Positions 1-64,000 of a DNA stretch of 64,000 nt are shown piece by piece (the stretch's first letter is position 1; each line of letters opens with the position of its first letter). The stretch lies in assembly GCA_019456225.1 (NCBI GenBank), contig VRUI01000020.1, positions 1 through 64,000 of the forward strand. Direction: 5' to 3'. Made by a program: the position numbers and the translations under genes. The notes under the pieces are model-generated. The model worked only from the letters and a program-made list of their open reading frames with translations, did not search any database and was not told the origin of the DNA. Source of the DNA: Planctomycetota bacterium (GTDB taxonomy: Bacteria > Planctomycetota > Phycisphaerae > Sedimentisphaerales > Anaerohalosphaeraceae).

Positions 1-148
1 TTGTTTTTTGTTGTAACATCATATAGTTTAAATAGTTATATTAAAAAGGTCTCAAGTTAATGGGACAGTACTGATTACGAATTACTAATTACTAATTGAG
101 GAAACCGCCTTTGGCGGATGCTATTTTTACAAACTTTCTCCTAAATAT
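1..148. other. Intergenic leader at window start
   Basis: No gene is supported here. The stretch is AT-rich and holds a short heptad-type run (attactaattactaatt, about 73-99) like the repeats found through the window, followed by a small perfect dyad CCGCC-TTT-GGCGG at 105-117. An open frame from a TTG at 96 runs through the terminator hairpin and has no ribosome site, so I do not call it. Confidence 0.5.
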
Positions 149-191
149 GAAAAGCGAACCGTTGTCTGGTGACGACGGGTCGCTTTTTTTT
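149..191 (+). terminator. Rho-independent terminator
   Basis: AAAGCGAACC at 151-160 pairs with GGGTCGCTTT at 177-186 (one mismatch), with a 16-base loop and a run of eight T at 184-191. This is a classic intrinsic terminator on +. The gene it ends probably lies before the window. Confidence 0.6.
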
Positions 192-365
192 CGCGCCGGT
201 TTTGATTGGGCCGATCCATCGAAGGAGGTCGATTTGTATTTATTTAAGATTACGACATGGAATGTCGAAAGTGTTTGTTAGGATTTGATTAAAGTGCAAT
301 ATTCCGGGATTGTGCTGTTTTTTTGGTCTTTTCCTGGCGGGTTTTGGGAAATGTCCTGTTTTTCC

Positions 366-395
366 TTGACATATACCCCCTTTATTTGGTATGAG
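366..395 (+). promoter_or_regulatory. Candidate sigma-70 promoter for topA
   Basis: TTGACA at 366-371 (perfect -35) is followed 18 bases later by TATGAG at 390-395 (4/6 to the -10 consensus). It lies about 100 bases before the chosen topA start, with no other gene between. Confidence 0.4.
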
Positions 396-492
396 TTCTT
401 GTTTAGCTAATTTTTAGCAGCTCTACAATTCAAGACTTATATTAGTAATAATATCTTAGTGAACAATTATTTGTTTGATCGGTACAGGTTTA

Positions 493-2919
493 ATGGCAAA
501 AACTACAAAAGGTAAATCACTTGTGATCGTGGAATCACCTGCGAAAGCGAAAACGATAAACAGGTATCTTGGTCCGGATTTTGAGGTTACATCCTCCATG
601 GGGCATATCCGTGATCTTCCCAGCAAGGGAATCAATGTTGATATCGACAATGGTTTTGTCCCGACTTATGATATAAACCCGGGCAAAAAGCGGATGGTAA
701 ATACGCTTAAGTCCAAGGCGAAGAAATGCGATAAGCTCTACCTGGCGACTGACCTTGACCGTGAGGGAGAGGCTATCGCGTGGCACCTTTCGGAAATCCT
801 CGGGGTCGACGAGGATCGGACATTCCGCGTTGTGTTCAACTCTATAACCAAAAGTGCGATCCAAAAAGCGTTCGAAAATCCGGGTAAGCTTGATATGGAC
901 CGTGTCAACGCTCAGCAGGCGCGGCGTATCCTTGACCGTATCGTTGGTTATCAGATCAGTCCGCTGCTCTGGAAGAAGGTCGCCCGCGGGCTCAGTGCCG
1001 GTCGTGTTCAGTCGGTGGCGGTAAAGATCATCGTGCTGAAAGAACGTGAGATACAGGCGTTTGTCCCGGTTGAGTACTGGGACATTCCGGCGGTATTCAC
1101 AACAGATATGTCGGTCGATCTTACCGAGGTGTGGCAGGAGTTTCTTGACAGCGCAGAAGACGAAACCAAGGGCAGGACGGTTGTTGAGCAGTACGAATGG
1201 CTGGCCGAACATGATGCTTTCAAAGCCGATCTTACACATGTCAGCGGTAAGAAATTCAGTGTTGATAACGGCGATGACGCTAACAGGGTTTTCTCTGCAT
1301 TGGAGGGACGCGACTATAAGGTTGCCGATCTGACGAAGAAGCGCACTACTACGCGGCCTTCGCCTCCGTTTATTACTTCGACTTTGCAGCAGGCGGCGGC
1401 TAACCGGCTTGGGTTTACGACGAAGCGAACGATGACGACTGCTCAGAAGCTCTACGAAGGGCTTGACATGGGTTCTCTGGGGACACTCGGCTTAATTACG
1501 TATATGAGGACCGACAGCACTCATCTTTCCGGTGAGGCGCTTGACGAGGTTCGCAAACATATTAAGAATAACATGGGCGAAGAGTATGTTCCTGAAAAGT
1601 CGAATTTCTATGCGTCTAAGAAAGGCGCACAGGAAGCTCATGAGGCGATCCGACCGACGGATCCTGACATTACCCCCGATGACATCAGACATCACCTCAG
1701 CGAGGAGCAGTACAAGCTGTACAACCTGATATGGCGTCGGTTCGTTGCTTGTCAGATGGCGGCGGCACAGTGGGATACTACGACTGTGGCGATCGAGGCG
1801 GATACGTCGGAGGGTGTCTGCAAGTTCCGGGCTAACGGGCGTGTGCAGGTGTTCGACGGGTTTACGCGTATCTGGCAGAATAACTCTAACGATCAGCATC
1901 TGCCTGCGATGAGTGTAAACGATCCTTTGGGTGCGGTAAGTATCAAAGCGGTTCAGAATTTCACCAAGCCCCCTGCCCGGTATACAGAGGCGTCGCTGGT
2001 TAAGACGCTGGAGAAAGAAGGTATCGGTCGGCCGAGTACGTATGCTTCGATCATTACGACGATCCAGGCTCGTAAGTATGTCGAGAAGATACAGAACAAG
2101 TTCCACTCAACGGATATCGGCGAGGTTGTTACCGATAAGCTTGACGAGTTTTTCCCGCATGTGATGGATATTGCTTTTACTCGGCATATGGAAGAAGAGC
2201 TTGACGATATCGCAGACAAAAAGCTTGACTGGGTTGGTGTGCTTGACGAGTTTTACGGGCCGTTTAAGAAGAGCCTCGACACGGCGACGGAAGAAATGAA
2301 ACATGCCAAGGCTGAAACGCAGCCTAGCGAATATAAATGTCCAAAATGCGACGCACCGATGGAATACCGGTTCGGCAAGAACGGGCGATTCCTTAGCTGT
2401 ACGAAGTACGACGGCACGAAAGAGGACTCCTGTAAATATGCGTGTCCGTGCGACAGGAAAGGCGTGATGCTGGAGCCTAAGGAATCCGAGCACGTTTGCC
2501 CGAACTGCAACCGGATGATGATGCATAAGACGGGCAGGTTCGGTGAGTTCCTGGGATGTGCGGGGTATCCGGAATGCAAGACGATCCTTAACCTTGATAA
2601 AGACGGCAATGTTTTGCCGCCGAAGCCGCCGCCAGAACCGACGGGTGTTAAATGCCATAAGTGCAAGACCGGCGAATTTGTTATCAGGCAGAGCAAACGC
2701 GGGCCGTTTATGGGTTGTAATAAGTTCCCGAAGTGCCGGACCATCGTAAGCGCGAAGATGGTTGAAAAGCTGCTTGGTCTTCAGAAAGAAGGCAAGTGGC
2801 CGCCGAAGGACCCGGCTGAGGTTGATGTGATACTTGAACGGAAAAAACCGGTAGCTAAGAAGAAATCGGCTAAAAAGAAAACAGCGAAAAAGAAAGCTGC
2901 TAAGAAGAAAAAGGCGTAA
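493..2919 (+). CDS. topA: DNA topoisomerase I
   Basis: Type IA topoisomerase that relaxes negative supercoils by a transient 5'-phosphotyrosine break; cytoplasmic housekeeping enzyme. The Toprim domain starts at once (LVIVESPAKAKTI) and carries DLDREGEAIAWHL; the active-site tyrosine is in LITYMRTDST at about residue 337. Three C-terminal Cys4 zinc fingers follow (CPKC, CPNC and CHKC starts), then a tail of about 25 residues that is mostly Lys and Ala. At 808 residues it is close to the usual family length. The frame extends upstream to a TTG at 475, but the ATG at 493 starts exactly where family members start (MAKTTKGKS), so I use it. groES follows 33 bases downstream, possibly on the same transcript. 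Confidence 0.97.
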   Translation: MAKTTKGKSLVIVESPAKAKTINRYLGPDFEVTSSMGHIRDLPSKGINVDIDNGFVPTYDINPGKKRMVNTLKSKAKKCDKLYLATDLDREGEAIAWHLSEILGVDEDRTFRVVFNSITKSAIQKAFENPGKLDMDRVNAQQARRILDRIVGYQISPLLWKKVARGLSAGRVQSVAVKIIVLKEREIQAFVPVEYWDIPAVFTTDMSVDLTEVWQEFLDSAEDETKGRTVVEQYEWLAEHDAFKADLTHVSGKKFSVDNGDDANRVFSALEGRDYKVADLTKKRTTTRPSPPFITSTLQQAAANRLGFTTKRTMTTAQKLYEGLDMGSLGTLGLITYMRTDSTHLSGEALDEVRKHIKNNMGEEYVPEKSNFYASKKGAQEAHEAIRPTDPDITPDDIRHHLSEEQYKLYNLIWRRFVACQMAAAQWDTTTVAIEADTSEGVCKFRANGRVQVFDGFTRIWQNNSNDQHLPAMSVNDPLGAVSIKAVQNFTKPPARYTEASLVKTLEKEGIGRPSTYASIITTIQARKYVEKIQNKFHSTDIGEVVTDKLDEFFPHVMDIAFTRHMEEELDDIADKKLDWVGVLDEFYGPFKKSLDTATEEMKHAKAETQPSEYKCPKCDAPMEYRFGKNGRFLSCTKYDGTKEDSCKYACPCDRKGVMLEPKESEHVCPNCNRMMMHKTGRFGEFLGCAGYPECKTILNLDKDGNVLPPKPPPEPTGVKCHKCKTGEFVIRQSKRGPFMGCNKFPKCRTIVSAKMVEKLLGLQKEGKWPPKDPAEVDVILERKKPVAKKKSAKKKTAKKKAAKKKKA

Positions 2920-2952
2920 GGGCGTAAGTACCAGTAGTATTGAGGTTTATTA

Positions 2953-3270
2953 ATGAGTAAGCGTAACGAATCTTCTGATAATTTTGAGACTGTTGAGCCT
3001 ATCGGCAAACGAGTCGTAATTCGTAAAGACGAAGATAAGAAAGAGACCAAAGGGGGGATCCAGCTTCCTGATAATATCGAGATCCCTACCATCACCGGGC
3101 GGATCGTTTCGGTATCTGCGGAAGTTGAGATATGCGCGGACTGGCCGCTGCAGCAGTATGACAAAGTTCTGTTCAATCCTAAAGGGGCGATACCGGTCGA
3201 TTTCGAAGGTAATAACCGGCTTTTTGTTGTTGATATCGAAAATGTGGTGGCGGTTTTTCGAAAAGCGTAG
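2953..3270 (+). CDS. groES: GroES-like co-chaperonin (Cpn10)
   Basis: A 105-residue Cpn10-fold protein, expected to cap a GroEL ring in the cytoplasm. Visible family features are PIGKRVVIRKDE near residue 17, a mobile-loop-like KKETKGGIQLPDN at about 29-41, and the late VLFNPKGAIPVDFEGNNRLFVVD strands. No groEL is adjacent, so it is a stand-alone copy and may be one of several paralogues. It starts at an ATG 33 bases after topA. Its TAG stop begins a small heptad repeat shared with the convergent gene, leaving only 12 bases between the two reading frames. Confidence 0.85.
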   Translation: MSKRNESSDNFETVEPIGKRVVIRKDEDKKETKGGIQLPDNIEIPTITGRIVSVSAEVEICADWPLQQYDKVLFNPKGAIPVDFEGNNRLFVVDIENVVAVFRKA

Positions 3271-3292
3271 ATTAGCGATTAGCTATTTGCCT
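3268..3292. repeat. Mini heptad array between convergent genes
   Basis: TAGATTAGCGATTAGCTATTTGCC carries AGC/GCT at 7-base spacing. It contains the groES stop codon on + and, on the other strand, the TAG stop of the PEP-CTERM lipoprotein. No separate terminator hairpin with a T-run is seen between these genes. Confidence 0.6.
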
Positions 3293-3840
3293 GGTTTTCT
3301 TTTTAGCAGCATTAGTGTTCCGGCGGCAAATAATATCAATGAAACCGGTTCTGGTACTTGTTCGTCATCGTCGTCAATGATAATGTTATTTCCAGGCGGA
3401 TAGTATGGCAGAATTGCAGGTGCCGGTGACCTCAATCCACGTGAATATCCCACAGAGCGGTTTGGAGCCGGATTGCCTGGCGAGGCTGCACCACCTCCGG
3501 ATATCCGTATCATATCAGAAGAACCGAGCTTTTCCAGCATTGATCTTTCGAAAATGGCGACTACTGACTTTGCACTATCAAGAAGTACCGTTGTGCTGGT
3601 GCTTGTGGGGTCGGTTACTTCTCCAAGCCAATATTGAAACTCATAACCTTTGCGCGGAGTTGCGCTGATTTCGATGAGGCGGTACCGTCCAGACATCTGA
3701 ACGCCCTCCAAAGGAGTGATGTCACCGCCGAAATCAGGGCTCTTCTGCATGATAAGAGGAAACTGATCTTGCCGGGCAATAAGCGGAGAAAGACAACCCG
3801 CAAGAATGACTACAATGGTTATATACGTGAACTTACTCAC
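3283..3840 (-). CDS. PEP-CTERM protein with lipobox and InlB-type repeat
   Basis: Predicted surface protein of 185 residues. The C-terminus VPEPVSLILFAAGTLMLLKRKPGK is a textbook PEP-CTERM tag: PEP motif, one membrane helix and a basic end, the substrate signal for an exosortase such as the one at 25.2-26.2 kb. The N-terminus TIVVILAGC fits a lipobox with Cys16. Residues about 45-95 (RLIEISATPRKGYEFQYW to VVAIF) match the divergent InlB B-repeat pattern also present three times in the large protein at 58.5 kb. The start is GTG with GGGTATA upstream; no ATG fits before residue 28. Function unknown. Carrying both a lipoprotein signal and a PEP-CTERM is unusual. Confidence 0.75.
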   Translation of the reverse strand: MSKFTYITIVVILAGCLSPLIARQDQFPLIMQKSPDFGGDITPLEGVQMSGRYRLIEISATPRKGYEFQYWLGEVTDPTSTSTTVLLDSAKSVVAIFERSMLEKLGSSDMIRISGGGAASPGNPAPNRSVGYSRGLRSPAPAILPYYPPGNNIIIDDDDEQVPEPVSLILFAAGTLMLLKRKPGK

Positions 3841-3883
3841 TATACCCAGACGCCCCCATCTGTGACAAAGATCAATAAAAATA

Positions 3884-4513
3884 CTACGCTGCCTTGCGTG
3901 ATCTTTTCCTATAACAACGAAGTTGTAAGCATCCAGCTCCCAACAGAATTAACGTAACCGGTTCCGGTACTGGAACTGGAACTGGAACAGACTGACTTCC
4001 CGCCATCATTCCGGAAACCATTGCATTGCCGGCTTTGGGAGCATTTGGACTTGTATATAGTAACAACGTTGTGCTCTGTCCGTCGGCGATGATAAAACCG
4101 TATTTGACCTGACTGCCTGCATCATATACAGAATCCGGGATAACACCTGATGGTGGAGTTGACGAGTAACCGAAGTTTGTGGCACCAGAACCAAGTTCAA
4201 GTGCTATGCTCAAACCATCTCCATAGCCCTGAGTGCTAGTGATCTGGTACTGGTAAACATACTGATCAGCAAACGCAGCAGCTGAAATCGAGCCGCCATC
4301 CAATATAGCTATATCTTCGGTGTATTCACCGGGAGCATGAACGTCGTAGTCGAGTCGACCTTCGTACGTAAAGCCGCTGATAACGTCGGTTACACTTATA
4401 ATCTCGAAACCGGGATCAAGTGGATTTACAGACGGATCATAGCCGGCAAAAAGACTGCCCCCAAGGAAAGTGGTTAGTACTGCTATTGCCAATAACAAAA
4501 TATTTCTTTTCAT
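3884..4513 (-). CDS. PEP-CTERM surface protein, function unknown
   Basis: Secreted protein of 209 residues. A signal peptide (MKRNILLLAIAVLTTFLGGSLFA) is followed by a beta-rich middle of unknown function with little charge, a short VPVPVPVP spacer and the tag PEPVTLILLGAGCLQLRCYRKRSRKAA, a PEP-CTERM for exosortase processing. The frame opens at a TTG at 4519, but the ATG at 4513 has an ACGGGG ribosome site about 9 bases upstream and starts a normal signal peptide. It has its own promoter (4581-4609). It is followed after 43 bases by the other PEP-CTERM gene, so the two may be co-transcribed. Confidence 0.8.
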   Translation of the reverse strand: MKRNILLLAIAVLTTFLGGSLFAGYDPSVNPLDPGFEIISVTDVISGFTYEGRLDYDVHAPGEYTEDIAILDGGSISAAAFADQYVYQYQITSTQGYGDGLSIALELGSGATNFGYSSTPPSGVIPDSVYDAGSQVKYGFIIADGQSTTLLLYTSPNAPKAGNAMVSGMMAGSQSVPVPVPVPEPVTLILLGAGCLQLRCYRKRSRKAA

Positions 4514-4580
4514 AATCAAACCCCGTTAATAGGTTTTTTCATTCCCATTTTACAGTGTAAACACCTATCCATATGAACTC

Positions 4581-4609
4581 ATTAGAACATATTTGCGAAT
4601 CTTTGTCAA
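4581..4609 (-). promoter_or_regulatory. Sigma-70 promoter for the PEP-CTERM pair
   Basis: On the minus strand TTGACA (4609-4604) and TCTAAT (4586-4581) are separated by exactly 17 bases. That is a perfect -35 and a 5/6 -10, about 65 bases before the ATG at 4513. Confidence 0.6.
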
Positions 4610-5030
4610 GGAATATTTTAAAAATTTAAAATTAATAACATCCGGAAGAATACACCGGTAGAGGGAGGGAAAATGCTGTTTATTTGGCATAAAGAGCGAT
4701 TTTGGTATCCCGAACCAACGATCTGCCGGTTATGAGCGGCGAGCTCAAAAACACGCTAAACCCTTATTTTAATTGGAATTATGGACTTAGGAATTATGGA
4801 AAATCCGGAAAATTGAGGAAATTCGGAAAATCACTACACCATTGCCTGTCAAGGGGCGGCGGGGATTGGCCGCCCTGTCCTTGCATCGCGGGTCTTCGAT
4901 GCTCGCGCAGGCTCGGCAGACTGGGCAATAGTCGGTACCAGCAATATAAACAAAACGGAAAGACTGTAAATGTATATGCGGATTCAACCCACATGTGCAA
5001 ATAAATTGAATCCGCTAAATGTAAATTAAG
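4610..5030. other. Intergenic region without a supported gene
   Basis: Holds an AT-rich part, then about 60 bases of imperfect direct repeats built on GGAAAAT/GGAATT (near 4770-4830), then a GC-rich patch (near 4850-4930). Open frames on both strands here are short, lack ribosome sites and have repeat-like composition, so none is called. It separates the PEP-CTERM promoter from the 3' end of the metal-efflux operon. Confidence 0.4.
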
Positions 5031-8000
5031 TTATGCTGTAGATGCTTCAGTTCTCAGGGTGACCCATTCGTAAAGCGTTGGGATAACAATCAAGGTTAAT
5101 ATGGTCGAAGAGAGCAGTCCGCCGACTACAACTATCGCTAACGGTCTCTGCACTTCTGAGCCTGTGCCGCTGGCCATTATCAGCGGCAACAACCCCAAAG
5201 CCGTAGTTATTGAGGTCATAAGCACAGGCCTTAGCTTTGACAAACAACCGTCGATTACCGCATGACGCAATTCCATGCCGGTGCTCCTTAGATGTTCGAA
5301 TCGTGATATCAATACTAAGCCATCAGTCAGTGCGATCCCAAAAAGAGCTATAAATCCGATAGACGAAGGAATACTTATGTTTTCACCAAAAAGTGCAAGA
5401 GCAAATACTCCGCCGACTAAGGCAAGCGGAATGTTGAGCAGAATCAAAAGGACATTCTTGAAAGAATTGAACAAACTATAAAGCATTACTACTACCAAAA
5501 ACAATGTAATCGGAATTACCAGACCAAGCCGTTTGTTGGCGGCTTGCTGCAATTCGAACTGGCCGCCCCATGCGAGTCTGTAGCCGGCTGGCAAGGTGAC
5601 AGACTCTGCTACCATTTTTTGAGCCTCACGGACAAATCCTCCGGCATCTCTGCCGCGTACATTGCATTGTATCGATATAAACCGCTGGGTGTCTTCACGG
5701 CTGATCTGCCTGAGTCCTGTGACGTTATCAATATCCGTCAGGTCCTCGAGCGGGACATTATATCCCTGGGGTGTTTGGATTAGCAGGTTTTTAACCGAAT
5801 CGATGTCATTACGATAGTCTTCTGCAAATCTAACTGTAATGCCAAAGACTTTTTCATCTTCAAAGATCTTACCGACTTGCTTACCGGCAATAGCACTGTG
5901 GATCGTCTCCTGAATCTGGGTATTGGTTAAGCCATGCCGGGCTATCTGCGGTCTGTTCATGTTGATCTGGAGCTGGGTTTGACCGGCTACCTGTTCGGTT
6001 CTGAGGTCTGCGACCCCTTCGACGTGTGAAAGGACATCGTGGACCTCTGCTGCTTTTTCCAGAAGAGTGTCCATGTCATGGCCGAAAAGCTTGGCAACGA
6101 CCGATGTTCCGGCTCCGCCTACCAATCCATCGACTTCATGTTTGATCGGCTGAGAAAAACTTATGTCGACTCCGGGGAAATCACCAATACTCGCGTCAAT
6201 CTTTTCGACCAGATCTTCCTGCGTTTTGACCGTTTTCCATTCTTTTCTGGGCTTTAAGGTCACTGTTATACAAGCGTAATTTGTATGGTGCATGTGAGGG
6301 CCTACTTCGCCAAAGCCGATATCGGTGATAACTTGTTTAACCTCCGGCAATGACGTAATATTAGCGACTATCTCTTCAGAAGTTTTGCTAATCTCTTTTA
6401 GAGATATGTTAGGGTTCATATACGCCAGAACCTGGACAGTTCCCTCCTGAAGCGTAGGCATAAACTCGCGTCCCATCCCAATAAACGTCAAGCTGCCAAG
6501 AACGATCATGATGATCATGGCATAAATAACCAGTTGCCTGCGGTGGAGGAAAAACTGAAGTATAGATTTGTAGTGTTTCAGTACCACCATATAATGGCTC
6601 TGGTCTTTCCTGGTGGATTTCTTTTTCTTATGAAGAAGCCTGTAGAAGACCGGAGCTATCAGTAAAGCATAGATCATGGAGCCAACAATCGTTGTCGAAA
6701 CCGCAAACGCCAAAGGCCTGAACATTTTGCCTTCTACTTCCCCAAGCGTAAATATCGGGATGAATACGATTATGATGATGGAAGATGCAAAGAAAATCGG
6801 CTGACCGACTTCTTTCGCAGCTGCGAGAATCTTTTCGTTTAAGGACTTGGCATCGGAAACCAGCACAGTAGTGTGGATCTTTTCAACCATAATAATAGTC
6901 GCATCGACGATCATTCCAAGTGCAATTGCGATCCCGCCAAACGAGATGAGGTCGCCTGGTATGCCGTTGCGATACATCAGGATGAATGCAAAGAGCATGG
7001 AAAACGGCAGCGAACATACAACGACCAGAGCGTTTCGGAGATGCCCCAGGAATAAAAACGAGACAATGCAAACAAGGACCAGGCCAAGGCCGAGTGCACC
7101 TTTGACCGTATTTATACTGTTTTTGACGAGAGACGATTGGTCGTAGAATGGTACGATCTTAACGCCTTCCGGGAGATTTTCCGATATCTCGGCGATCCGC
7201 TCCTTTAGACGTTCGATAACCTGAAAAGAATTGGCGCCATAGAGTTTGTAAACGAGACCTAAGACAATTTCATTTTCTCCATTGAGATAAGAGACACCTC
7301 GTCTGAATGCGTTACCGAATTGAACGGCGGCAACGTCTTTGATATAAACCGGACTATTCTGGCGGGCACGAATAACTGTGTTTTCAATATCTTCGATTGA
7401 ATTTGCCAGCCCGATACTGCGGACGATGAGTTCTTCGGCGCCTCTTTCGATAATACCGGCACCCATATTTGTGTTATTGTCTTGAACAGCCTGAATTATA
7501 TCGTCCATGGTAAGGTCATATTCCAGCAGACTCGCGGGATTGACTTTGATCTGGTACTGTTTGACATGGCCGCCCTGACTTATAACTTTTGCGACACCGG
7601 CGACTGTCTGGATGTCACGCTTTATTACCCATTCCTGGATCGTACGCAATTCGGTCGTCGTGTACCCTTCGCCTTCGATGTAGTAACCCAGTACCTTGCC
7701 CATCCCACTGGCTTTCGGGCCCATCTCAAGTCCGTGGGGCATGTTCATATTCTCGGGGATACCTTCTTCTGCTTCTTTAAGGCGCCAAGAAACGTGCAGC
7801 CTGGCAGTGTCTACATCTATGCCGTCATCGAAGTAAATGTTTACTGTCGACAGGCCCAGCGATGAGATTGAACGTATCTTCTTAACGCCCGGAATACCTC
7901 TCATCGCCACCTCGATGGGTCTGGTGACAAACTGCTCTACTTCCTCGGCGGCCATACCTTCAAGTTCTGCAAAGACCTGGACCATATTCGGGCTGATGTC

Positions 8001-8120
8001 GGGAAAAGCATCGATTGACAACCTGGAGAGTGAAAACAAACCAGCTGCACTGATGCCGATAAACGCTAATACTATTAATAATTTATGTTTAAGTGAAAAA
8101 TCTATTAGTTTTGGTATCAT
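5031..8120 (-). CDS. Heavy-metal efflux RND pump (CzcA/CusA family)
   Basis: Inner-membrane proton-driven pump of 1029 residues, normal length for the HME-RND family, forming a tripartite exporter with the two genes upstream. Start MIPKLIDFSLKHKLLIVLAF gives TM1, followed by a porter domain (SIDAFPDISPNMVQV), TM block, second porter domain and final TM block. The TM4 motif reads GGIAIALGMIVDATIIMVE near residue 405: the Asp and Glu are present, but the leading Asp of the CzcA-type DFG...D motif is not, as in Cu/Ag-type CusA. QPIKHEVDGLVGGA in porter domain 2 is instead CzcA-like. The metal therefore cannot be assigned from sequence. Last gene of a four-gene operon. Confidence 0.93.
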   Translation of the reverse strand: MIPKLIDFSLKHKLLIVLAFIGISAAGLFSLSRLSIDAFPDISPNMVQVFAELEGMAAEEVEQFVTRPIEVAMRGIPGVKKIRSISSLGLSTVNIYFDDGIDVDTARLHVSWRLKEAEEGIPENMNMPHGLEMGPKASGMGKVLGYYIEGEGYTTTELRTIQEWVIKRDIQTVAGVAKVISQGGHVKQYQIKVNPASLLEYDLTMDDIIQAVQDNNTNMGAGIIERGAEELIVRSIGLANSIEDIENTVIRARQNSPVYIKDVAAVQFGNAFRRGVSYLNGENEIVLGLVYKLYGANSFQVIERLKERIAEISENLPEGVKIVPFYDQSSLVKNSINTVKGALGLGLVLVCIVSFLFLGHLRNALVVVCSLPFSMLFAFILMYRNGIPGDLISFGGIAIALGMIVDATIIMVEKIHTTVLVSDAKSLNEKILAAAKEVGQPIFFASSIIIIVFIPIFTLGEVEGKMFRPLAFAVSTTIVGSMIYALLIAPVFYRLLHKKKKSTRKDQSHYMVVLKHYKSILQFFLHRRQLVIYAMIIMIVLGSLTFIGMGREFMPTLQEGTVQVLAYMNPNISLKEISKTSEEIVANITSLPEVKQVITDIGFGEVGPHMHHTNYACITVTLKPRKEWKTVKTQEDLVEKIDASIGDFPGVDISFSQPIKHEVDGLVGGAGTSVVAKLFGHDMDTLLEKAAEVHDVLSHVEGVADLRTEQVAGQTQLQINMNRPQIARHGLTNTQIQETIHSAIAGKQVGKIFEDEKVFGITVRFAEDYRNDIDSVKNLLIQTPQGYNVPLEDLTDIDNVTGLRQISREDTQRFISIQCNVRGRDAGGFVREAQKMVAESVTLPAGYRLAWGGQFELQQAANKRLGLVIPITLFLVVVMLYSLFNSFKNVLLILLNIPLALVGGVFALALFGENISIPSSIGFIALFGIALTDGLVLISRFEHLRSTGMELRHAVIDGCLSKLRPVLMTSITTALGLLPLIMASGTGSEVQRPLAIVVVGGLLSSTILTLIVIPTLYEWVTLRTEASTA

Positions 8121-8168
8121 ATATTTACCTTAACTTTCTCAGTTTAAGGGTGGGCTCTAATAATCGTT

Positions 8169-10031
8169 TTAATGTGCGTGTCCGTGACCTGCGTGACCGC
8201 CGCCTGCTGACTTTTCAAGTTCTGCTTTAAGGCGGAAACTGTTTTTGGTTACAATCTTTTCACCGACACTAAGCCCTGAAATGATTTCGACTTTGTTTTT
8301 GTTAGTTCTGCCGATAGTTACGGGACGTGCTTCAAAGCCGTGGGCATTCATAACAAAAACACGGTTCAAGTCGTCGATGTACTGAATGGTATCTTTGTCG
8401 ACTACTACTGTGGATTCAAGATTCTCAACAAGCACTTCGGCAGTTACGAAGGTACCGGGCCTGAGCTGCCCGGAGCGATTATCCAATACAATCCTGGTCA
8501 GAGCGGTTCTGGTTTTTTCATTAAGAACCGGTTCTACATAGCTGATCACGCCTGTAGTTGCAGGCATATGCTGTGAAGAGATTATTACGTCCTGCCCTTT
8601 TTTGACAAACGCAATATCTTTCTGGTGAACCTGCAAGTCGACCCACACCGTATCGAGATCGGCAACAACAAAGGCATCCGCATCGTCCTTGACCAGTTCA
8701 CCAAGAGTAATATGCTTCTTTATGATCTTTCCGCCAAAAGGAGCTGTGATCTCAAATGATGTAAGCATTTCCTTAGGTTCATCAGGTAGTTTTTCAAGGT
8801 TTGCCTGCTTAAATCCCAGTGCACGCAGTTTTTGTTCGGCACTGAGCATATTGATTTTTGCTTCGGCAAAAGCATTTCTGGCATTGAGATAGTCCTGCTC
8901 AGATGATATTTGCTCCTTTCGAAGGTTTTCTTCACGATCCAAAGTCAGCTTTGCCAGATCAAGCCTTCCAAGCGACGCAAGGTAAGACGTTTTAATGTCA
9001 GCCAATTCACGACTTTCAATAACAGCCATCACCTCACCCTGCTTAACGGTATCGCCAAGCGTCTTTTTTACAGATTGAACGATTCCGCCAACTCGCGGAA
9101 CAATATGAGCCAGGCGATCTCCATTGACAGTGATCTCGCCCGGTACGGTTATATGCACTTGCAATTGTCCACCGACGGTACTGGTGACTTCGATACCATA
9201 TTTCTTAATATCCTCTTCGCAGAGCTGCACAACCGAGACACCAGCCGTAATGGCATAGGCACCTTTTGTCGTAACATATTCACCTTCTGTCAGGCCGGAT
9301 AAGACCTCCGCAAAACCATCATCCCTCTTGCCCAGTTTCAGGTGACGCTCCTCAAATGTCTCGCCTGCCAAATGCACGAATGCTGTGGGTTTTCCATCTT
9401 CGTAAATAATCGCTGATTCCGGAACCGCCATCACTGACTGCGAAAGTATCTCATGTTTTTGCACTACTTCTGTAGCAAATGGTAATTTCCACTGCTGCTC
9501 TTTGAGAAAGCTGATGCCGTCGATCTCTTCTGGAGACGCAGCGTGATCAACTTCAGCCTGTGACTTGTAAACTGTTATTGTGGGCAATTTGACAATAAAC
9601 TCTTTCCCCTCAATCGGAATATTCAAAGACACGTTCCATGTACCTGGTTGCGAAAATGTTAACGCCGGGATATAAATACCGTCTCTAGCCGGTGCTTTAT
9701 CAACGTGTTTACTTGATTTCCCGTCGCTATCGGTCAGGACAAAAGTTACGGAACCCTTTCGACGCGGCTGAAGTGTCGTTCTGTTAGTAACATGAGTAAC
9801 GAATTTCGTGGGCTCATTGGCTACTACGAATGGGTGCTCCATGAAAATCTCGAAGCGGTCGCCCCACACTGTAACCTGTGACGATTTCCCATGACCGCTG
9901 CCATGACCATGACCGCTGTGATCATCATGCCCTTGTCCATCATTTGAATTAGATTTCGAGATGATCTTTGCCCCTGCACCTATGATCAGCAAAAGAACGC
10001 CTGCTATTATTATCAATTTTTTATGTTTCAT
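8169..10031 (-). CDS. Periplasmic membrane-fusion protein of metal efflux system
   Basis: HlyD/CzcB-family adaptor of 620 residues linking pump and outer-membrane channel. One N-terminal anchor helix (LIIIAGVLLLIIGAGA) is followed by a His/Gly-rich stretch at about 33-50 (HDDHSGHGHGSGHGK). Next comes an extra N-terminal beta domain (residues 55-155: VWGDRFEIFMEHPFVV), then the barrel-sandwich half motifs (HIVPRVGGIVQSV ... FEITAPFGGKIIKK) around a helical hairpin, and a C-terminal beta-barrel. It ends GGGHAGHGHAH, so both termini could bind metal. It is longer than classic CzcB (about 500) because of the extra domain. 48 bases before the pump gene and 2 bases after the channel gene, so surely one operon. 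Confidence 0.92.
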   Translation of the reverse strand: MKHKKLIIIAGVLLLIIGAGAKIISKSNSNDGQGHDDHSGHGHGSGHGKSSQVTVWGDRFEIFMEHPFVVANEPTKFVTHVTNRTTLQPRRKGSVTFVLTDSDGKSSKHVDKAPARDGIYIPALTFSQPGTWNVSLNIPIEGKEFIVKLPTITVYKSQAEVDHAASPEEIDGISFLKEQQWKLPFATEVVQKHEILSQSVMAVPESAIIYEDGKPTAFVHLAGETFEERHLKLGKRDDGFAEVLSGLTEGEYVTTKGAYAITAGVSVVQLCEEDIKKYGIEVTSTVGGQLQVHITVPGEITVNGDRLAHIVPRVGGIVQSVKKTLGDTVKQGEVMAVIESRELADIKTSYLASLGRLDLAKLTLDREENLRKEQISSEQDYLNARNAFAEAKINMLSAEQKLRALGFKQANLEKLPDEPKEMLTSFEITAPFGGKIIKKHITLGELVKDDADAFVVADLDTVWVDLQVHQKDIAFVKKGQDVIISSQHMPATTGVISYVEPVLNEKTRTALTRIVLDNRSGQLRPGTFVTAEVLVENLESTVVVDKDTIQYIDDLNRVFVMNAHGFEARPVTIGRTNKNKVEIISGLSVGEKIVTKNSFRLKAELEKSAGGGHAGHGHAH

Positions 10032-10033
10032 TT

Positions 10034-11419
10034 TTAGTCCCTATCTTTTGAAAGAGTTTCACTATCGATTGAACGGCCGATTAAACGTTCCACCTGGGCC
10101 TTAGCTGTATGATATGAAGCAAGAGCTTCGATGTATTGACCATTCGCCTCGAACAACGTACGCTGTGCATCCAGTACGTTCAGGTAATCAAGCTTGCCCT
10201 GACTGTATGCCGTCTTTGAAGCGGCGTAAACACTTTTAGATCCCTGCAATACACTCTTGCTCAGCAAGGAAGCCTTTGTATATGAATTCGACAGATCCTG
10301 ATATGCCCTGTCAAATTCAATTTGTACCCTGCTATGGGCTGCTCTTTGCAGCTGCCTGGTCCTTGCAAGTTCATAAATTGCCCGGCGTTTTCCGCCCTGA
10401 TTTCTGTTAGATACCGGTAAAGGCATAGAAATACCAAATACGATCGCATTGTCATTTGTTACACTTAATCTCCTCATGCCGCCGCTAATCGTAATATCGC
10501 CAATCGCTTTGGATTTTTCCAGTTCCAAAGACGCTTTGCTTTTATCAATTTCCGATGCCCATCGAGCAATATCCGGGTTCTGTTCGATCAAACCTCTTAA
10601 ATCCTCGATTGGCGGTATCGGCGAGAATGAATCAAACTTTCCCGCAGCACTTTCAAACTCAGTTTTGCTGCTGCCCCATGTAGACGCAAGCTGCTTGCGG
10701 GCAAACTTGAGTTTTTCAACCGATTGCCGGTGCTGGATTTCAATATTTGAAAGCGTTACAGAGGCTTTGGTCTTTTCTAACGGCGAATCCTTGCCGGCCC
10801 TGACTCTTTTGGTTACTGTGTCTAACAAATCTTCAGATAGTCTCAGTAATTCCTGAGTTAATGCAAGCCGCTTCTGAGCCGCCAGCACACCAATGAATGC
10901 CTTATTGACTTCTGTGAAAACATCCAGCCGCCTGGCTTCATAGTCCCAGCCTGCCAGCTTTTTTTCCAGTGAAGCTAACTTTGTTCGCTTTTTTCTTTTA
11001 TCTCCCATCTCGATCAATTGGCTAAGCTGTATCGTTGTTTCCGCACCGTCAAAGCCGCTGCGAGGGCCTGTTCCGCCAACATTTTCAAACTCGACTCCGA
11101 GCTCTGGATTCGGTTTAAGACTTGCCTGCAATTGCTTTGCTTCTGTAACACGAATACCCCAGGAAAAAGCCTTCAATTTCGGGTTGCCCATCAATGCTAA
11201 AGCCAGAGCATCTTTCATGGTAATAACACCGGTCGGTTCGCTCATTTTGGTGACTTCTTCAACTTGAGCAGGCTTTACGGGCGGCTGGAAGGTGCTGAAT
11301 TCCTGCCCTAATGACAGAGGCTGGGGCAAAGCACTTTCATTTTTCTCTTCAAGACAACCTGAAACACCAATTGCCAAAAAGGCTATTAATAGAAACGATA
11401 AATATCTAATACACATCAC
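10034..11419 (-). CDS. TolC-family outer-membrane efflux lipoprotein (CzcC-like)
   Basis: Outer-membrane channel subunit of the tripartite metal exporter, 461 residues. A signal peptide with lipobox (FLAIGVSGC, Cys22) is followed by two long outer-membrane-efflux repeats rich in Ala, Leu, Lys and Glu helices. Recognisable pieces are MKDALALALMGNPKLKAF and LKPNPELGVEFENVGG in the first half and ARWASEIDKSKASLELEKSKA at the start of the second. It lies 2 bases before the adaptor gene. 155 bases separate it from the His-rich gene upstream. Confidence 0.9.
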   Translation of the reverse strand: MMCIRYLSFLLIAFLAIGVSGCLEEKNESALPQPLSLGQEFSTFQPPVKPAQVEEVTKMSEPTGVITMKDALALALMGNPKLKAFSWGIRVTEAKQLQASLKPNPELGVEFENVGGTGPRSGFDGAETTIQLSQLIEMGDKRKKRTKLASLEKKLAGWDYEARRLDVFTEVNKAFIGVLAAQKRLALTQELLRLSEDLLDTVTKRVRAGKDSPLEKTKASVTLSNIEIQHRQSVEKLKFARKQLASTWGSSKTEFESAAGKFDSFSPIPPIEDLRGLIEQNPDIARWASEIDKSKASLELEKSKAIGDITISGGMRRLSVTNDNAIVFGISMPLPVSNRNQGGKRRAIYELARTRQLQRAAHSRVQIEFDRAYQDLSNSYTKASLLSKSVLQGSKSVYAASKTAYSQGKLDYLNVLDAQRTLFEANGQYIEALASYHTAKAQVERLIGRSIDSETLSKDRD

Positions 11420-11560
11420 AGTGATCCTAACATAATTTAACCATTAGTTTGGTTCTTACCACGTAACTCCAGCTAACAGAGTATCTGGCGAAGAATACAG
11501 AATAAGCTACCATAAACTGTGCATTTACAGTGATAATACGGTGGCAACAGGGAAAATGGC

Positions 11561-11575
11561 ATCTGCTTAGCAGAT
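11561..11575. promoter_or_regulatory. Small hairpin after the His-rich gene
   Basis: ATCTGC-TTA-GCAGAT is a perfect 6-bp dyad that overlaps the last base of the His-rich gene. There is no clear T-run, so it is at best an attenuator or mRNA-stabilising hairpin between the first and second genes of the metal operon. Confidence 0.3.
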
Positions 11576-12021
11576 CATGTTAGAAGGATTACTGTGCGGA
11601 GTGACACTAAGGAAGGATTTTTAATATTGGATAATCCAGAAATACAGTCCTTCGCTGGGAGCGAAAAACTGCTGCTTGCTAGTTGGTGTGAAAATACGGC
11701 TACCAGAGAGATTGCAGACGATTTGGCTGTATCAGGCGAAACATATACATGTACGCATCCAGAGGTTTTCTTAGGTAACGATTGGCAGCAGTGCTCAGGG
11801 AAATCTGCCTTATGGGGCTTGTGAGCACTAGTTAGATGTAAATGCGATGATACATGAGCATGACGGACATGAGAAGTGATTGTCATTTCGGAAGTGTTGT
11901 GACTGTCATGGTGAGTATGACAGAATGCCTCACTGCCAAAGCATATGCCTATCATAGATAGACAAAGAGCTACGACTAAAGCATAGCTGCAAAAAGTTTT
12001 TTTATATACCAAACTACTCAT
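11575..12021 (-). CDS. Small His/Cys-rich secreted protein of metal-efflux operon
   Basis: 148 residues with an N-terminal signal/TM (YALVVALCLSMIGICFGSEA). Next comes a cluster of possible metal ligands: CHTHHDSH near 34-41, HVRHAHVSSHLHL near 51-63, HKPHKADFPEHCCQ near 67-80 and a later CVHVYV. I do not recognise a named family. The position, 5' to the channel, adaptor and pump genes on the same strand, suggests a periplasmic metal-binding or sensing accessory of the efflux system. The C-terminal third has no ligands and is mildly hydrophobic. The ATG is supported by context only; the ribosome site is weak. Confidence 0.65.
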   Translation of the reverse strand: MSSLVYKKTFCSYALVVALCLSMIGICFGSEAFCHTHHDSHNTSEMTITSHVRHAHVSSHLHLTSAHKPHKADFPEHCCQSLPKKTSGCVHVYVSPDTAKSSAISLVAVFSHQLASSSFSLPAKDCISGLSNIKNPSLVSLRTVILLT

Positions 12022-12225
12022 TTAATTACCCAATACACCAGAATTGCCGCAAAAAACATTGAAAATCACACAAAAACCACAGCTTTAGTGGGGCATACGT
12101 AAAACAACTCAAAAAGTTCATTTTTAGTGGCGTGCGACCTAAAATGCCAGCCTACACCAACTTATGCCCTAATCATATCACTTAATTCCAGAAAAGTCAA
12201 GAAGTTATAATTGCGAATATATCGA
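12022..12225. other. Upstream region of the metal operon
   Basis: No gene seen. It should contain the promoter for the minus-strand metal operon; the best I find is TTGAGT and ACTAAA at 17-base spacing near 12075-12105, too weak to call. No clear operator dyad for a MerR- or ArsR-type regulator is visible and no regulator gene is adjacent. Confidence 0.3.
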
Positions 12226-12699
12226 GAGGCATTCCGTTTGTTTGTAAGTTCTTGTTCTTTCAGTAGCTGTGTTTGGCTGAAAAAATATTTCCCCCAATTT
12301 GGTTTTGATTTTGTGTCGTTATCATCGATAGGCATGTTAAAAACCGCAAATTAACCCCAGAAAAAAGTAGGCGAACCCTGTGTTTTCGTGTAAAACATTG
12401 TCACCAAACAACTTATACGAAAAGACACGAAGGGAATCGCCTATGGCTATTATACCGCAAAAACAATTATTTTCATGGGAAGAAATTGAAAATTTGGGAG
12501 ATTTACAAAAATCGCAATAATCAACTTGTGTACTACAGCCAAGTAACGCAGATATTAGTGAAAATAACGAACGGAGTCGATGAAGGGGGATTTTAGCGAT
12601 ACCACAGAAGAAAACACCCCATCCAAACCAACTAAAACCAGCTTGCCTGACACACGATCACCGAATCCTGCACAAAAACACCCACAAACGGAATGCCTC
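12226..12699 (+). mobile_element. Internally deleted insertion sequence (MITE-like, 474 bp)
   Basis: GAGGCATTCCGTTTGT at 12226-12241 is repeated as its exact reverse complement at 12684-12699, making 16-bp perfect terminal inverted repeats. Between them lies only the first 25 codons of a transposase and then unrelated frame-broken sequence, so the element cannot move itself. A clear target-site duplication is not visible. It sits between the metal operon and waaA. Confidence 0.6.
12443..12520 (+). pseudogene. Truncated transposase N-terminus
   Basis: ATG at 12443 gives MAIIPQKQLFSWEEIENLGD and a few more residues before a TAA. This start resembles, from memory, the N-terminus of IS1182-like DDE transposases, which continue for several hundred residues. 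After the stop another frame stays open for about 33 codons, which suggests a deletion junction. It lies inside the 16-bp inverted repeats, in the right place for an IS open reading frame. Confidence 0.5.
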
Positions 12700-12750
12700 C
12701 TTAAGGATATAATTGACTTTTTTGTACAAGGCAAGTATGATTAAGCTCAT

Positions 12751-14034
12751 ATGAAGCTCATTATCAATACATTTTATCTGCTTGCTCTTGCCGTTATTAG
12801 CCCGAAGATAGTTTATCGTATGGTTCGCCATGATCGATACCGGGCCGGGTGGGGTGAGCGGCTTGGAAATATTACCAGGTTAACAGACAAGAAATGCATC
12901 TGGATCCATGCCGTTAGCGTCGGAGAGGTCAATGCAACGAGACTGCTCGTGGAAAAACTATCCCGGCTGGACGGCGACTATGAGATCGTCATCAGCGCGA
13001 CAACCGACACGGGATATGCACGGGCAAATGCGATCTACGACGGCAAACTGAAAGTATTCTACTTTCCCTTCGACATCTCATGGATTATGCAAAAAGCATT
13101 CGACAATATCCGGCCGGACATCTGCCTGTCGATAGAACTGGAAGTCTGGCCGAACCTGACGATGATCGCAAACAAAAGAAATATCCCCGTCGTCGTCATC
13201 AACGGCAGACTGAGCGACAGGAGTTTCCCGCGTTACAAACTCATCCGCCCGGTAACTCGCTGGATGTTCTCGAAAGTATCGCTCTTGCTCGCCCAGACCG
13301 AAGAATACGCCCAGCGATTCAGATATCTCGGCTGCCCGGCAGAACGCGTAGTAGTGACCAGTTCGCTTAAATACGACACTGCAGAAATCACAGACGTTAT
13401 CGAAGGTGCTGATGCCCTCGCTGAAAAGATCGCCCTGGAAGACGAACGCCTGTGGGTCGCCGGAGGCACAGGACCGGGAGAAGAAAAGATCGTACTGGAT
13501 GTCTTTACAAAACTTAAAGAACTCAAAGAATTCGCCGACCTTCGGATGGCAGTCGTCCCTCGCAAACCAGAACGGTTCGACGAAGTTGCCAACATGATCG
13601 AAGCGTCTGGTTTCTCATTCGTCAGGTACAGCAAACTCAAAGGAACTGACACCAAAGCACAAAACAAACCGGAAATAATACTTGGCGACACAATGGGAGA
13701 CTTGAAGAAATTCTATTCGCTGGCGTCAATCGTCTTTGTCGGCAGAACTCTCGTACCAATGGGAGGTTCGGACATGATGGAGTCGGCGGCACTGGGGAAA
13801 TGCACGATATTCGGAGAGCACACATTTAACTTCAAACAGAGCGCAAACGCCCTTCTCGCCGGTAACGGAGCCATAAAGGTCAAAGACGGCGATGAGCTAT
13901 TTGAGGCCATAAAAAAATGCCTCACCGACATAAAATATTCGGGAGGCATTTCTAAAAACGGTAGAGAGGTGATCAGCCGCAATCAGGGAGCAACGGAAAA
14001 AACCGTCACGGAAATCGCAAAACTGCTAAGCTGA
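12751..14034 (+). CDS. waaA: 3-deoxy-D-manno-octulosonic acid (Kdo) transferase
   Basis: Membrane-associated GT30 glycosyltransferase that adds Kdo from CMP-Kdo to lipid A precursor, so the organism makes LPS. The N-terminus has a membrane-associated helix (LIINTFYLLALAVISP). The conserved GWGERLG and WIHAVSVGEVNATRLLVEKL follow, then VVINGRLSDRSF, and in the C-terminal Rossmann domain VAGGTGPGEEKIVL and FVGRTLVPMGGSDMMESAALGK. 427 residues is normal. It stands alone on +, just after the IS remnant and convergent with the LuxR/TPR genes; 44 bases separate the two stops. Confidence 0.95.
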   Translation: MKLIINTFYLLALAVISPKIVYRMVRHDRYRAGWGERLGNITRLTDKKCIWIHAVSVGEVNATRLLVEKLSRLDGDYEIVISATTDTGYARANAIYDGKLKVFYFPFDISWIMQKAFDNIRPDICLSIELEVWPNLTMIANKRNIPVVVINGRLSDRSFPRYKLIRPVTRWMFSKVSLLLAQTEEYAQRFRYLGCPAERVVVTSSLKYDTAEITDVIEGADALAEKIALEDERLWVAGGTGPGEEKIVLDVFTKLKELKEFADLRMAVVPRKPERFDEVANMIEASGFSFVRYSKLKGTDTKAQNKPEIILGDTMGDLKKFYSLASIVFVGRTLVPMGGSDMMESAALGKCTIFGEHTFNFKQSANALLAGNGAIKVKDGDELFEAIKKCLTDIKYSGGISKNGREVISRNQGATEKTVTEIAKLLS

Positions 14035-14078
14035 AAAAGCAGGTCAGAGATACTAAACTTTCAAATACTGCAAAGCTG

Positions 14079-14390
14079 CTAATCGTTGAGGCACTCTGCC
14101 TCGGCAATAAACATCAGCAGCATTGATATCTTGCTCTTAACATGAACTTTTCGGTAGATGTTCCTGATGTGTGTCTTAGCGGTACCGGCAGTAATTTCAA
14201 GCTCATAGGCAATATCATCATTGCGCAGTCCCTGGCAGACAAGCTCTGCGATCTGGCGTTCACGGGGCGTCAATTCGAACCTGTTCTGGAGGTATGTCCA
14301 CCGTCTGGGCTTGATCAAAACAGTGCCAGTGGCATTTCTTGGGCCGATTTTTTTCCTATCGGTAAAATTTTCTTTCGATATCTGCTGCAT
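14079..14390 (-). CDS. LuxR-type HTH DNA-binding protein
   Basis: 103-residue protein consisting of a short basic N-terminus and one GerE/LuxR helix-turn-helix: LTPRERQIAELVCQGLRNDDIAYELEITAGTAKTHIRNIYRKV (about residues 40-82). There is no receiver or ligand domain, so it is a stand-alone DNA-binding module whose activity must be set by its level or a partner. ATG at 14390 with GAGGG upstream, 2 bases after the TPR gene, hence translationally linked to it. At the 3' end of the polysaccharide cluster it may regulate exopolysaccharide or PEP-CTERM genes. Its TAG stop starts an AGC-heptad-like string. Confidence 0.85.
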   Translation of the reverse strand: MQQISKENFTDRKKIGPRNATGTVLIKPRRWTYLQNRFELTPRERQIAELVCQGLRNDDIAYELEITAGTAKTHIRNIYRKVHVKSKISMLLMFIAEAECLND

Positions 14391-14392
14391 TA

Positions 14393-17300
14393 TTACCCTC
14401 TCTTAGATAAAGTGTTTAGTAAATCCAACGCTTCTTTAAAATCTGCTTTTTTCATCTCCCTGATACTGGCACTCAGATTCTGTTTAAGAAGCAGGATCGT
14501 ATTAAGTTCTTTGATAGCCATATCCTTTTGTCCGGTCTTTTCAAAGGCTTTAGCAAGGTGCAAACGCGTGGAGATTATCGCGGGATTGGTCCCTGGATAA
14601 AGTTCCAGACATTTCTGGAAATCGATGATAGCTTTATCAAACTGGCCAAGTTTACTGTAAATAAAGCCCCGGGTATCGATCAGATCGATATATTCAGGAG
14701 CTTTTTTTAGCCCTCTGTTAGCCATCTCAAGAGCCTGCTGATAATTGCCCTTCTCCTGGCAATATGCCCATGCCAGGTTATTGAGCACAATCAAATCGTC
14801 AGGCCTGATGTCATGTACCCTTTCATACAAAGATATCGCCTTGTCGTTTTGCTCTACCATCTGGTACAGAACCGCCATACCCTGCAAAGCGTTTGGAGCG
14901 TCAGGATGACCTTCTATAATCTTTTCAAACGTGCTGATCGCAAGCTTCATAACCTTATCATTGCCGGCGCTAGCATTGACCAGTCTTTCAATTACGCCAA
15001 TCGCTTCCAATGAGTCTTCAGGATTTTTTGCGATCCAGTCGGAGACCTGCTTGAAACATTCTTCATAATCTCTGGATCCGAGCAACAGATTCGTATACGT
15101 CGCAAGCGTAACAACAGAAACATCTTTGGATTCCATCAAAAGAGCAAAATCTTTGGCGGCTTGCTCGGTCTTTCCGTCCCTGTATCTAGCCTGTGCAAGA
15201 GCGACACGACACCTCAGTGAATCCTGCTCGTCTTCTATTTTTTTCAATTGAGCTTCGAGAAGTTCAACAGCCTTGCGAGTCTGCTCAGACTGTGAATAAG
15301 TGTCGGCAAGATAAATCGCGTTGTCTAGATTTGCGGGATCCAGATCGTACAACGCTTTTAGAGTCGCAATAGCAAAAGCGGGAGATCTTCCAGACTCTCC
15401 GCGTGCTTTGAGAAGCATCAAACGCCTGTCATTAGGCCTCGACAACAGTCCCCTTTGGGCATAAGCTATCGCCTTGTCATATTGCTGACGAGCCAATGCG
15501 ATCTGCCCCAGCAAACTCCACGCTTCGACGTTTGAAGAGGTTTTCCTGGTTATTTCAACCAGTATCTCAGCAGATTCATTTCGTGAGGGAACCGTCCCGC
15601 GTGAAAACAGCAGGCGGGCATTTATCATCATCAACTCGACTTCTCCGGGGTTCTCGGTTAAAGCCTTGGCAAGCAGTTCACGGCCTTTGTTTACTGCATC
15701 TTCAATACCGCTGGACAACATCAGCAGGATCGTCTGTCTTTGAATCTGCACGAGCGTATTTTTTTGCTTCTTAACATCAGTCTCGGCATCCGAAAGAGCA
15801 TCTGACGTATCCTCGGTAGCTTCTTGAATAGACTTGACAAGCGAAAGAGCCTTGGCCAAATTGGTTTCGCCAACCGAAATAGCCTTGACCATGTCGTCGA
15901 TTGCTTTTTGCATCTCATTAGTAGACGCATAAAAACGACTTCTTGCAACCCACGTATCGGAGTTTTCCGGCTCTTTTTGGATTGCCATGTTGTAATCGAC
16001 AAGAGCCCTTTCATTGTTCTTGATCGTATAATACATACGTGCCCTGATCAGCAGTGACGCAGCAACGGAGTCTTCTTCAACAAGTTTGTCACAAATCCTG
16101 ATCGCCTCGTCATAATTGTTCTGTTGGACACTCAGTTGTATCTGAGCGGCAACAACTGATCGCAGGAAACCTGGTTCGCTAACAGTATCTTTTAGACCGT
16201 CCAGCATTTTCGCTGCCTCAGAGTAATTCTTCTGCTCCATCTCAAGCATAGCAAGAGTAAGCTTGTCGCTGTTACTGCCGGATATTGCCAGAAGAGAACT
16301 TCGAAGCAGCTCAGAAGCAGTCGAGTAATCGCCCTGCCGAATGTGACTGTCAACCTTCAATCTTGACAACTGAGGGTTTTGCAGGGTCTTGGCCGAAACC
16401 TTACTCATTATTTCATCTGCAAGTTCGAATTGACCCGCCTGATAAAGTGCCGAAACCATCGGAATAATAACTTTCAGATTATCCGGTTCCCTGTCAAACG
16501 CCTCACGGTACATCGAAAAGGCGACCTGAACATCGCCTGCTTTAAAATATGACCCCGCGAGAAGGAGACGACTTGCCTGATCGGTAGGATTTTCAAGAAG
16601 ATTTCTCTTCATCAGCGAAACGATTTCAGTGTAATGACTCTTAAAGTCCTCGGAAAGGTACCACAAACGTGACTGATGATAACGCCACAGCCATGAATTC
16701 TCACCGACAATTGCTTTGATCTGATCTACAATGCTCTGACCTGCGGCCGGATCTTTGGCAAACTTTTGAGTCATAAGGAGCCTGGTCTTAATCTGGATAT
16801 TTTTCGGATGTTTCTCATCAAGATCAAGAGCCTTAAGCAGCTCGTAGAGTTCATTCTGCCGGTTCCACCTAAGATAGAAATCTGCAAGTATAAACGAGAA
16901 ATTCAATTTAGCAGCGGGATTGTCATTTCTCGCTATCGCCTCATTGAGCAGTTCAATACCCCTTTCTTGCTGATCCTTGCTTGCGAGAATGGAAACCAGG
17001 TACTGCACAGGATCGGTGGCCTTTGGAAAATCTTTTACCATCTGCTCCAATAAGACAATTGTTTCGTCAAGCTTATCTTGTACCAGATTCAGGTTGGCCA
17101 TGGCCATTGCGGCCCTGATGTCATCCGGATAATCGGATTTAAGTTTGTCTGCGATCTTTTCAGCTGCCTCAAAATCCTTCTTACCAATAGCCATCCTGAA
17201 TCTAAGCAACTCAGCCTGTATTGCCATTGAAGGAATCTTTTCCAGTTCTGCGATCTGCAATTTGATCGCTTCAGGATCAGGAGGTGACGCTTCAGGATCC

Positions 17301-18802
17301 AGTTGAGACAACTGCTGTACCTGGGCCTGAACATAAAGGTATTTCGCCTCGACGTGGGCGGGCAATAACTGGATAACTCTTTGGGCACTCTCAGCAGACT
17401 TACGAAAATTCCCATTTCTAGAAGCATTCTTGGCAAGCCAAAGATGTGCCTGCCAGTATTTAGGGTTATCTACCAAGATCTCTGACATTTCTCTAACAGC
17501 GGCAGCGGAATCATCCGCCCTGGCATAGGCCAAAGCCAGTGACATTCGATCTTTCGGCGGCACAGAAAAGCCCGGTGTCCTGAATATCAAATCTATCACC
17601 TCTCGCCAGGCCTTGACAGACTCAAACGGACCACTCTTCTTGTCAATATCCGTAAGCACCGCTTCAAAACGGGCTACTGCCAGCGGCAGCATTTTTTTGT
17701 CTTTGAGTTTAGAAATACATTCTTTAGCCTCTTCAATCTTGTTGCACTGAAGATAAACCTCCGCCGCAGTCGACATGAAATCCCAAGGGTCACGTTCAAG
17801 TGCCTTTCGAGCATTCTTGACGACTTTGAGAACCTTATCCTTCGAGTTTGTTCTCTTGGCAAGGTCAACCCAGGAAACCCACATACCCAAATTCCGAGGA
17901 TCGTCAGCGGCAATATCTTCCAAAATCTTTTCTGCTTCATCAAGTTTGCCTGCTATTGCAAGAAGTTTCGCAAGCATTAATTTGTCATCAGCGGCGGTAA
18001 TTTCAAACTCCTGTACCTTTGCCAGATCGCTATCGAAACCTTCTCTATCATTAAGTCTACGCCGGTAATCCGCACGCATCATATACGCTTTGGCTGAGGA
18101 AGGATTCTTCCCTACCGCATCGTTGATCCATTTCTCCATTTGCTCGAGAATTATCTTTTTCTTCTGTTCGTCAGTTTTATCTTCCATCTGTCCGGCAAGT
18201 TGGTAAGGAACAAACTGCGCCATAAGCTCATAAGCTGGAATATGTTCCGGGTGAGCTTTTATAATTGCATTAAGCTTCGTTACGGCACCTTCCTCCTTTA
18301 CGACACCTTCCTTTACGACATCTTCAAACTTCTTCTGGAGAGCCATTGCCTTTGCAAGCAGCGTGCCAAGATCGGGATTTGACTCAATATCTGGAAACTT
18401 CGAAAGGATCAGTTCTGCCTCACCGGACAGGCGCATCTGAAGATACATCTCCGAGATTTTTTTCGTCGCCTCAACTTCAGAATTATCGACTTGGAGAATC
18501 ATCCGGTAAGCACTAATCGCCTGATTTATATTACTTTTGCCGACAGGACGCCGATTCATCTGAGCAGTAGCGTACTTGTGCAGCATCTCAATATCTTCCG
18601 GGTTCGATGAAATATATCGACCCAGATGAGACGCCACCTCGTCCCATTTATGCTCGTCAAAGGCCTTGATGCCCTTTTCATAAGCAAGACCTGACTTTTG
18701 CCCCTTCTGCCATTTGCGTAATCCATAGGCAGTGACACCAAGCATCATAGTAGCTATCAAAATAACAACCAGTAGTTTCCAATTAAAATATCTCCTCGCC
18801 AT
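14393..18802 (-). CDS. Giant membrane-anchored TPR protein
   Basis: 1469 residues. After a basic start, one N-terminal membrane helix (LLVVILIATMMLGVTAYGL, about residues 10-28) is followed by some 35-40 predicted TPR-like helix pairs filling the rest. Clear examples are EKGIKAFDEHKWDEVASHL, AYRMILQVDNSEVEATKKISEMYLQ and, near the end, AISLYERVHDIRPDDLIVLNNLAWAYCQ. It is probably a periplasmic scaffold held in the inner membrane. Large TPR proteins of this kind (PrsT-like) accompany exosortase/EPS loci, which fits its place next to the sugar transferase. It starts with ATG preceded by GAAAGGA. Function in assembly is inferred only. Confidence 0.85.
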   Translation of the reverse strand: MARRYFNWKLLVVILIATMMLGVTAYGLRKWQKGQKSGLAYEKGIKAFDEHKWDEVASHLGRYISSNPEDIEMLHKYATAQMNRRPVGKSNINQAISAYRMILQVDNSEVEATKKISEMYLQMRLSGEAELILSKFPDIESNPDLGTLLAKAMALQKKFEDVVKEGVVKEEGAVTKLNAIIKAHPEHIPAYELMAQFVPYQLAGQMEDKTDEQKKKIILEQMEKWINDAVGKNPSSAKAYMMRADYRRRLNDREGFDSDLAKVQEFEITAADDKLMLAKLLAIAGKLDEAEKILEDIAADDPRNLGMWVSWVDLAKRTNSKDKVLKVVKNARKALERDPWDFMSTAAEVYLQCNKIEEAKECISKLKDKKMLPLAVARFEAVLTDIDKKSGPFESVKAWREVIDLIFRTPGFSVPPKDRMSLALAYARADDSAAAVREMSEILVDNPKYWQAHLWLAKNASRNGNFRKSAESAQRVIQLLPAHVEAKYLYVQAQVQQLSQLDPEASPPDPEAIKLQIAELEKIPSMAIQAELLRFRMAIGKKDFEAAEKIADKLKSDYPDDIRAAMAMANLNLVQDKLDETIVLLEQMVKDFPKATDPVQYLVSILASKDQQERGIELLNEAIARNDNPAAKLNFSFILADFYLRWNRQNELYELLKALDLDEKHPKNIQIKTRLLMTQKFAKDPAAGQSIVDQIKAIVGENSWLWRYHQSRLWYLSEDFKSHYTEIVSLMKRNLLENPTDQASRLLLAGSYFKAGDVQVAFSMYREAFDREPDNLKVIIPMVSALYQAGQFELADEIMSKVSAKTLQNPQLSRLKVDSHIRQGDYSTASELLRSSLLAISGSNSDKLTLAMLEMEQKNYSEAAKMLDGLKDTVSEPGFLRSVVAAQIQLSVQQNNYDEAIRICDKLVEEDSVAASLLIRARMYYTIKNNERALVDYNMAIQKEPENSDTWVARSRFYASTNEMQKAIDDMVKAISVGETNLAKALSLVKSIQEATEDTSDALSDAETDVKKQKNTLVQIQRQTILLMLSSGIEDAVNKGRELLAKALTENPGEVELMMINARLLFSRGTVPSRNESAEILVEITRKTSSNVEAWSLLGQIALARQQYDKAIAYAQRGLLSRPNDRRLMLLKARGESGRSPAFAIATLKALYDLDPANLDNAIYLADTYSQSEQTRKAVELLEAQLKKIEDEQDSLRCRVALAQARYRDGKTEQAAKDFALLMESKDVSVVTLATYTNLLLGSRDYEECFKQVSDWIAKNPEDSLEAIGVIERLVNASAGNDKVMKLAISTFEKIIEGHPDAPNALQGMAVLYQMVEQNDKAISLYERVHDIRPDDLIVLNNLAWAYCQEKGNYQQALEMANRGLKKAPEYIDLIDTRGFIYSKLGQFDKAIIDFQKCLELYPGTNPAIISTRLHLAKAFEKTGQKDMAIKELNTILLLKQNLSASIREMKKADFKEALDLLNTLSKRG

Positions 18803-18876
18803 AATATTAATCCTTTCAAATAATTTTTTTGTTTCTTCCCATTAAGTAAGGTAGTTCATACCCACACTATATTTTG

Positions 18877-18908
18877 TTTGCTAATAGCTAATTACTAATT
18901 GCTGAAAA
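18877..18908 (-). repeat. Heptad array after sugar transferase gene
   Basis: Read on the minus strand it is AGCAATT-AGTAATT-AGCTATT-AGCAAAC, starting about 5 bases after the TGA stop of the sugar transferase gene. Four units at exact 7-base spacing. Confidence 0.6.
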
Positions 18909-20537
18909 TCAAAACTGCTTGATAAACTCTTTAATCAACTTCGTTGCCGTCTTCCAACTTATCCACAGATCCTGTTTAAGCGATATGTTTTTGACATACT
19001 TAGTATCGTAATGTATCCATTCCTGGAAATCCCTGGAGGGTTCACGGGTCCTGCAAATCTGCCACAGACCGGTTATGCCGGGCCTAACAGACAACCTGAT
19101 ATCCCGCCATGACGGACACAGCGTGTTTTCAGACTCCGGCGAAGGCCTTGGCCCCACAACGCTCATGTCGCCCTTAAACACATTGATAAACTGTGGTATC
19201 TCGTCAATGCTGGTGTCCCTTAGAAACTTACCGACGGCACTTATTCGCGGGTCATCTTCCATCTTGAACTGAGGACCGTCGATCTGGTTCACGATCCGAA
19301 GATTATCCTGCATCTTTTCGGCATCGACGATCATAGTACGGAACTTAAGGCAGCTAAACTCCTTGCCGCCACGCCCCTGCCGCCTTGCTCCATAGAACAA
19401 AGGACCCGGCGAATTAATTTTTAAAGCGATCGCCACCAGAACAAACACGGGAGCAAAAAGCATAAGCATCGCCGCCGAAAACAATACGTCCAGACCGCGT
19501 TTCAAAAAGATCGGATAGGAAAACTGACGCCATCCGTGAAACTTACCATGGTCGAGGGCTTCAAGCTGGAAATCTTCAAATGGCTCCTCAGTCCATCTGC
19601 CTGTGTCTGCCTTTTCCGCGGCCCAGTCAAAAGACGAGTCCATTACCAGACGGTACTGAACAACGCCACCTGTAGGGACAGTAACACCATCTGCGATCAC
19701 ACAAGAATTTACTACCGCCCCAGCCGAGACAGTCACATTATCGCCAATAATCGCCGGACCGATCACTAAAGCCTTTTCGCCGATAGTAACGTTTTTACCG
19801 ACGACAACCTTTCCGATCAAACGCCCGTCTCGGGCTATATCGCAATCGCCGCCTACAGCAGGCGTGTCGATAGTTTTAAGCTCTGCCATAAGCAGACTCA
19901 TAAGCCCCTTTTCAGTCTCCAGGTCCAGAACACTTCCGCCTGCATCGACGGCAGTGATTTCCAGACCGCCCTTTTTGCAGGCCGTTAAGAATTCATCAAA
20001 GTCCACCGGCAACTGACCATCTTTGAGTATATTTTCGATCGCACCATTCCTAACGATCAGCAGATGCGGCCACTGCTGCGGCATCGGTGCGTAGTTGGCA
20101 ATATCCGAGTAAAGCCTCCGGCATCCAGCGATCTGGTTGTTGGGAGCAAAGCGGAAATTTTCGCGGTAAGCACTTAGCTGAGGGTCAATATTTATGGCAA
20201 CAATTTCAGATTTTGAAGCGTCGATAATTCGTCCAAGCAGGTCAGGATCTACGCGGGTGGCGAATCGGCCGTTGGATACTACGAAATGGGTTTGTTTCGT
20301 ATTATTGCTTTGAGTGGTACTTAAAAGCAGTTTTTTACCGTAAGAAATGACAGATTGCAAACTCTCAAGACCCCAATTTTCCGGTATCGCAAGGATCGCA
20401 CCTTCATCCATAACCCCGGAATCACAGAGGGCGTCACGAAGTACTCCGGCAACGGAAACGCAAGACAAAGCAGTCCTGATACGACCATCAGCAGAAGTAC
20501 TCGGATCGGTATTAGAATGTAAGATTTTAAGATGCAC
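18909..20537 (-). CDS. Initiating sugar-phosphate transferase fused to hexapeptide/NTase-like domain
   Basis: 542 residues in three parts. Residues 1-215 resemble a degenerate nucleotidyltransferase (LLIVRNGAIENILKDGQLPVDFDEF) without a visible GXGTR signature. Residues about 230-295 are left-handed beta-helix hexapeptides (IGKVVVGKNVTIGEKALVIGP, IIGDNVTVSAGAVV). Residues about 340-542 are a WcaJ/RfbP-type bacterial sugar transferase: helix, PGPLFYGARRQGRGGKEF, LKFRTM, DEIPQFINVFKGDMSVVGPRP, RPGITGLWQI. This module moves sugar-1-phosphate to undecaprenyl phosphate at the inner membrane and starts the polymer. The N-terminal fusion is unusual for the family. Confidence 0.88.
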   Translation of the reverse strand: MHLKILHSNTDPSTSADGRIRTALSCVSVAGVLRDALCDSGVMDEGAILAIPENWGLESLQSVISYGKKLLLSTTQSNNTKQTHFVVSNGRFATRVDPDLLGRIIDASKSEIVAINIDPQLSAYRENFRFAPNNQIAGCRRLYSDIANYAPMPQQWPHLLIVRNGAIENILKDGQLPVDFDEFLTACKKGGLEITAVDAGGSVLDLETEKGLMSLLMAELKTIDTPAVGGDCDIARDGRLIGKVVVGKNVTIGEKALVIGPAIIGDNVTVSAGAVVNSCVIADGVTVPTGGVVQYRLVMDSSFDWAAEKADTGRWTEEPFEDFQLEALDHGKFHGWRQFSYPIFLKRGLDVLFSAAMLMLFAPVFVLVAIALKINSPGPLFYGARRQGRGGKEFSCLKFRTMIVDAEKMQDNLRIVNQIDGPQFKMEDDPRISAVGKFLRDTSIDEIPQFINVFKGDMSVVGPRPSPESENTLCPSWRDIRLSVRPGITGLWQICRTREPSRDFQEWIHYDTKYVKNISLKQDLWISWKTATKLIKEFIKQF

Positions 20538-20879
20538 GATAAAAAGCTGCCAGTTTCCAGTTTTCAGCTTAAAGATTAAAAGACTAAATAAAAAGTTGAA
20601 CGATTGTAGTACTAATCCCGATGTACATCGGGACTAATTAAAAAACGTGAGTAGTGAGTAAGTAGTAAGGCGTAAAGCGTAAGGAGTAAAAAACAGCTAT
20701 CAGCTTCCAGCAGCCAGTTGCCAGCTAACTATGTTCTGGTTCCCGGGTTCCTCCTTCGGCGGACTGTAAGCAACCGGGGATGACAAACTCTAATATGTTA
20801 AGCAAATTACTGTCGGCAAGATGACGGCAGTACAGGTCAGCAACGGTGGGCCGATGCACCCAAAAATGTAATATTGCCG
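20538..20879. repeat. Repeat-rich intergenic region
   Basis: No gene seen. It contains CAG/AGC heptads (20548-20575 and 20694-20730, such as CAGCTATCAGCTTCCAG), a different heptad run GTAANNN (20653-20692: GTAAGGCGTAAAGCGTAAGG), and the 18-bp palindrome listed separately. The part from 20740 is unique sequence with no coding sign and lies just downstream of the broken hepT. Confidence 0.5.
20616..20633. repeat. 18-bp perfect palindrome
   Basis: TCCCGATGTACATCGGGA reads the same on both strands. It has no loop and no T-run, so it is more like a protein site or a dispersed palindromic repeat than a terminator. Confidence 0.55.
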
Positions 20880-21023
20880 TTATTCGCTGTCGTCCAAATT
20901 TCCGGCATCCAGGGTCTTCATGTCGTCAAGAAAGCCCTGGTACCCCTGACCCTCGACATAATCGACGATCCTGTCGATTGCATCGAGAATATCCAGCATA
21001 CGTAGCTTACTGCGTCTTGACAT
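20880..21023 (-). pseudogene. Truncated HepT-like (HEPN) toxin
   Basis: ATG at 21023 overlaps the end of the nucleotidyltransferase gene and encodes 47 residues: MSRRSKLRMLDILDAIDRIV, then DYVEGQGYQGFLDDMKTLDA. This is the N-terminus of the DUF86/HepT fold, which normally runs to about 110-120 residues with a C-terminal RX4-6H ribonuclease motif. Here the frame leaves the family after KTLDA and stops, and no HepT-like continuation appears in other frames downstream. The toxin should therefore be inactive. Confidence 0.6.
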
Positions 21024-21342
21024 CGACAAGTTCTCCTTTAATCTCCTCGGCAAAGCGACCTTTTACTGACGGTTGAGTAACCAGGTCTACCTTTCGGCCC
21101 AGAATATCTTCAAGATAAGCCTTGAGACCCTTGAAATGAGCGTATGTCGTATGAGCAAACTCAACAACTATATCCACATCACTTTCAGGCCCGCAAGCAT
21201 TTCTGGCCACAGAACCGAAAATGCTGAGGTGCCTGACGCCAAAAGAGTTGATACGCTCCAGATGGGCCTGTAGAATATCGACCGCCTCCTGGCAAGTCAA
21301 AGAATGCAATGAAGTATTTCCAGTATTTCTCATAATTGTCAT
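21007..21342 (-). CDS. MNT-domain nucleotidyltransferase (MntA-like antitoxin)
   Basis: 111 residues from the ATG at 21342. It carries the minimal nucleotidyltransferase signature GSVARNACGPESDVDIVVEF (GSX10DXD) and the following FKGLKAYLEDILGRKVDLVT. MntA proteins neutralise the partner HEPN toxin HepT by adding AMP to it. The gene overlaps the broken hepT by 17 bases, the standard operon layout. The open frame extends upstream to 21411, but those residues (MLLAFCFLLFTLFIL) are encoded by heptad repeat DNA and are unlikely to be translated. It seems to be an antitoxin left after loss of its toxin. Confidence 0.75.
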   Translation of the reverse strand: MTIMRNTGNTSLHSLTCQEAVDILQAHLERINSFGVRHLSIFGSVARNACGPESDVDIVVEFAHTTYAHFKGLKAYLEDILGRKVDLVTQPSVKGRFAEEIKGELVDVKTQ

Positions 21343-21376
21343 TGTAGGACCCGAATAAACCGAGTCAAGGATAAAA

Positions 21377-21488
21377 AGCGTAAAAAGCAGGAAGCAGAAA
21401 GCGAGAAGCAAGAAGCTAGTTGCTAGTTGCTGTTAGCTCATTGCTGTCTGCTGTTAGCTGTCTGCTGATTGCTGTTAGCTGTCTGCTA
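21377..21488 (-). repeat. Dyad heptad array after the Wzz/kinase gene
   Basis: On + it reads AGC heptads (AGCAGGAAGCAGAAAGC), turns over near AGCTAGTTGCT at 21414-21424, and continues as GCT heptads (GCTGTCTGCTGTTAGCTGTC). On the gene strand it begins inside the kinase stop codon (AATAGCAGACAGC, TAG = stop). Confidence 0.75.
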
Positions 21489-23840
21489 TTCACTAAATCC
21501 TATGGATTCTATTTTTTCGTCGTCTTCTTTGTGCATGTGTATGAAAAGCGACTCTGCGTTTCTGCTGCTCACCGTCTTGCCGTAACCTGTGTAGCCGTAC
21601 TGGTAGTAACCCTGCTCGGAAGGCACGTTGCTCAGGATCGTGCCGAGGAGATTAACACCGACCTGCGAGAGCCTTTCCTTGGCAAGTTTCATCTGCTGCG
21701 TCGTCGTCTTGCCGATGAAGCATGAAAGCACAACTGCATCGGACATCCTCGCCCAGATCATCGCATCAGGGAAAGCCAACAGAGGAGGAGTGTCAATTAT
21801 CACATGGTCATATTTCTTCGCTATAGCATCGATATACTGGCCGGTCAAAGGTGAAGTAAGCAACTCGAAGGCGTCTGAGCAATTACGGTCATCACAGGTC
21901 AGAACATCCAACCCGGTCGAAGGCATAGAACAAACCGCCTCCTGACAGTCGGCTCCGAAAAGAAGATCCTGAAGCCCTCTGCTGCCCTTGGGCAGACCGA
22001 GAAGCTTTGCTATTCCGGGACTTCGCATATCACCATCGATCAAAAGCACTCGCTTTCCGGACTTTGCCATACTGGTGGCAAGATTGATAGCGAGCGTAGT
22101 CTTACCCTCGCCGCTGCCGGGGCTGGTTATCACAAGTCTGCCAGGTGCGATACCGCCGTTACCGTTGAGGACGCTCAGGTTAGCACGGATAGTCTGGAAG
22201 TCCTCGGCAATCCTGCCGGGCATAAGCGACTTCTTGACACTGCCTATACTCGTCGTTGTACCGATGACGCGAATGTCCACACTCCTGGAAACATCAGCGG
22301 GCTTGCGGAGACGCTGGTCGACCTTGGTCCTGAGGAACGCAAGCCCGACACCTGCTGCAAGAGAGCCAAAGACAGCTGCAAGCGAAAGCTTAATACGCTT
22401 GTCGGCCTTTGAAACAACATCTGCATTGTACGCAACGGTTATCCGATTGGGCCGCTTACGCTCCATCTCCATCTCCCGGATACGCCTGGAAATAAGTTTA
22501 CCCTGCTCTTCTTCCAGCCTAAGCAAATCCTTTTTGTCCTGGATTGCAAGCCCAATATTACCAACGTCCCTCGTGGCGATATCTTCATTCTTGAGCAAAA
22601 TCTCAAACTGAAGCTTCAAAGATTCGTTAAGCTCGAGACTGGACTCAGCATTTTCAAGGATTGCCCTGATATTAACAAGCTCCTGCTTACCCTTGAAGGC
22701 AGATTGCCGCTCTTTCTTGCTGTCATAGACCTTGCCGACATCTTCCTTGCGCTTATCGACTTCGTCCTGGTACAGGACAAGAACTTTCTTTCTGAGTTTG
22801 TACTCAGGGTGTTCAGGATTAAAGCTGAGCGCCGCCGCCATCAGCTGACGTTTATAAAGGGCAACCTCGGAGGTAAGAGAGTTGAGGGTAGTATCTGCAT
22901 TGATATACTCGTTTCTGTCAGGGTCATCAATATCAGCGACATACTGAGCCTCATTAGGATCAGCGGACTCTTCAGCCACTTCGAGAATCTCTATCTTCTT
23001 TTTAAGGACCTTAACATTTACTTCAAGCTGGAGAACTATGGCCTCGTACTCAGTCACCTTGCTAAAGAGCATACTTTGACGCTGAAGCTTCATTTTCTGT
23101 TGAGGTTCCAGATCCAAACTACCGTACTGCTTGCCAAGCTCCATTATTGCCGCTCGATAGTTCGTGACCTTCTTGGAAATCGCCTTCTTTTCTTCTTCGA
23201 GAACCTTTAGTTTGTCCTCCTCTATCCGCAAGGCTTGAACAACTTCAATCGCCATATACGACTCAACAAAAGCATCAACGATCTGCTGAGCCTCGGAAGC
23301 GTTTTCGCCGGTCATAGTAACATAAATAAGATCAGTACCTCTGGCGAGATCAGCTATAATAATACCATCAGCGACCGCTTTTTTAAGAATCTGCTCGGGA
23401 GTAAGGCTAATCTTTTCACCTCTTAGCTTTTCCTTAAGGAAATCTATAGGGTCAAAGGGAGGTTTTTGAAGAAACTTCAATTTCTTTTTGATGAGCTTAT
23501 CGACAACTTTTCGACGAATGGGATCACTGGTAATAATCATCGACTGAGTTCTCATAAAGGTGTCGCCAACGCCTCTCTCAACTTCACCTGAAAGGATACT
23601 TTCCTGGGCAGATTCAACCTTAATAGCCGCCTGAACTGTGTATACAGGCTCAATTAACAGCATAATCGCAGGGACGGCGACTACATTGATGACAATAAAG
23701 ATGGGCATGAAGATGTACCACCGCCGCAGAATACCGGCAATGACTTCAAAGATGGAAGGACCGGTGTTTTCGGGGGGCACCTCTTGAGCAAGAACCCTGG
23801 GTTCGATAGCGTTGGTATTATTATTATTCATTTCATTCAT
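21486..23840 (-). CDS. Polysaccharide co-polymerase/BY-kinase fusion (Wzz-Wzc type)
   Basis: 784 residues controlling polymer chain length and export. N-terminal Wzz domain: TM1 near 40-65 (RRWYIFMPIFIVINVVAVPAI), a long periplasmic coiled coil (about 200-450), then TM2 (SLAAVFGSLAAGVGLAFL, near 485-505). C-terminal cytoplasmic tyrosine kinase: Walker A SPGSGEGKTT near 570, Walker A' VLLIDGDMRSP, Walker B HVIIDTPPLL, and a Tyr cluster YYQYGYTGYGK near the C-terminus for autophosphorylation. This is the Gram-negative fused arrangement. It lies within the EPS locus. Its TAG stop is part of a heptad array. Confidence 0.93.
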   Translation of the reverse strand: MNEMNNNNTNAIEPRVLAQEVPPENTGPSIFEVIAGILRRWYIFMPIFIVINVVAVPAIMLLIEPVYTVQAAIKVESAQESILSGEVERGVGDTFMRTQSMIITSDPIRRKVVDKLIKKKLKFLQKPPFDPIDFLKEKLRGEKISLTPEQILKKAVADGIIIADLARGTDLIYVTMTGENASEAQQIVDAFVESYMAIEVVQALRIEEDKLKVLEEEKKAISKKVTNYRAAIMELGKQYGSLDLEPQQKMKLQRQSMLFSKVTEYEAIVLQLEVNVKVLKKKIEILEVAEESADPNEAQYVADIDDPDRNEYINADTTLNSLTSEVALYKRQLMAAALSFNPEHPEYKLRKKVLVLYQDEVDKRKEDVGKVYDSKKERQSAFKGKQELVNIRAILENAESSLELNESLKLQFEILLKNEDIATRDVGNIGLAIQDKKDLLRLEEEQGKLISRRIREMEMERKRPNRITVAYNADVVSKADKRIKLSLAAVFGSLAAGVGLAFLRTKVDQRLRKPADVSRSVDIRVIGTTTSIGSVKKSLMPGRIAEDFQTIRANLSVLNGNGGIAPGRLVITSPGSGEGKTTLAINLATSMAKSGKRVLLIDGDMRSPGIAKLLGLPKGSRGLQDLLFGADCQEAVCSMPSTGLDVLTCDDRNCSDAFELLTSPLTGQYIDAIAKKYDHVIIDTPPLLAFPDAMIWARMSDAVVLSCFIGKTTTQQMKLAKERLSQVGVNLLGTILSNVPSEQGYYQYGYTGYGKTVSSRNAESLFIHMHKEDDEKIESIGFSE

Positions 23841-23846
23841 AATTTA

Positions 23847-24054
23847 CAGCCTCCAGCTCACAGTTGCGAGCAAAATTACAGCTTGAATTTTTGTAGATAT
23901 CGGATGTTAGATTAAAATAAGCAAGAAGCAAGTAGCAGGTAGCAGGTAGCAGGTAGCAGGTAGCAGGTAGCTAACCGCTCTTTGCTCTTTGCTCTTTGCT
24001 GTTTGCTGTCAGCTGTCAGCTGTCAGCTCATTGCTGTTAGCCGGCTACCGCCGG
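23847..24054. repeat. Dyad heptad array between rfbB and the Wzz/kinase gene
   Basis: A CAG/AGC run (23847-23880) is followed by AGCAAGAAGCAAGTAGC and five near-identical AGCAGGT units (23919-23970), then the turnover AGCTAACCGCT at 23969-23979, then GCT heptads (CTTTGCT three times, GCTGTCA three times) up to the rfbB stop. The left side is purine-rich and the right pyrimidine-rich, so an RNA copy could fold on itself with G-U pairs. Confidence 0.8.
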
Positions 24055-25107
24055 CTAACCCTGACCCAGCCTTTCGCCTTTGTATTTATTGTCTCTGATC
24101 GGTTTCCACCACCACTCATTGTCGAGATACCATTGAACTGTCTTTTTTATGCCCGTTTCGAATGACTCTTTAGGCTCCCAGCCGAGTTCTGCTTTTATCT
24201 TGCCGGCATCAATGGCGTATCTTTTGTCATGGCCGGGACGGTCCTGGACAAAAGTTATCTGGTCCCTATAGCTTGTCCCGTCGTCTTTTTTTCGCAATTC
24301 ATCCAGAATATCGCAGATCGTCTGAACAACTTCTATATTTTTCTTTTCACTGTTTCCGCCAATATTGTAGGACTGGCCTGGAACACCTTTTTCAAGCACG
24401 GTGCAAAGTGCCCTGGCATGGTCGTCTACAAACAACCAGTCCCTTACATTGTCGCCTTTACCGTACACCGGCAATTCTTTTCCATCGACAGCATTAAGGA
24501 TTACCAGGGGAATCAGTTTTTCCGGAAAGTGATAGGAACCGTAATTATTAGAACAGTTTGTCATCAAAACCGGCAAGCCGTAAGTATGGTACCAGGCCAT
24601 AACAAGGTGATCCGAAGAGGCCTTACTCGATGAATACGGAGAGCGAGGGTCATAAGGCGTCTTTTCCGTAAACAAACCAGTTTCACCAAGGCTGCCATAA
24701 ACTTCATCGGTAGAAATGTGCTGGAAACGAAAAGAAGCTTTTTTCTCATCGGACAACTTCTGGAAATACTCTCGTGAAATATCGAGAAGGTTATAAGTGC
24801 CCAGGATATTGGTTGTAATAAATTCTCCCGGTCCGTCAATAGATCTATCAACGTGAGATTCGGCGGCAAGATGCATTACCGCATCAGGCTCAAACGAATC
24901 AAAGATTTTTTTGACTTCCACAAAGTCACATATATCGGCTTTAACAAAACTGTAACGCGGGTCCTGGTCAACAACTTTCAACGATTCAAGATTCCCTGCA
25001 TATGTCAACTTATCAAGATTTAACACAGTATGTTCCGTATTCTGTATCAGAAATCTTATTACCGCCGAGCCAATAAAACCCGCACCACCTGTTACGATTA
25101 TTTTCAT
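24055..25107 (-). CDS. rfbB: dTDP-glucose 4,6-dehydratase
   Basis: Extended short-chain dehydrogenase (RmlB) of 350 residues that converts dTDP-glucose to dTDP-4-keto-6-deoxyglucose, the first committed step to dTDP-deoxysugars. Seen: NAD motif GGAGFIGS at 7-14, [39 protein letters not shown], catalytic YSSSKAS and [18 protein letters not shown], all typical. The RmlC-like and RmlD-like genes lie about 16 kb upstream in the same locus; no rmlA is obvious. AAGGA before the ATG is part of a hairpin (25110-25128). Its TAG stop runs straight into a heptad array. Confidence 0.96.
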
Positions 25108-25109
25108 GG

Positions 25110-25128
25110 CAAAATTCCTTGAATTTTG
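25110..25128 (-). promoter_or_regulatory. Hairpin enclosing the rfbB ribosome site
   Basis: CAAAATTC-CTT-GAATTTTG is a perfect 8-bp dyad with a 3-base loop. On the rfbB strand the loop and adjoining bases are the AAGGA ribosome site, a few bases before the ATG. The fold could limit initiation, but the stem is AT-rich and weak. Confidence 0.4.
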
Positions 25129-25310
25129 AGCAAGAAGCAGGAAGCAGGAAGCAAGAAGCTAACTGCCTGCTATTCGCTCATTGCTATTTGCTGTTTGCTC
25201 ATTGCTATTTGCTATTTGCTGTTTGCTGTTTGCTACTTGCTACTTGCTCTTTGCTGTTTGCTACTTGCTCTTTGCTGTTTGCTACTTGCTCTTTGCTGCT
25301 TACTAACTAC
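25129..25310 (-). repeat. Dyad heptad array overlapping the exosortase 3' end
   Basis: On +: AGC heptads (AGCAAGAAGCAGGAAGC), turnover AGCTAACTGCCTGCT at 25158-25172, then about 18 GCT heptads. From about 25240 these form a 21-base higher-order unit of three heptads (ACTTGCT, CTTTGCT, GTTTGCT). The last 70 or so bases are translated as the exosortase C-terminus. Confidence 0.8.
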
Positions 25311-26219
25311 ATCTTCTTGCTCTATCTCCTCCGGAGCAGTAGTAAGCTTCTTTAGCAGCCATAATTGGCCTACTGCCATTGCCAGGGCCAGCGGCATCAT
25401 CGCATAGCCGCCGAAGTCGTGGAATAAAGTCTCCCAGCGGTCCCCTTCAAGGTAAGTAAAAGCTATCGAGGTTATCGCAAGGCGAATAGTATTACACAGC
25501 AGTGCAATAGGCAAGCATGTGGCGAAGACTATCGCCTTTTCCCATTTTGGCCGGTTGGCAAGCAAAACTACAAGCCCGATGATCACAAAGAAAGCGGTGA
25601 CCATCCTAAGTCCGTTACAGGCCTCTGCGACAGCTACCGTCGTCTCGCCAAGCCGGATAATATTGCCCTCTCTGACAACGTCATATCCGATCATCTCAAG
25701 CGAAAAGACCGCAGACTCGGTCGACCACCTCTGCAATGGCTGAGTAATACTCGCCTGCACCTGGTTTGGCCAGGGCAGCATAAAGAACAGAAACAGAAGA
25801 ACCGAAAAGACCTTCCAGAATAAACGCCAGCCAAAGACAAGCAAAACCAGCGAAAATATCGTAAGAACAATAGAAAACCTCTCCAGCGAACTCATCATTA
25901 AAAACGTCCCAGCCATCCTGACAAACTGAGCAAACACAAAAGCAGCAATCCCAAACCAAACCGCAGGTCTTATCTCTACATCCTTTAGCCTGTCACGTCT
26001 TGACCAGAGGACATAGACAGCAAGCAGCGGAACCAGGAGACCGGATGAAAACTCATCGCTGGCCATCCACATCGCCCACAGGTCTTTAATATTGGGCCAG
26101 TGTGACCAGAGAAAAACAGCAAGAAGCAAGCAGCAACCAGCTATCAGTTGCCAGTGGCCAGCTATCAGCTGTTTAGCCGAGGTCGGAGTTTGGATTTTAG
26201 ATTTAAAGGGTGTTTTCAA
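25233..26219 (-). CDS. Exosortase (EpsH/Xrt family)
   Basis: Multi-span inner-membrane cysteine transpeptidase-like enzyme that cleaves PEP-CTERM tags; 328 residues. The family's invariant residues are present: Cys201 in AEACNGLRM, Arg246 in NTIRLA and His267 in FHDFGGY. About eight TMs are expected, with SSGLLVPLLAVYVLW at the start of the conserved core. Odd points: the first helix region (about 16-35, AKQLIAGHWQLIAGCCLLLAV) and the last 22 residues (three KQQRASS units) are both encoded by heptad repeat DNA. The start is TTG with AGGT upstream; the next Met is residue 50, inside the core. Likely substrates include the two PEP-CTERM proteins at 3-4.5 kb. Confidence 0.9.
   Translation of the reverse strand: MKTPFKSKIQTPTSAKQLIAGHWQLIAGCCLLLAVFLWSHWPNIKDLWAMWMASDEFSSGLLVPLLAVYVLWSRRDRLKDVEIRPAVWFGIAAFVFAQFVRMAGTFLMMSSLERFSIVLTIFSLVLLVFGWRLFWKVFSVLLFLFFMLPWPNQVQASITQPLQRWSTESAVFSLEMIGYDVVREGNIIRLGETTVAVAEACNGLRMVTAFFVIIGLVVLLANRPKWEKAIVFATCLPIALLCNTIRLAITSIAFTYLEGDRWETLFHDFGGYAMMPLALAMAVGQLWLLKKLTTAPEEIEQEDVVSKQQRASSKQQRASSKQQRASSK
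26121..26177 (-). repeat. Heptad array coding the exosortase N-terminus
   Basis: On +: AGCAAGC, AGCAACC, AGCTATC, AGTTGCC, AGTGGCC, AGCTATC, AGCTGTT in exact 7-base register. It lies wholly inside the exosortase frame and encodes about residues 16-35. Confidence 0.7.
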
Positions 26220-26240
26220 TTTTCTACCTAAATTGAAATC

Positions 26241-26514
26241 AGCAGGAAGCGGGAAGCAAGAAGCAGGTAGCTAACCGCTGTTTGCTCTTTGCTGTCTGCT
26301 ATTCGCTGTTTGCTGTTTGCTCATTGCTGTTTGCTCTTTGCTCTTTGCTCTTTGCTCTTTGCTCTTTGCTCTTTGCTCATTGCTGTTTGCTCATTGCTGT
26401 CTGCTGTTTGCTCATTGCTGTTTGCTCTTTGCTACTTGCTGTTTGCTATTTGCTATTTGCTATTTGCTATTTGCTATTTGCTATTTGCTATTTGCTCATT
26501 GCTGTTTGCTATCA
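26241..26514. repeat. Longest intergenic dyad heptad array
   Basis: About 275 bases between the exosortase and the nucleotidyltransferase-like gene. On +: AGCAGGA, AGCGGGA, AGCAAGA, AGCAGGT, turnover AGCTAACCGCT at 26269-26279, then some 33 NNNNGCT heptads including six CTTTGCT and seven CTATTTG-type copies in a row. The same turnover occurs at 23969. Open frames through it (MLIAVCSLLFALC...) are repeat artefacts with a 7-residue period. Confidence 0.85.
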
Positions 26515-27804
26515 GCCGGCTTCTGGCCGCTGACAAATCTTTCTCATAATTCTTTCCAATACCCCACCGCCTTTTACTGCTACTGCTGTGTCTGCGAGAA
26601 CGGCGTCATCTTCGACTGTGGTATTAGCGGCGACTACGCTATCGCTTATATGACAGCCGGAGCCAACCGATGCCCTATCCCAAAGAATACTGTTTACAAC
26701 AACGCTGCCAGTTCCAACAACGGAATTCCTGCCAATAACAGCAGGCCCAAGTACAACTGCACCTCGCTCGATCTTCGCCCCATCAAGAACAGCAACCGGT
26801 CCGACAATACGGGCATCAGCGGCAATCTCAACATCCTTACCAATCCAAACATCGTCAAGGCCGTTAAACTTTTCCAGCCCATTGGCATCCAGGCCATTAA
26901 AGGCGTTGGCAGCGGCGACAAGATACTCGCGCCGATTGCGGAAATTATTTACATTGCCCGGCAGAGTCGCATGATAAATCTTCTTATCAGCAGCAAGCAG
27001 AGCGGGGATAAGACTTTCCTTAATATCAAAATAACCTATCGCAGGAATATGCTCCAAAACAGAAGAGTTGCAGACATAAATGCCGGCGCCTTCGCCTTGA
27101 CGGCTACGGCGAGCAGACAGCAAACAGCAATCAGCAGGCAGCTTTTCTTTTCCCTTAGCTAATTGCTCATTGCTACCTGCTACCTGCTCATTCTCTGCTG
27201 TTTGCTGTTTGCTTCCTGCTGTTTGCTCACTGCTCTTTGCTCCTTGCTTCTTGCTTCCTGCTACCTGCTCATTTTCTGCTCCTTGCTGTTTGCTACCTGC
27301 TACCTGCTCATTCTCTGCTGTTTGCTTCTTGCTACCTGCTACCTGCTCATTTTCTGCTGCTTGCTTCTTGCTTCCTGCTGTTTGCTCTTTCGGTTCAAAA
27401 AATACTGTCAGATCTGAACCGCCCTCTTTATGTGCCTTCAGCAGCTCATCAATACGTGGCGGAGAAACCATACTGCCCTGAAAAACGACCAGCAGCCCCC
27501 CCCGCACATCATCCGCGTCACCGTTAACTGCATCACGAATACAACCAGCCGAACCAACCGGAAAAGGTTCATCCATAAACGTCAAATCAGGGCATTTAGT
27601 CTTATCAATAGTTCGCTCAATAACAGCCCCACACCCATTAGAGCAGACCACAGCCTCGCTAACGCCCTGCGCAGAAAGACCGCTAAGCAAACGCTCAACA
27701 ACCGGAGCCCCAACCACCGGCCAAAGACATGTAGCAAGAGAAGAAGTCAAAGGGCAACGCCGAAGATCACGACTGCTGGCCAGGATGATAGTTTTGTAGT
27801 TCAT
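26512..27804 (-). CDS. Nucleotidyltransferase-like/hexapeptide protein with repeat insert
   Basis: 430 residues from the ATG at 27804 (an upstream frame to 27879 is not needed). Residues 1-137 resemble a sugar-nucleotide pyrophosphorylase fold (MNYKTIILASSRDLRRCPLT, GLLVVFQGSMV, DLTVFFEP), but the catalytic GXGTR loop is replaced by ASSRDLRRCPLT, so activity is doubtful. Residues about 140-231 are a low-complexity insert of ENEQVAGSKKQTA-type units from heptad DNA. The fold resumes with GEGAGIYVCNSSVLEHIP, followed by a beta-helix of hexapeptides (VWIGKDVEIAADARIVGPV, GPAVIGRNSVVGTGSVV). It resembles the N-terminal half of the sugar transferase at 18.9 kb. Role unknown, perhaps regulatory. 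Confidence 0.7.
   Translation of the reverse strand: MNYKTIILASSRDLRRCPLTSSLATCLWPVVGAPVVERLLSGLSAQGVSEAVVCSNGCGAVIERTIDKTKCPDLTFMDEPFPVGSAGCIRDAVNGDADDVRGGLLVVFQGSMVSPPRIDELLKAHKEGGSDLTVFFEPKEQTAGSKKQAAENEQVAGSKKQTAENEQVAGSKQQGAENEQVAGSKKQGAKSSEQTAGSKQQTAENEQVAGSNEQLAKGKEKLPADCCLLSARRSRQGEGAGIYVCNSSVLEHIPAIGYFDIKESLIPALLAADKKIYHATLPGNVNNFRNRREYLVAAANAFNGLDANGLEKFNGLDDVWIGKDVEIAADARIVGPVAVLDGAKIERGAVVLGPAVIGRNSVVGTGSVVVNSILWDRASVGSGCHISDSVVAANTTVEDDAVLADTAVAVKGGGVLERIMRKICQRPEAG
27112..27387 (-). repeat. In-frame heptad array inside a coding sequence
   Basis: 276 bases (92 codons). On +: AGC heptads at 27112-27152, a C/T-rich core, then GCT heptads from 27168. The GCT part is organised in 39-base units (GCTACCT, GCTACCT, GCTCATTNTCT, GCTNNTT, GCTNNTT), so the protein has a 13-residue period. 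Intergenic arrays have plain 7- or 21-base periods. Confidence 0.85.
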
Positions 27805-27841
27805 AATATAACTGGAAGTCCATTGCCTGACTGCTATTTTA

Positions 27842-29743
27842 TTAAATAGTTTCAAGAAAAGCGATAATTTTCGCGACACTCATCTCAACGGAGAATTCAT
27901 GTGTAGGTAACACTATGTCTGGATTTTCCGGTTGCTCATAAGGTGCAGTAACACCTGTAAAATTTTTAATTTCTCCACTAGAGGCCATATCATAAATGCC
28001 TGGCTTAGCTCGCTTTCGACACTGGTCCAATGGAGCTGACAAATAAACTTCAATATAATTCTCTGTACCGATAATCTCCCGGGCAAGCTGGCGTTGTGAT
28101 TCATATGGAGAAAGAAATGAACATATCGTAATGACACCGGCCTCATTTAGCATACGGGCGAACTCAGCCGCACGCCGAATATTCTCTCCCCGTTCTTGAG
28201 CACTGAATCCCAGGTCCTTGCTAAATCCAAGACGTGCATTTTCACCATCAATGACATAACTATTTTGACCAGCATCGAATAACTTCCGTTCCAGATTATA
28301 TGCAATTGTTGTTTTACCAGAACCGGCAAGACCAGTCAACCAGATAGTCTTTGGCTTTGCTCCCATGCGTTCAATACGTTCTTCAATCGTAATCAAACTC
28401 TTTTGGGATGTAACATGCTTGCTCTTTGGTTCAGAATCACTTATTGAAACATCGCTTACGTCAGCAGGTACACGGTCAAGAATCATACCGGCACCAACGG
28501 TATTATTTGTTATTCGATCAACAATAATAAATGAGCCTGTGGCTCGATTTCGGTTATATGGATCATAAGCAATCGGCTGGCTTAAGGTAAACACGCACCG
28601 ACCGATTTCATTAAGGTTCAATTCTGTTTCCTTAGATCGATGAAGCGTATTGACATCGACACGATAATGGAGTTTCGAAACACGACCGGATACCGCTTTG
28701 GTGGTCTGTTTAATATAGTAGTCCTTATCAAGACTCAAGGGTTCATCGGACATCCATACAACCATAGCGTCGATTGTCCTGTCAACCTTGGGCACATTAT
28801 GAACATGAACCAGCATGTCACCGCGACTTATATCAACTTCATCTTCTGTCGTAATTCCAACTGCCAACGGTGGAAAGGCCTCATCCAACTCACCGTCAGG
28901 ACTAAAGACCGTTTTGACTTTTGTTTTCACTCCGGAAGGGATGACCATAACCTCTTCGCCAGGCTTAATAGTACCGGACGCTACAGTACCGAGATATCCT
29001 CGAAATGTTCGATCCGGCCGCAATACATACTGAACAGGAAAACGCAAATCAATCAGATTACGATCAGAAGCGATATGCACACTTTCAAGATGATTAAGTA
29101 AAGTACTCCCCCTGTACCAAGGCATATTTTTACTGGTCTCAACAACATTATCTCCTTTAAGGGCACTTACGGGAATGAAAGTTACATCAGCAACTTCCAG
29201 TTTCGCAGCGAACTCCGTATAATCTTCACAAATCTTGCTGTAAACATCCTCAGAATAATCCACAAGATCCATCTTATTGACAGCAACGACTATATGGGGG
29301 ATTCCCAGTAAAGAAGTTATAAACGTATGTCGCTTAGACTGAGTAAGGACACCGTTTTCAGCATCGATCAAGATGATCGATAGATTTGCTGTCGACGCAC
29401 CAGTTGCCATATTACGAGTATATTGTTCATGCCCGGGACTATCGGCAATAATAAACTTCCTCTTGGGCGTGGTAAAGTAACGATATGCCACATCAATAGT
29501 AATCCCCTGCTCACGTTCAGCTTTCAGGCCGTCGGTAACAAGCGCAAGATCAATATCGCCGCCGACCGTTCCCCATCGGTCCGAGGCAGTCTTAACCGCA
29601 TCAAGCTGGTCTTCATAAATACCTTTAGAGTCATACAGTAAACGTCCGATCAATGTACTTTTACCATCATCAACACTTCCAGCGGTTACGAAACGTAAAA
29701 GGTCTTTCTTTTTATCCTGCTCTAGTAATGTAATCGCATCCAT
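27842..29743 (-). CDS. cysNC: Bifunctional sulfate adenylyltransferase subunit 1/APS kinase
   Basis: 633 residues. Residues 1-440 are the CysN GTPase: GSVDDGKSTLIGRLLYDSKG (22-41), DSPGHEQYTRNMATGAS, NKMDLVDYS, followed by two beta-barrels; it drives ATP + sulfate to APS with CysD. Residues about 455-633 are an APS kinase with P-loop GLAGSGKTT (about 470) and GFSAQERGENIRR, giving PAPS. The fused form is common in bacteria. Inside a polysaccharide locus, with CysD, a second APS kinase, CysQ and a sulfotransferase, its likely job is PAPS for polymer sulfation rather than only cysteine synthesis. ATG start; 78 bases after cysD. Confidence 0.95.
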   Translation of the reverse strand: MDAITLLEQDKKKDLLRFVTAGSVDDGKSTLIGRLLYDSKGIYEDQLDAVKTASDRWGTVGGDIDLALVTDGLKAEREQGITIDVAYRYFTTPKRKFIIADSPGHEQYTRNMATGASTANLSIILIDAENGVLTQSKRHTFITSLLGIPHIVVAVNKMDLVDYSEDVYSKICEDYTEFAAKLEVADVTFIPVSALKGDNVVETSKNMPWYRGSTLLNHLESVHIASDRNLIDLRFPVQYVLRPDRTFRGYLGTVASGTIKPGEEVMVIPSGVKTKVKTVFSPDGELDEAFPPLAVGITTEDEVDISRGDMLVHVHNVPKVDRTIDAMVVWMSDEPLSLDKDYYIKQTTKAVSGRVSKLHYRVDVNTLHRSKETELNLNEIGRCVFTLSQPIAYDPYNRNRATGSFIIVDRITNNTVGAGMILDRVPADVSDVSISDSEPKSKHVTSQKSLITIEERIERMGAKPKTIWLTGLAGSGKTTIAYNLERKLFDAGQNSYVIDGENARLGFSKDLGFSAQERGENIRRAAEFARMLNEAGVITICSFLSPYESQRQLAREIIGTENYIEVYLSAPLDQCRKRAKPGIYDMASSGEIKNFTGVTAPYEQPENPDIVLPTHEFSVEMSVAKIIAFLETI

Positions 29744-29821
29744 CTTTTAAAACCCTACATATATTTTAAACCAATCGATATCACAATATAATGAACGAAA
29801 AAAACATACAGCCTACCAGAC

Positions 29822-30724
29822 TTAAAAATATCCTTCCTTTTTCTTCTCTTCCATAGAACCTTCCCGGTCCTGGTCTACTGCACGGCTTTGGCGTTCGCTG
29901 TTTCTGGCAAGCATCGTTTCTTCGATAACTTCCTCAAGAGTAGTTGCTTTAGAACGAACAGCTCCCGTACAAAGCTGGCATCCTAACGTGCGAAAACGAA
30001 TCATCATCTCCTCAACCTTTTCTCCATCTTTAGCCTTATTAAGTTCCCCCGCCAGCAAAAGCATACCGTCACGTTTTATGACAGGTCTTTTTTTGGCAAA
30101 ATACAACGGGACCATTGGGATCTTTTCAGCATAAATATAGTGCCAGATATCAAGCTCAGTCCAATTAGAAAGCGGAAAAACACGAAATGACTCACCTTTT
30201 ACGTGGCGGGTATTATACAAATTCCAAAGCTCGGGACGCTGGTTTTTTGGGTCCCATTGCATGTATGAATCCCGAAAAGACAAAATACGTTCTTTGGCAC
30301 GAGATTTCTCCTCATCACGCCGGGCCCCGCCAAAAGCTGCGTCAAAGCCATGAAGCTTTAATGCCTCAATCAACGCCTGAGTCTTAAGAAGGTCTGCGCA
30401 CATGCTACATGTCCAATTACCGACATGCCCAATTCGTTCCAGAGCGTCATGATTTGTATGAACGATAAGCCTGGCACCAATATCCTTTACAAACTGGTCA
30501 CGAAATTCGATCATCTCTTTAAATTTGAATGTCGTATCAACATGCAGCAGCGGAAATGGAATCGAACCGGGAGTAAATGCCTTCTGCGCAAGGCGAACCA
30601 TTACAGAAGAGTCTTTTCCCACCGAATACATCATTACCGGATTTTCAAACTCAGCGACAACTTCTCGCATAATATGAATGCTCTCAGCTTCAAGCTGCTT
30701 GAGGTTTGACACATTATATTTCAT
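29822..30724 (-). CDS. cysD: Sulfate adenylyltransferase subunit 2
   Basis: 300 residues, the usual length. Catalytic subunit of the CysDN ATP sulfurylase. It has the PP-loop SVGKDSSVM (34-42), the [18 protein letters not shown] segment, [10 protein letters not shown], and the C-terminal [24 protein letters not shown] signature of the family. It precedes cysNC by 78 bases on the same strand and follows the TauE-like gene by about 60 bases, so the sulfate genes run as one unit. Confidence 0.97.
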
Positions 30725-30787
30725 AACTTAAAAATCTTTCACCAAATACATTTTGTTTGTAGTAATAAATAAATTAGCTTAAAAACT

Positions 30788-31681
30788 TTAACGCCCTATT
30801 ACCGATATTCCTTTTATCATCTGTATTATTCTTATTCCAATCAGGATCATGGCCACCAGAACAACACCTATAAATCCTATGCGCATTTTAGAATCCTGCG
30901 CTTTGAGGCCAATCTTTGTCCCTACAAATGTCCCCAACAACCCACCAATTAGCATTACTGCTAAAAGATCATATATTATCACACCTTCTTTTCCATTGAG
31001 CGTCACAGCTATCAATGATGAAATCCATACAAGCATTAAACTCGTTCCCGCAGCCTTGACTGCCTCCTGGCCAACCAGGTAAATTAAAGCTGGTAACATT
31101 ATGACCCCACCGCCAACTCCCATCATACCAGTCAATATGCCAACAAAAAAACCAAATACGATCAGAACTATAACCGGCATCCTTATCGCACTGAGAGTTT
31201 TATATGCAGCATAAGGTGGAATTTTCATGCTAGCAAAAACTCCGGCACTTCGACTCGTTTTTGTTTTGTATTTCCTTAATATATACTGATCATATAGCAT
31301 ATAGGACGCCACCGAGAACAACAATAATACAAACAAGGACAGCAGAATAAATTGTACCGCGACAATCTCATGACCATTAATGTTCAGGGGCTCCATGTTG
31401 TCCATCTGCCCCAGAATCATCTTACCGATAACGACACCGGGAATACTGCCACTGGCAATCGTAAAGCCAAGCCGAATATCAATAGTGTCAGACTTGTAGC
31501 GTCTAATTAAACCCAAACTGCTTGTCGCAAAAATAGTCACTAAATCTGTCGCAACAGCGGATGTCGCAGGAACACTTAAGATGATCATCAAGGCCGGTGT
31601 TAAGAGAAAACCACCTCCAACACCAAATACACCTGTCAAAAAACCGACAAACAACGCTATAATAAAGCCGCCAACTAACAT
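30788..31681 (-). CDS. TauE/SafE-family membrane permease
   Basis: 297 residues with about 8 TM helices in the two-half TauE/SafE arrangement: FLTGVFGVGGGFLLTPALMI near the start and the matching GILTGMMGVGGGVIMLPALIYLVG in the second half. Members move sulfite, sulfonates or other sulfur anions. Sitting between cysC and cysD, it may import sulfate or export sulfite; the direction cannot be read from sequence. No CysT/W/A/P sulfate ABC genes are in the window, so a sulfate uptake role is attractive but unproven. Confidence 0.88.
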   Translation of the reverse strand: MLVGGFIIALFVGFLTGVFGVGGGFLLTPALMIILSVPATSAVATDLVTIFATSSLGLIRRYKSDTIDIRLGFTIASGSIPGVVIGKMILGQMDNMEPLNINGHEIVAVQFILLSLFVLLLFSVASYMLYDQYILRKYKTKTSRSAGVFASMKIPPYAAYKTLSAIRMPVIVLIVFGFFVGILTGMMGVGGGVIMLPALIYLVGQEAVKAAGTSLMLVWISSLIAVTLNGKEGVIIYDLLAVMLIGGLLGTFVGTKIGLKAQDSKMRIGFIGVVLVAMILIGIRIIQMIKGISVIGR

Positions 31682-31711
31682 AGAAAAACTCTCTGCCCTT
31701 GATAAATATCA

Positions 31712-32359
31712 TCAAAGATATTTGTCTTTAACGAATATACCTTGATCACGGAGATAAGAAAATATCCTTTCGGAGCATTCCACCGGGGTCATTTGGTGAG
31801 TTTTCAAAGCCAACTCGGCAGAGACCGGCTGTTCATACGGGGCATCAACACCTGTGAAATTTGATATCTCACCCGCCCTGACTTTCTTATAGAGTCCCTT
31901 GGGGTCCCTTTTCTCACATTCACTTAATGGCGTATCAAGGAAAACTTCTATGAATTTAGAATCACCAGAAGCCTCACGAGCCCCCTGACGACCCGAAGCA
32001 TAAGGCGATATGAATGAGCAAATCACTATAAGACCTGCTTGTGCAAATAAAGCTGAAATCTCACCTATACGACGAATGTTTTCGCCCCTGTCTTCAGCCG
32101 AAAAACCAAGATCACGGTTTAAGCCATGGCGAACATTGTCACCATCAAGAACATACGCCAAAGAGCCGTTACGTATCAGCTTTTCTTCAAGAAGAGTGGC
32201 TATTGTACTTTTCCCGGATCCTGACAGGCCAGTTATCCAGATCACACATCCGAGATGTCCTTGCAAAGCTACACGATCATCACGAGTAGTTTTACCATCC
32301 TGAAAAACAATATTTTTACTTGTAATATTATCTGGCAATTTATTACTCCCAAAAAGCAT
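31712..32359 (-). CDS. cysC: Adenylylsulfate (APS) kinase
   Basis: 215 residues. Phosphorylates APS to PAPS. P-loop WITGLSGSGKSTIA (about 40-53), YVLDGDNVRHGLNRDLGFSAEDRGENIRR, the lid-region FISPYASGRQGAREASG, and KVRAGEISNFTGVDAPYEQP are all present. It is a second APS kinase in addition to the C-terminal domain of CysNC 2 kb away and is closer to the family consensus. Its ATG overlaps the stop of cysQ as TAATG, so both are coupled. Confidence 0.96.
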   Translation of the reverse strand: MLFGSNKLPDNITSKNIVFQDGKTTRDDRVALQGHLGCVIWITGLSGSGKSTIATLLEEKLIRNGSLAYVLDGDNVRHGLNRDLGFSAEDRGENIRRIGEISALFAQAGLIVICSFISPYASGRQGAREASGDSKFIEVFLDTPLSECEKRDPKGLYKKVRAGEISNFTGVDAPYEQPVSAELALKTHQMTPVECSERIFSYLRDQGIFVKDKYL

Positions 32360-33135
32360 TATTCAACTGTATCAACAATTTCCTTAATCTTATCGTATGC
32401 CTCGGCACTGGCAGCAATGACTCCATTTACCAGCGTATCCGGCTGATTGAAGACATAAGGCTCACCTGCAAGGTCGGTAACTTTTCCACCAGCTTCAGTT
32501 ACAAGGAGAACACCTGCGGCTATATCCCATTCATTCTTTGGTGTTATACTTAAAGTAGAATCCGACATACCAGCCGCCAAACGTGCCAGCTTATAAGCAA
32601 TAGAGCCGCAGGGGCGAAGATCCAAATGTGATTCATATCCTGAAAAACGCCCCTTTTCAATGTCAGAGCTGCTAACTTCAACCACAGGTGTGCCTTTAAA
32701 TACGTGATTAGATGTTATCGGCTGACCATTAAGGCAGGCCCCTTCATCTAATACAGCATCATACAAGTCATCTGTAGATGGATTATAGATAGCAGAAAGT
32801 ATTACCTGGCCATCTTCGACGAGAGCAACAGAGACAACAAATTCCGGATTACTCAGGACGTACTCTCGTGTGCCGTCGATCGGATCTACAATCCAAACTC
32901 TTTTGCGATTTAGCCGATCCGGCCCCTTTGATTCTTCAGAAAGCCAGCCATAATCATCATGCTCTTGCAACAGCATTTTCTGTAAAATCCTGTCTGCTTC
33001 TAAATCTGCTTCTGTAAGAACTGTACGATCAATTACCTGTTGTTTTCCGATCGTCTTGACGCCAATTTCAATAACTGCTTGCCCTGCCTGGCGAACAGCC
33101 TCTCTGACAACTTCTCTTTCCTTAAGTAAAGACAT
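32359..33135 (-). CDS. cysQ: 3'(2'),5'-bisphosphate nucleotidase (CysQ type)
   Basis: 258 residues of the inositol-monophosphatase fold. The metal-binding motifs are WIVDPIDGTREYV (about 80-92) and NEWDIAAGVLLVTEAGG (about 201-217); the early WLSEES supplies a further Glu. CysQ hydrolyses PAP, the by-product of PAPS-dependent sulfotransfer, and so relieves product inhibition. Its coupling to cysC (1-base overlap) and the sulfotransferase in the locus argue for this substrate over inositol phosphate. Confidence 0.92.
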   Translation of the reverse strand: MSLLKEREVVREAVRQAGQAVIEIGVKTIGKQQVIDRTVLTEADLEADRILQKMLLQEHDDYGWLSEESKGPDRLNRKRVWIVDPIDGTREYVLSNPEFVVSVALVEDGQVILSAIYNPSTDDLYDAVLDEGACLNGQPITSNHVFKGTPVVEVSSSDIEKGRFSGYESHLDLRPCGSIAYKLARLAAGMSDSTLSITPKNEWDIAAGVLLVTEAGGKVTDLAGEPYVFNQPDTLVNGVIAASAEAYDKIKEIVDTVE

Positions 33136-33166
33136 ATTACAGCATTCCTTAACTCAAAAACTCTAA

Positions 33167-34414
33167 CTAAGATATTCTTTTCAACGAATCGTTTTTTACT
33201 AACTGCATGTCGACCGAATTAGCCCATAACATATCATATGCAGCTAACAATTTTGGTTTCTCGTAGTCCCATTCCAGTTCGTTTTCTACTCTGGATCTGC
33301 CGTACTTGCCCATTTCCTCGCGACGTTGGGGATCATCCAGCAATTCAACTATCCTGGTTGCCATGTCCACAAAGTCATTCTTCTTAGCATAAAGAGATGC
33401 TTGCTGTGCGGAAAAACGTCCTTCTGTCAAATCAAACTGAACGACAGGTTTGCCCAGTGCCATATACTCCATAATCTTATTCATAGTCGACTTGTCATTC
33501 ATCTCATTGGCCACGTCGGGATTAACACAAACATCTGCTGTATTTAGCATCTCCAACATTTCCTGATCCGGGACACGGCCTGTAAATGTCACATATTGAT
33601 CTACACCCAGTTCTTTGGCAAGCTCTTTCATTTCTGTCAATTCTGTTCCACCGCCAACCAGACCAAAATGAACATCAGTACGTCCCAAATCATGAACTAT
33701 GTACTTGGCCGCCTTAAGGAGGTAGTCTATTCCTTCCTGCTTGCCCATTACTCCCACGTAACCAACCATATATTTGCATCCCTTTTTGAGAGAATCATCG
33801 GGAGGCATTATTTTGAGGCGTTCAAGATTCGGACCACTTCGAACCACAAAAACTCGCTCAGGGTCCATCTTCCCTCTTTCTATTGCTATTTTCTTATAAG
33901 ACTCGTTTGTCGCGATCGAAACATTCGCGGCTTTGAAAGTCCATCTTTCCCAAGCCATCATAACCTTGTAGAAAAAGTCTTTCTTGCCGAATTTTGCCTC
34001 ATAAAGCTCAGGATTGATGTCATGGTGGTCAAACAAAAACTTCTTACCAAACATCTTAAAAAACAGGCCTATCAGAAATATATTATCCGGCGGGTTACAG
34101 GCATGGATCACATCAAAACCACGGGTTAATAATATCTTCCACGCGAGAACAAACTGCCAGAAAAGCGCAATAGAATATTCCAGAGCATAGCCAATCGCCC
34201 CATCGGCTTCAAATGGTAAGGGGTGCCTGTATATATTAATCCCTTTATAGCACTCGAATTTAGCCTCATAACCTTTTCCCTTGGGGCAGATAACAGAAAC
34301 CTGATAACCAGCTTCTGTAAGCGTCATTGCCTCCTGGAGAACCCTTCTATCAAAAGGTAAAGGAAGGTTTTCAACAATTATAAGAACTTTTCTTTGTTTA
34401 CCAGCAGATGCCAT
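33167..34414 (-). CDS. GT4-family glycosyltransferase
   Basis: 415 residues, GT-B fold, retaining, probably peripheral at the inner membrane. N-terminus VLIIVENLPLPFDRRVLQEAMTLTEAGYQVSVICPKG is typical of a WcaI/WbuB-like group; the C-terminal donor site has MEYMALGKPVVQFDLTEGRFSA. I start it at the ATG at 34414, which has GGAAG 8 bases upstream; a further ATG at 34429 is possible. The start overlaps the 3' end of algD by 17 bases, so the two are translationally coupled. Adds one sugar of the repeat unit; donor and acceptor unknown. Confidence 0.88.
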   Translation of the reverse strand: MASAGKQRKVLIIVENLPLPFDRRVLQEAMTLTEAGYQVSVICPKGKGYEAKFECYKGINIYRHPLPFEADGAIGYALEYSIALFWQFVLAWKILLTRGFDVIHACNPPDNIFLIGLFFKMFGKKFLFDHHDINPELYEAKFGKKDFFYKVMMAWERWTFKAANVSIATNESYKKIAIERGKMDPERVFVVRSGPNLERLKIMPPDDSLKKGCKYMVGYVGVMGKQEGIDYLLKAAKYIVHDLGRTDVHFGLVGGGTELTEMKELAKELGVDQYVTFTGRVPDQEMLEMLNTADVCVNPDVANEMNDKSTMNKIMEYMALGKPVVQFDLTEGRFSAQQASLYAKKNDFVDMATRIVELLDDPQRREEMGKYGRSRVENELEWDYEKPKLLAAYDMLWANSVDMQLVKNDSLKRIS

Positions 34415-35714
34415 CGTATTTCTTCCCATCTGTCTTTTGTTCAGAAACCCTCACAAGGTCAACAACTTTGTGGTGATCCTGCAAACGATCAAAGATGTCC
34501 TTAAATTCACTTGCATTATTTCCAATAACAATTGTTTCGGCATGATCAAGCACTTGATCGACACTTTCAACCATCATGTCTGAAATATGAGGTATATGAT
34601 TGAGTATGTAATCCCTGTTAGATCCTTCTATCTTTGCAATGTTTACATTGCGGTCATATACCCTGATATCATATCCTTTTCCAAGAAGACGCTCTATAAC
34701 TTCAACAAGAGGACTCTCACGAAGATCATCAGTACCAGCCTTGAAACTGAAACCAAGAAAACCAACTTTCTTGCTGCCCTTGGACATAACCATTTTCAAC
34801 CCACGCTCAACCTGCCTTTGGTTACTTGGCAATAACGAGTTCAGGACGGGCAGGTCCAGATCAAGGGTGCGCGCCTTGTAAGTCAAAGCGCGAACATCCT
34901 TTGGCAAACAGGAACCGCCAAACGCAAAACCGGGTTTCATATAATAAGGCGATAGATTCAGCTTTTTATCCTGGCAGAAAATTTCCATTACCTTGTGGCC
35001 GTCAATACTCAACTCCTTGCAAATATTGCCAATTTCATTTGCAAAGCATACCTTCGCCGCATGCCATACATTGTCGGTATATTTAACCATTTCAGCTGTC
35101 TCAATTTCAGTTCTGATCAAAGCCGCTTCGATCCCCTCGTACAAATCAGCAACGACGGCCCCACTCTTGGGATCAGTCTCCCCAATAACTGTTTTAGGGG
35201 GATTATTGAAATCATATACCGCGGTACCCTCTCTAAGGAACTCAGGATTAATGCATACCCCTAAATTAAATCCGGCTCTTTTCTCAGAATATTGTTCCAG
35301 TGTTGGTATAACAACTTGCCGCATTGAACCAGGAAGCATGGTGCTTCGACAGACAACTATGTGATAGCTGTCCTTCTTTTTAAGTGCAGACCCGATCTCT
35401 TCGCAAACTTTTCTGATATATTTCAAGTCGAGATTGCCGTTTAACTGACTCGGAGTCCCAACACATACCAGGCTTATATCAGAATTCTGTATAGCTTCTT
35501 CAGAATCAAGAGTTGCTCTTAGTTTTCCTTCCTTAACAGCTTCTTTTATGATTTCAGGCATATCTTTTTCAATGATCGGAGAATTACCGTCATTGATCAT
35601 ATTGACCTTGGTACTGTTATTATCAACTCCAATTATCTGATGCCCCATCTTCGCAAAACAACCTGCAGAAACTGCACCAACATAACCGAGCCCAAAAATA
35701 CTAATTTTAGCCAT
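34398..35714 (-). CDS. algD: GDP-mannose 6-dehydrogenase (AlgD-like)
   Basis: 438 residues. Oxidises a nucleotide hexose to its uronate with 2 NAD. N-terminal ISIFGLGYVGAVSAGC, central NVWHAAKVCFANEIGNI, catalytic Cys in MKPGFAFGGSCLPKDVRALTY, SFKAGTDDLRESPLVE and the final GICW follow the Pseudomonas AlgD sequence closely (compared from memory) and more closely than UDP-glucose dehydrogenases. It should give GDP-mannuronate, so the polymer may contain mannuronic acid or a derivative. It leads the glycosyltransferase gene, with which it overlaps. ATG start. Confidence 0.88.
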   Translation of the reverse strand: MAKISIFGLGYVGAVSAGCFAKMGHQIIGVDNNSTKVNMINDGNSPIIEKDMPEIIKEAVKEGKLRATLDSEEAIQNSDISLVCVGTPSQLNGNLDLKYIRKVCEEIGSALKKKDSYHIVVCRSTMLPGSMRQVVIPTLEQYSEKRAGFNLGVCINPEFLREGTAVYDFNNPPKTVIGETDPKSGAVVADLYEGIEAALIRTEIETAEMVKYTDNVWHAAKVCFANEIGNICKELSIDGHKVMEIFCQDKKLNLSPYYMKPGFAFGGSCLPKDVRALTYKARTLDLDLPVLNSLLPSNQRQVERGLKMVMSKGSKKVGFLGFSFKAGTDDLRESPLVEVIERLLGKGYDIRVYDRNVNIAKIEGSNRDYILNHIPHISDMMVESVDQVLDHAETIVIGNNASEFKDIFDRLQDHHKVVDLVRVSEQKTDGKKYDGICW

Positions 35715-35797
35715 TACTGCTTATCCTTTCCTAAAACCAGGCCAGATCAAAAAACCTTTGCCCATGTTCGTCAATATCCCTTGCAATTGACATATAT

Positions 35798-37789
35798 TTA
35801 AAGATTGATAGCCGTTTTGATAACACTTCTTCCCGTTATTTTACCGCAACAGGATAACGTATAAATTGAAAACTTTTGATCGTATTTATCGCTGGACCAT
35901 CCGGACAATGTGTCATTGTCACCTAAGATGAGTGTGTCAGTCAACATCCCGTCAACACACAACTCTATGCTTTTATTTCCATTATTGATCTGATAATTTC
36001 TTTCTGATGTCCGGGTGATCGAGCAAGACCGGGAAAAATGAAAATTAAGAGTAACCTCATGGCTGCCGTCACATCGAAAAATATCCTCGACCAAAAGAGA
36101 ACCTTTCTCTTTGCTGAGAGAAAGCGACCTTTCATGGACAACCGGATCATCCAAAGCTTCGTAACCGTCATGCCATCCTGTAACTCTTACAATATCTCCA
36201 TTATCTTCGAAGTTTTTAATAAAAGACCGCGCTTTATGCTTCCATATAAACGGACCGGCAATTTCTGATTGATCCTGACCGTCAATTACAACTGTATTAT
36301 GCGCCGATGTACTTCTAAAATAGTTTCTGAAAGGATCATCAGCAATATAAGTATATGTCCCCGGGTCGATCAGGAACTCTTTACCATAGGCATCAAGAGT
36401 AAAACTAAGGCTGTCGGCATGTCCGTGAGCAGCTATCGACTCAAAACCCAATGGTCCACAGTCGAATATTATTTTAACTTCCTTAGGACCATCACTGCCA
36501 AGTATATAATAGCCACCTTCACTGAAACTATTCGGATTTTGTTTACTGTCAGATAGTTTCTTAATATTATCAAAATCTGCTTTCCCTTTTTTGCCGAGCA
36601 GCCAGAAAGACTTCTCATCAAATACCTTAGCTTTTTCAGCAAAATCTATTCTGTCAAATAGCACTGAAGAAGTTGCAAGAATAGAGTGAGCCTCTTCGTA
36701 TTGCCCCTCAGAGAGGACTATTACTTTGCCATCATCACTATCGCCGATCTGCTTAATACTCAAGTCTTCATTTGTGACTGCACTTATAAATGAAGCACTC
36801 TTTTCGAGCATTTCCCAGTATTCTTTGGGAAAGTCAATTCCATTTGCTCTGCCAAGCAAAGCAGAAATCAGGAAAAATTCAAAACAGAAAATCTGGTAAT
36901 GTACGGCCTGCTCTTTATTTACGCCGTCCGAATAATGCTGATGAATGATCTCGCGGCAAAGAATGTCATAAGCCTTCCTTCTAACCTTACCCATCCCTTC
37001 CATGCCGAAAAAACAAATACTTGCAACAAAAGCACCTGCCGCCTCACCGACAAGATGATTATTCGCTGAAGAGAATGCAGCGTAATTATTCGTAATATGG
37101 TGCAAGTGGCTCTTAATGACCTGCTCGATCAAAGCACACTTCTCGGGCCTGGACCTGAGATAATCCTTTAGAAAAGCGACTATCCATGAAATCGAAATCA
37201 ACCTGATGCCAGATTCCATCGGCATCGTCCAGTTTACTCCAAGGAGATAGGGACACTGCTTTATAAATTCTTCAAGTTGTTTTACAACCTCATCGGCATA
37301 CTCATTTTTGCCGGTCAGATAATAAGCCTTGCTCAAAGTAATAAGATGCTGAAATCTGGGCACCTCCCAGAAGTACTTGAAATCACCAAAAACCTTGGTA
37401 TCTCTGTAATCAAGCCACGGCCCAAACTCAAGCGGAGTTTTTATCTTATTCTTGTATTCATAATTAAAGTCAATATCATCGCCAAGAGAAATCTCACCAA
37501 GGGCAAAAAGCTCAAAACGATGCTCCATAAGCTTATCAGCCGCAGCAACAGAACCGTCAATCCATTGAAGCGGGCAGTCTTCTTTGTTGATATCGGCAAG
37601 GCCGTAAAATGATGTATTGTCGATCATATCTACGATCTGCGTAGACATCGAACAGGACCTGGCAAATGACCTGGCATGAGTCTTATGCAATATACGGTTC
37701 GACATCTGCCACGTAAGCTTTTTAATCCTCCAGGCAATTTCTAAAGGACTCATCGACTTCAATCTGTTGTAATACCAGGCTATCTTCAT
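35798..37789 (-). CDS. Heparinase II/III-family protein
   Basis: 663 residues: an N-terminal alpha/alpha toroid (about 1-340; FGPWLDYRDTKVFGDFKYFWEVPRFQHL, MESGIRLISISWIVAF) and a C-terminal beta-sandwich (GGYYILGSDG, FDCGPLGFESIAAHGHADSLSFTLDAYGKEFLIDPGTYTY, STSAHNTVVIDG). The His and Tyr residues are those used by polysaccharide lyases of this fold. No signal peptide is seen. Proteins of this type are common in EPS loci, where some act as lyases on uronate polymers and others are of unknown role. With algD next door, a uronate-containing polymer is a plausible substrate. Confidence 0.87.
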   Translation of the reverse strand: MKIAWYYNRLKSMSPLEIAWRIKKLTWQMSNRILHKTHARSFARSCSMSTQIVDMIDNTSFYGLADINKEDCPLQWIDGSVAAADKLMEHRFELFALGEISLGDDIDFNYEYKNKIKTPLEFGPWLDYRDTKVFGDFKYFWEVPRFQHLITLSKAYYLTGKNEYADEVVKQLEEFIKQCPYLLGVNWTMPMESGIRLISISWIVAFLKDYLRSRPEKCALIEQVIKSHLHHITNNYAAFSSANNHLVGEAAGAFVASICFFGMEGMGKVRRKAYDILCREIIHQHYSDGVNKEQAVHYQIFCFEFFLISALLGRANGIDFPKEYWEMLEKSASFISAVTNEDLSIKQIGDSDDGKVIVLSEGQYEEAHSILATSSVLFDRIDFAEKAKVFDEKSFWLLGKKGKADFDNIKKLSDSKQNPNSFSEGGYYILGSDGPKEVKIIFDCGPLGFESIAAHGHADSLSFTLDAYGKEFLIDPGTYTYIADDPFRNYFRSTSAHNTVVIDGQDQSEIAGPFIWKHKARSFIKNFEDNGDIVRVTGWHDGYEALDDPVVHERSLSLSKEKGSLLVEDIFRCDGSHEVTLNFHFSRSCSITRTSERNYQINNGNKSIELCVDGMLTDTLILGDNDTLSGWSSDKYDQKFSIYTLSCCGKITGRSVIKTAINL

Positions 37790-37806
37790 TACTGATTTTT
37801 ACTTTT

Positions 37807-38991
37807 TCAGGCCGGATTCGATTCTATACTGTTAATATGAGAGATGATCGTATCGACCTTGCTATCCCACGTCTCATTTTCCACCATTTTCCGTCGGGCA
37901 ATTACTTTAGCCGGATCGTCCTCATCAACCGCTTTGCGAATCAATGAAATAAATTCATCATGACTCTTCGCTGCATAGACTACATCCAGATATGGGTCTA
38001 ACTCAGGATAATACATTGAAACTACAGGATTGCCCAAAGCCAGGTATTCCTTCGTTTTGACAGGATTGCAGTACTCGATCCATTTGTTCTGATTCCAGGG
38101 CATAATGGCAACATCGAAAACCTTGCCGTAATGGCGGATTTCATCATATGCCTTTTGACCGAGAAAATAAACATTCTTGAAATTTGCAAGTTCACCTAAT
38201 TCGGTTGAAACCGGACCGACCAAAACTAATGACATCTCAGGCAATTGTTTGGCAACATATTCGAACAACTTCATATCCAGAGTCTTTGAAGAAATATCTC
38301 CGTAATAACCTATGATCGGTCCGGGTATAGAAGCAATATCTTCAGGAACATAGTCTGATTCATGAGCTGTTGCAAAGAACTCATAATCCACTCCATGCCC
38401 CAGCAGTAAAGATCCGTCATTCTTTTCCTTGCCCTCTTTCCACATCTTTGTATTAACATACAGCACAAGATCTGATGTAGTACTAAGTTCATCATCCAAA
38501 GCTGAAATAAAAGCCTTATCCGCTCCCGGCATCTCTTCGAAAAGGTCTGTACGCTCATATATAAGACAGTCATACTTAAACTTCTTGATGATCTGTAAAG
38601 CCGGCGGACAACCGATATAAAAAGCAGGCTTCTTTAATCCCAAAAACAACGTCGCTAGTTTTATCTGAAGAAAAACCGAAAATGAATTCAGTTTACTGCC
38701 AATCTTACTTTTATAAACAGGTATTGACAGTGGGCTAATAACAAACATCCCGCTGTCCGTCTTTCGAATAAACCGGCCAATACTCTTGAGCTTGCGTATT
38801 ATCTTCTTAAAAGCATGCCGGTCTTTTTTCAAAGAGGGAATACGCATACCAAGGGAATTTACAAACAAAACCTTATGGCCCTTATTCGCCAGCCGATTCA
38901 TCACCTGTGGACAAAATAGCCCTCTATTATGATACCACCAGTCACAACCGGCAAAACAGACTATCGCATTTTCTTTACTTTTCATGCTCAT
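37807..38991 (-). CDS. Glycosyltransferase, GT4-like
   Basis: 394 residues with GT-B features: N-terminal domain FAGCDWWYHNRGLFCPQVMNRLANKGHKVLFVNS, hinge LLLGHGVDYEFF, GYYGDISSKTLDMKLF and the donor-site NPVKTKEYLALGNPVVSMYYPEL with the Glu expected in this family. No membrane span. Its start codon immediately follows the stop of the heparinase-side neighbour's upstream gene group: it ends 17 bases before the heparinase-like gene and begins 1 base from the GT2 gene's end. Sugar specificity unknown. Confidence 0.86.
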   Translation of the reverse strand: MSMKSKENAIVCFAGCDWWYHNRGLFCPQVMNRLANKGHKVLFVNSLGMRIPSLKKDRHAFKKIIRKLKSIGRFIRKTDSGMFVISPLSIPVYKSKIGSKLNSFSVFLQIKLATLFLGLKKPAFYIGCPPALQIIKKFKYDCLIYERTDLFEEMPGADKAFISALDDELSTTSDLVLYVNTKMWKEGKEKNDGSLLLGHGVDYEFFATAHESDYVPEDIASIPGPIIGYYGDISSKTLDMKLFEYVAKQLPEMSLVLVGPVSTELGELANFKNVYFLGQKAYDEIRHYGKVFDVAIMPWNQNKWIEYCNPVKTKEYLALGNPVVSMYYPELDPYLDVVYAAKSHDEFISLIRKAVDEDDPAKVIARRKMVENETWDSKVDTIISHINSIESNPA

Positions 38992-39963
38992 CTACAACTT
39001 ACCAACCAAAGTCTTTTTGTTCATCAGAGTCCCCTTCCAATTAAAAATACAGTAAAATGCTCCAAGCAAACAAGTCACAGAAGCATCAAAATACTCCTTA
39101 CGATCTTTCTTACTAATAATTGATTTCATCAACCAGTACGGCGACCTCAACAAAAAGAACATTGATGTAAAAAAACAGGCAATAGGAAATGTCCACCTGC
39201 TTCTGTGCAGTCTCATAAAAATGAGTTGGCTGCCGTATAGCTGAAGCCTGAATTTCCTGGCCATTTGCTTTGTAGTCTGTCCGCCCAGATGAATTATTCT
39301 CGGCTCCGGTGTAAACAGAATCTCCCAGCCGGCCTTATTAAAACGATAGCACCAATCGGGATCGTCACCATATACAAAATATGTCTTATCCATAAGACCC
39401 ACCTCTTTTATCGCTTCCTGACGAACCAGAGAAAAACATCCGCAAACAGTCTCGACCTCTCTTGGCTCATCATAAGCCCACCAGGTCATCCTTTCCCGAC
39501 CAAAGAATTTACTCCGTGGGAAAACCTTATAAAGATACGAAGCCGACAAAAACTTATTCAAGAGAGACGGATACATAAAGCAATTCCTCTGAAGCGTCAT
39601 ATCCGCGTTAAGCACCTTACACCCTACAACTGCTGCTTCGGTATGCTGATCGGCAAACTGAACTGTCTTCGCTATCGCATTTTCCAAAACGATCGTATCG
39701 CTATTTAGCAAAAGCACATAGCGGCCCTTTGCCTGCTCGATTCCCTGGTTGTTGGCGATAATGAAACCCATATTTTCATCGTTTTCAATTATCTTCACAT
39801 CGGAAAACTCCTGCCGAACCATCTCAACGCTTCCGTCTTCCGAAGCGTTGTCGACATAGATAACTTCATAATCAATGTCACGGGTCTCATCAAAAACTGA
39901 CTTCAAACAATCATACAGAAGTTTTTTTACATTCCATGCAACTACAATTATCGAAACATCCAT
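38992..39963 (-). CDS. GT2-family glycosyltransferase
   Basis: 323 residues, GT-A fold inverting enzyme. Seen: VSIIVVAWNVKKLLYDCLKSV, YVDNASEDGSVEMV, the DXD-type LLNSDTIVLENAI, and GDDPDWCYRFNKAGWEILFTP, the pattern of the rhamnosyltransferase-like subgroup (WbbL-like). A C-terminal hydrophobic stretch (WTFPIACFFTSMFFLLRSPYWLM) should hold it at the membrane. It abuts the downstream glycosyltransferase gene and is 5 bases from the epimerase gene. Confidence 0.9.
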   Translation of the reverse strand: MDVSIIVVAWNVKKLLYDCLKSVFDETRDIDYEVIYVDNASEDGSVEMVRQEFSDVKIIENDENMGFIIANNQGIEQAKGRYVLLLNSDTIVLENAIAKTVQFADQHTEAAVVGCKVLNADMTLQRNCFMYPSLLNKFLSASYLYKVFPRSKFFGRERMTWWAYDEPREVETVCGCFSLVRQEAIKEVGLMDKTYFVYGDDPDWCYRFNKAGWEILFTPEPRIIHLGGQTTKQMARKFRLQLYGSQLIFMRLHRSRWTFPIACFFTSMFFLLRSPYWLMKSIISKKDRKEYFDASVTCLLGAFYCIFNWKGTLMNKKTLVGKL

Positions 39964-39968
39964 ATGCT

Positions 39969-40952
39969 TTACTCTCCCAACTTATTAATTTTGATGGCAT
40001 GCTGAACATTTTGAAAAACCCTGATGTTATAGTAATTATCTTCTTCATAATCAGCAAACTCATCATTACGCTCATAAAGACTTTGAATAATGTCACTTAC
40101 AGTATATTGAGGCTGGAATCCAAGCTGCAATCTAGCTTTATCAATAGTTACCTTGTAGTTGCGAAAATCTTCAATATTCTTGATATTGATTCCGATCTTT
40201 TTTCCCCCAAGCAACTGAACCCTGTCCTTAACCATATCTCCAACCTGGCCTACAGTGTAATTGTCCGATGCTACATTAAATACTCCGCTTATGGAGGAAT
40301 GGGCCTGTATTGCCCGTAAATACGCCGTCGCGGCATCTCTGATGTCAAGTATAGGCCGCCAGATAGAGGCATTGTTAACTGTAACCTGACCCTGGCTCAT
40401 CGCAAACTTGAACATTGTATTAACGATAAGATCCAGTCTCATTCGCGGGCTGTAGCCGGAAACTGTTCCTTTACGCAGGGCTATGACTGAAAAATTTTCA
40501 TCCTGAAGCTGCAAAACCCCACGTTCTCCCTGTAATTTCGACACCCCATAAGGATAACCGCAAGTCACCGGACTCTCTTCGTCATAAAGTTCATCTACAG
40601 TATACCCATAGACCGAACAAGATGAAGCATATATAAAGCGTTTGACACCGGCGTTCTTAGCCGTAAAAGCCAGGTACGACGGCAAGGCACCGTTGTATAC
40701 GAAATTCATCGAAGGATCAAATTCAGCCATAGGATCATTAGAAAGACCTGCCAGGAAAATTATCTGATCATAGATTTCCAGATCACTTTCTGTGCAATCA
40801 AAAAGATCCTTCTTCATAACCCTTACTTTTTCCGGCAGATTGTTGCCGAACCACATCAAATCTATGACATCAACGTCATAACCATGTTCGAGCAACACCG
40901 GAATCAAATATGAACCTATATAACCTGCACCCCCTGCTACTAAAATTCTCAT
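39969..40952 (-). CDS. NAD-dependent nucleotide-sugar epimerase/dehydratase
   Basis: 327-residue extended SDR: ILVAGGAGYIGSYLIPVLLEHG (NAD site at 4-11), YASSCSVYG, catalytic Tyr and Lys in YPYGVSKLQGE, and WRPILDIRDAATAYLRAI. Product cannot be told from sequence; close relatives are annotated only as epimerases. Its ATG overlaps the stop of the RmlD-like gene by 4 bases (ATGA), so the two enzymes are probably made in equal amounts for one sugar pathway. Confidence 0.88.
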   Translation of the reverse strand: MRILVAGGAGYIGSYLIPVLLEHGYDVDVIDLMWFGNNLPEKVRVMKKDLFDCTESDLEIYDQIIFLAGLSNDPMAEFDPSMNFVYNGALPSYLAFTAKNAGVKRFIYASSCSVYGYTVDELYDEESPVTCGYPYGVSKLQGERGVLQLQDENFSVIALRKGTVSGYSPRMRLDLIVNTMFKFAMSQGQVTVNNASIWRPILDIRDAATAYLRAIQAHSSISGVFNVASDNYTVGQVGDMVKDRVQLLGGKKIGINIKNIEDFRNYKVTIDKARLQLGFQPQYTVSDIIQSLYERNDEFADYEEDNYYNIRVFQNVQHAIKINKLGE

Positions 40953-41680
40953 TTTATTATTCCTTCCTTTAATAGATTACCATATCTTTCACAATTTAAA
41001 GAAGTATCAACAGGCACTTTAAAATTGACATCATTAATCGAAAGATCACCTATTTCCTTGCTCTCATCAAGATTCTTTGCAAATTCCATAACAGTTTTTC
41101 TTTTTCCGCCGACGTGTACAGTACCAAGAACATCCGTACCGACCAGCTTTGACATCATACCGGCAATGACCGAAACACTTTCTCTGCTCGTCCACTGGTC
41201 GACAAAAGCCTTATCATAAGGAAACACGTCCGGGGCGAATGTAGTTCTTATGACCAGCGACTTATCATAAAGCCTTACCGCACATTCACCGCCAAGTTTG
41301 GACCATGCATATTTATTGACCGGGTAAACCGGATCATCCTCTTTATAGCTGCCCTTTTTCCCGTCGAACACATAATCAGTGCAAACGTATATCAGCCGCG
41401 CGTCAAGTTCGATGCATAATTTCACAATATTGGAGGTACCAACAATATTAACGTCGATCGCCTGGACCGGGTCTTTATCAATGAGAGGCGGCGAGGTAAA
41501 AGCCGCCGCATGAAATATCTCTTTGCAATCAACAGACTTTGCATATTCCAGCATCTGATCATAATTGAGAATGTTAAATTCTTCCAGAGTCGGATAGTTC
41601 AAGTCCGGGGCAAACTTGCGAAATGTCGAACCCAGCAGACCGCATTCACCCGTAAATATAATATTTGAATGACTTACCAT
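40949..41680 (-). CDS. RmlD-like dTDP-4-dehydrorhamnose reductase-family protein
   Basis: 243 residues, shorter than typical RmlD (about 285-300). NAD(P)-binding IIFTGECGLLGSTF, HAAAFTSPPLIDKDP, STD-like VCTDYVFDGKKGSYKEDD and catalytic YAWSKLGGE are seen. Likely reduces a 4-keto-deoxysugar made by RfbB and the RmlC-like epimerase. The second half is shortened, so the substrate may not be dTDP-4-keto-rhamnose. 4-base overlap with the next epimerase gene. Confidence 0.82.
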   Translation of the reverse strand: MVSHSNIIFTGECGLLGSTFRKFAPDLNYPTLEEFNILNYDQMLEYAKSVDCKEIFHAAAFTSPPLIDKDPVQAIDVNIVGTSNIVKLCIELDARLIYVCTDYVFDGKKGSYKEDDPVYPVNKYAWSKLGGECAVRLYDKSLVIRTTFAPDVFPYDKAFVDQWTSRESVSVIAGMMSKLVGTDVLGTVHVGGKRKTVMEFAKNLDESKEIGDLSINDVNFKVPVDTSLNCERYGNLLKEGIIK

Positions 41681-41760
41681 TCTCTATCTCCAAAATATTG
41701 CTTCTTATTCAGTTAAGTTAATTCCAAAACAGCGATCAAATTCGCAGGCAACCATTGCAA

Positions 41761-41793
41761 AGCTAATTGCTAATCGCTAATTGCTAATCGCTT
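41761..41793 (-). repeat. Heptad array after the RmlC-like gene
   Basis: On the gene strand AGCGATT, AGCAATT, AGCGATT, AGCAATT, AGC starts right after the TAA stop. A two-heptad unit is repeated twice exactly. Confidence 0.7.
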
Positions 41794-42435
41794 TTAACCC
41801 AGTTCTTCATAAAGAAAATTATTCGACCTGTCGTCATCTGTCCACGACTTGACCGTAAACCCTTCTTTATCCTTTTCAGTAATAAGGTCTGTTGTCAATG
41901 CCATCCCATCAAACATCTCCTTTAATTCCTCATCGCATAAGGACCAGTCGATGTCTTCAGCCAAAGGAGAGATACCCGCTTCACATCCAGGACTGTACTC
42001 ACCTGAACAGAAATACTCGATCATCGTTTCCTCGGTAAAGAAATTACCATGTGCAAACCCCGGCGGGATCCATATCCATTCACTGTAATCTTTATCCAGA
42101 CCAGCCGGCATATCATAACATATTATCTTACCAAAAGTCGGCGAGCCCTTACGGATATCAAGTATCATATCAACCATCCGACCGGAAAGAGTGCGAACAA
42201 GCTTACCCATAAAAGGATTCCACTGGAAATGAAGCCCGCGAACAGTGCCTTTATGCGAACAGCTCTCATTGCACTGAACAAATTCAACACCCTTCATAAA
42301 CCCCATCTCGGGATGACCAGCAAAATCACTCTTGCGAAAATGCTCAGTAAAATAACCCCGATGATCACAAAACCGAGCAAATCGGATAACCTTAACCGAT
42401 TCAATTGACAGTGATTTAACTTCAATTATTTTCAC
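41794..42435 (-). CDS. RmlC-like dTDP-4-dehydrorhamnose 3,5-epimerase family protein
   Basis: 213-residue cupin. Family landmarks: DHRGYFTEHF (24-33), QCNESCSHKGTVRGLHFQWNP with the catalytic His at RGLHFQ, VDMILDIRKGSPTFGK and WIWIPPGFAHGNFF. With rfbB and the RmlD-like gene this gives three of the four Rml steps. The C-terminal 30 residues extend beyond typical RmlC (about 180), and an FCSGEYSPGCEAGI segment replaces the usual KTTDYYxPEdE, so it may act on another 4-keto sugar. Confidence 0.88.
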   Translation of the reverse strand: MKIIEVKSLSIESVKVIRFARFCDHRGYFTEHFRKSDFAGHPEMGFMKGVEFVQCNESCSHKGTVRGLHFQWNPFMGKLVRTLSGRMVDMILDIRKGSPTFGKIICYDMPAGLDKDYSEWIWIPPGFAHGNFFTEETMIEYFCSGEYSPGCEAGISPLAEDIDWSLCDEELKEMFDGMALTTDLITEKDKEGFTVKSWTDDDRSNNFLYEELG

Positions 42436-42617
42436 TATTAAACTCCTACTAATATATGATAAATCAATTATTTCACAAATTGAAACGATGGCCGTTCATG
42501 GCCAAACTTTAACTGGTCAGCCAATAAATATTTCATTCGGGTATAAAAAACACATAAATAAGATCAGTTTTTTTACCTCATTGGCTGAACTCCTCAGGCA
42601 GGATCACTCTCAAAGCC

Positions 42618-43919
42618 TCAGGCCGCAATACGTTGAGGTTTCGCAATAGCAAGACCAGTAAATGAACCTACCAATCCAAGAATACAATAAAATAGCGATA
42701 CAGATGTACCGAAGAAACTAACTCCTTGCCAATTTACAATTACTGCTAAAACAGAACTTCCCAATGCCCAGCATATTGACTTCAATTCTTTATCCATTGT
42801 CTGTTTAAAGGCCTTTGCGAGTCTGTTAAATGCTGACGCCAGCACTACACAAAGTGCTATTACCCCAGGTAGACCGTACAGCATACCTGCTTTAATAAAT
42901 TCGTTGTTTGCATCGGTTCTGCCATTTGACGCTCTCGCAACCCAAAGCGGATCTCTACCACCGTATCCTGCCAGCCACCAATCTCCAAAATCCCTGATCG
43001 CTGAATCAATGAGAGCAACCCTTTGCCACCACGTGCCCCCAGTGATATTTGCCAGCTTATATAACACATGATAAAAATGCTGGTTACTTATCATTTCAAC
43101 CAATAAACAAAATGCAATAAAACATATAATTAGTGGTTTTACTAAACGTGTAAATCGTTCCATCATTAAAAAAAAGACCAAAGCGATTAACGTAATCCAT
43201 GAATTACTTTGCCAACTGCTAAGTGCTCCCAGACAAGCAAATCCTACCATAATATAGGAAATCTTTCGCCAATAATTATTTTGCCGCCTTAGAGTCCAGA
43301 TTATAGGTAACAGCATAATAAAACAACTTCCAAACATAATCGGATGACTGGAAGGACCGACTGCCCGAGCGTGGCCCTGTCGCCCCGTAATGCTAACAGA
43401 GCCGACCGGTATATCCCAGGGCCTGAAACTTTTCAAATGAATAAAAAAATACCTATGGGTAGTGCACTCTATCAACCCAACAATTGCTAATGGTACTAAA
43501 GCAAGTCCAACAATCTTAGCAAAAGAAACCAAATCATCTTTATTTGTAATTGTTAATCGTGTCGCCATATATGCAAACCAGGTATCCATCAGAAATCCGC
43601 TTCTGTTTTCGACAGACATACTAAAAACAGGATACATAAAACAATATATCCCCACATATATCGCCATACTCAGTGCTATCAGGGTATCAAATCGGGACCA
43701 GGTAAACTTTCGTGAAATTCGTTTGTCGCATAAGCATCGCAGCAGCAATATTGCAACAACTATACGCCCCGCTGATATATCTATAGTACCAAGACTGATC
43801 CTTAAATAATCGGGATACCAGACTAACACAATAACATAAGTTGCCAGGGCATACGGCGCACGCAAACATACACATAAAGCCGAACTAATAATACCAATTG
43901 CTAATGTAATACCCTGCAT
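42618..43919 (-). CDS. O-antigen polymerase/ligase-like membrane protein (Wzy-type)
   Basis: 433 residues with about 11-12 TM helices and one large periplasmic loop (about 165-200 and 280-330; RWQ-type region GTWWQRVALIDSAIRDFGDWWLAGYGGRD). The GRQGHARAVGPSSHPIMFG segment and the WLAGYGG...NNEFIKAGMLYGLPG region are typical of the Wzy_C/WaaL superfamily. It would join lipid-linked repeat units in the periplasm. Polymerase and ligase cannot be separated by sequence; the presence of Wzx and Wzz in the locus favours polymerase. Confidence 0.85.
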   Translation of the reverse strand: MQGITLAIGIISSALCVCLRAPYALATYVIVLVWYPDYLRISLGTIDISAGRIVVAILLLRCLCDKRISRKFTWSRFDTLIALSMAIYVGIYCFMYPVFSMSVENRSGFLMDTWFAYMATRLTITNKDDLVSFAKIVGLALVPLAIVGLIECTTHRYFFIHLKSFRPWDIPVGSVSITGRQGHARAVGPSSHPIMFGSCFIMLLPIIWTLRRQNNYWRKISYIMVGFACLGALSSWQSNSWITLIALVFFLMMERFTRLVKPLIICFIAFCLLVEMISNQHFYHVLYKLANITGGTWWQRVALIDSAIRDFGDWWLAGYGGRDPLWVARASNGRTDANNEFIKAGMLYGLPGVIALCVVLASAFNRLAKAFKQTMDKELKSICWALGSSVLAVIVNWQGVSFFGTSVSLFYCILGLVGSFTGLAIAKPQRIAA

Positions 43920-43966
43920 ATATGACCGCTTACTGAAAAACTCTAAAAGTTTAGAGAAATAGTTTT

Positions 43967-45301
43967 TTATGAGTCGTCACTACAGCCTTTTTGATGGGCG
44001 GCTTCACTACGTAATCTAAGGTGTTCCGTAGACCCGGCCTGCCTCTGTAAGAGTTTTTTTCTGGCTACAGTACTCTCATAATAATCTTTGTCAAAACGCG
44101 CACGCAAAGTCGTCAAAAGACCAATTCCCTGCTTCCTGAAAATACTTCTAAATACTGCAGAAAGCCCCTTGAACCTCCCAAAAAACAGTAACTGGTACAA
44201 GGCCATCCAGGCGTTCCTATTGTGTTCAGGAGTTATAAAAAGGTGCTTATTATAGTCATACATCTCCTGAGCCGGCACTTCTTCGGCAATCATATCACCG
44301 GTATCGATCACAGAATCAACAGCCTTCTGACCGGCTTCTGTCCTGACCATTATACCCGACCAGCCCTTCATCTCACTATCAACCATATCATCTTTCCATG
44401 GATCGGATACAACGATATCAGAGAACTTGCCCCAGTGATCAACACAGTTGGTACACTTGAGATAATGATCACCCGGAACAACAAGGTCAAGCGAACCGCC
44501 AAGTAAAGGCTTCTTTAATAGCTCTTCTCCCTGTTTGTCAAGTACCCTGAAATAACCCGGCCAGCCATGGCCGCGATAGCAAATCTTATAAGCCTTATCA
44601 AGATCGACATTATAACGCTCCAGAAATGCCAAGGTACTCTGTCTTGAAGCCATACCCGCGCAAACCAGCCCGATCGACAAAACAACCCGTTCTTTCAACA
44701 CGGGATTGCCATCCTGAAGCTTCTTTAAACCCTCGCACATACAGGGAGTGCCCACAAATGCATACCTGCCCGGCTTTTCCAGAACCTCTTTAAGCGCCGT
44801 ACAATTGGAAACAGGTGCATATTTCGAGGCTCTTGAATCCAGCAATTCCTGCCGTGTAGTAGCCAAAACGGATTTTGCGATCCAGGGCGTTTCCCCCTGA
44901 CTCTTGGCTACGACAGCACCATCGATCTCGCCTTTTTCCATTAAATGAAGTATCAAACCGGTAATAAAACCGCCCGAAGAAGAGTCAAGCCGAATACCAT
45001 CATCAGGAGAATAGAGCAAATAGCTTTTCAAATCCTCTTTTTCTGACAATTTACCATATTCAGGATCGGTCCCATGCAAAAGAAATTCACTCGGACAAAC
45101 CTTAAGACATTTACCGCAATCAATGCATTTTTCCAAATCCACTTTAGGATAATTAAAACGCTTGCCGTATGTAAAATCAATACATGTTAATGGACATGCA
45201 ACTGAACATGCTCCGCAACCGCAACATATCTTTTTATTTACCACAACCATAACGCTGTTACTTTTTTTTCTGGATAAATCTTTTGTATTTTTTTTTGTCA
45301 T
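43967..45301 (-). CDS. Fe-S/FrhB-like flavoprotein, copy 1
   Basis: 444 residues. Two 4Fe-4S ferredoxin motifs at the start (CCGCGACSVACPLTCID and CIDCGKCLKVCPSEF, about 22-66), then the coenzyme F420 hydrogenase/dehydrogenase beta-subunit N- and C-terminal domains (SSSGGFITGLILHLMEKGEIDGAVV; FVGTPCMCEGLKKL; GLVCAGMASRQSTLAFLER; CTNCVDHWGKFSDIVVSDPW). A soluble redox enzyme probably using FAD. It ends a pair with the pyruvyl transferase 2 bases upstream. Substrate unknown; members in EPS loci are thought to modify sugars but I know of no settled reaction. Confidence 0.85.
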   Translation of the reverse strand: MTKKNTKDLSRKKSNSVMVVVNKKICCGCGACSVACPLTCIDFTYGKRFNYPKVDLEKCIDCGKCLKVCPSEFLLHGTDPEYGKLSEKEDLKSYLLYSPDDGIRLDSSSGGFITGLILHLMEKGEIDGAVVAKSQGETPWIAKSVLATTRQELLDSRASKYAPVSNCTALKEVLEKPGRYAFVGTPCMCEGLKKLQDGNPVLKERVVLSIGLVCAGMASRQSTLAFLERYNVDLDKAYKICYRGHGWPGYFRVLDKQGEELLKKPLLGGSLDLVVPGDHYLKCTNCVDHWGKFSDIVVSDPWKDDMVDSEMKGWSGIMVRTEAGQKAVDSVIDTGDMIAEEVPAQEMYDYNKHLFITPEHNRNAWMALYQLLFFGRFKGLSAVFRSIFRKQGIGLLTTLRARFDKDYYESTVARKKLLQRQAGSTEHLRLRSEAAHQKGCSDDS

Positions 45302-45303
45302 AA

Positions 45304-46665
45304 TCAGGACACTTCCAGGTAATCTTTAAGATCACTGAACATATTAAGAACCTTGCTCTTTACCTCGGGGACGGTTACGTTTAATTTTTCCATTATCTGT
45401 TCGCGATTTTCAAATGCATCTTTTATTGCTTTGAGAATCACCTCTTCAGTTAGAAGCCGAAGGTCAAGAACGGTATCTTTTGTTCCCACCGATTCAAAGA
45501 TGCCGTCAAATTTCTTACTATAAGCGAGCCCTACAGTAGGCACTTCCTGGGACAACGCTGCTATGCAGGAATGCATCCTCGAGCCTAAGAAAAAATCACA
45601 CATTCCGATTATGCCCTTCATCTCATTATGGTCATATCGTTCCTGAACAAGAAATATGCGGCTTTTGTATTCCTCGGCTGCTTGTTCATAAATTTCCTTA
45701 CATGCTGTAAAGTCATCCAACTCATATCCTTTTTGGCCGGAAGATTTGCCGGTCGACGTTTGCATTTGTTTTGAACCAAGAACATGAGGAATTAATACAA
45801 GCTCGACACCTTTGTAGCCCATTAAAAGCTTGATGATTTCACTTATCAGATCTGGATAATTTATTTGAGAGGAAAACATCTCGCAGCCGGATCGATGATC
45901 CAGAAGAAGCATGCCGCTGACATTTAATCCTATTAATATTTCACTTTTGTTTTTTGCTTCCTCTAACAAAACCATTTCTTCATTTTGTGGTCTTTTCGGA
46001 TCAAGGACAAAAGCAACGTCCGGGACAAATTTAATTATTTCATTTTTATTATCTTTACTGCACATTCCGTTTATATAGTCAATTGCATCAGGATCTCTTG
46101 AGAAAATTATGGAAGCGTGGTCTAAAATATTACCTGCCATTTTCCTGCTGATCTTTTTCTTAAAAGGCCCGTATGTTTGCGGCATCATCACCATCTTCTT
46201 GCCAAACAGCACGAGGAGCCACTTCTTCAAGATCCCAATAAATAATCTTTTAAATCCGTAGATGTCACTAAAACTGTCTCCGCCGGTAATATCTACAGCA
46301 AAGTCCGCTTCATGAAATGCCCTTACACACTTGTTGCCCGATACGATCTTTTGCTGAATCTTTTTTGACCTGAAAACCTTTAACAATAGTCCATAAAAAA
46401 CAATGATAAAAAAATGGCTTGGCAGGAATATGTTCTTGCTGAATCTTATCGGCAAGCATTTGACTGTGATGTCTCGGTCGAATAACCTGAGTTCATGCTC
46501 AGTTTCATTTCTGGAATCTCCCAGGATAGTTATTTCAGCATTCGGCCAGCGATGAAGTAATACCTTTATACTGGACTCGCCCAAAGCACTAACTCCGAGG
46601 TTACCCGTACTAAAGGCTGTACCAAGCATACATATCTTATTTATTTCGTTATTGTTTGTTTTCAT
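45304..46665 (-). CDS. Polysaccharide pyruvyl transferase family protein, copy 1
   Basis: 453 residues. GT-B-like fold that, in studied members, puts pyruvate from phosphoenolpyruvate onto sugar hydroxyls as a ketal. Seen: MLGTAFSTGNLGVSALGESS, DITGGDSFSDIYG, MMPQTYGPFKKK and FLGSRMHSCIAALSQEVPTVGLAYSKKFDGIFESVG, the family's C-terminal signature. It is 2 bases from the FrhB-like gene, so the two are tightly linked. Pyruvylation would add negative charge to the polymer. Confidence 0.87.
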   Translation of the reverse strand: MKTNNNEINKICMLGTAFSTGNLGVSALGESSIKVLLHRWPNAEITILGDSRNETEHELRLFDRDITVKCLPIRFSKNIFLPSHFFIIVFYGLLLKVFRSKKIQQKIVSGNKCVRAFHEADFAVDITGGDSFSDIYGFKRLFIGILKKWLLVLFGKKMVMMPQTYGPFKKKISRKMAGNILDHASIIFSRDPDAIDYINGMCSKDNKNEIIKFVPDVAFVLDPKRPQNEEMVLLEEAKNKSEILIGLNVSGMLLLDHRSGCEMFSSQINYPDLISEIIKLLMGYKGVELVLIPHVLGSKQMQTSTGKSSGQKGYELDDFTACKEIYEQAAEEYKSRIFLVQERYDHNEMKGIIGMCDFFLGSRMHSCIAALSQEVPTVGLAYSKKFDGIFESVGTKDTVLDLRLLTEEVILKAIKDAFENREQIMEKLNVTVPEVKSKVLNMFSDLKDYLEVS

Positions 46666-46685
46666 AAGTACCGGTAATCAACTAT

Positions 46686-47531
46686 TTATTTACGAGATTT
46701 CGGCATCCGGATATTGCGTATTTTCTGGACACCTCTTCTTATTTTGCCCCGCCAGCCCATATAAGCTTTTGCCTGCCATGGACCGCTGTTAAGATTGTTA
46801 ATGATTTGCTGCCGCCTTCTCCATCGATCTTCCATACTGGTTATATTATGCTCTCGAAGAACGAAAGTGACATCACGGTGCTTGCGAATTCCTTCATCGT
46901 CGGCAATCTTACAATGCTCAGAACGAGGATCATCCATGTGCTCCTGAAATATGAGAGGAAAGTAAAAACCATTTATATATCCTGCCAATGCTACTCTTAT
47001 GGCATATTTTGTGGTAGCCTTGCCGACCATAGAACCAACAGACTCGAAAGTGCTGCGTTTCATCAGGAATGTTGAGCCGGCTACCCAGGGATGCCTCAAC
47101 ATCTGGTGCTCGCCAAAAGTCTGGATTTTCCCGGCTTTTCTGGCGGCTTGTTCGTTGAATTCATCAAGTGGAAACCGCCAACAACCTGCGATACCTAAAT
47201 TCTCGATGTCTCTGTGGGCCTGAGCAATTTTTCTGGTCCAGCCTGGAGTCACCAGGCAATCGTTATCGAGTTTACCTATAAGGTCTGCCTTCGAGTTCCC
47301 CCAAACTTCATTTACTGCATGAACCTGACCCACATTTTCCTTGGACAACACAACATCAACTATCCGCGGGTCATTTAATTCATTTTTAAGATATTCAGCA
47401 GTTCCGTCAGTTGATGCATTATCCCAGATAGTCAAACTGAACTCCTCGGTTGGATCACCAAGCACGGAGGCTAAAGCTAATTTAGTGTAGTCCAAGCGAT
47501 TATAGGTAATAAAAAGAAGATGAATTTTCAT
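46686..47531 (-). CDS. GT2-family glycosyltransferase
   Basis: 281 residues, GT-A fold. HLLFITYNRLDYTKLALASVL, IWDNASTDGTAEYL, and LDNDCLVTPGW as the metal-binding DXD-type motif. HPWVAGSTFLMKRSTFESVG is the usual acceptor-side segment. No TM; the C-terminus is basic (RKIRRGVQKIRNIRMPKSRK) and could bind the membrane surface. It sits between the two pyruvyl transferase genes. Sugar specificity unknown. Confidence 0.88.
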   Translation of the reverse strand: MKIHLLFITYNRLDYTKLALASVLGDPTEEFSLTIWDNASTDGTAEYLKNELNDPRIVDVVLSKENVGQVHAVNEVWGNSKADLIGKLDNDCLVTPGWTRKIAQAHRDIENLGIAGCWRFPLDEFNEQAARKAGKIQTFGEHQMLRHPWVAGSTFLMKRSTFESVGSMVGKATTKYAIRVALAGYINGFYFPLIFQEHMDDPRSEHCKIADDEGIRKHRDVTFVLREHNITSMEDRWRRRQQIINNLNSGPWQAKAYMGWRGKIRRGVQKIRNIRMPKSRK

Positions 47532-47694
47532 TGATCCAAACCCTGTTCAAAAGAGCCCGTTGCAAATAATTTTCGAATCCAACCGCTGAATCCGCTGGCT
47601 GATAGAGTAAGATGGCTCAATTAACTCTTTCCTATACAACCATTGTTAAAACTTATCGGTAATAATTCATGTTTTAAAACATATCCAAGCAGAA

Positions 47695-48912
47695 TTACGC
47701 CTCAAATCTTTCTTTTATTATCGTCAGAACCTCATCAATAGCATTCTGGCCGCTTTGTTTGAATGTAGCAATCCTGTTTCGAATAATTTCCTTATTTTGA
47801 GGTAAGCTTTCACAAATCGAGTCAATATTTACAAGAGCCCCTTCAATCTCGCTTTCCGGAGAAATTAAATGAGAACTTAAGCCAACCTCAGTCAAAAGCT
47901 CATCATACTTATGAGACCAGCCAATTGCAGCAACTGGAATTTCTTGCGACAAAGCGGCGATTAAGGCGTGGTATCGTGAGGATACCAATAAGTCACAATT
48001 TCCTATTACTGACTTTACTTCAGCTGCAGTGAGAAATTTGTCTAAATGTACAACTGGCAGGGATTTATCAAGTAACGATAGAAGGTAATTGCATAATGTA
48101 CGATCATCTTTGATGCTGGTGTTATCTAAGCGAAGTTCATGCCCCAGTAGTAAAACTTTAGCGTTGTGTTCTAAGCAAAGATGCTCAATAACTTTTGCTA
48201 AGAAAACAAGATATTCATTATTCGTTCCCGAGCCGTTAAATCGTTCATAAATCCGTAAATTTGGAGTCACACAAACCGTAATTGAACTATCATCTTGGGT
48301 TAATCCGGCATCTTCGATAAGTTGTCGACCAATATGTGTTTCAGCTCCTTGAAAATTCCATGCAATATCATGCGCAAAACGTATTTTTTCATGTTCCGTC
48401 CCTGCGATTTTTTGGACAGATGAAAGAGATTCATTGTCTCGAACATAACACAATGTTGAATAGTTAAATATTGAACGGAGAGATTCTACTATTCCAGGTA
48501 TCGAAAAAGGTCCCCATGCCTGTGGCATGAAGAACATTAAATTTCCAAATTTCACACAATGTTTGATTGACTTAGCCTTTTTGGCTGCATTTCCCCATGG
48601 GTCTCCAAACTGATAGCCGCCAATATCAATGAAAACTTTGCAGTGATAATATGTTTTTGCATATCGTAACTTGCTGAAGAGTCTGGACACTAAAGATGTA
48701 GGCTGATCTTTCTTTATTGGAATCAGGTCATTCATCCGAGCTTGTTGAAAATCTCGAGTTTTGATTCGGATGTAGATTTTTGAATCTGGCAATTGCTTCC
48801 TGATGTTTTCGACAATAGTGAGAATCATTGCTTCTGCGCCTTTGTTGACGAATCCACCTCCGGTTATGCAGATGCTTTTCCTGTTTTTTTTACCACTATA
48901 AAGCTTTTTCAT
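47695..48912 (-). CDS. Polysaccharide pyruvyl transferase family protein, copy 2
   Basis: 405 residues. ICITGGGFVNKGAEAMILTIVENIRKQLPDSKIYI, FIDIGGYQFGDPWG, MFFMPQAWGPFS and LLVSSRYHALIAALSQEIPVAAIGWSHKYDELLTEVG mark the family. It differs clearly from copy 1, so it is not a recent duplicate. It is paired with FrhB copy 2, 40 bases upstream, in the opposite order from the copy 1 pair. A 163-base gap with no feature separates it from the GT2 gene downstream. Confidence 0.87.
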   Translation of the reverse strand: MKKLYSGKKNRKSICITGGGFVNKGAEAMILTIVENIRKQLPDSKIYIRIKTRDFQQARMNDLIPIKKDQPTSLVSRLFSKLRYAKTYYHCKVFIDIGGYQFGDPWGNAAKKAKSIKHCVKFGNLMFFMPQAWGPFSIPGIVESLRSIFNYSTLCYVRDNESLSSVQKIAGTEHEKIRFAHDIAWNFQGAETHIGRQLIEDAGLTQDDSSITVCVTPNLRIYERFNGSGTNNEYLVFLAKVIEHLCLEHNAKVLLLGHELRLDNTSIKDDRTLCNYLLSLLDKSLPVVHLDKFLTAAEVKSVIGNCDLLVSSRYHALIAALSQEIPVAAIGWSHKYDELLTEVGLSSHLISPESEIEGALVNIDSICESLPQNKEIIRNRIATFKQSGQNAIDEVLTIIKERFEA

Positions 48913-48952
48913 CCTATTTCCACTTTGTTAACATATAGTTCAAGGGAGCTTG

Positions 48953-50287
48953 TTAATTTGCATTTACAAACTTGCGTTTCAGATTTGTAAGCTTACGCCA
49001 AAGATAACCTAAAATATTTTGAGGTTTTATTGCATTTCGAAACCTTTCAATCTGTAAACGCCTTTTCGCCGTTTTTAGCAATTCAGATGTGGAACTTACG
49101 CCTTCCATAAATTTGGCCCAATGCAGTTTTCCTTTATAACTTTCCAGCGAAATATTTTGTATATTGGCATACCAGCGACTTTCGATATTTATATCTGGAA
49201 TAAAACCATTCATCTCTTTCCAGGCTTGCGTAAAAGCCGTCCAGTATCTTCGTTTGTTTTCAACTTTTTGACCTTTAAATACAGATTTAGGATCAACCTG
49301 ATCAACCTGTATCACACCGGCTTTTCTTGCTGATAATAAAGCCTCTTGCCCTTTTTTACTTCTGGCAATAATAATTGAGTGGCCTTTTGCATCTTCTTTA
49401 ACTTTGTAGGCATCACCAACGACCAAATCCGCCAGAAAATTCATTTTATCAAAACAAAGTCGACATGCTAATGGAGTATATGTATCTTTGATACGGTACC
49501 GATATTTCCTCAGTAAATATTTTGTCTTACCAGAATTATTTTTTATGCATACATCCCCCGGCCAACCTCTCAAACCTTTACTTCTATACACTATACTATT
49601 TATGTTTTCTTTGTTTTCTCCTGCCTGATTGATGAGGTGGTCTATTGCAGCGTAAGAGAGGGTTCTGTCACAAACAAGACCTATCTTTAAAATATTTGCA
49701 TGATTATTGTTTTTCAATTGTTGTTGCATATTCATTATCCCATGGAAGTGACAGGGTAATCCAACAACTGCAATATTTTTGCCCTCTTCATTGACATTTC
49801 CAACGAGTTTCTCATTCAAGGCAACCGGACAATATTTTGAGCCTTGTGCTTTATGGATTTCCTCGGGGTCACTTGTAAGAATACATTTAGGTCGAAGTGA
49901 CTCATCTTCTGGCATCTGTGTAATTAATGCATGGTCGATTCGGCCTGTCTCTAAAAAGTGGCAAAGCAAAGCTGTCACGACACCTCCACTCTGTCCCTTT
50001 TCTAAAAGGTTTTCATCTTCAGCTTGTCCGCAATACGCTGCAACGACACTTCCTTTGAAAGGGTCAATCTCGGGAGGAAGCAGGCCCTCCTCAAGATGAG
50101 TGCCTGGGCATACTTTATTACATCTTCCACAAAAGTTGCAGTTTGAAGTGTTTACTTCAGCTGCAAGCAGCCCTGCAGGCGATTCCAACATTCTTATCGC
50201 ATTATTGGAACAAACAGCAACACAAGTACCACAACCAACACATAGATGCTCGTTAATGACCCATTGAATATTTTTTTTCTCATCCAA
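48953..50287 (-). CDS. Fe-S/FrhB-like flavoprotein, copy 2
   Basis: 444 residues. Ferredoxin motifs CVGCGTCVAVCSNNAIRML and CNFCGRCNKVCPGTH (about 15-65), then the FrhB domains: GQSGGVVTALLCHFLETGRIDHALI, VVGLPCHFHGIMNMQQ, IGLVCDRTLSYAAIDHLI, RLCFDKMNFLADLVVGDAY. It is divergent from copy 1 despite equal length. It is between the Wzx flippase and pyruvyl transferase copy 2. Likely a cytoplasmic redox enzyme acting on a sugar intermediate or on the pyruvyl transferase reaction; unproven. Confidence 0.85.
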   Translation of the reverse strand: MDEKKNIQWVINEHLCVGCGTCVAVCSNNAIRMLESPAGLLAAEVNTSNCNFCGRCNKVCPGTHLEEGLLPPEIDPFKGSVVAAYCGQAEDENLLEKGQSGGVVTALLCHFLETGRIDHALITQMPEDESLRPKCILTSDPEEIHKAQGSKYCPVALNEKLVGNVNEEGKNIAVVGLPCHFHGIMNMQQQLKNNNHANILKIGLVCDRTLSYAAIDHLINQAGENKENINSIVYRSKGLRGWPGDVCIKNNSGKTKYLLRKYRYRIKDTYTPLACRLCFDKMNFLADLVVGDAYKVKEDAKGHSIIIARSKKGQEALLSARKAGVIQVDQVDPKSVFKGQKVENKRRYWTAFTQAWKEMNGFIPDINIESRWYANIQNISLESYKGKLHWAKFMEGVSSTSELLKTAKRRLQIERFRNAIKPQNILGYLWRKLTNLKRKFVNAN

Positions 50288-50314
50288 CTAGTAAGCTCCA
50301 TCAAAAGATTTGTG

Positions 50315-51859
50315 TTAAACACTGCGTTTTTTTTTGGGAAAGATCAGAGATACATGAGAATACAAATCTCGCAGCATTTGCATTCCTCCAGGCATCAATA
50401 CCCATACTAACAGGTAAGCTACCAAACCCAAACCAAAACAAACTGAAATTACCAGGATGTCATGCTTTGAGAATAAGTAGTGATAAACTGCCATAATCAC
50501 AACGCCCATAACGAGGCTTGATATAGCCGGCCTAAAAATAGCCTTTACGAAAGCTGTTATTGAAACAGGTGTCCTTTGAAAACAATACCATAATGAAGGT
50601 AATAAGGCAAAATAAGTTGAAATGGCATAAGCAACTGCAACTCCTATTGCTCCCCAATTTATACCTACCCCAAAAGAAGTTACAATACAAAGGCTCTTAA
50701 AAACACCAAGTCTCAGCAATCTGCCCGATTGTCCCTGCGAGAGAAGAACAACACCCATAGTAGTCGAGGCCGGTTGGATAAAAGCAGTGATTGCCAGTAT
50801 TTGAAAAATAACGGCTGCGGGCATCCATTGATCGCCTAAAAGCAAATGTATTATCTGCGGTGCACAGATTCCCAGTAATACGGTCAACGGCATGCTGATA
50901 AATGAGATTATCAGAAGCAGTTTGGCATAGTAATTTACATAACGTTTTGGTTCGTCCTGTATTCTACTTAAAGCTGATATTGCCACAGAGTTTAGAGGTG
51001 CGCGAATTTGTATTATTGGCAGCATTAGAAGGCCATATGCCTTGCTGTAAAAACCAAGTATACTGGAACCACAGAATCGACCTATAAGAATATTATCTAA
51101 ATTGCGGGCAAAATAATTTACTAGTCGAAAACCGGCCACATTACCTCCGAAGCCAAGCATTCCCCGAACACCCGAACCGCGTTGAGGTAAACCCGGTTTC
51201 CACCGCATAGCTATCCACATGCCGGCGGCGATAAAAATAGATAATGATACATGTAAAACAATTAGAGACCAGTAGCCCGCTCCACAAAAACCGGCGATGA
51301 TGGCTAACGTTATCGCTACCGCCATAGCCGAGATCTCTACAATCCCTAATGCAAAAAATCTCATATTCCGTCTAAGAAGAGCCTGATGCTGAACAGACAA
51401 ACCACTAAAAATAAATGTACATCCCAAAGCGATGGTAACGGCTCTTAATTCAGTCCGTCCGTAAAACCACACAACGACAGGTGCCAGTACGGCTACAGAA
51501 ACAGCCATGAGTAGACCGATAGCCGCATTTATCCAGAAAAGAGTGCTTATCTGAGAATGATTAATTTCTTGCCTTTGAACAGTGGCCCTGGAAAGCCCCA
51601 TATCCTTGAATATCATAGCAAAATTTGTGATAGCAGCAACCATAGCGATAAGTCCAAAATCGTCTGGCGTCAGCAAACGGGCTAAGACAATTGTTGAGCC
51701 CATCTTGAAAACAAACTTACAACCTTGGGAGAAAAACGTAATCGCTCCTCCTCGGACGGAACGGCCTTTTAAATCCTTCTTCAGGTATTCGGTGTCAAAA
51801 ATATCCATGGAGTTTTTTTCTATGAATTTATCTTTGGTCAGTGTCTGTGTCATATACAA
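50315..51859 (-). CDS. Lipid-linked oligosaccharide flippase (Wzx family)
   Basis: 514 residues, MATE/MOP-like fold with 12-14 TM helices. The start GRSVRGGAITFFSQGCKFVFKMGSTIVLARLLTPDDFGLIAMVAAI is the WzxC/RfbX-type signature. It moves undecaprenyl-linked repeat units across the inner membrane for polymerisation by the Wzy-like protein. Two start codons are possible two residues apart. Placed between the sulfotransferase and FrhB copy 2. Confidence 0.92.
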   Translation of the reverse strand: MYMTQTLTKDKFIEKNSMDIFDTEYLKKDLKGRSVRGGAITFFSQGCKFVFKMGSTIVLARLLTPDDFGLIAMVAAITNFAMIFKDMGLSRATVQRQEINHSQISTLFWINAAIGLLMAVSVAVLAPVVVWFYGRTELRAVTIALGCTFIFSGLSVQHQALLRRNMRFFALGIVEISAMAVAITLAIIAGFCGAGYWSLIVLHVSLSIFIAAGMWIAMRWKPGLPQRGSGVRGMLGFGGNVAGFRLVNYFARNLDNILIGRFCGSSILGFYSKAYGLLMLPIIQIRAPLNSVAISALSRIQDEPKRYVNYYAKLLLIISFISMPLTVLLGICAPQIIHLLLGDQWMPAAVIFQILAITAFIQPASTTMGVVLLSQGQSGRLLRLGVFKSLCIVTSFGVGINWGAIGVAVAYAISTYFALLPSLWYCFQRTPVSITAFVKAIFRPAISSLVMGVVIMAVYHYLFSKHDILVISVCFGLGLVAYLLVWVLMPGGMQMLRDLYSHVSLIFPKKKRSV

Positions 51860-51956
51860 AACAAAACTTATTTAAGGCCAGTGGTTGACCATGAAGCATT
51901 CAGTGAAACACGCTCTGCATTTATGCGTTTTTGATTTCACAGAGAATTATTTACTG

Positions 51957-52976
51957 TTAATTAGAATCATTGAGTTTCGTGCTGCTGCTTTTTGCGGCAG
52001 ATTCAGTTTTTGCCGCTGTTTTATACCAGTATTTATTAACATCTTTGTTGATCAGTTTCGATAGGCCGTCATTTTCATACATAAAATACTCGTCCAGAAA
52101 ATGCCTTGTATTCGGTAGCATCTCAGGAGGCTTGGCGGGTATATGGGGATTAATTAAACTAAGGAAACGACCGATAAAGTTAGCGAACCACCCAACTTCA
52201 TTATTTGAGAGTGAATCTTCAAAATACGGCATACGCTCGGCATATTTTCGTAGAGCCTTTTTCCGCAGCAGAAAATTCCGCAAAAACTTAAGTTTAAGGT
52301 TGCGTGGCATCGCTGCACGATTGTAATGTGTGTCGATAGCTGCCAAATCAATATCAGATGAAACTCCTAAAAAACTACACAAGTCAGACATTGTTTTTTG
52401 CTTATTTGCAATGAACTCTTCGAAAATTATGAAAAAAAACTGCTCTTTAGGAAAAACCTGAAGGTATCTTTCTATTTGCTTCTTATATAAACTTCTTTCG
52501 ATCATGTTGTTCGGCATTAATCTCAGTGCATCTTCGAACTGATAAAAAATTCTCCCTGCCCTTAGATAGTGCCAATAATGCGAATAGGCTCTTGAAGCAG
52601 GATCCCTTAAAATAACAACGAACTTTGCGTCAGGGAGAAGTTCATGAATTCGACTCGGTGCTTTATCTGATACGAGATAACCTGTTGTATCTTCTCCAAT
52701 GATCTGTCCTTTCTTTGCATCTCTAAAGAAAGACTTATACCAGTTAAGGTATTTATTGAAATCTTTTACATAATTTGGCCGGATCCACTTTTCTTTATTA
52801 TAAAAGAAAAACATTGGATGCTGTTGAAAATCGTCGATATCGAAAAAGAAAATCTCTCTTTCGGGTATATAAATCTCAGGATGCTGCGCCAATATGTGAT
52901 GCACCGAAGTGGTTCCACTTTTCATAGCCCCAATAATTATAAAATCAGGCAAATTGCTGTCATTAACTTTATTCAT
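51957..52976 (-). CDS. PAPS-dependent sulfotransferase
   Basis: 339 residues, no signal or TM, so cytoplasmic. The 5'-phosphosulfate loop is DFIIIGAMKSGTTSVHHIL (11-29); the 3'-phosphate motif is KFVVILRDPASRAYSHYWHYLRAG (about 120-143), both matching carbohydrate sulfotransferases (heparan N-sulfotransferase-like family). It would sulfate a lipid-linked sugar intermediate using PAPS from the cys genes 20 kb downstream in the same locus. Acceptor unknown. ATG start; it precedes the flippase gene by about 100 bases, consistent with sulfation before flipping. Confidence 0.92.
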   Translation of the reverse strand: MNKVNDSNLPDFIIIGAMKSGTTSVHHILAQHPEIYIPEREIFFFDIDDFQQHPMFFFYNKEKWIRPNYVKDFNKYLNWYKSFFRDAKKGQIIGEDTTGYLVSDKAPSRIHELLPDAKFVVILRDPASRAYSHYWHYLRAGRIFYQFEDALRLMPNNMIERSLYKKQIERYLQVFPKEQFFFIIFEEFIANKQKTMSDLCSFLGVSSDIDLAAIDTHYNRAAMPRNLKLKFLRNFLLRKKALRKYAERMPYFEDSLSNNEVGWFANFIGRFLSLINPHIPAKPPEMLPNTRHFLDEYFMYENDGLSKLINKDVNKYWYKTAAKTESAAKSSSTKLNDSN

Positions 52977-53294
52977 TTCTTAAGTTCAACTTTCAAAAAG
53001 TTAGTTTGTTTCTTTTAGAATCCGGCTCTGGTTGAGGGGTGAATGTTAATTGCTATTTATCGGTTCGCTCAACGTCTATTTCTCTCTTCAGCCGCTTCTC
53101 TTGAAGTCGGTCGAAATCAATACAGCTACCAGCCTCCAGTTGCCAGCTTTCAGCTAAAAAGAATAAAATAAGCTAGAAGCAGGAAGCTATGAGCTAAAAG
53201 AGTTAATAACAGCTTACAGTTGCTCCGCCAAAGGCGGATTTCGCTTTGCTCAACAGTTTACTTTAATCAACGAGCATATACTTGATGGCCGCAG
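52977..53294. other. Intergenic, heptad-rich
   Basis: No gene seen. 53122-53225 holds CAG/AGC heptads (CAGCTACCAGCCTCCAGTTG, AGCTAGAAGCAGGAAGC). At 53224-53238 lies CCGCCAAAGGCGG, the same dyad motif as at 105-117. Confidence 0.45.
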
Positions 53295-53364
53295 AATTTC
53301 ATAGATCGCCGAGAATGGGCCGTAGGGCGCGCTCGTCGGAGGCGCAGCTGTTAAATTTTGCGGC
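53295..53364. repeat. 70-bp direct repeat, copy A
   Basis: Begins AATTTCATAGATCGCCGAGA, contains GGGCGCGCTCGTCGGAGGCG and ends TTAAATTTTGCGGC. It matches copy B (54260-54329) over all 70 positions except three, with no gaps. The two copies flank the 221-residue gene. Confidence 0.8.
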
Positions 53365-53399
53365 TATTTGGCATCGCACGTTTTAGGAAGAGGAAACAA

Positions 53400-54065
53400 T
53401 CACTCACTCTTCTCAACGTCTATAACTTCCCTTTTAAGCCGCCTCTCCTGCACACTATCGAATACCTGTATCGACTTATACAGGCTGCTATCGATGTTTC
53501 TGGCGTACCTTTGAATCTTCGGCAGGGCATTGGTTCCTTCAAAATCTTTTAGAAAGGCCTGGCCGAGGGTTATTCTTTTTGGTTTAGGTTTAACGGGCAA
53601 ATCTTCTTTTTCGGATTTCGCTTCGGGCGACTCTTGCGAACCACCGTATGTGATATACTCAGGAGGCTTATCGGCAAAGGTTTCTGTAAAAGTCACGCGG
53701 ATCGGGATGCCGTCGCTGTTACACAATCCTTTATCAGGCTTTTCGCTTTCTGGCTCGCGAAGGGCATCCATTATCTCGCCTTCGATACGCGGGACACGCT
53801 GCTGCTGCCACATTGAAATAACGATCTTATCGAGCAGGTTGTATTCAAGCGTGCCGACGGGCTCGAAATAGGCAAACATCTCAGCATGCAAGAGATCGAA
53901 ATCGGCCTGGCTTTCGCCATCGATAACGGCATGGGCGGCTAGAAGGCCGTGCTTGGTAGCGTTACGGGCGACGATGGCCTTGCCGGCGGGTGTCTTTGGG
54001 CCGGTGGAGAGCTGTGCGTTTCTCCTGTTTGCGTCGAGTTGTTTTTGTGAGAGTTCTTTTACCAT
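53400..54065 (-). CDS. Conserved hypothetical, STGPKTPAGK family
   Basis: 221 residues. The N-terminus KQLDANRRNAQLSTGPKTPAGKAIVARNATKHGLLA is a motif I have seen in many uncharacterised proteins of planctomycetes and other bacteria; no biochemical role is known to me. The middle is helical (FDLLHAEMFAYFEPVGTLEYNLLDKIVISMWQQQRV), and the C-terminal half is charged and irregular. No TM or signal. It is the only gene between two 70-bp direct repeats and breaks the EPS operon, which suggests it arrived separately. Confidence 0.7.
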   Translation of the reverse strand: MVKELSQKQLDANRRNAQLSTGPKTPAGKAIVARNATKHGLLAAHAVIDGESQADFDLLHAEMFAYFEPVGTLEYNLLDKIVISMWQQQRVPRIEGEIMDALREPESEKPDKGLCNSDGIPIRVTFTETFADKPPEYITYGGSQESPEAKSEKEDLPVKPKPKRITLGQAFLKDFEGTNALPKIQRYARNIDSSLYKSIQVFDSVQERRLKREVIDVEKSE

Positions 54066-54259
54066 GAAGATCGTGAAGAAAAACAGCTACCAGCTAAAAG
54101 CTTAAAGCTTAAAAACAAAAGATTTGCCACAGAGGGCACAGAGTTAAAAGAGAAAAACTAAAAGTTTAAAATAAGCTAACAGCAAAGAGCTAGAAGCTAA
54201 CAGCAAATTATTTTGACAGGATTAACTGGATTTTACAGGATCAATTGATATAGCCGTAT
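54066..54259. other. Intergenic, repeat-rich
   Basis: Holds AGC heptads (54077-54112 and 54175-54208, such as AGCTAACAGCAAAGAGC), a GCCACAGAGGGCACAGAG piece of a second repeat type at 54126-54143, and a GACAGGATTAACTGGATT run at 54215-54232. No coding sign. Confidence 0.4.
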
Positions 54260-54329
54260 AATTTCATAGTTCGCCGAGAATGGGCCGTCGGGCGCGCTCG
54301 TCGGAGGCGCAGCTGTTAAATTTTGTGGC
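54260..54329. repeat. 70-bp direct repeat, copy B
   Basis: Second copy of the element at 53295-53364 in the same orientation, 965 bases away. Differences are single bases (A/T, A/C and C/T). It is GC-richer than its surroundings. Confidence 0.8.
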
Positions 54330-54397
54330 GGTGCTATTTAAGTCTGGACGGACTTCGTCCCCGTGGGTTGCGCTGTTTTTTGCGAAACCTAAATTTT

Positions 54398-54432
54398 TTA
54401 GCAAAAGGCTAAAATCTCTAGCCTTTGGCTAA
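54398..54432. terminator. Hairpin downstream of EpsI gene
   Basis: TTAGCAAAAGGCTA at 54398-54411 pairs with TAGCCTTTGGCTAA at 54419-54432 with one mismatch and a 7-base loop. It lies about 115 bases past the EpsI stop on -, preceded by an A/T run that reads as T-rich on +. Terminator or dispersed hairpin. Confidence 0.4.
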
Positions 54433-54545
54433 CATATTATCGTCGGCTACTAATTCGCTCGACTGTAGTTCAAACAGACCAATAGGTCGGTTTGAGATAT
54501 TATATTTCAGAATACAGATTTAAGGCTTCATCCGACATCTGACAT

Positions 54546-55409
54546 CTATTCGCTACTTGCTTCCTGCTTGCTGCTACCAGCTGTTTCTTGCTCGTTGCTG
54601 GCTGCTGGTAGCTGGCCACCGGCCAATTGCTCTTCGTCCGGGAAAAAGCTTATTATCAGGTCCGACAGCTCGATCGCTGCTGCTCTAACAGAATTTTCTA
54701 CCACAGAACTTACCTGCACCTGGGCGACATACCTGGCTGTATTGCCATCGATGTTCGGCATGCGGAACCTGAGGCCGACAAACTTATCCTCATCATTGGT
54801 AACCGTGCCGTTTAATACATAGAAATTGATAATAACAACCTCGCTGGAATCTGGAGAGGGCTTGTGGAAACGGTGGATCAGGCAATCGATCTTGCGGCCG
54901 CCAGCAGTAGTGAACTGGCTCTTTTCGGAACTGTCAGAAATCCACCCGGCTGCAGGATAACACGCCTGCGGACGGTGCCCAAGCATCGTACGGGGAGTTG
55001 CGGTATAGGCAACATAAACGCTGGCCCACTGGCCGGTAACCTCATTGACAAAGAGGCGGCTTAGATAGTCGTCGTTGCCGGCAACCTTAAGAACTGACTG
55101 GGAAATCTCAACCTCCCTGCCCTTCCAGCTGCCAACCTGCATTGGAAATTCGCTGAGCGGTTTTTCAAGAACGATGGGAGCCTGGTCAATGCGATCCAGC
55201 CAGGAAGCAACGCAGCGGTAAAGCACCCCCGAAACGACAAGCCCCGCAACAGCCAACACCCACGCCCCCTTTACGCCCAAACGCAAAGAAGACCATCCAC
55301 AGCCCGACTTTGAAGCACCAACACCCACACCCAAACTTTCGTCTCGCTCTTTCAACCTGATCTCCCGGTCAAACCGGCCATTCGGCCGATTTGAAATGTA
55401 TAATGTCAA
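54546..55409 (-). CDS. epsI: Exosortase-associated EpsI-family protein
   Basis: 287 residues from a TTG at 55409; an alternative TTG at 55355 has GGGAG upstream and may be the true start. One N-terminal helix (GAWVLAVAGLVVSGVLYRCVA, about 49-69) then the periplasmic EpsI domain: PLSEFPMQVGSWKG, then the family's hallmark GHRPQACYPAAGW. EpsI-like domains are often fused to or beside exosortases; here the exosortase is 29 kb away. The last 25-30 residues (QLAGGQLPAASNEQETAGSS and on) are heptad-repeat encoded and should be disordered. Confidence 0.85.
   Translation of the reverse strand: MTLYISNRPNGRFDREIRLKERDESLGVGVGASKSGCGWSSLRLGVKGAWVLAVAGLVVSGVLYRCVASWLDRIDQAPIVLEKPLSEFPMQVGSWKGREVEISQSVLKVAGNDDYLSRLFVNEVTGQWASVYVAYTATPRTMLGHRPQACYPAAGWISDSSEKSQFTTAGGRKIDCLIHRFHKPSPDSSEVVIINFYVLNGTVTNDEDKFVGLRFRMPNIDGNTARYVAQVQVSSVVENSVRAAAIELSDLIISFFPDEEQLAGGQLPAASNEQETAGSSKQEASSE
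54549..54635 (-). repeat. Heptad array coding the EpsI C-terminus
   Basis: On +: GCTACTT, GCTTCCT, GCTTGCT, GCTACCA, GCTGTTT and further units (GCTGGCTGCTGGTAGCTGG). It ends at the EpsI TAG stop and lies inside the reading frame. Confidence 0.65.
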
Positions 55410-56178
55410 TTGTATAATGTCTAATGAAACGGCCTAAAGGCCAGTTTCCAGTTGCCAGCTTTCAGTTTTCAGATTTCAGTTTTCAGATTTCATCAGTTAA
55501 CAGCAAAAACCTAAAACTTTTGACAAGATTACATGATCAATATTGCTAAGAGATTAACATTGAACCACTAATCAACTCTAATTCGCACTAATTAAAATTC
55601 AGCAGGAAGCAGGAAGCTAAAAGCAAAAAGCCTTTGGCTCATCGCTGTTTGCTCTTTGCTCTTTGCTATTTGCTGTTGTTTTAATTCTTCATTTCCGTTT
55701 GAGCCTTGGCCAAACGGAGCCAATGCCCTATAAAAAAACTAAGGAAACTACTTGTTTCGCGTAATCTTCACTATATAATCCTAAAGAGGTACGAATAGCC
55801 TAAAAAAAACTACTAAAAACTACTGTAAATTCCTTCCGTGGAATGTTTTTCACCCGTAATGAACGCTACGGACAAAATCAATGCGAGCCACAAAAGCCAT
55901 CCTGACCGACTCACATGATAGCGACAGTATATCGGGTAACCACAAGCAAGTCAACACAAAAATCCCAAAAAGCCATAGGAAAATACTAAGTTTATTGCTA
56001 ATCGCTCTTATGGCCGATAAAACCAAGGTTTTTCACCAGCAAATAGCAGGAAGCAGACAGCAATCAGCTAAAAAACAATGGTTTAGCCACAGATTTCACG
56101 GATTAACACAGATTTAAATAAGCAGGAAGCAGGAAGCCAGAAGCAGGAAGCAGGAAGCTGTTTGCTCTTTGCTCTTTG
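55410..56178. repeat. Long repeat-rich intergenic region
   Basis: 769 bases without a supported gene. Contents: a tandem ACATTATACA pair (55394-55425 area), CAGTTTT/CAGATTT heptads (55441-55500), a dyad AGC/GCT array (55601-55676), AGC heptads (56036-56072), a CACAGATTTCACGGATTAAC element (56088-56107) and another dyad heptad array (56121-56180). A 78-codon frame from 55881 is made partly of these repeats and is not called. Confidence 0.6.
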
Positions 56179-57462
56179 CTAATTGCTAATCCCTATCTTA
56201 TTTGCCCCGTCAACAATCATGATCCTGGCATTCGGGTCGGAGGCAACCCATTTATCGACAATATCCTGAATATTACCTGCAGGATACATATGCCCGGCTT
56301 CTACAACATCATCCGGCATCTGAGAGTAAACCCATATTTTTGAAAGCCGCCTGATCATCTCCGCAAATTTATACGGCTTATGGCTAAACAATCGATATTC
56401 GCTCTTAATAGACTCAAATATCTCATCCAGCGGCAGTGTAAGCCGGTTATAGAAATTCTCCAGCGTCCGCTCAGACCCCACACCGTCCGGACATGCCGAA
56501 ACAAAAAGCACCTCTCCGCCGGCCAATACCGCCTGTTTCGTAAGCTCCAAAGCCCGCTGTGAAATATAAAGATCAACATCATTAGGATCCCCGCCCGGTG
56601 AAACTATGAGGTATTTGACAGGTTCAACCTTCCGCATATTCCGCTGATCTGCAACATCAAAAGCGGCCCGACTGACCGTTTTTGCATCACCAAAACCCGC
56701 CCACTGCATCTTCGACGAACTGCTGATAGTCACAAAAGCAAACACACTCCGCCCGCCGACGATCCGCTCCATACACTCAAGCTGATCGGCCGCAAGCGGA
56801 TTACCACGTCTTGCCGCATCCGAATGCCATGGATGAACCCCAAAAGCAGACCTTTCGTCCAACGCCAAACTGTGATTACCCTCTACCGCAGCATAGGAAC
56901 CAACACCGGGAATAAAATACTTTACCGGGTTGGAGTATCCCGCAAAATAATGAAACTTGACATCAGAAAGAACAAGAAAAACGTCAAAATCATCGATTTT
57001 ACAATTATATTCTATCTTTGTCCCCCTAGCCGTCACCCCCAAAGAAACAAACTCATCCGCCAGACAGTCATGCACACAAACATCAAAATCACCCAAACCG
57101 GACTCAACGGCCGCCTTTTCCAGTAACTCTGTAACTCGCCTGTTACCTTCGGTATCGCAATCATGAGTACCCGTACAGATCATAAACCTAACGAAAGCAG
57201 AATCGACCAAAAAAGAGTTCAATTCACTCAGGATATCACCGATCGGCATATCCCGGCTGCCATCGGCCACCAGCACACAAATCCTCTTACCAGATACCGC
57301 CCCCCTGAAACCATCAATATCAGCGCAAGAAACGGCATTACGCACAATTTCCTGATTATCAGAGCGATCTTCACTACCCCAGGGCACAATAACATCAGCA
57401 ACCCTGCCCTCTGGAACAGAAAAGCTGACAAAACCCTTACCATAATGTAGTTTAATATCCAT
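56179..57462 (-). CDS. LarA-like nickel-pincer racemase/epimerase family protein
   Basis: 427 residues from the ATG at 57462, which has GGGA 6 bases upstream; earlier in-frame Met codons up to 57519 are less likely. Related to lactate racemase LarA. Compared from memory with the L. plantarum enzyme, the residues His108, His174, Lys184 and His200 correspond to His100 (CTGTH), His171 (FHYFAGY), Lys181 (NPVKYFIPG) and His197 (GNHS), with identical spacing for the last three. So the nickel cofactor (pyridinium bis-thiocarboxylate) site looks intact. No larB/C/E genes are adjacent; the substrate could be a hydroxy acid or a sugar acid. Its TAG stop is inside a heptad array. Confidence 0.88.
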   Translation of the reverse strand: MDIKLHYGKGFVSFSVPEGRVADVIVPWGSEDRSDNQEIVRNAVSCADIDGFRGAVSGKRICVLVADGSRDMPIGDILSELNSFLVDSAFVRFMICTGTHDCDTEGNRRVTELLEKAAVESGLGDFDVCVHDCLADEFVSLGVTARGTKIEYNCKIDDFDVFLVLSDVKFHYFAGYSNPVKYFIPGVGSYAAVEGNHSLALDERSAFGVHPWHSDAARRGNPLAADQLECMERIVGGRSVFAFVTISSSSKMQWAGFGDAKTVSRAAFDVADQRNMRKVEPVKYLIVSPGGDPNDVDLYISQRALELTKQAVLAGGEVLFVSACPDGVGSERTLENFYNRLTLPLDEIFESIKSEYRLFSHKPYKFAEMIRRLSKIWVYSQMPDDVVEAGHMYPAGNIQDIVDKWVASDPNARIMIVDGANKIGISN

Positions 57463-57866
57463 CTGCATTCCCATTACTTCTAAACAAACGAAATTCACGT
57501 CAAACAACATGATAGACAAATTGGCAATTTCTGGAAAGAAAAAAAGAGTTAAAAGAGAAAAACTTATCCGCGGATTTCACGGATTGATTACCATCAAGAA
57601 AAGGGAAAGAAACAGCAAACAGCAGTTTAGCCACAGATTTCACAGATTAACACAGATTATTTAAAAACTAAAAGTATAACTGAACCACGAATTATCGGGG
57701 CTTATTGCTGTCTGCTCATCGCTGCTTGCTCTTTGCTGCTTGCTTATTGCTGTCAGTTCATTGCTGGTAGCTCATATCCCCTTGACAAATAATTTATGGC
57801 GATTAAGTTTGATTCATGCCGAGCGTGAGCAGTTTTACATAAATGTAACATAAAATGATGAAATAA

Positions 57867-57882
57867 CCAAACGAACCCATTT
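57867..57882 (+). repeat. Direct repeat, copy 1
   Basis: CCAAACGAACCCATTT, preceded by TGAAATAA and followed by an AACAGCTTTCAG heptad piece. The same core with similar flanks recurs at 58116-58131. Confidence 0.6.
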
Positions 57883-58115
57883 TCAGAAAACAGCTTTCAG
57901 CAACCTGCGAACAGCTTAAAAGCTGGAAACTGTGAGTTGGTCGCTGGGGGCTATCCAAAATAACTACTCATTTTTGGATACATTTAAGAAGCTAGTATGC
58001 AAAAAACTTGAATATTATACAAATTTACGAGTGATTCTCGGACTTTGTGCTGGCAAAATACTGAATCTTATTATATATTAGTTAGCGGTCAGCTAAGGAA
58101 AAAAGGGTGAAATTT

Positions 58116-58131
58116 CCAAACGAACCCATTT
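58116..58131 (+). repeat. Direct repeat, copy 2
   Basis: CCAAACGAACCCATTT, preceded by GGTGAAATTT and followed by AACAGCTATGAA. The similarity to copy 1 extends to about 40 bases with mismatches. Confidence 0.6.
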
Positions 58132-58508
58132 AGAAAAAACAGCTATGAACGAAATACAGCTTTCAGCTACGAGCAGACAGCAATCAGCTAAAAGCTAAAA
58201 AGAGAATTAAGAGTAAGGTGTGAAGTGAAAAGGTTGAAATAATATAACAGCCCCCAGATGACAGCGATGAGCTAAGAGAGTAAGGTGAAAAGAGTAAAAA
58301 CAGTTGCCTGCCTCCGGTTTCCAGTCGCCAGCTACATTGGAATGAATAATGAAAAATCCCGATGTGAAATCTGGACAAGTTTCGAACAAGGAATCGCCTT
58401 TGGCGAGACAGTTATATTTAAAGCTGGACGCTGGCAACTCGTAGCTGATCTCTTTGCTGATTGCTCTTTACTTGTTGCTTAAAATAATCTATGTACAAGG
58501 AAGATACA

Positions 58509-61500
58509 ATGAATCAGAACACAAAAAAAAAGGTGAGAGAGCTTAACACAAACCAACAACGCAATCATCGGCAATTCTATTTCTTATGTCTGCTGATAAT
58601 CAGCCTGCTTACATTTACTGTCATTCCAGCATTCGCAGCAACATATTATGTAGATGCTGCCACCGGCGACGACACCAACCCAGGAACAAGTGCCAATCCA
58701 TGGGAAACGCTTGACAGGACATACACATGGTACAGCGGAGGAGAAACTCCAGTGGTACAGGAAGGTGACACAATCCTCTTCAGAAACGGCAACTACGGTG
58801 ATTTTACAGAAGTAGCAAACAATTCGAGTCAACTTGTTTACCGCACTAGTTTGGTAACTTATAAAGCAGATACAGGACATAGCCCTGCTCTTACTAACAT
58901 AGAAATAGATAACCAAGACAAATGGGGAGGGACTGGCGATGGTGATTCATACTTGCAAATTGAGGGGTTTGATGTCACTGGCGGAGTGGTTATAACTAAC
59001 ACTTCGTACGTAAATATAGTGAATTGCGTTTTAACGAGGGAACCTTTGCCTTACGCCGGAGTGTATGCTCCGTATTTCTCTAACTCTGGTTCTTCCGGCA
59101 TGATTATACGAGATTCATACCATATTACTGTTGAGGGCTGTGATATTCATAATGCTTACAGAGGGATAAACTTAGAGGGTTCTGGTGCCAATATAACTAT
59201 AGAAAGCAATGAAATCTATGATTTAGCAGAAGACGGCATTGAAGCTTCTGGTTATGATAATCAAATCATAGAAGATAACTACATACATAATATTCATAAG
59301 TTCCAAGGGGCTATTGCGTTTACATGCACGGTAACAGGAACATTTACAAATGGAGAAACTGTAATACAGGCAGTAACAGGAGCAGAGGGTATATATAACG
59401 GCGACCAAGCTGGAAGTGCCGATGCCTATATTTTTCAAACCACTGCAACTGAGTTTGAGACGGCAGGAGCGGGAGGAGGCACAATAACCGGACAAAACAG
59501 TGGGGCGACTTTATCGACCATCACGAATGTGGACCCTAGTCATACTGATGCTATACAATTTAACTCTACTACTATAAGTAATGTAATAATTAGAAGAAAT
59601 AGAATAATCCGCGAGGGTCCGGGAGGTTTTCAGGCACTTAAAATCCAGCCTAAAGGTAATATATACGACAATTTTGTATTAGAAAACAATCTTATTTGGG
59701 CACCTAAACCGATTTTGGGCGGCACTGGAACAACAAACATTAAAATCAACAACAATACCTTTTTCAGCCATAAAGCTGGTGAGTCGTGGACGGGCTTCCA
59801 GGATGTTAGTTTTTTTAATGTTACCGAAATGTTCAACAACATTTTTGGCTGTGGTGGCTCTGTTGCCTTTAACGCCGTTATCGAAGGAAACAATATAGTA
59901 GATACGGATGTATCTCCTGAATCGGCGTGGAATAATGTATTTACTGATTGGAGTAATGGTGACTTCTCACTTCCACGAACCTCTACAGCCGTTGGCTTTG
60001 GTAACGCTGCATATGCGCCCGCAACAGACATCCTTGGTGCTTCAAGAGACGCCAACCCCGATGCAGGCGCTTATGAATTTATAGGTATTACTGCAAACGC
60101 AGGCATCGATCAGTTTACTAAAAACACAAACGTTACACTTGACGGTTCGGACTCAGAAAGTTCCGATCCTAATGGTAACCCAATAACCAGGTATCTCTGG
60201 ACATGTGACCCTGCGATAAACGGCGGTGACCCGAACCTGTATGACGGTGCCAACTCCAGTGCGGCCGTCACACTACCCAATGATGCCACTGCTCATACAA
60301 TAACTCTTACCGTTTTTGATGGCGATGGAAACAGCGACTCCGACACAGTTGACATAACGGTATACGATAATAAACTGACTACATCTTCGGATACAGACGG
60401 TTCGGTCACGGAACCACAAGGCGGCGAAGGAGATTATTATTACGGGACTGGTGATATTGTCGACATCGTGGCGGAACCCGTAAGCAGTCTATATGAATTT
60501 GTAGACTGGACCGGGACTGGTGTCGGTGACGTAAATGACACCACCTCCGCAACCGCAACGATCGCGATGAATGCCGACTACACCATTACCGCAAATTTTC
60601 AATTAAAGCCGACGCTTACCATAACATCGGATAGCGGCGGCTCAGTTACAACTCCTGGCGAAGGAGTTTTCCCATACGCCACAGGGACAACCAATATTCC
60701 AATAACTGCAGCACCTGATGCAAACTACCATTTCGACGGCTGGACAGGAACGGCAACGGTAGCAAACGCGGCCCTGGCAACGACAACAATAACCAGCATC
60801 AGCGCCAACGTAACACTGCATGCAAACTTCACAAGGGAGCGAACCGTTACGATCTCGTCAACCGTCAACGGTTCTGTAACGACACCCGGCGAAGGCGCCA
60901 TCACGCGTGACGAAGGTACGGTTCAAGCTATCGCAGTAACCAAAACAGCAACCGGATATTTCATGTTCTGGACCGGAACAGCCGTCGATGCAAGTGCCGT
61001 AGCCGACCCAGCCGCTGCCGGCACAACAGTAACTTTCAGCGGTGACTATACGCTTATCGCAAACTTCGGCCTGGACGCTACAGGACCAACAGTAACCGCT
61101 GTCAGCCCGACAGCCGACTATTTGTATGCACCGACAAACGCCCTGGTAGTCCTGACCGTCGCCGACGCAGGCACAGGAGTCGACCCGGCGACGGTAGAAA
61201 TCGTAGTCAGCACACCAAACGACCCTAACGTAATTGTCTACACAGGCGACACCCCCGAATACACCAGCGCAACCGGCAAATGCCGCCGAGCTGGAACAAG
61301 TGCCGCCTACACATACTACTACCAGCCGGACACCCCCTTCAATGCTGAAGACCTGGTAACAGTCACAGTCGACGCAGACGACCTGCAAACCCCGACAAGC
61401 AACGACACGACAGGGGCGACCTACTCTTTCGAAGTCGCCACCCCAATATTCGGCGTCAACAAGGTAGTAAACTCGGTCGGCACCACAGCCGCAAGCAACG

Positions 61501-63113
61501 TCGACACAGTAACATATCCCGGTGACGGAACTATCATAGCAGTCTGGCAGCAATCCGACAACTCCGGTAATAATGACATTTATTACGGAGAGCTTGTTTC
61601 AGGCGCAGATGCATTCGCCACAAGCATTAATCTGACAAACGATGCCACCCTTGACCAAATAAACCCCGTTGTAGACGCAAATGCAACCGAAATATTCATA
61701 GTATGGCAGCATGATGCACCCGCCGCACTAAACGACATCGTGGTTTATACATCGGCAAACAACTGGGCCACACCGATTGTGATCACCGACCCTGGCAACA
61801 CTACCGATCAGACAAACCCGGCAATGGCAATAGACTCAGCCGGCAAAATTTATGTCACATGGCTCCAGGAAGGCACGATTATCCAGGTTTCAACATCAAC
61901 TAACTCAGGAGCAACCTGGGCAGCGGCGGTCAATGTAGTGACTGGTCTTTCTTCGGCGCAAACACAACCTGCCATAGCAATAGACGACAATGACACAGCT
62001 TACATAGTATGGGCTGATCCCAACGGATTTATCATCGGCGCAACATCAGCCGACTGGAGCGATCCAAATACTATCGACAACTCGGGCAACCTGGCAAACC
62101 CTGTAATCGCAACAGAAAGTACAGGCACAGTACTGCATATTCTCTGGGATGACGGAGCCGAGGTATACCACTGCGAAACTACAGACGGCCTGACGGCACC
62201 ATATACAACAACAGATATTACGGGTGCATCCGGCGCCCAGACCAATCCGACTATTGCAGTAAGCGTGACAAATGTATATGCCGCATGGAAAGATGCCGAA
62301 AGCGGGAACACGGACATCTTCTACGCTGAAAAAACCGGCTCATCATTCGGATCAAACATCTCGATAAACGACGACGCCGGAACAGACGCCCAGTTAGAGC
62401 CCTTTATAAACATCGACACAAACGGCAAACCCTACATCGCCTGGTCGGACAACAGAACATCCAGCCAGAGCATCTACTTTGCGGCAGCGACATTCATCGG
62501 CTCATCGCTGAAATCGTCAACAGTAGACTCAAGTGCAGGTGGAAACACAATTGTCGAGATCGACAGCACCACAGCCGGTGTAATAGACGATGTCAACGAT
62601 ATCGTTGTCACGATCCCGCCAGGCGAACTGCCCGCAGATACGACCATTACGATCGCGCAGCTGTATAACCCGCCGGCCCCGCCGACAAACTCCTTTGGCC
62701 TCTTCTACGAATTCGGACCAAGCGGACTGACATTCACCGATGAAGATGGAAAAAGAGCAACAATTACGATTCCGCATGACCCGGCCGATGAAGACTCGGA
62801 TTTTGATACATGGACAATTTACTGGTACGACCTGTTTGACGAAGAATGGAAAACCACCGGCATAACCAACATCACCCATAATGTTATTTCAGCGAGCCTG
62901 CACACGATCACATTCGAGACCACCCACTTCACCGGATTCGGTGTTGGCGGAGGGGTAGCACCGCCACCTGGTAGTGGTGGTGGTGGCGGTGGCGGCTGCT
63001 CTGTTTCGCCGTATGGCGGAGGCTCCATACCCGAATTCCTGCTGCCGTATGCTGTAATAGGCATAGTGCTAGCCGGACTAAAGCTAAAGAACAGACGCAA
63101 AAAAAGTGTATAA
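58509..63113 (+). CDS. Large surface protein with beta-helix, PKD, InlB repeats and Cys-containing C-terminal tag
   Basis: 1534 residues from the ATG at 58509 (AAGGAAG just upstream; an ATG at 58491 lacks one). Long basic n-region, then signal FYFLCLLIISLLTFTVIPAFA. Next: right-handed beta-helix (about 45-520, ending GASRDANPDAGAYEF); PKD-like domain (525-620); three divergent InlB B-repeats (about 621, 699, 777; for example YHFDGWTGTATV); Ig-like (856-975); a sialidase-like beta-propeller (980-1330); ZU5-like domain (1335-1480). It ends in a Gly-run, Cys1497 (GGGGCSVSPYGG), a helix (FLLPYAVIGIVLAGL) and KLKNRRKKSV. This tripartite end is not a PEP-CTERM and resembles Cys-bearing sorting tags cut by CPBP-type proteases, one of which is encoded next, overlapping by 8 bases. 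Confidence 0.85.
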   Translation: MNQNTKKKVRELNTNQQRNHRQFYFLCLLIISLLTFTVIPAFAATYYVDAATGDDTNPGTSANPWETLDRTYTWYSGGETPVVQEGDTILFRNGNYGDFTEVANNSSQLVYRTSLVTYKADTGHSPALTNIEIDNQDKWGGTGDGDSYLQIEGFDVTGGVVITNTSYVNIVNCVLTREPLPYAGVYAPYFSNSGSSGMIIRDSYHITVEGCDIHNAYRGINLEGSGANITIESNEIYDLAEDGIEASGYDNQIIEDNYIHNIHKFQGAIAFTCTVTGTFTNGETVIQAVTGAEGIYNGDQAGSADAYIFQTTATEFETAGAGGGTITGQNSGATLSTITNVDPSHTDAIQFNSTTISNVIIRRNRIIREGPGGFQALKIQPKGNIYDNFVLENNLIWAPKPILGGTGTTNIKINNNTFFSHKAGESWTGFQDVSFFNVTEMFNNIFGCGGSVAFNAVIEGNNIVDTDVSPESAWNNVFTDWSNGDFSLPRTSTAVGFGNAAYAPATDILGASRDANPDAGAYEFIGITANAGIDQFTKNTNVTLDGSDSESSDPNGNPITRYLWTCDPAINGGDPNLYDGANSSAAVTLPNDATAHTITLTVFDGDGNSDSDTVDITVYDNKLTTSSDTDGSVTEPQGGEGDYYYGTGDIVDIVAEPVSSLYEFVDWTGTGVGDVNDTTSATATIAMNADYTITANFQLKPTLTITSDSGGSVTTPGEGVFPYATGTTNIPITAAPDANYHFDGWTGTATVANAALATTTITSISANVTLHANFTRERTVTISSTVNGSVTTPGEGAITRDEGTVQAIAVTKTATGYFMFWTGTAVDASAVADPAAAGTTVTFSGDYTLIANFGLDATGPTVTAVSPTADYLYAPTNALVVLTVADAGTGVDPATVEIVVSTPNDPNVIVYTGDTPEYTSATGKCRRAGTSAAYTYYYQPDTPFNAEDLVTVTVDADDLQTPTSNDTTGATYSFEVATPIFGVNKVVNSVGTTAASNVDTVTYPGDGTIIAVWQQSDNSGNNDIYYGELVSGADAFATSINLTNDATLDQINPVVDANATEIFIVWQHDAPAALNDIVVYTSANNWATPIVITDPGNTTDQTNPAMAIDSAGKIYVTWLQEGTIIQVSTSTNSGATWAAAVNVVTGLSSAQTQPAIAIDDNDTAYIVWADPNGFIIGATSADWSDPNTIDNSGNLANPVIATESTGTVLHILWDDGAEVYHCETTDGLTAPYTTTDITGASGAQTNPTIAVSVTNVYAAWKDAESGNTDIFYAEKTGSSFGSNISINDDAGTDAQLEPFINIDTNGKPYIAWSDNRTSSQSIYFAAATFIGSSLKSSTVDSSAGGNTIVEIDSTTAGVIDDVNDIVVTIPPGELPADTTITIAQLYNPPAPPTNSFGLFYEFGPSGLTFTDEDGKRATITIPHDPADEDSDFDTWTIYWYDLFDEEWKTTGITNITHNVISASLHTITFETTHFTGFGVGGGVAPPPGSGGGGGGGCSVSPYGGGSIPEFLLPYAVIGIVLAGLKLKNRRKKSV

Positions 63114-63795
63114 GATAACAGCCGGAAAACGAATTTACGCAGAGACCGCAGTCAGTTTGATCGTTGTAATAACAGCGATCAAACTGACGCGGATCATCCC
63201 TTTCCTTTCAACCAAATGGTACCTAACCCCGGCTATCCTGCTAACCGCGGCACTTATACCGACACTCATAAAAAAACAAAATCCCATCAAAACCCTCCTG
63301 CCGCTCAAGAACATCTGGCTTTCGGTTTCGCTTTTGTCAGTAACATGCATTATCGTCTTTCCCTTGCTGTATATCGCCCTGCTGCTGCTAAAACACTGGC
63401 CGATAATCGAACCGTTTTTTCCGATCCCCTGGCCACGCGGCCAAGTCCCCAACTGGATAATATACAATTTTCTCTACATAGCCGTATTCGAAGAATTATT
63501 TTTCCGGGCATACATCCAATCCAACATCCAAAGAGCCCTCGACCCGCAATTGGCGGCAAACCCAGACCGGCCAAAGAAACTTAATCGACACCACTGGACA
63601 GCCATTACAGTGTCGTCAGCAGCCTTTACAGCAGCACACATGATAATCCACGCCGACCCTATGGCAATACTGGTTTTCCTGCCGGCCATGATATTCGGCT
63701 GGCTATACGCAAAAACAAATTCTATAATAGCCCCGATCCTCTTCCACGGAATCTCAAATACAGCATATTGCCTGATAGTATATTTCATGGGATAG
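63106..63795 (+). CDS. CPBP-family glutamic intramembrane protease
   Basis: 229 residues, six to eight TM helices. The three CPBP (Abi/CAAX-like) motifs are intact: Glu129-Glu130 with Arg134 in FEELFFRAYI, His178 in FTAAHM, and His214/Asn218 in LFHGISN. The start is a GTG overlapping the last codons of the surface-protein gene, so translation is coupled. Such one-to-one pairing of a CPBP protease with a protein bearing a Gly-Cys/TM/basic C-terminus recalls MYXO-CTERM/myxosortase pairs. Inference: it processes the neighbour's tag in the inner membrane. Confidence 0.88.
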   Translation: MYKITAGKRIYAETAVSLIVVITAIKLTRIIPFLSTKWYLTPAILLTAALIPTLIKKQNPIKTLLPLKNIWLSVSLLSVTCIIVFPLLYIALLLLKHWPIIEPFFPIPWPRGQVPNWIIYNFLYIAVFEELFFRAYIQSNIQRALDPQLAANPDRPKKLNRHHWTAITVSSAAFTAAHMIIHADPMAILVFLPAMIFGWLYAKTNSIIAPILFHGISNTAYCLIVYFMG

Positions 63796-63834
63796 TAACA
63801 AACAAAAGCCCGAAGCGCGAGCGCAGGGATAATA

Positions 63835-64000
63835 ATGCAAATATTAAGTGCAATACAAAATGGTAAATGGTCTCCCGGCATTGGAGACCCGACAGTCATC
63901 GGATGGCTGATCGTTGCCGCATATATCACGACTGCGATGCTCTCTGGAAGATGTGCGTATAATGCCAGGAAAAAACAGCAGACAAAGCTGCTGACCTTCT
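63835..64000 (+). CDS. Membrane protein, N-terminal part (runs off window)
   Basis: ATG at 63835 with AGGG 7 bases upstream opens a frame to the window end: MQILSAIQNGKWSPGIGDPT, then VIGWLIVAAYITTAMLSGRCAYNARKKQQTKLL. The GDPTVIGWL-AAY helix followed by a short basic loop looks like the start of a multi-span protein family I have seen near protein-sorting genes, but I cannot name it. It lies 39 bases after the CPBP protease, probably in the same operon. Confidence 0.65.
   Translation, partial: MQILSAIQNGKWSPGIGDPTVIGWLIVAAYITTAMLSGRCAYNARKKQQTKLLTF

Follow-up and report, generated by a model that had tools for sequence, protein, structure and literature searches.

The window examined here, a stretch of 64,000 nucleotides from a planctomycete of the family Anaerohalosphaeraceae (Phycisphaerae, Sedimentisphaerales), encodes a large predicted surface protein with a C-terminal cysteine tag and, directly adjoining it, a CPBP glutamic intramembrane protease. 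Judged by sequence, this pair is a real, conserved and uncatalogued subtype of the Cys-CTERM/myxosortase kind. The two genes very probably form a dedicated surface-sorting module, in which the protease would trim the tail of the tagged protein and leave its ectodomain lipid-anchored. If this is true, the myxosortase/Cys-CTERM principle extends, in the form of a compact unit of two genes, to one order of the Planctomycetota; the unit can be tested in Escherichia coli, as MrtX was, and NCBIfam would gain a missing tag model and a missing protease model.

The tagged protein and the adjacent protease

The predicted surface protein, the substrate of the proposed module, comprises 1540 residues and is encoded on the forward strand (58491..63113), as defined by its open reading frame and profile matches. 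It consists, in order, of a signal peptide, a right-handed β-helix, a PKD domain, InlB-type repeats, a repeat region, a ZU5-like domain and the Cys tag. The probable Sec signal peptide (58491..58637, +) was read by eye, with the presumed cleavage point between IISLLTFTVIPAFA and ATYY, while the β-helix (PF13229, residues 165-281; 58983..59333, +) scored 37.7 bits with a cut-off of 25.9. Homologues of the protein also carry Ig and cadherin-like domains. The combination of β-helix, PKD and InlB-type repeats would suit an adhesin of the cell surface or a protein that binds polymers.

The protein ends in GSGGGGGGGCSVSPYGGGSIPEFLLPYAVIGIVLAGLKLKNRRKKSV, and its tag (62970..63110, +), delimited from the sequence and from tag alignments, has the layout G7-C-SVSPYGGGSIPEF-hydrophobic helix-KNRRKKSV, in which the glycine run and cysteine are followed by a transmembrane helix and a basic end. 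The hydrophobic segment (FLLPYAVIGIVLAGLKL; 63036..63086, +) was helical in the AlphaFold2 model (residues 208-234 of the modelled fragment). The cysteine (codon TGC, 62997..62999, +) and one proline are invariant in two tag alignments, of 16 and 30 tags. The tag thus displays the general hallmarks of a Cys-type C-terminal sorting signal: an invariant cysteine, a transmembrane helix, a basic end and a C-terminal position.

The protease gene (63106..63795, +) starts with GTG and encodes 229 residues; its assignment as a myxosortase-like CPBP protease draws on the open reading frame, the PF02517 match and the structural model. Its start overlaps the end of the substrate gene by exactly 8 bp (GTGTATAA), and no strong ribosome-binding site precedes it in the sequence. 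On re-reading of the open reading frames, the coordinates and sequences given for both genes in the original prediction proved correct throughout. The protein is a member of the CPBP/Rce1-like family by its PF02517 score (65.9 bits versus a cut-off of 22.4), and its catalytic motifs, previously described as intact, are complete and invariant across 35 orthologues: EELFFR (EExxFR; 63490..63507, +; Glu129, Glu130, Phe132, Phe133 and Arg134, in the numbering of the window protease), FTAAH (FxxxH; 63625..63639, +; Phe174 and His178) and HGISN (HxxxN; 63745..63759, +; His214 and Asn218). The AlphaFold2 model of the protease (pLDDT 90.5) contains about seven long helices, and its best match in the PDB is the archaeal MmRce1 (PDB entry 4cad; E 0.024, probability 1.00, TM 0.53). 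The window protease lies on a long branch and departs from some near-invariant residues (FFRAY for FFRGY, Asn for Gln121) with its catalytic residues intact.

The genome encodes six CPBP proteins, among which the window protease stands apart by its match to the myxosortase core model Mrt_core (87.6 bits versus at most 35.4 for the others). A second CPBP protein, in a frame of 235 residues (C115, L004), was considered and set aside, as it does not resemble the Mrt proteins and its frame showed no neighbouring tag.

Conservation and co-occurrence of the pair

Orthologues of the protease are found in relatives of the same order, the main ones with 30-41% identity, and immediately upstream of the relatives' protease lies, on the same strand, a gene for a large tagged protein. 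The tag is encoded next door upstream for 30 of about 38 Phycisphaerae proteases with upstream sequence (at one locus, L099, across a gap of ~1.2 kb). By their record titles these loci belong to the Phycisphaerae within the Planctomycetota, several being titled Sedimentisphaerales.

Among 98 relatives, 19 genomes hold both tag and protease, three the protease only, two the tag only and 74 neither; across 397 Phycisphaerae genomes the corresponding numbers are 24, 3, 3 and 367, a further feature shared with Cys-type sorting signals, which co-occur with a cognate protease. The association at class level is strong (Fisher p 4e-32, uncorrected for kinship), the tag model behind these counts having been built from protease neighbours and related genomes not being independent observations. 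The class-level count leaves out three weak protease matches (G098, G217 and G242; E ~1e-16, 59-66 bits), which were taken to be other CPBP proteins. The six mismatching genomes are mostly incomplete MAGs: the protease alone was found in G074 (as fragments), G376 and G410, and the tag alone in G095 (where the tag gene runs off the contig edge), G365 and G394. Occurrence of the tag without a CPBP protease in relatives, named in the original prediction as evidence against coupling, is therefore limited to three of the 27 tag-bearing genomes, all of them fragmented MAGs. Tag and protease are a conserved pair and not chance neighbours.

It could nevertheless be argued that the C-terminal helix does no more than anchor the protein in the membrane and that the CPBP protein has another target, in an immunity-type or housekeeping function, the two genes being linked by operon history only. 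CPBP proteins have many roles, and five others are encoded in this genome. Against such a reading stand the linkage and co-occurrence across divergent genomes and the specific similarity of the protease to Mrt_core; moreover, a plain anchor would not need an invariant cysteine. We consider this explanation distinctly improbable, and the sorting module remains the preferred reading.

The distribution of the pair is patchy: in the window's own family it occurs in only two of 39 genomes, each of which holds both parts. In a sample of 392 genomes from the phylum, matches were found in only two besides the window's own, both weak, which indicates a tag that hardly extends beyond this order. A match in G012 (E 0.002) was dismissed as chance, being located 59 residues from the end of its frame. 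The genome search for further tagged proteins proposed in the original prediction returned a single tag copy, a second, leucyl-tRNA-synthetase-like match being due to chance. The description of the protease as private to its substrate consequently holds in this genome and fails in about ten of the 27 tag-bearing genomes, which encode two or three tagged proteins, the extra tags mostly on contigs other than that of the protease; one protease can thus serve several targets in trans.

The protease-only genome G074 contains three fragmentary protease copies (L026, L031 and L033), the first adjoined by an integrase/transposase-like frame, and no tag was found in it. These fragments look like the remains of a decayed system.

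Relation to catalogued families

The tag alone matched no NCBIfam model above threshold. With the JDVT-CTERM model (NF033191, cut-off 27 bits), the window tag, taken as a 40-residue segment, scored 9.9 bits, and weak matches were obtained for seven of 16 tags, the best at 18.5 bits and none at the cut-off. No match to the MYXO-CTERM or Synerg-CTERM models was listed up to E 10, a range in which most matches of very low score are removed by the filters of HMMER. The earlier impression that the tag does not correspond to the named Cys-tags is in agreement with these comparisons, and a literature search turned up no publication that deals with the tag in Planctomycetota.

The protease behaves similarly. 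All 18 orthologues scanned match Mrt_core (NF040914; best E 7.7e-27), and the window protease does so with 86.4 bits (E 1.2e-24), below the cut-off of 100. It also falls short of the cut-offs, given in parentheses, for MrtP at 90.3 bits (250), MrtC at 79.1 (195), MrtX at 47.6 (180), MrtS at 54.2 (130) and MrtJ (NF033192) at 61.7 (75). Two Phycisphaerae members scanned with Mrt_core scored 80.4 and 86.4 bits, and nearly all of the myxobacterial-type proteases scanned 111-141 bits, with a Nitrospirae protein (L111) at 83.9. In the phylogenetic tree the Phycisphaerae proteases are split from the Myxococcota-type myxosortases with support of 100/100, a value obtained with eleven long or stray rows left out and L111 not used, and of 88 in a fuller quick tree. 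The latter was a first tree, in which the other CPBP proteins of the genome served as the outgroup; it suffered from long-branch trouble and was replaced. By a crude rule, no Cys tag was found beside myxobacterial or other non-Planctomycetota proteases. One protease titled as from an uncultured planctomycete (L128) is of the myxobacterial type and nested among Kofleriaceae, a placement that is due to transfer or to a binning error.

The closest known arrangement is that of MrtJ and JDVT-CTERM, a two-gene pair described from beta- and gammaproteobacteria (PMC11980579), which likewise combines one CPBP protease with one target tagged by poly-Gly-Cys, a helix and a basic tail. The pair in the window might accordingly be an ordinary JDVT-CTERM/MrtJ pair that has slipped below the thresholds through divergence, as its identical two-gene layout, the weak JDVT-CTERM matches and the MrtJ score would allow. 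Both cut-offs are missed, however, none of the tags reaching that of JDVT-CTERM, and MrtP and MrtC (90 and 79 bits) outscore MrtJ (62 bits) on the protease, albeit with models that are longer. Furthermore, the planctomycete pair was found here in Planctomycetota only, often has extra tags in trans and carries a ZU5-like domain before the tag. An ordinary JDVT-CTERM/MrtJ pair is thus an unlikely explanation.

The systems built on MrtX, MrtC or MrtP and MYXO-CTERM share with the planctomycete pair the CPBP core, the invariant cysteine and a tripartite tag, but serve dozens of targets, as opposed to one to three here, and their proteases form a separate clade; their tag model finds no match here. 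MrtS and Synerg-CTERM likewise combine a CPBP protease with a Cys tag, and differ in the low MrtS score and the lack of a Synerg-CTERM match. Scores below all NCBIfam cut-offs, together with the separate clade, characterize the pair as a myxosortase/Cys-CTERM-like but uncatalogued subtype. The co-occurrence and the sub-threshold tag scores thereby support the original proposal of a coupled tag/CPBP pair distinct from the named Cys-tags.

A protein from another class of the phylum (L173, genome G431) ends in GGGGCSYSKNSGNEGSAEW-helix-RRK, without a ZU5-type HF[ST] motif, and possibly represents another type of Cys tag.

Proposed sorting mechanism

MrtX cleaves MYXO-CTERM in a cysteine-dependent manner and is sufficient for this in E. 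coli, and Lgt-like acylation and type II secretion of MYXO-CTERM proteins have been proposed (PMC11980579). From homology to this system we infer cleavage, lipidation and surface location for the planctomycete pair. Sec would export the large protein, whose C-terminal helix would keep it in the inner membrane with the cysteine facing the periplasm. The cysteine would then probably be acylated, Lgt being the candidate enzyme, and the adjacent myxosortase-like protease would cut C-terminal to it, freeing the helix and basic tail. Finally, the lipid-anchored ectodomain would be moved to the outer surface, probably via type II secretion. The genome holds both Lgt and GspD. Direct observations that favour the sorting module are the anatomy of the tag, the intact protease, the conservation, the gene linkage and the co-occurrence; the sub-cut-off scores, the six mismatching genomes and the long branch of the window protease count against it.

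A ZU5/GAIN-like domain before the tag

The original reading of the pair was sound, but it had missed a ZU5/GAIN-like domain with an HF-T/S site directly before the tag (62487..62963, +; profile and fold matches). A profile of the pre-tag region matches ankyrin ZU5 chains, and 25 of 30 orthologues match PF00791 (ZU5), placing the region in the ZU5 superfamily by both profile and fold; the region of the window protein alone gave no Pfam match. The closest folds to the domain model are ankyrin ZU5 (PDB entry 3ud1, Z 11.8), GAIN domains of adhesion GPCRs (Z 9.6) and the FIIND of NLRP1 (Z 7.6). A His-Phe-Thr sequence (62925..62933, +), assigned by alignment and by the AlphaFold2 model to the loop that separates the domain's last two strands, is a candidate self-cleavage site. 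Serine or threonine occupies this site in all 30 aligned orthologues, and H[FYL][ST] is present at the end of the ZU5-like domain, shortly before the tag, in 46 of 49 distinct tagged proteins, including those with tags unlinked to a protease. Variants of the site are RFS in L048 and L107, and HYT in L072.

In PIDD, self-cleavage takes place at HF/S following the ZU5 domains (PMC3210808), and the ZU5 domains of bacterial surface proteins have been proposed to be autopeptidases (PMC3482391). The domain before the tag shares with the autoproteolytic ZU5, GAIN and FIIND domains its fold and the HF-S/T at the domain end, ahead of a membrane-proximal segment; it differs from them in being bacterial, extracytoplasmic and coupled to a sorting tag. 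We put forward self-cleavage at HF-T/S as a hypothesis. As almost all members join a sorting tag to a domain of the ZU5/GAIN-like type, self-cleavage of bacterial ZU5 domains becomes directly testable.

Were such cleavage to occur between Phe and Thr, display would proceed in two steps, and the protease and lipid tag would anchor only a short C-terminal strand, so that the ectodomain of ~1480 residues would be held non-covalently and could be shed. This tentative extension adds a step to the sorting module and does not replace it. The conservation of the site, its position between the last two strands, the nature of the best-matching folds and the precedents of PIDD and the bacterial ZU5 domains all speak for it. 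A shared fold is, however, no proof of activity; the closest one, that of ankyrin ZU5, does not figure among the self-cleaving proteins compared, HF[ST] could be retained for strand packing alone, and the three variant loci deviate from it. In a fuller and slightly more doubtful form of this idea, the protease would, after self-cleavage, turn a strand-Gly-Cys peptide of ~23 residues into a lipid anchor, the adhesin being held non-covalently and released by force or unfolding, as in adhesion GPCRs.

A parallel sorting system and neighbouring genes

The Cys-tag/CPBP pair resides in a genome that also contains three exosortases and 11 PEP-CTERM matches, and the cell thus carries two C-terminal sorting systems, as originally predicted. 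The exosortase reported in the window is present (EpsH family; 25353..26120, -; PF09721, 190.7 bits), and an EpsI-like protein is encoded at 54546..55406. PEP-CTERM proteins had also been placed in the window, but by the model used none of the 11 matches lies on its contig. Like the Cys-tag pair, the exosortase/PEP-CTERM system relies on a C-terminal sorting tag; its enzyme and tag are nevertheless unrelated to those of the CPBP/Cys-tag system, alongside which it runs in parallel.

In the exosortase/polysaccharide region (31712-37789), an adenylyl-sulfate kinase (31712-32356) is found near a weakly matching heparin-sulfate-lyase-like protein (35798-37786), which suggests a sulfated exopolysaccharide. 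A Kdo transferase homologue (12751-14034) agrees with an outer membrane that contains lipid A.
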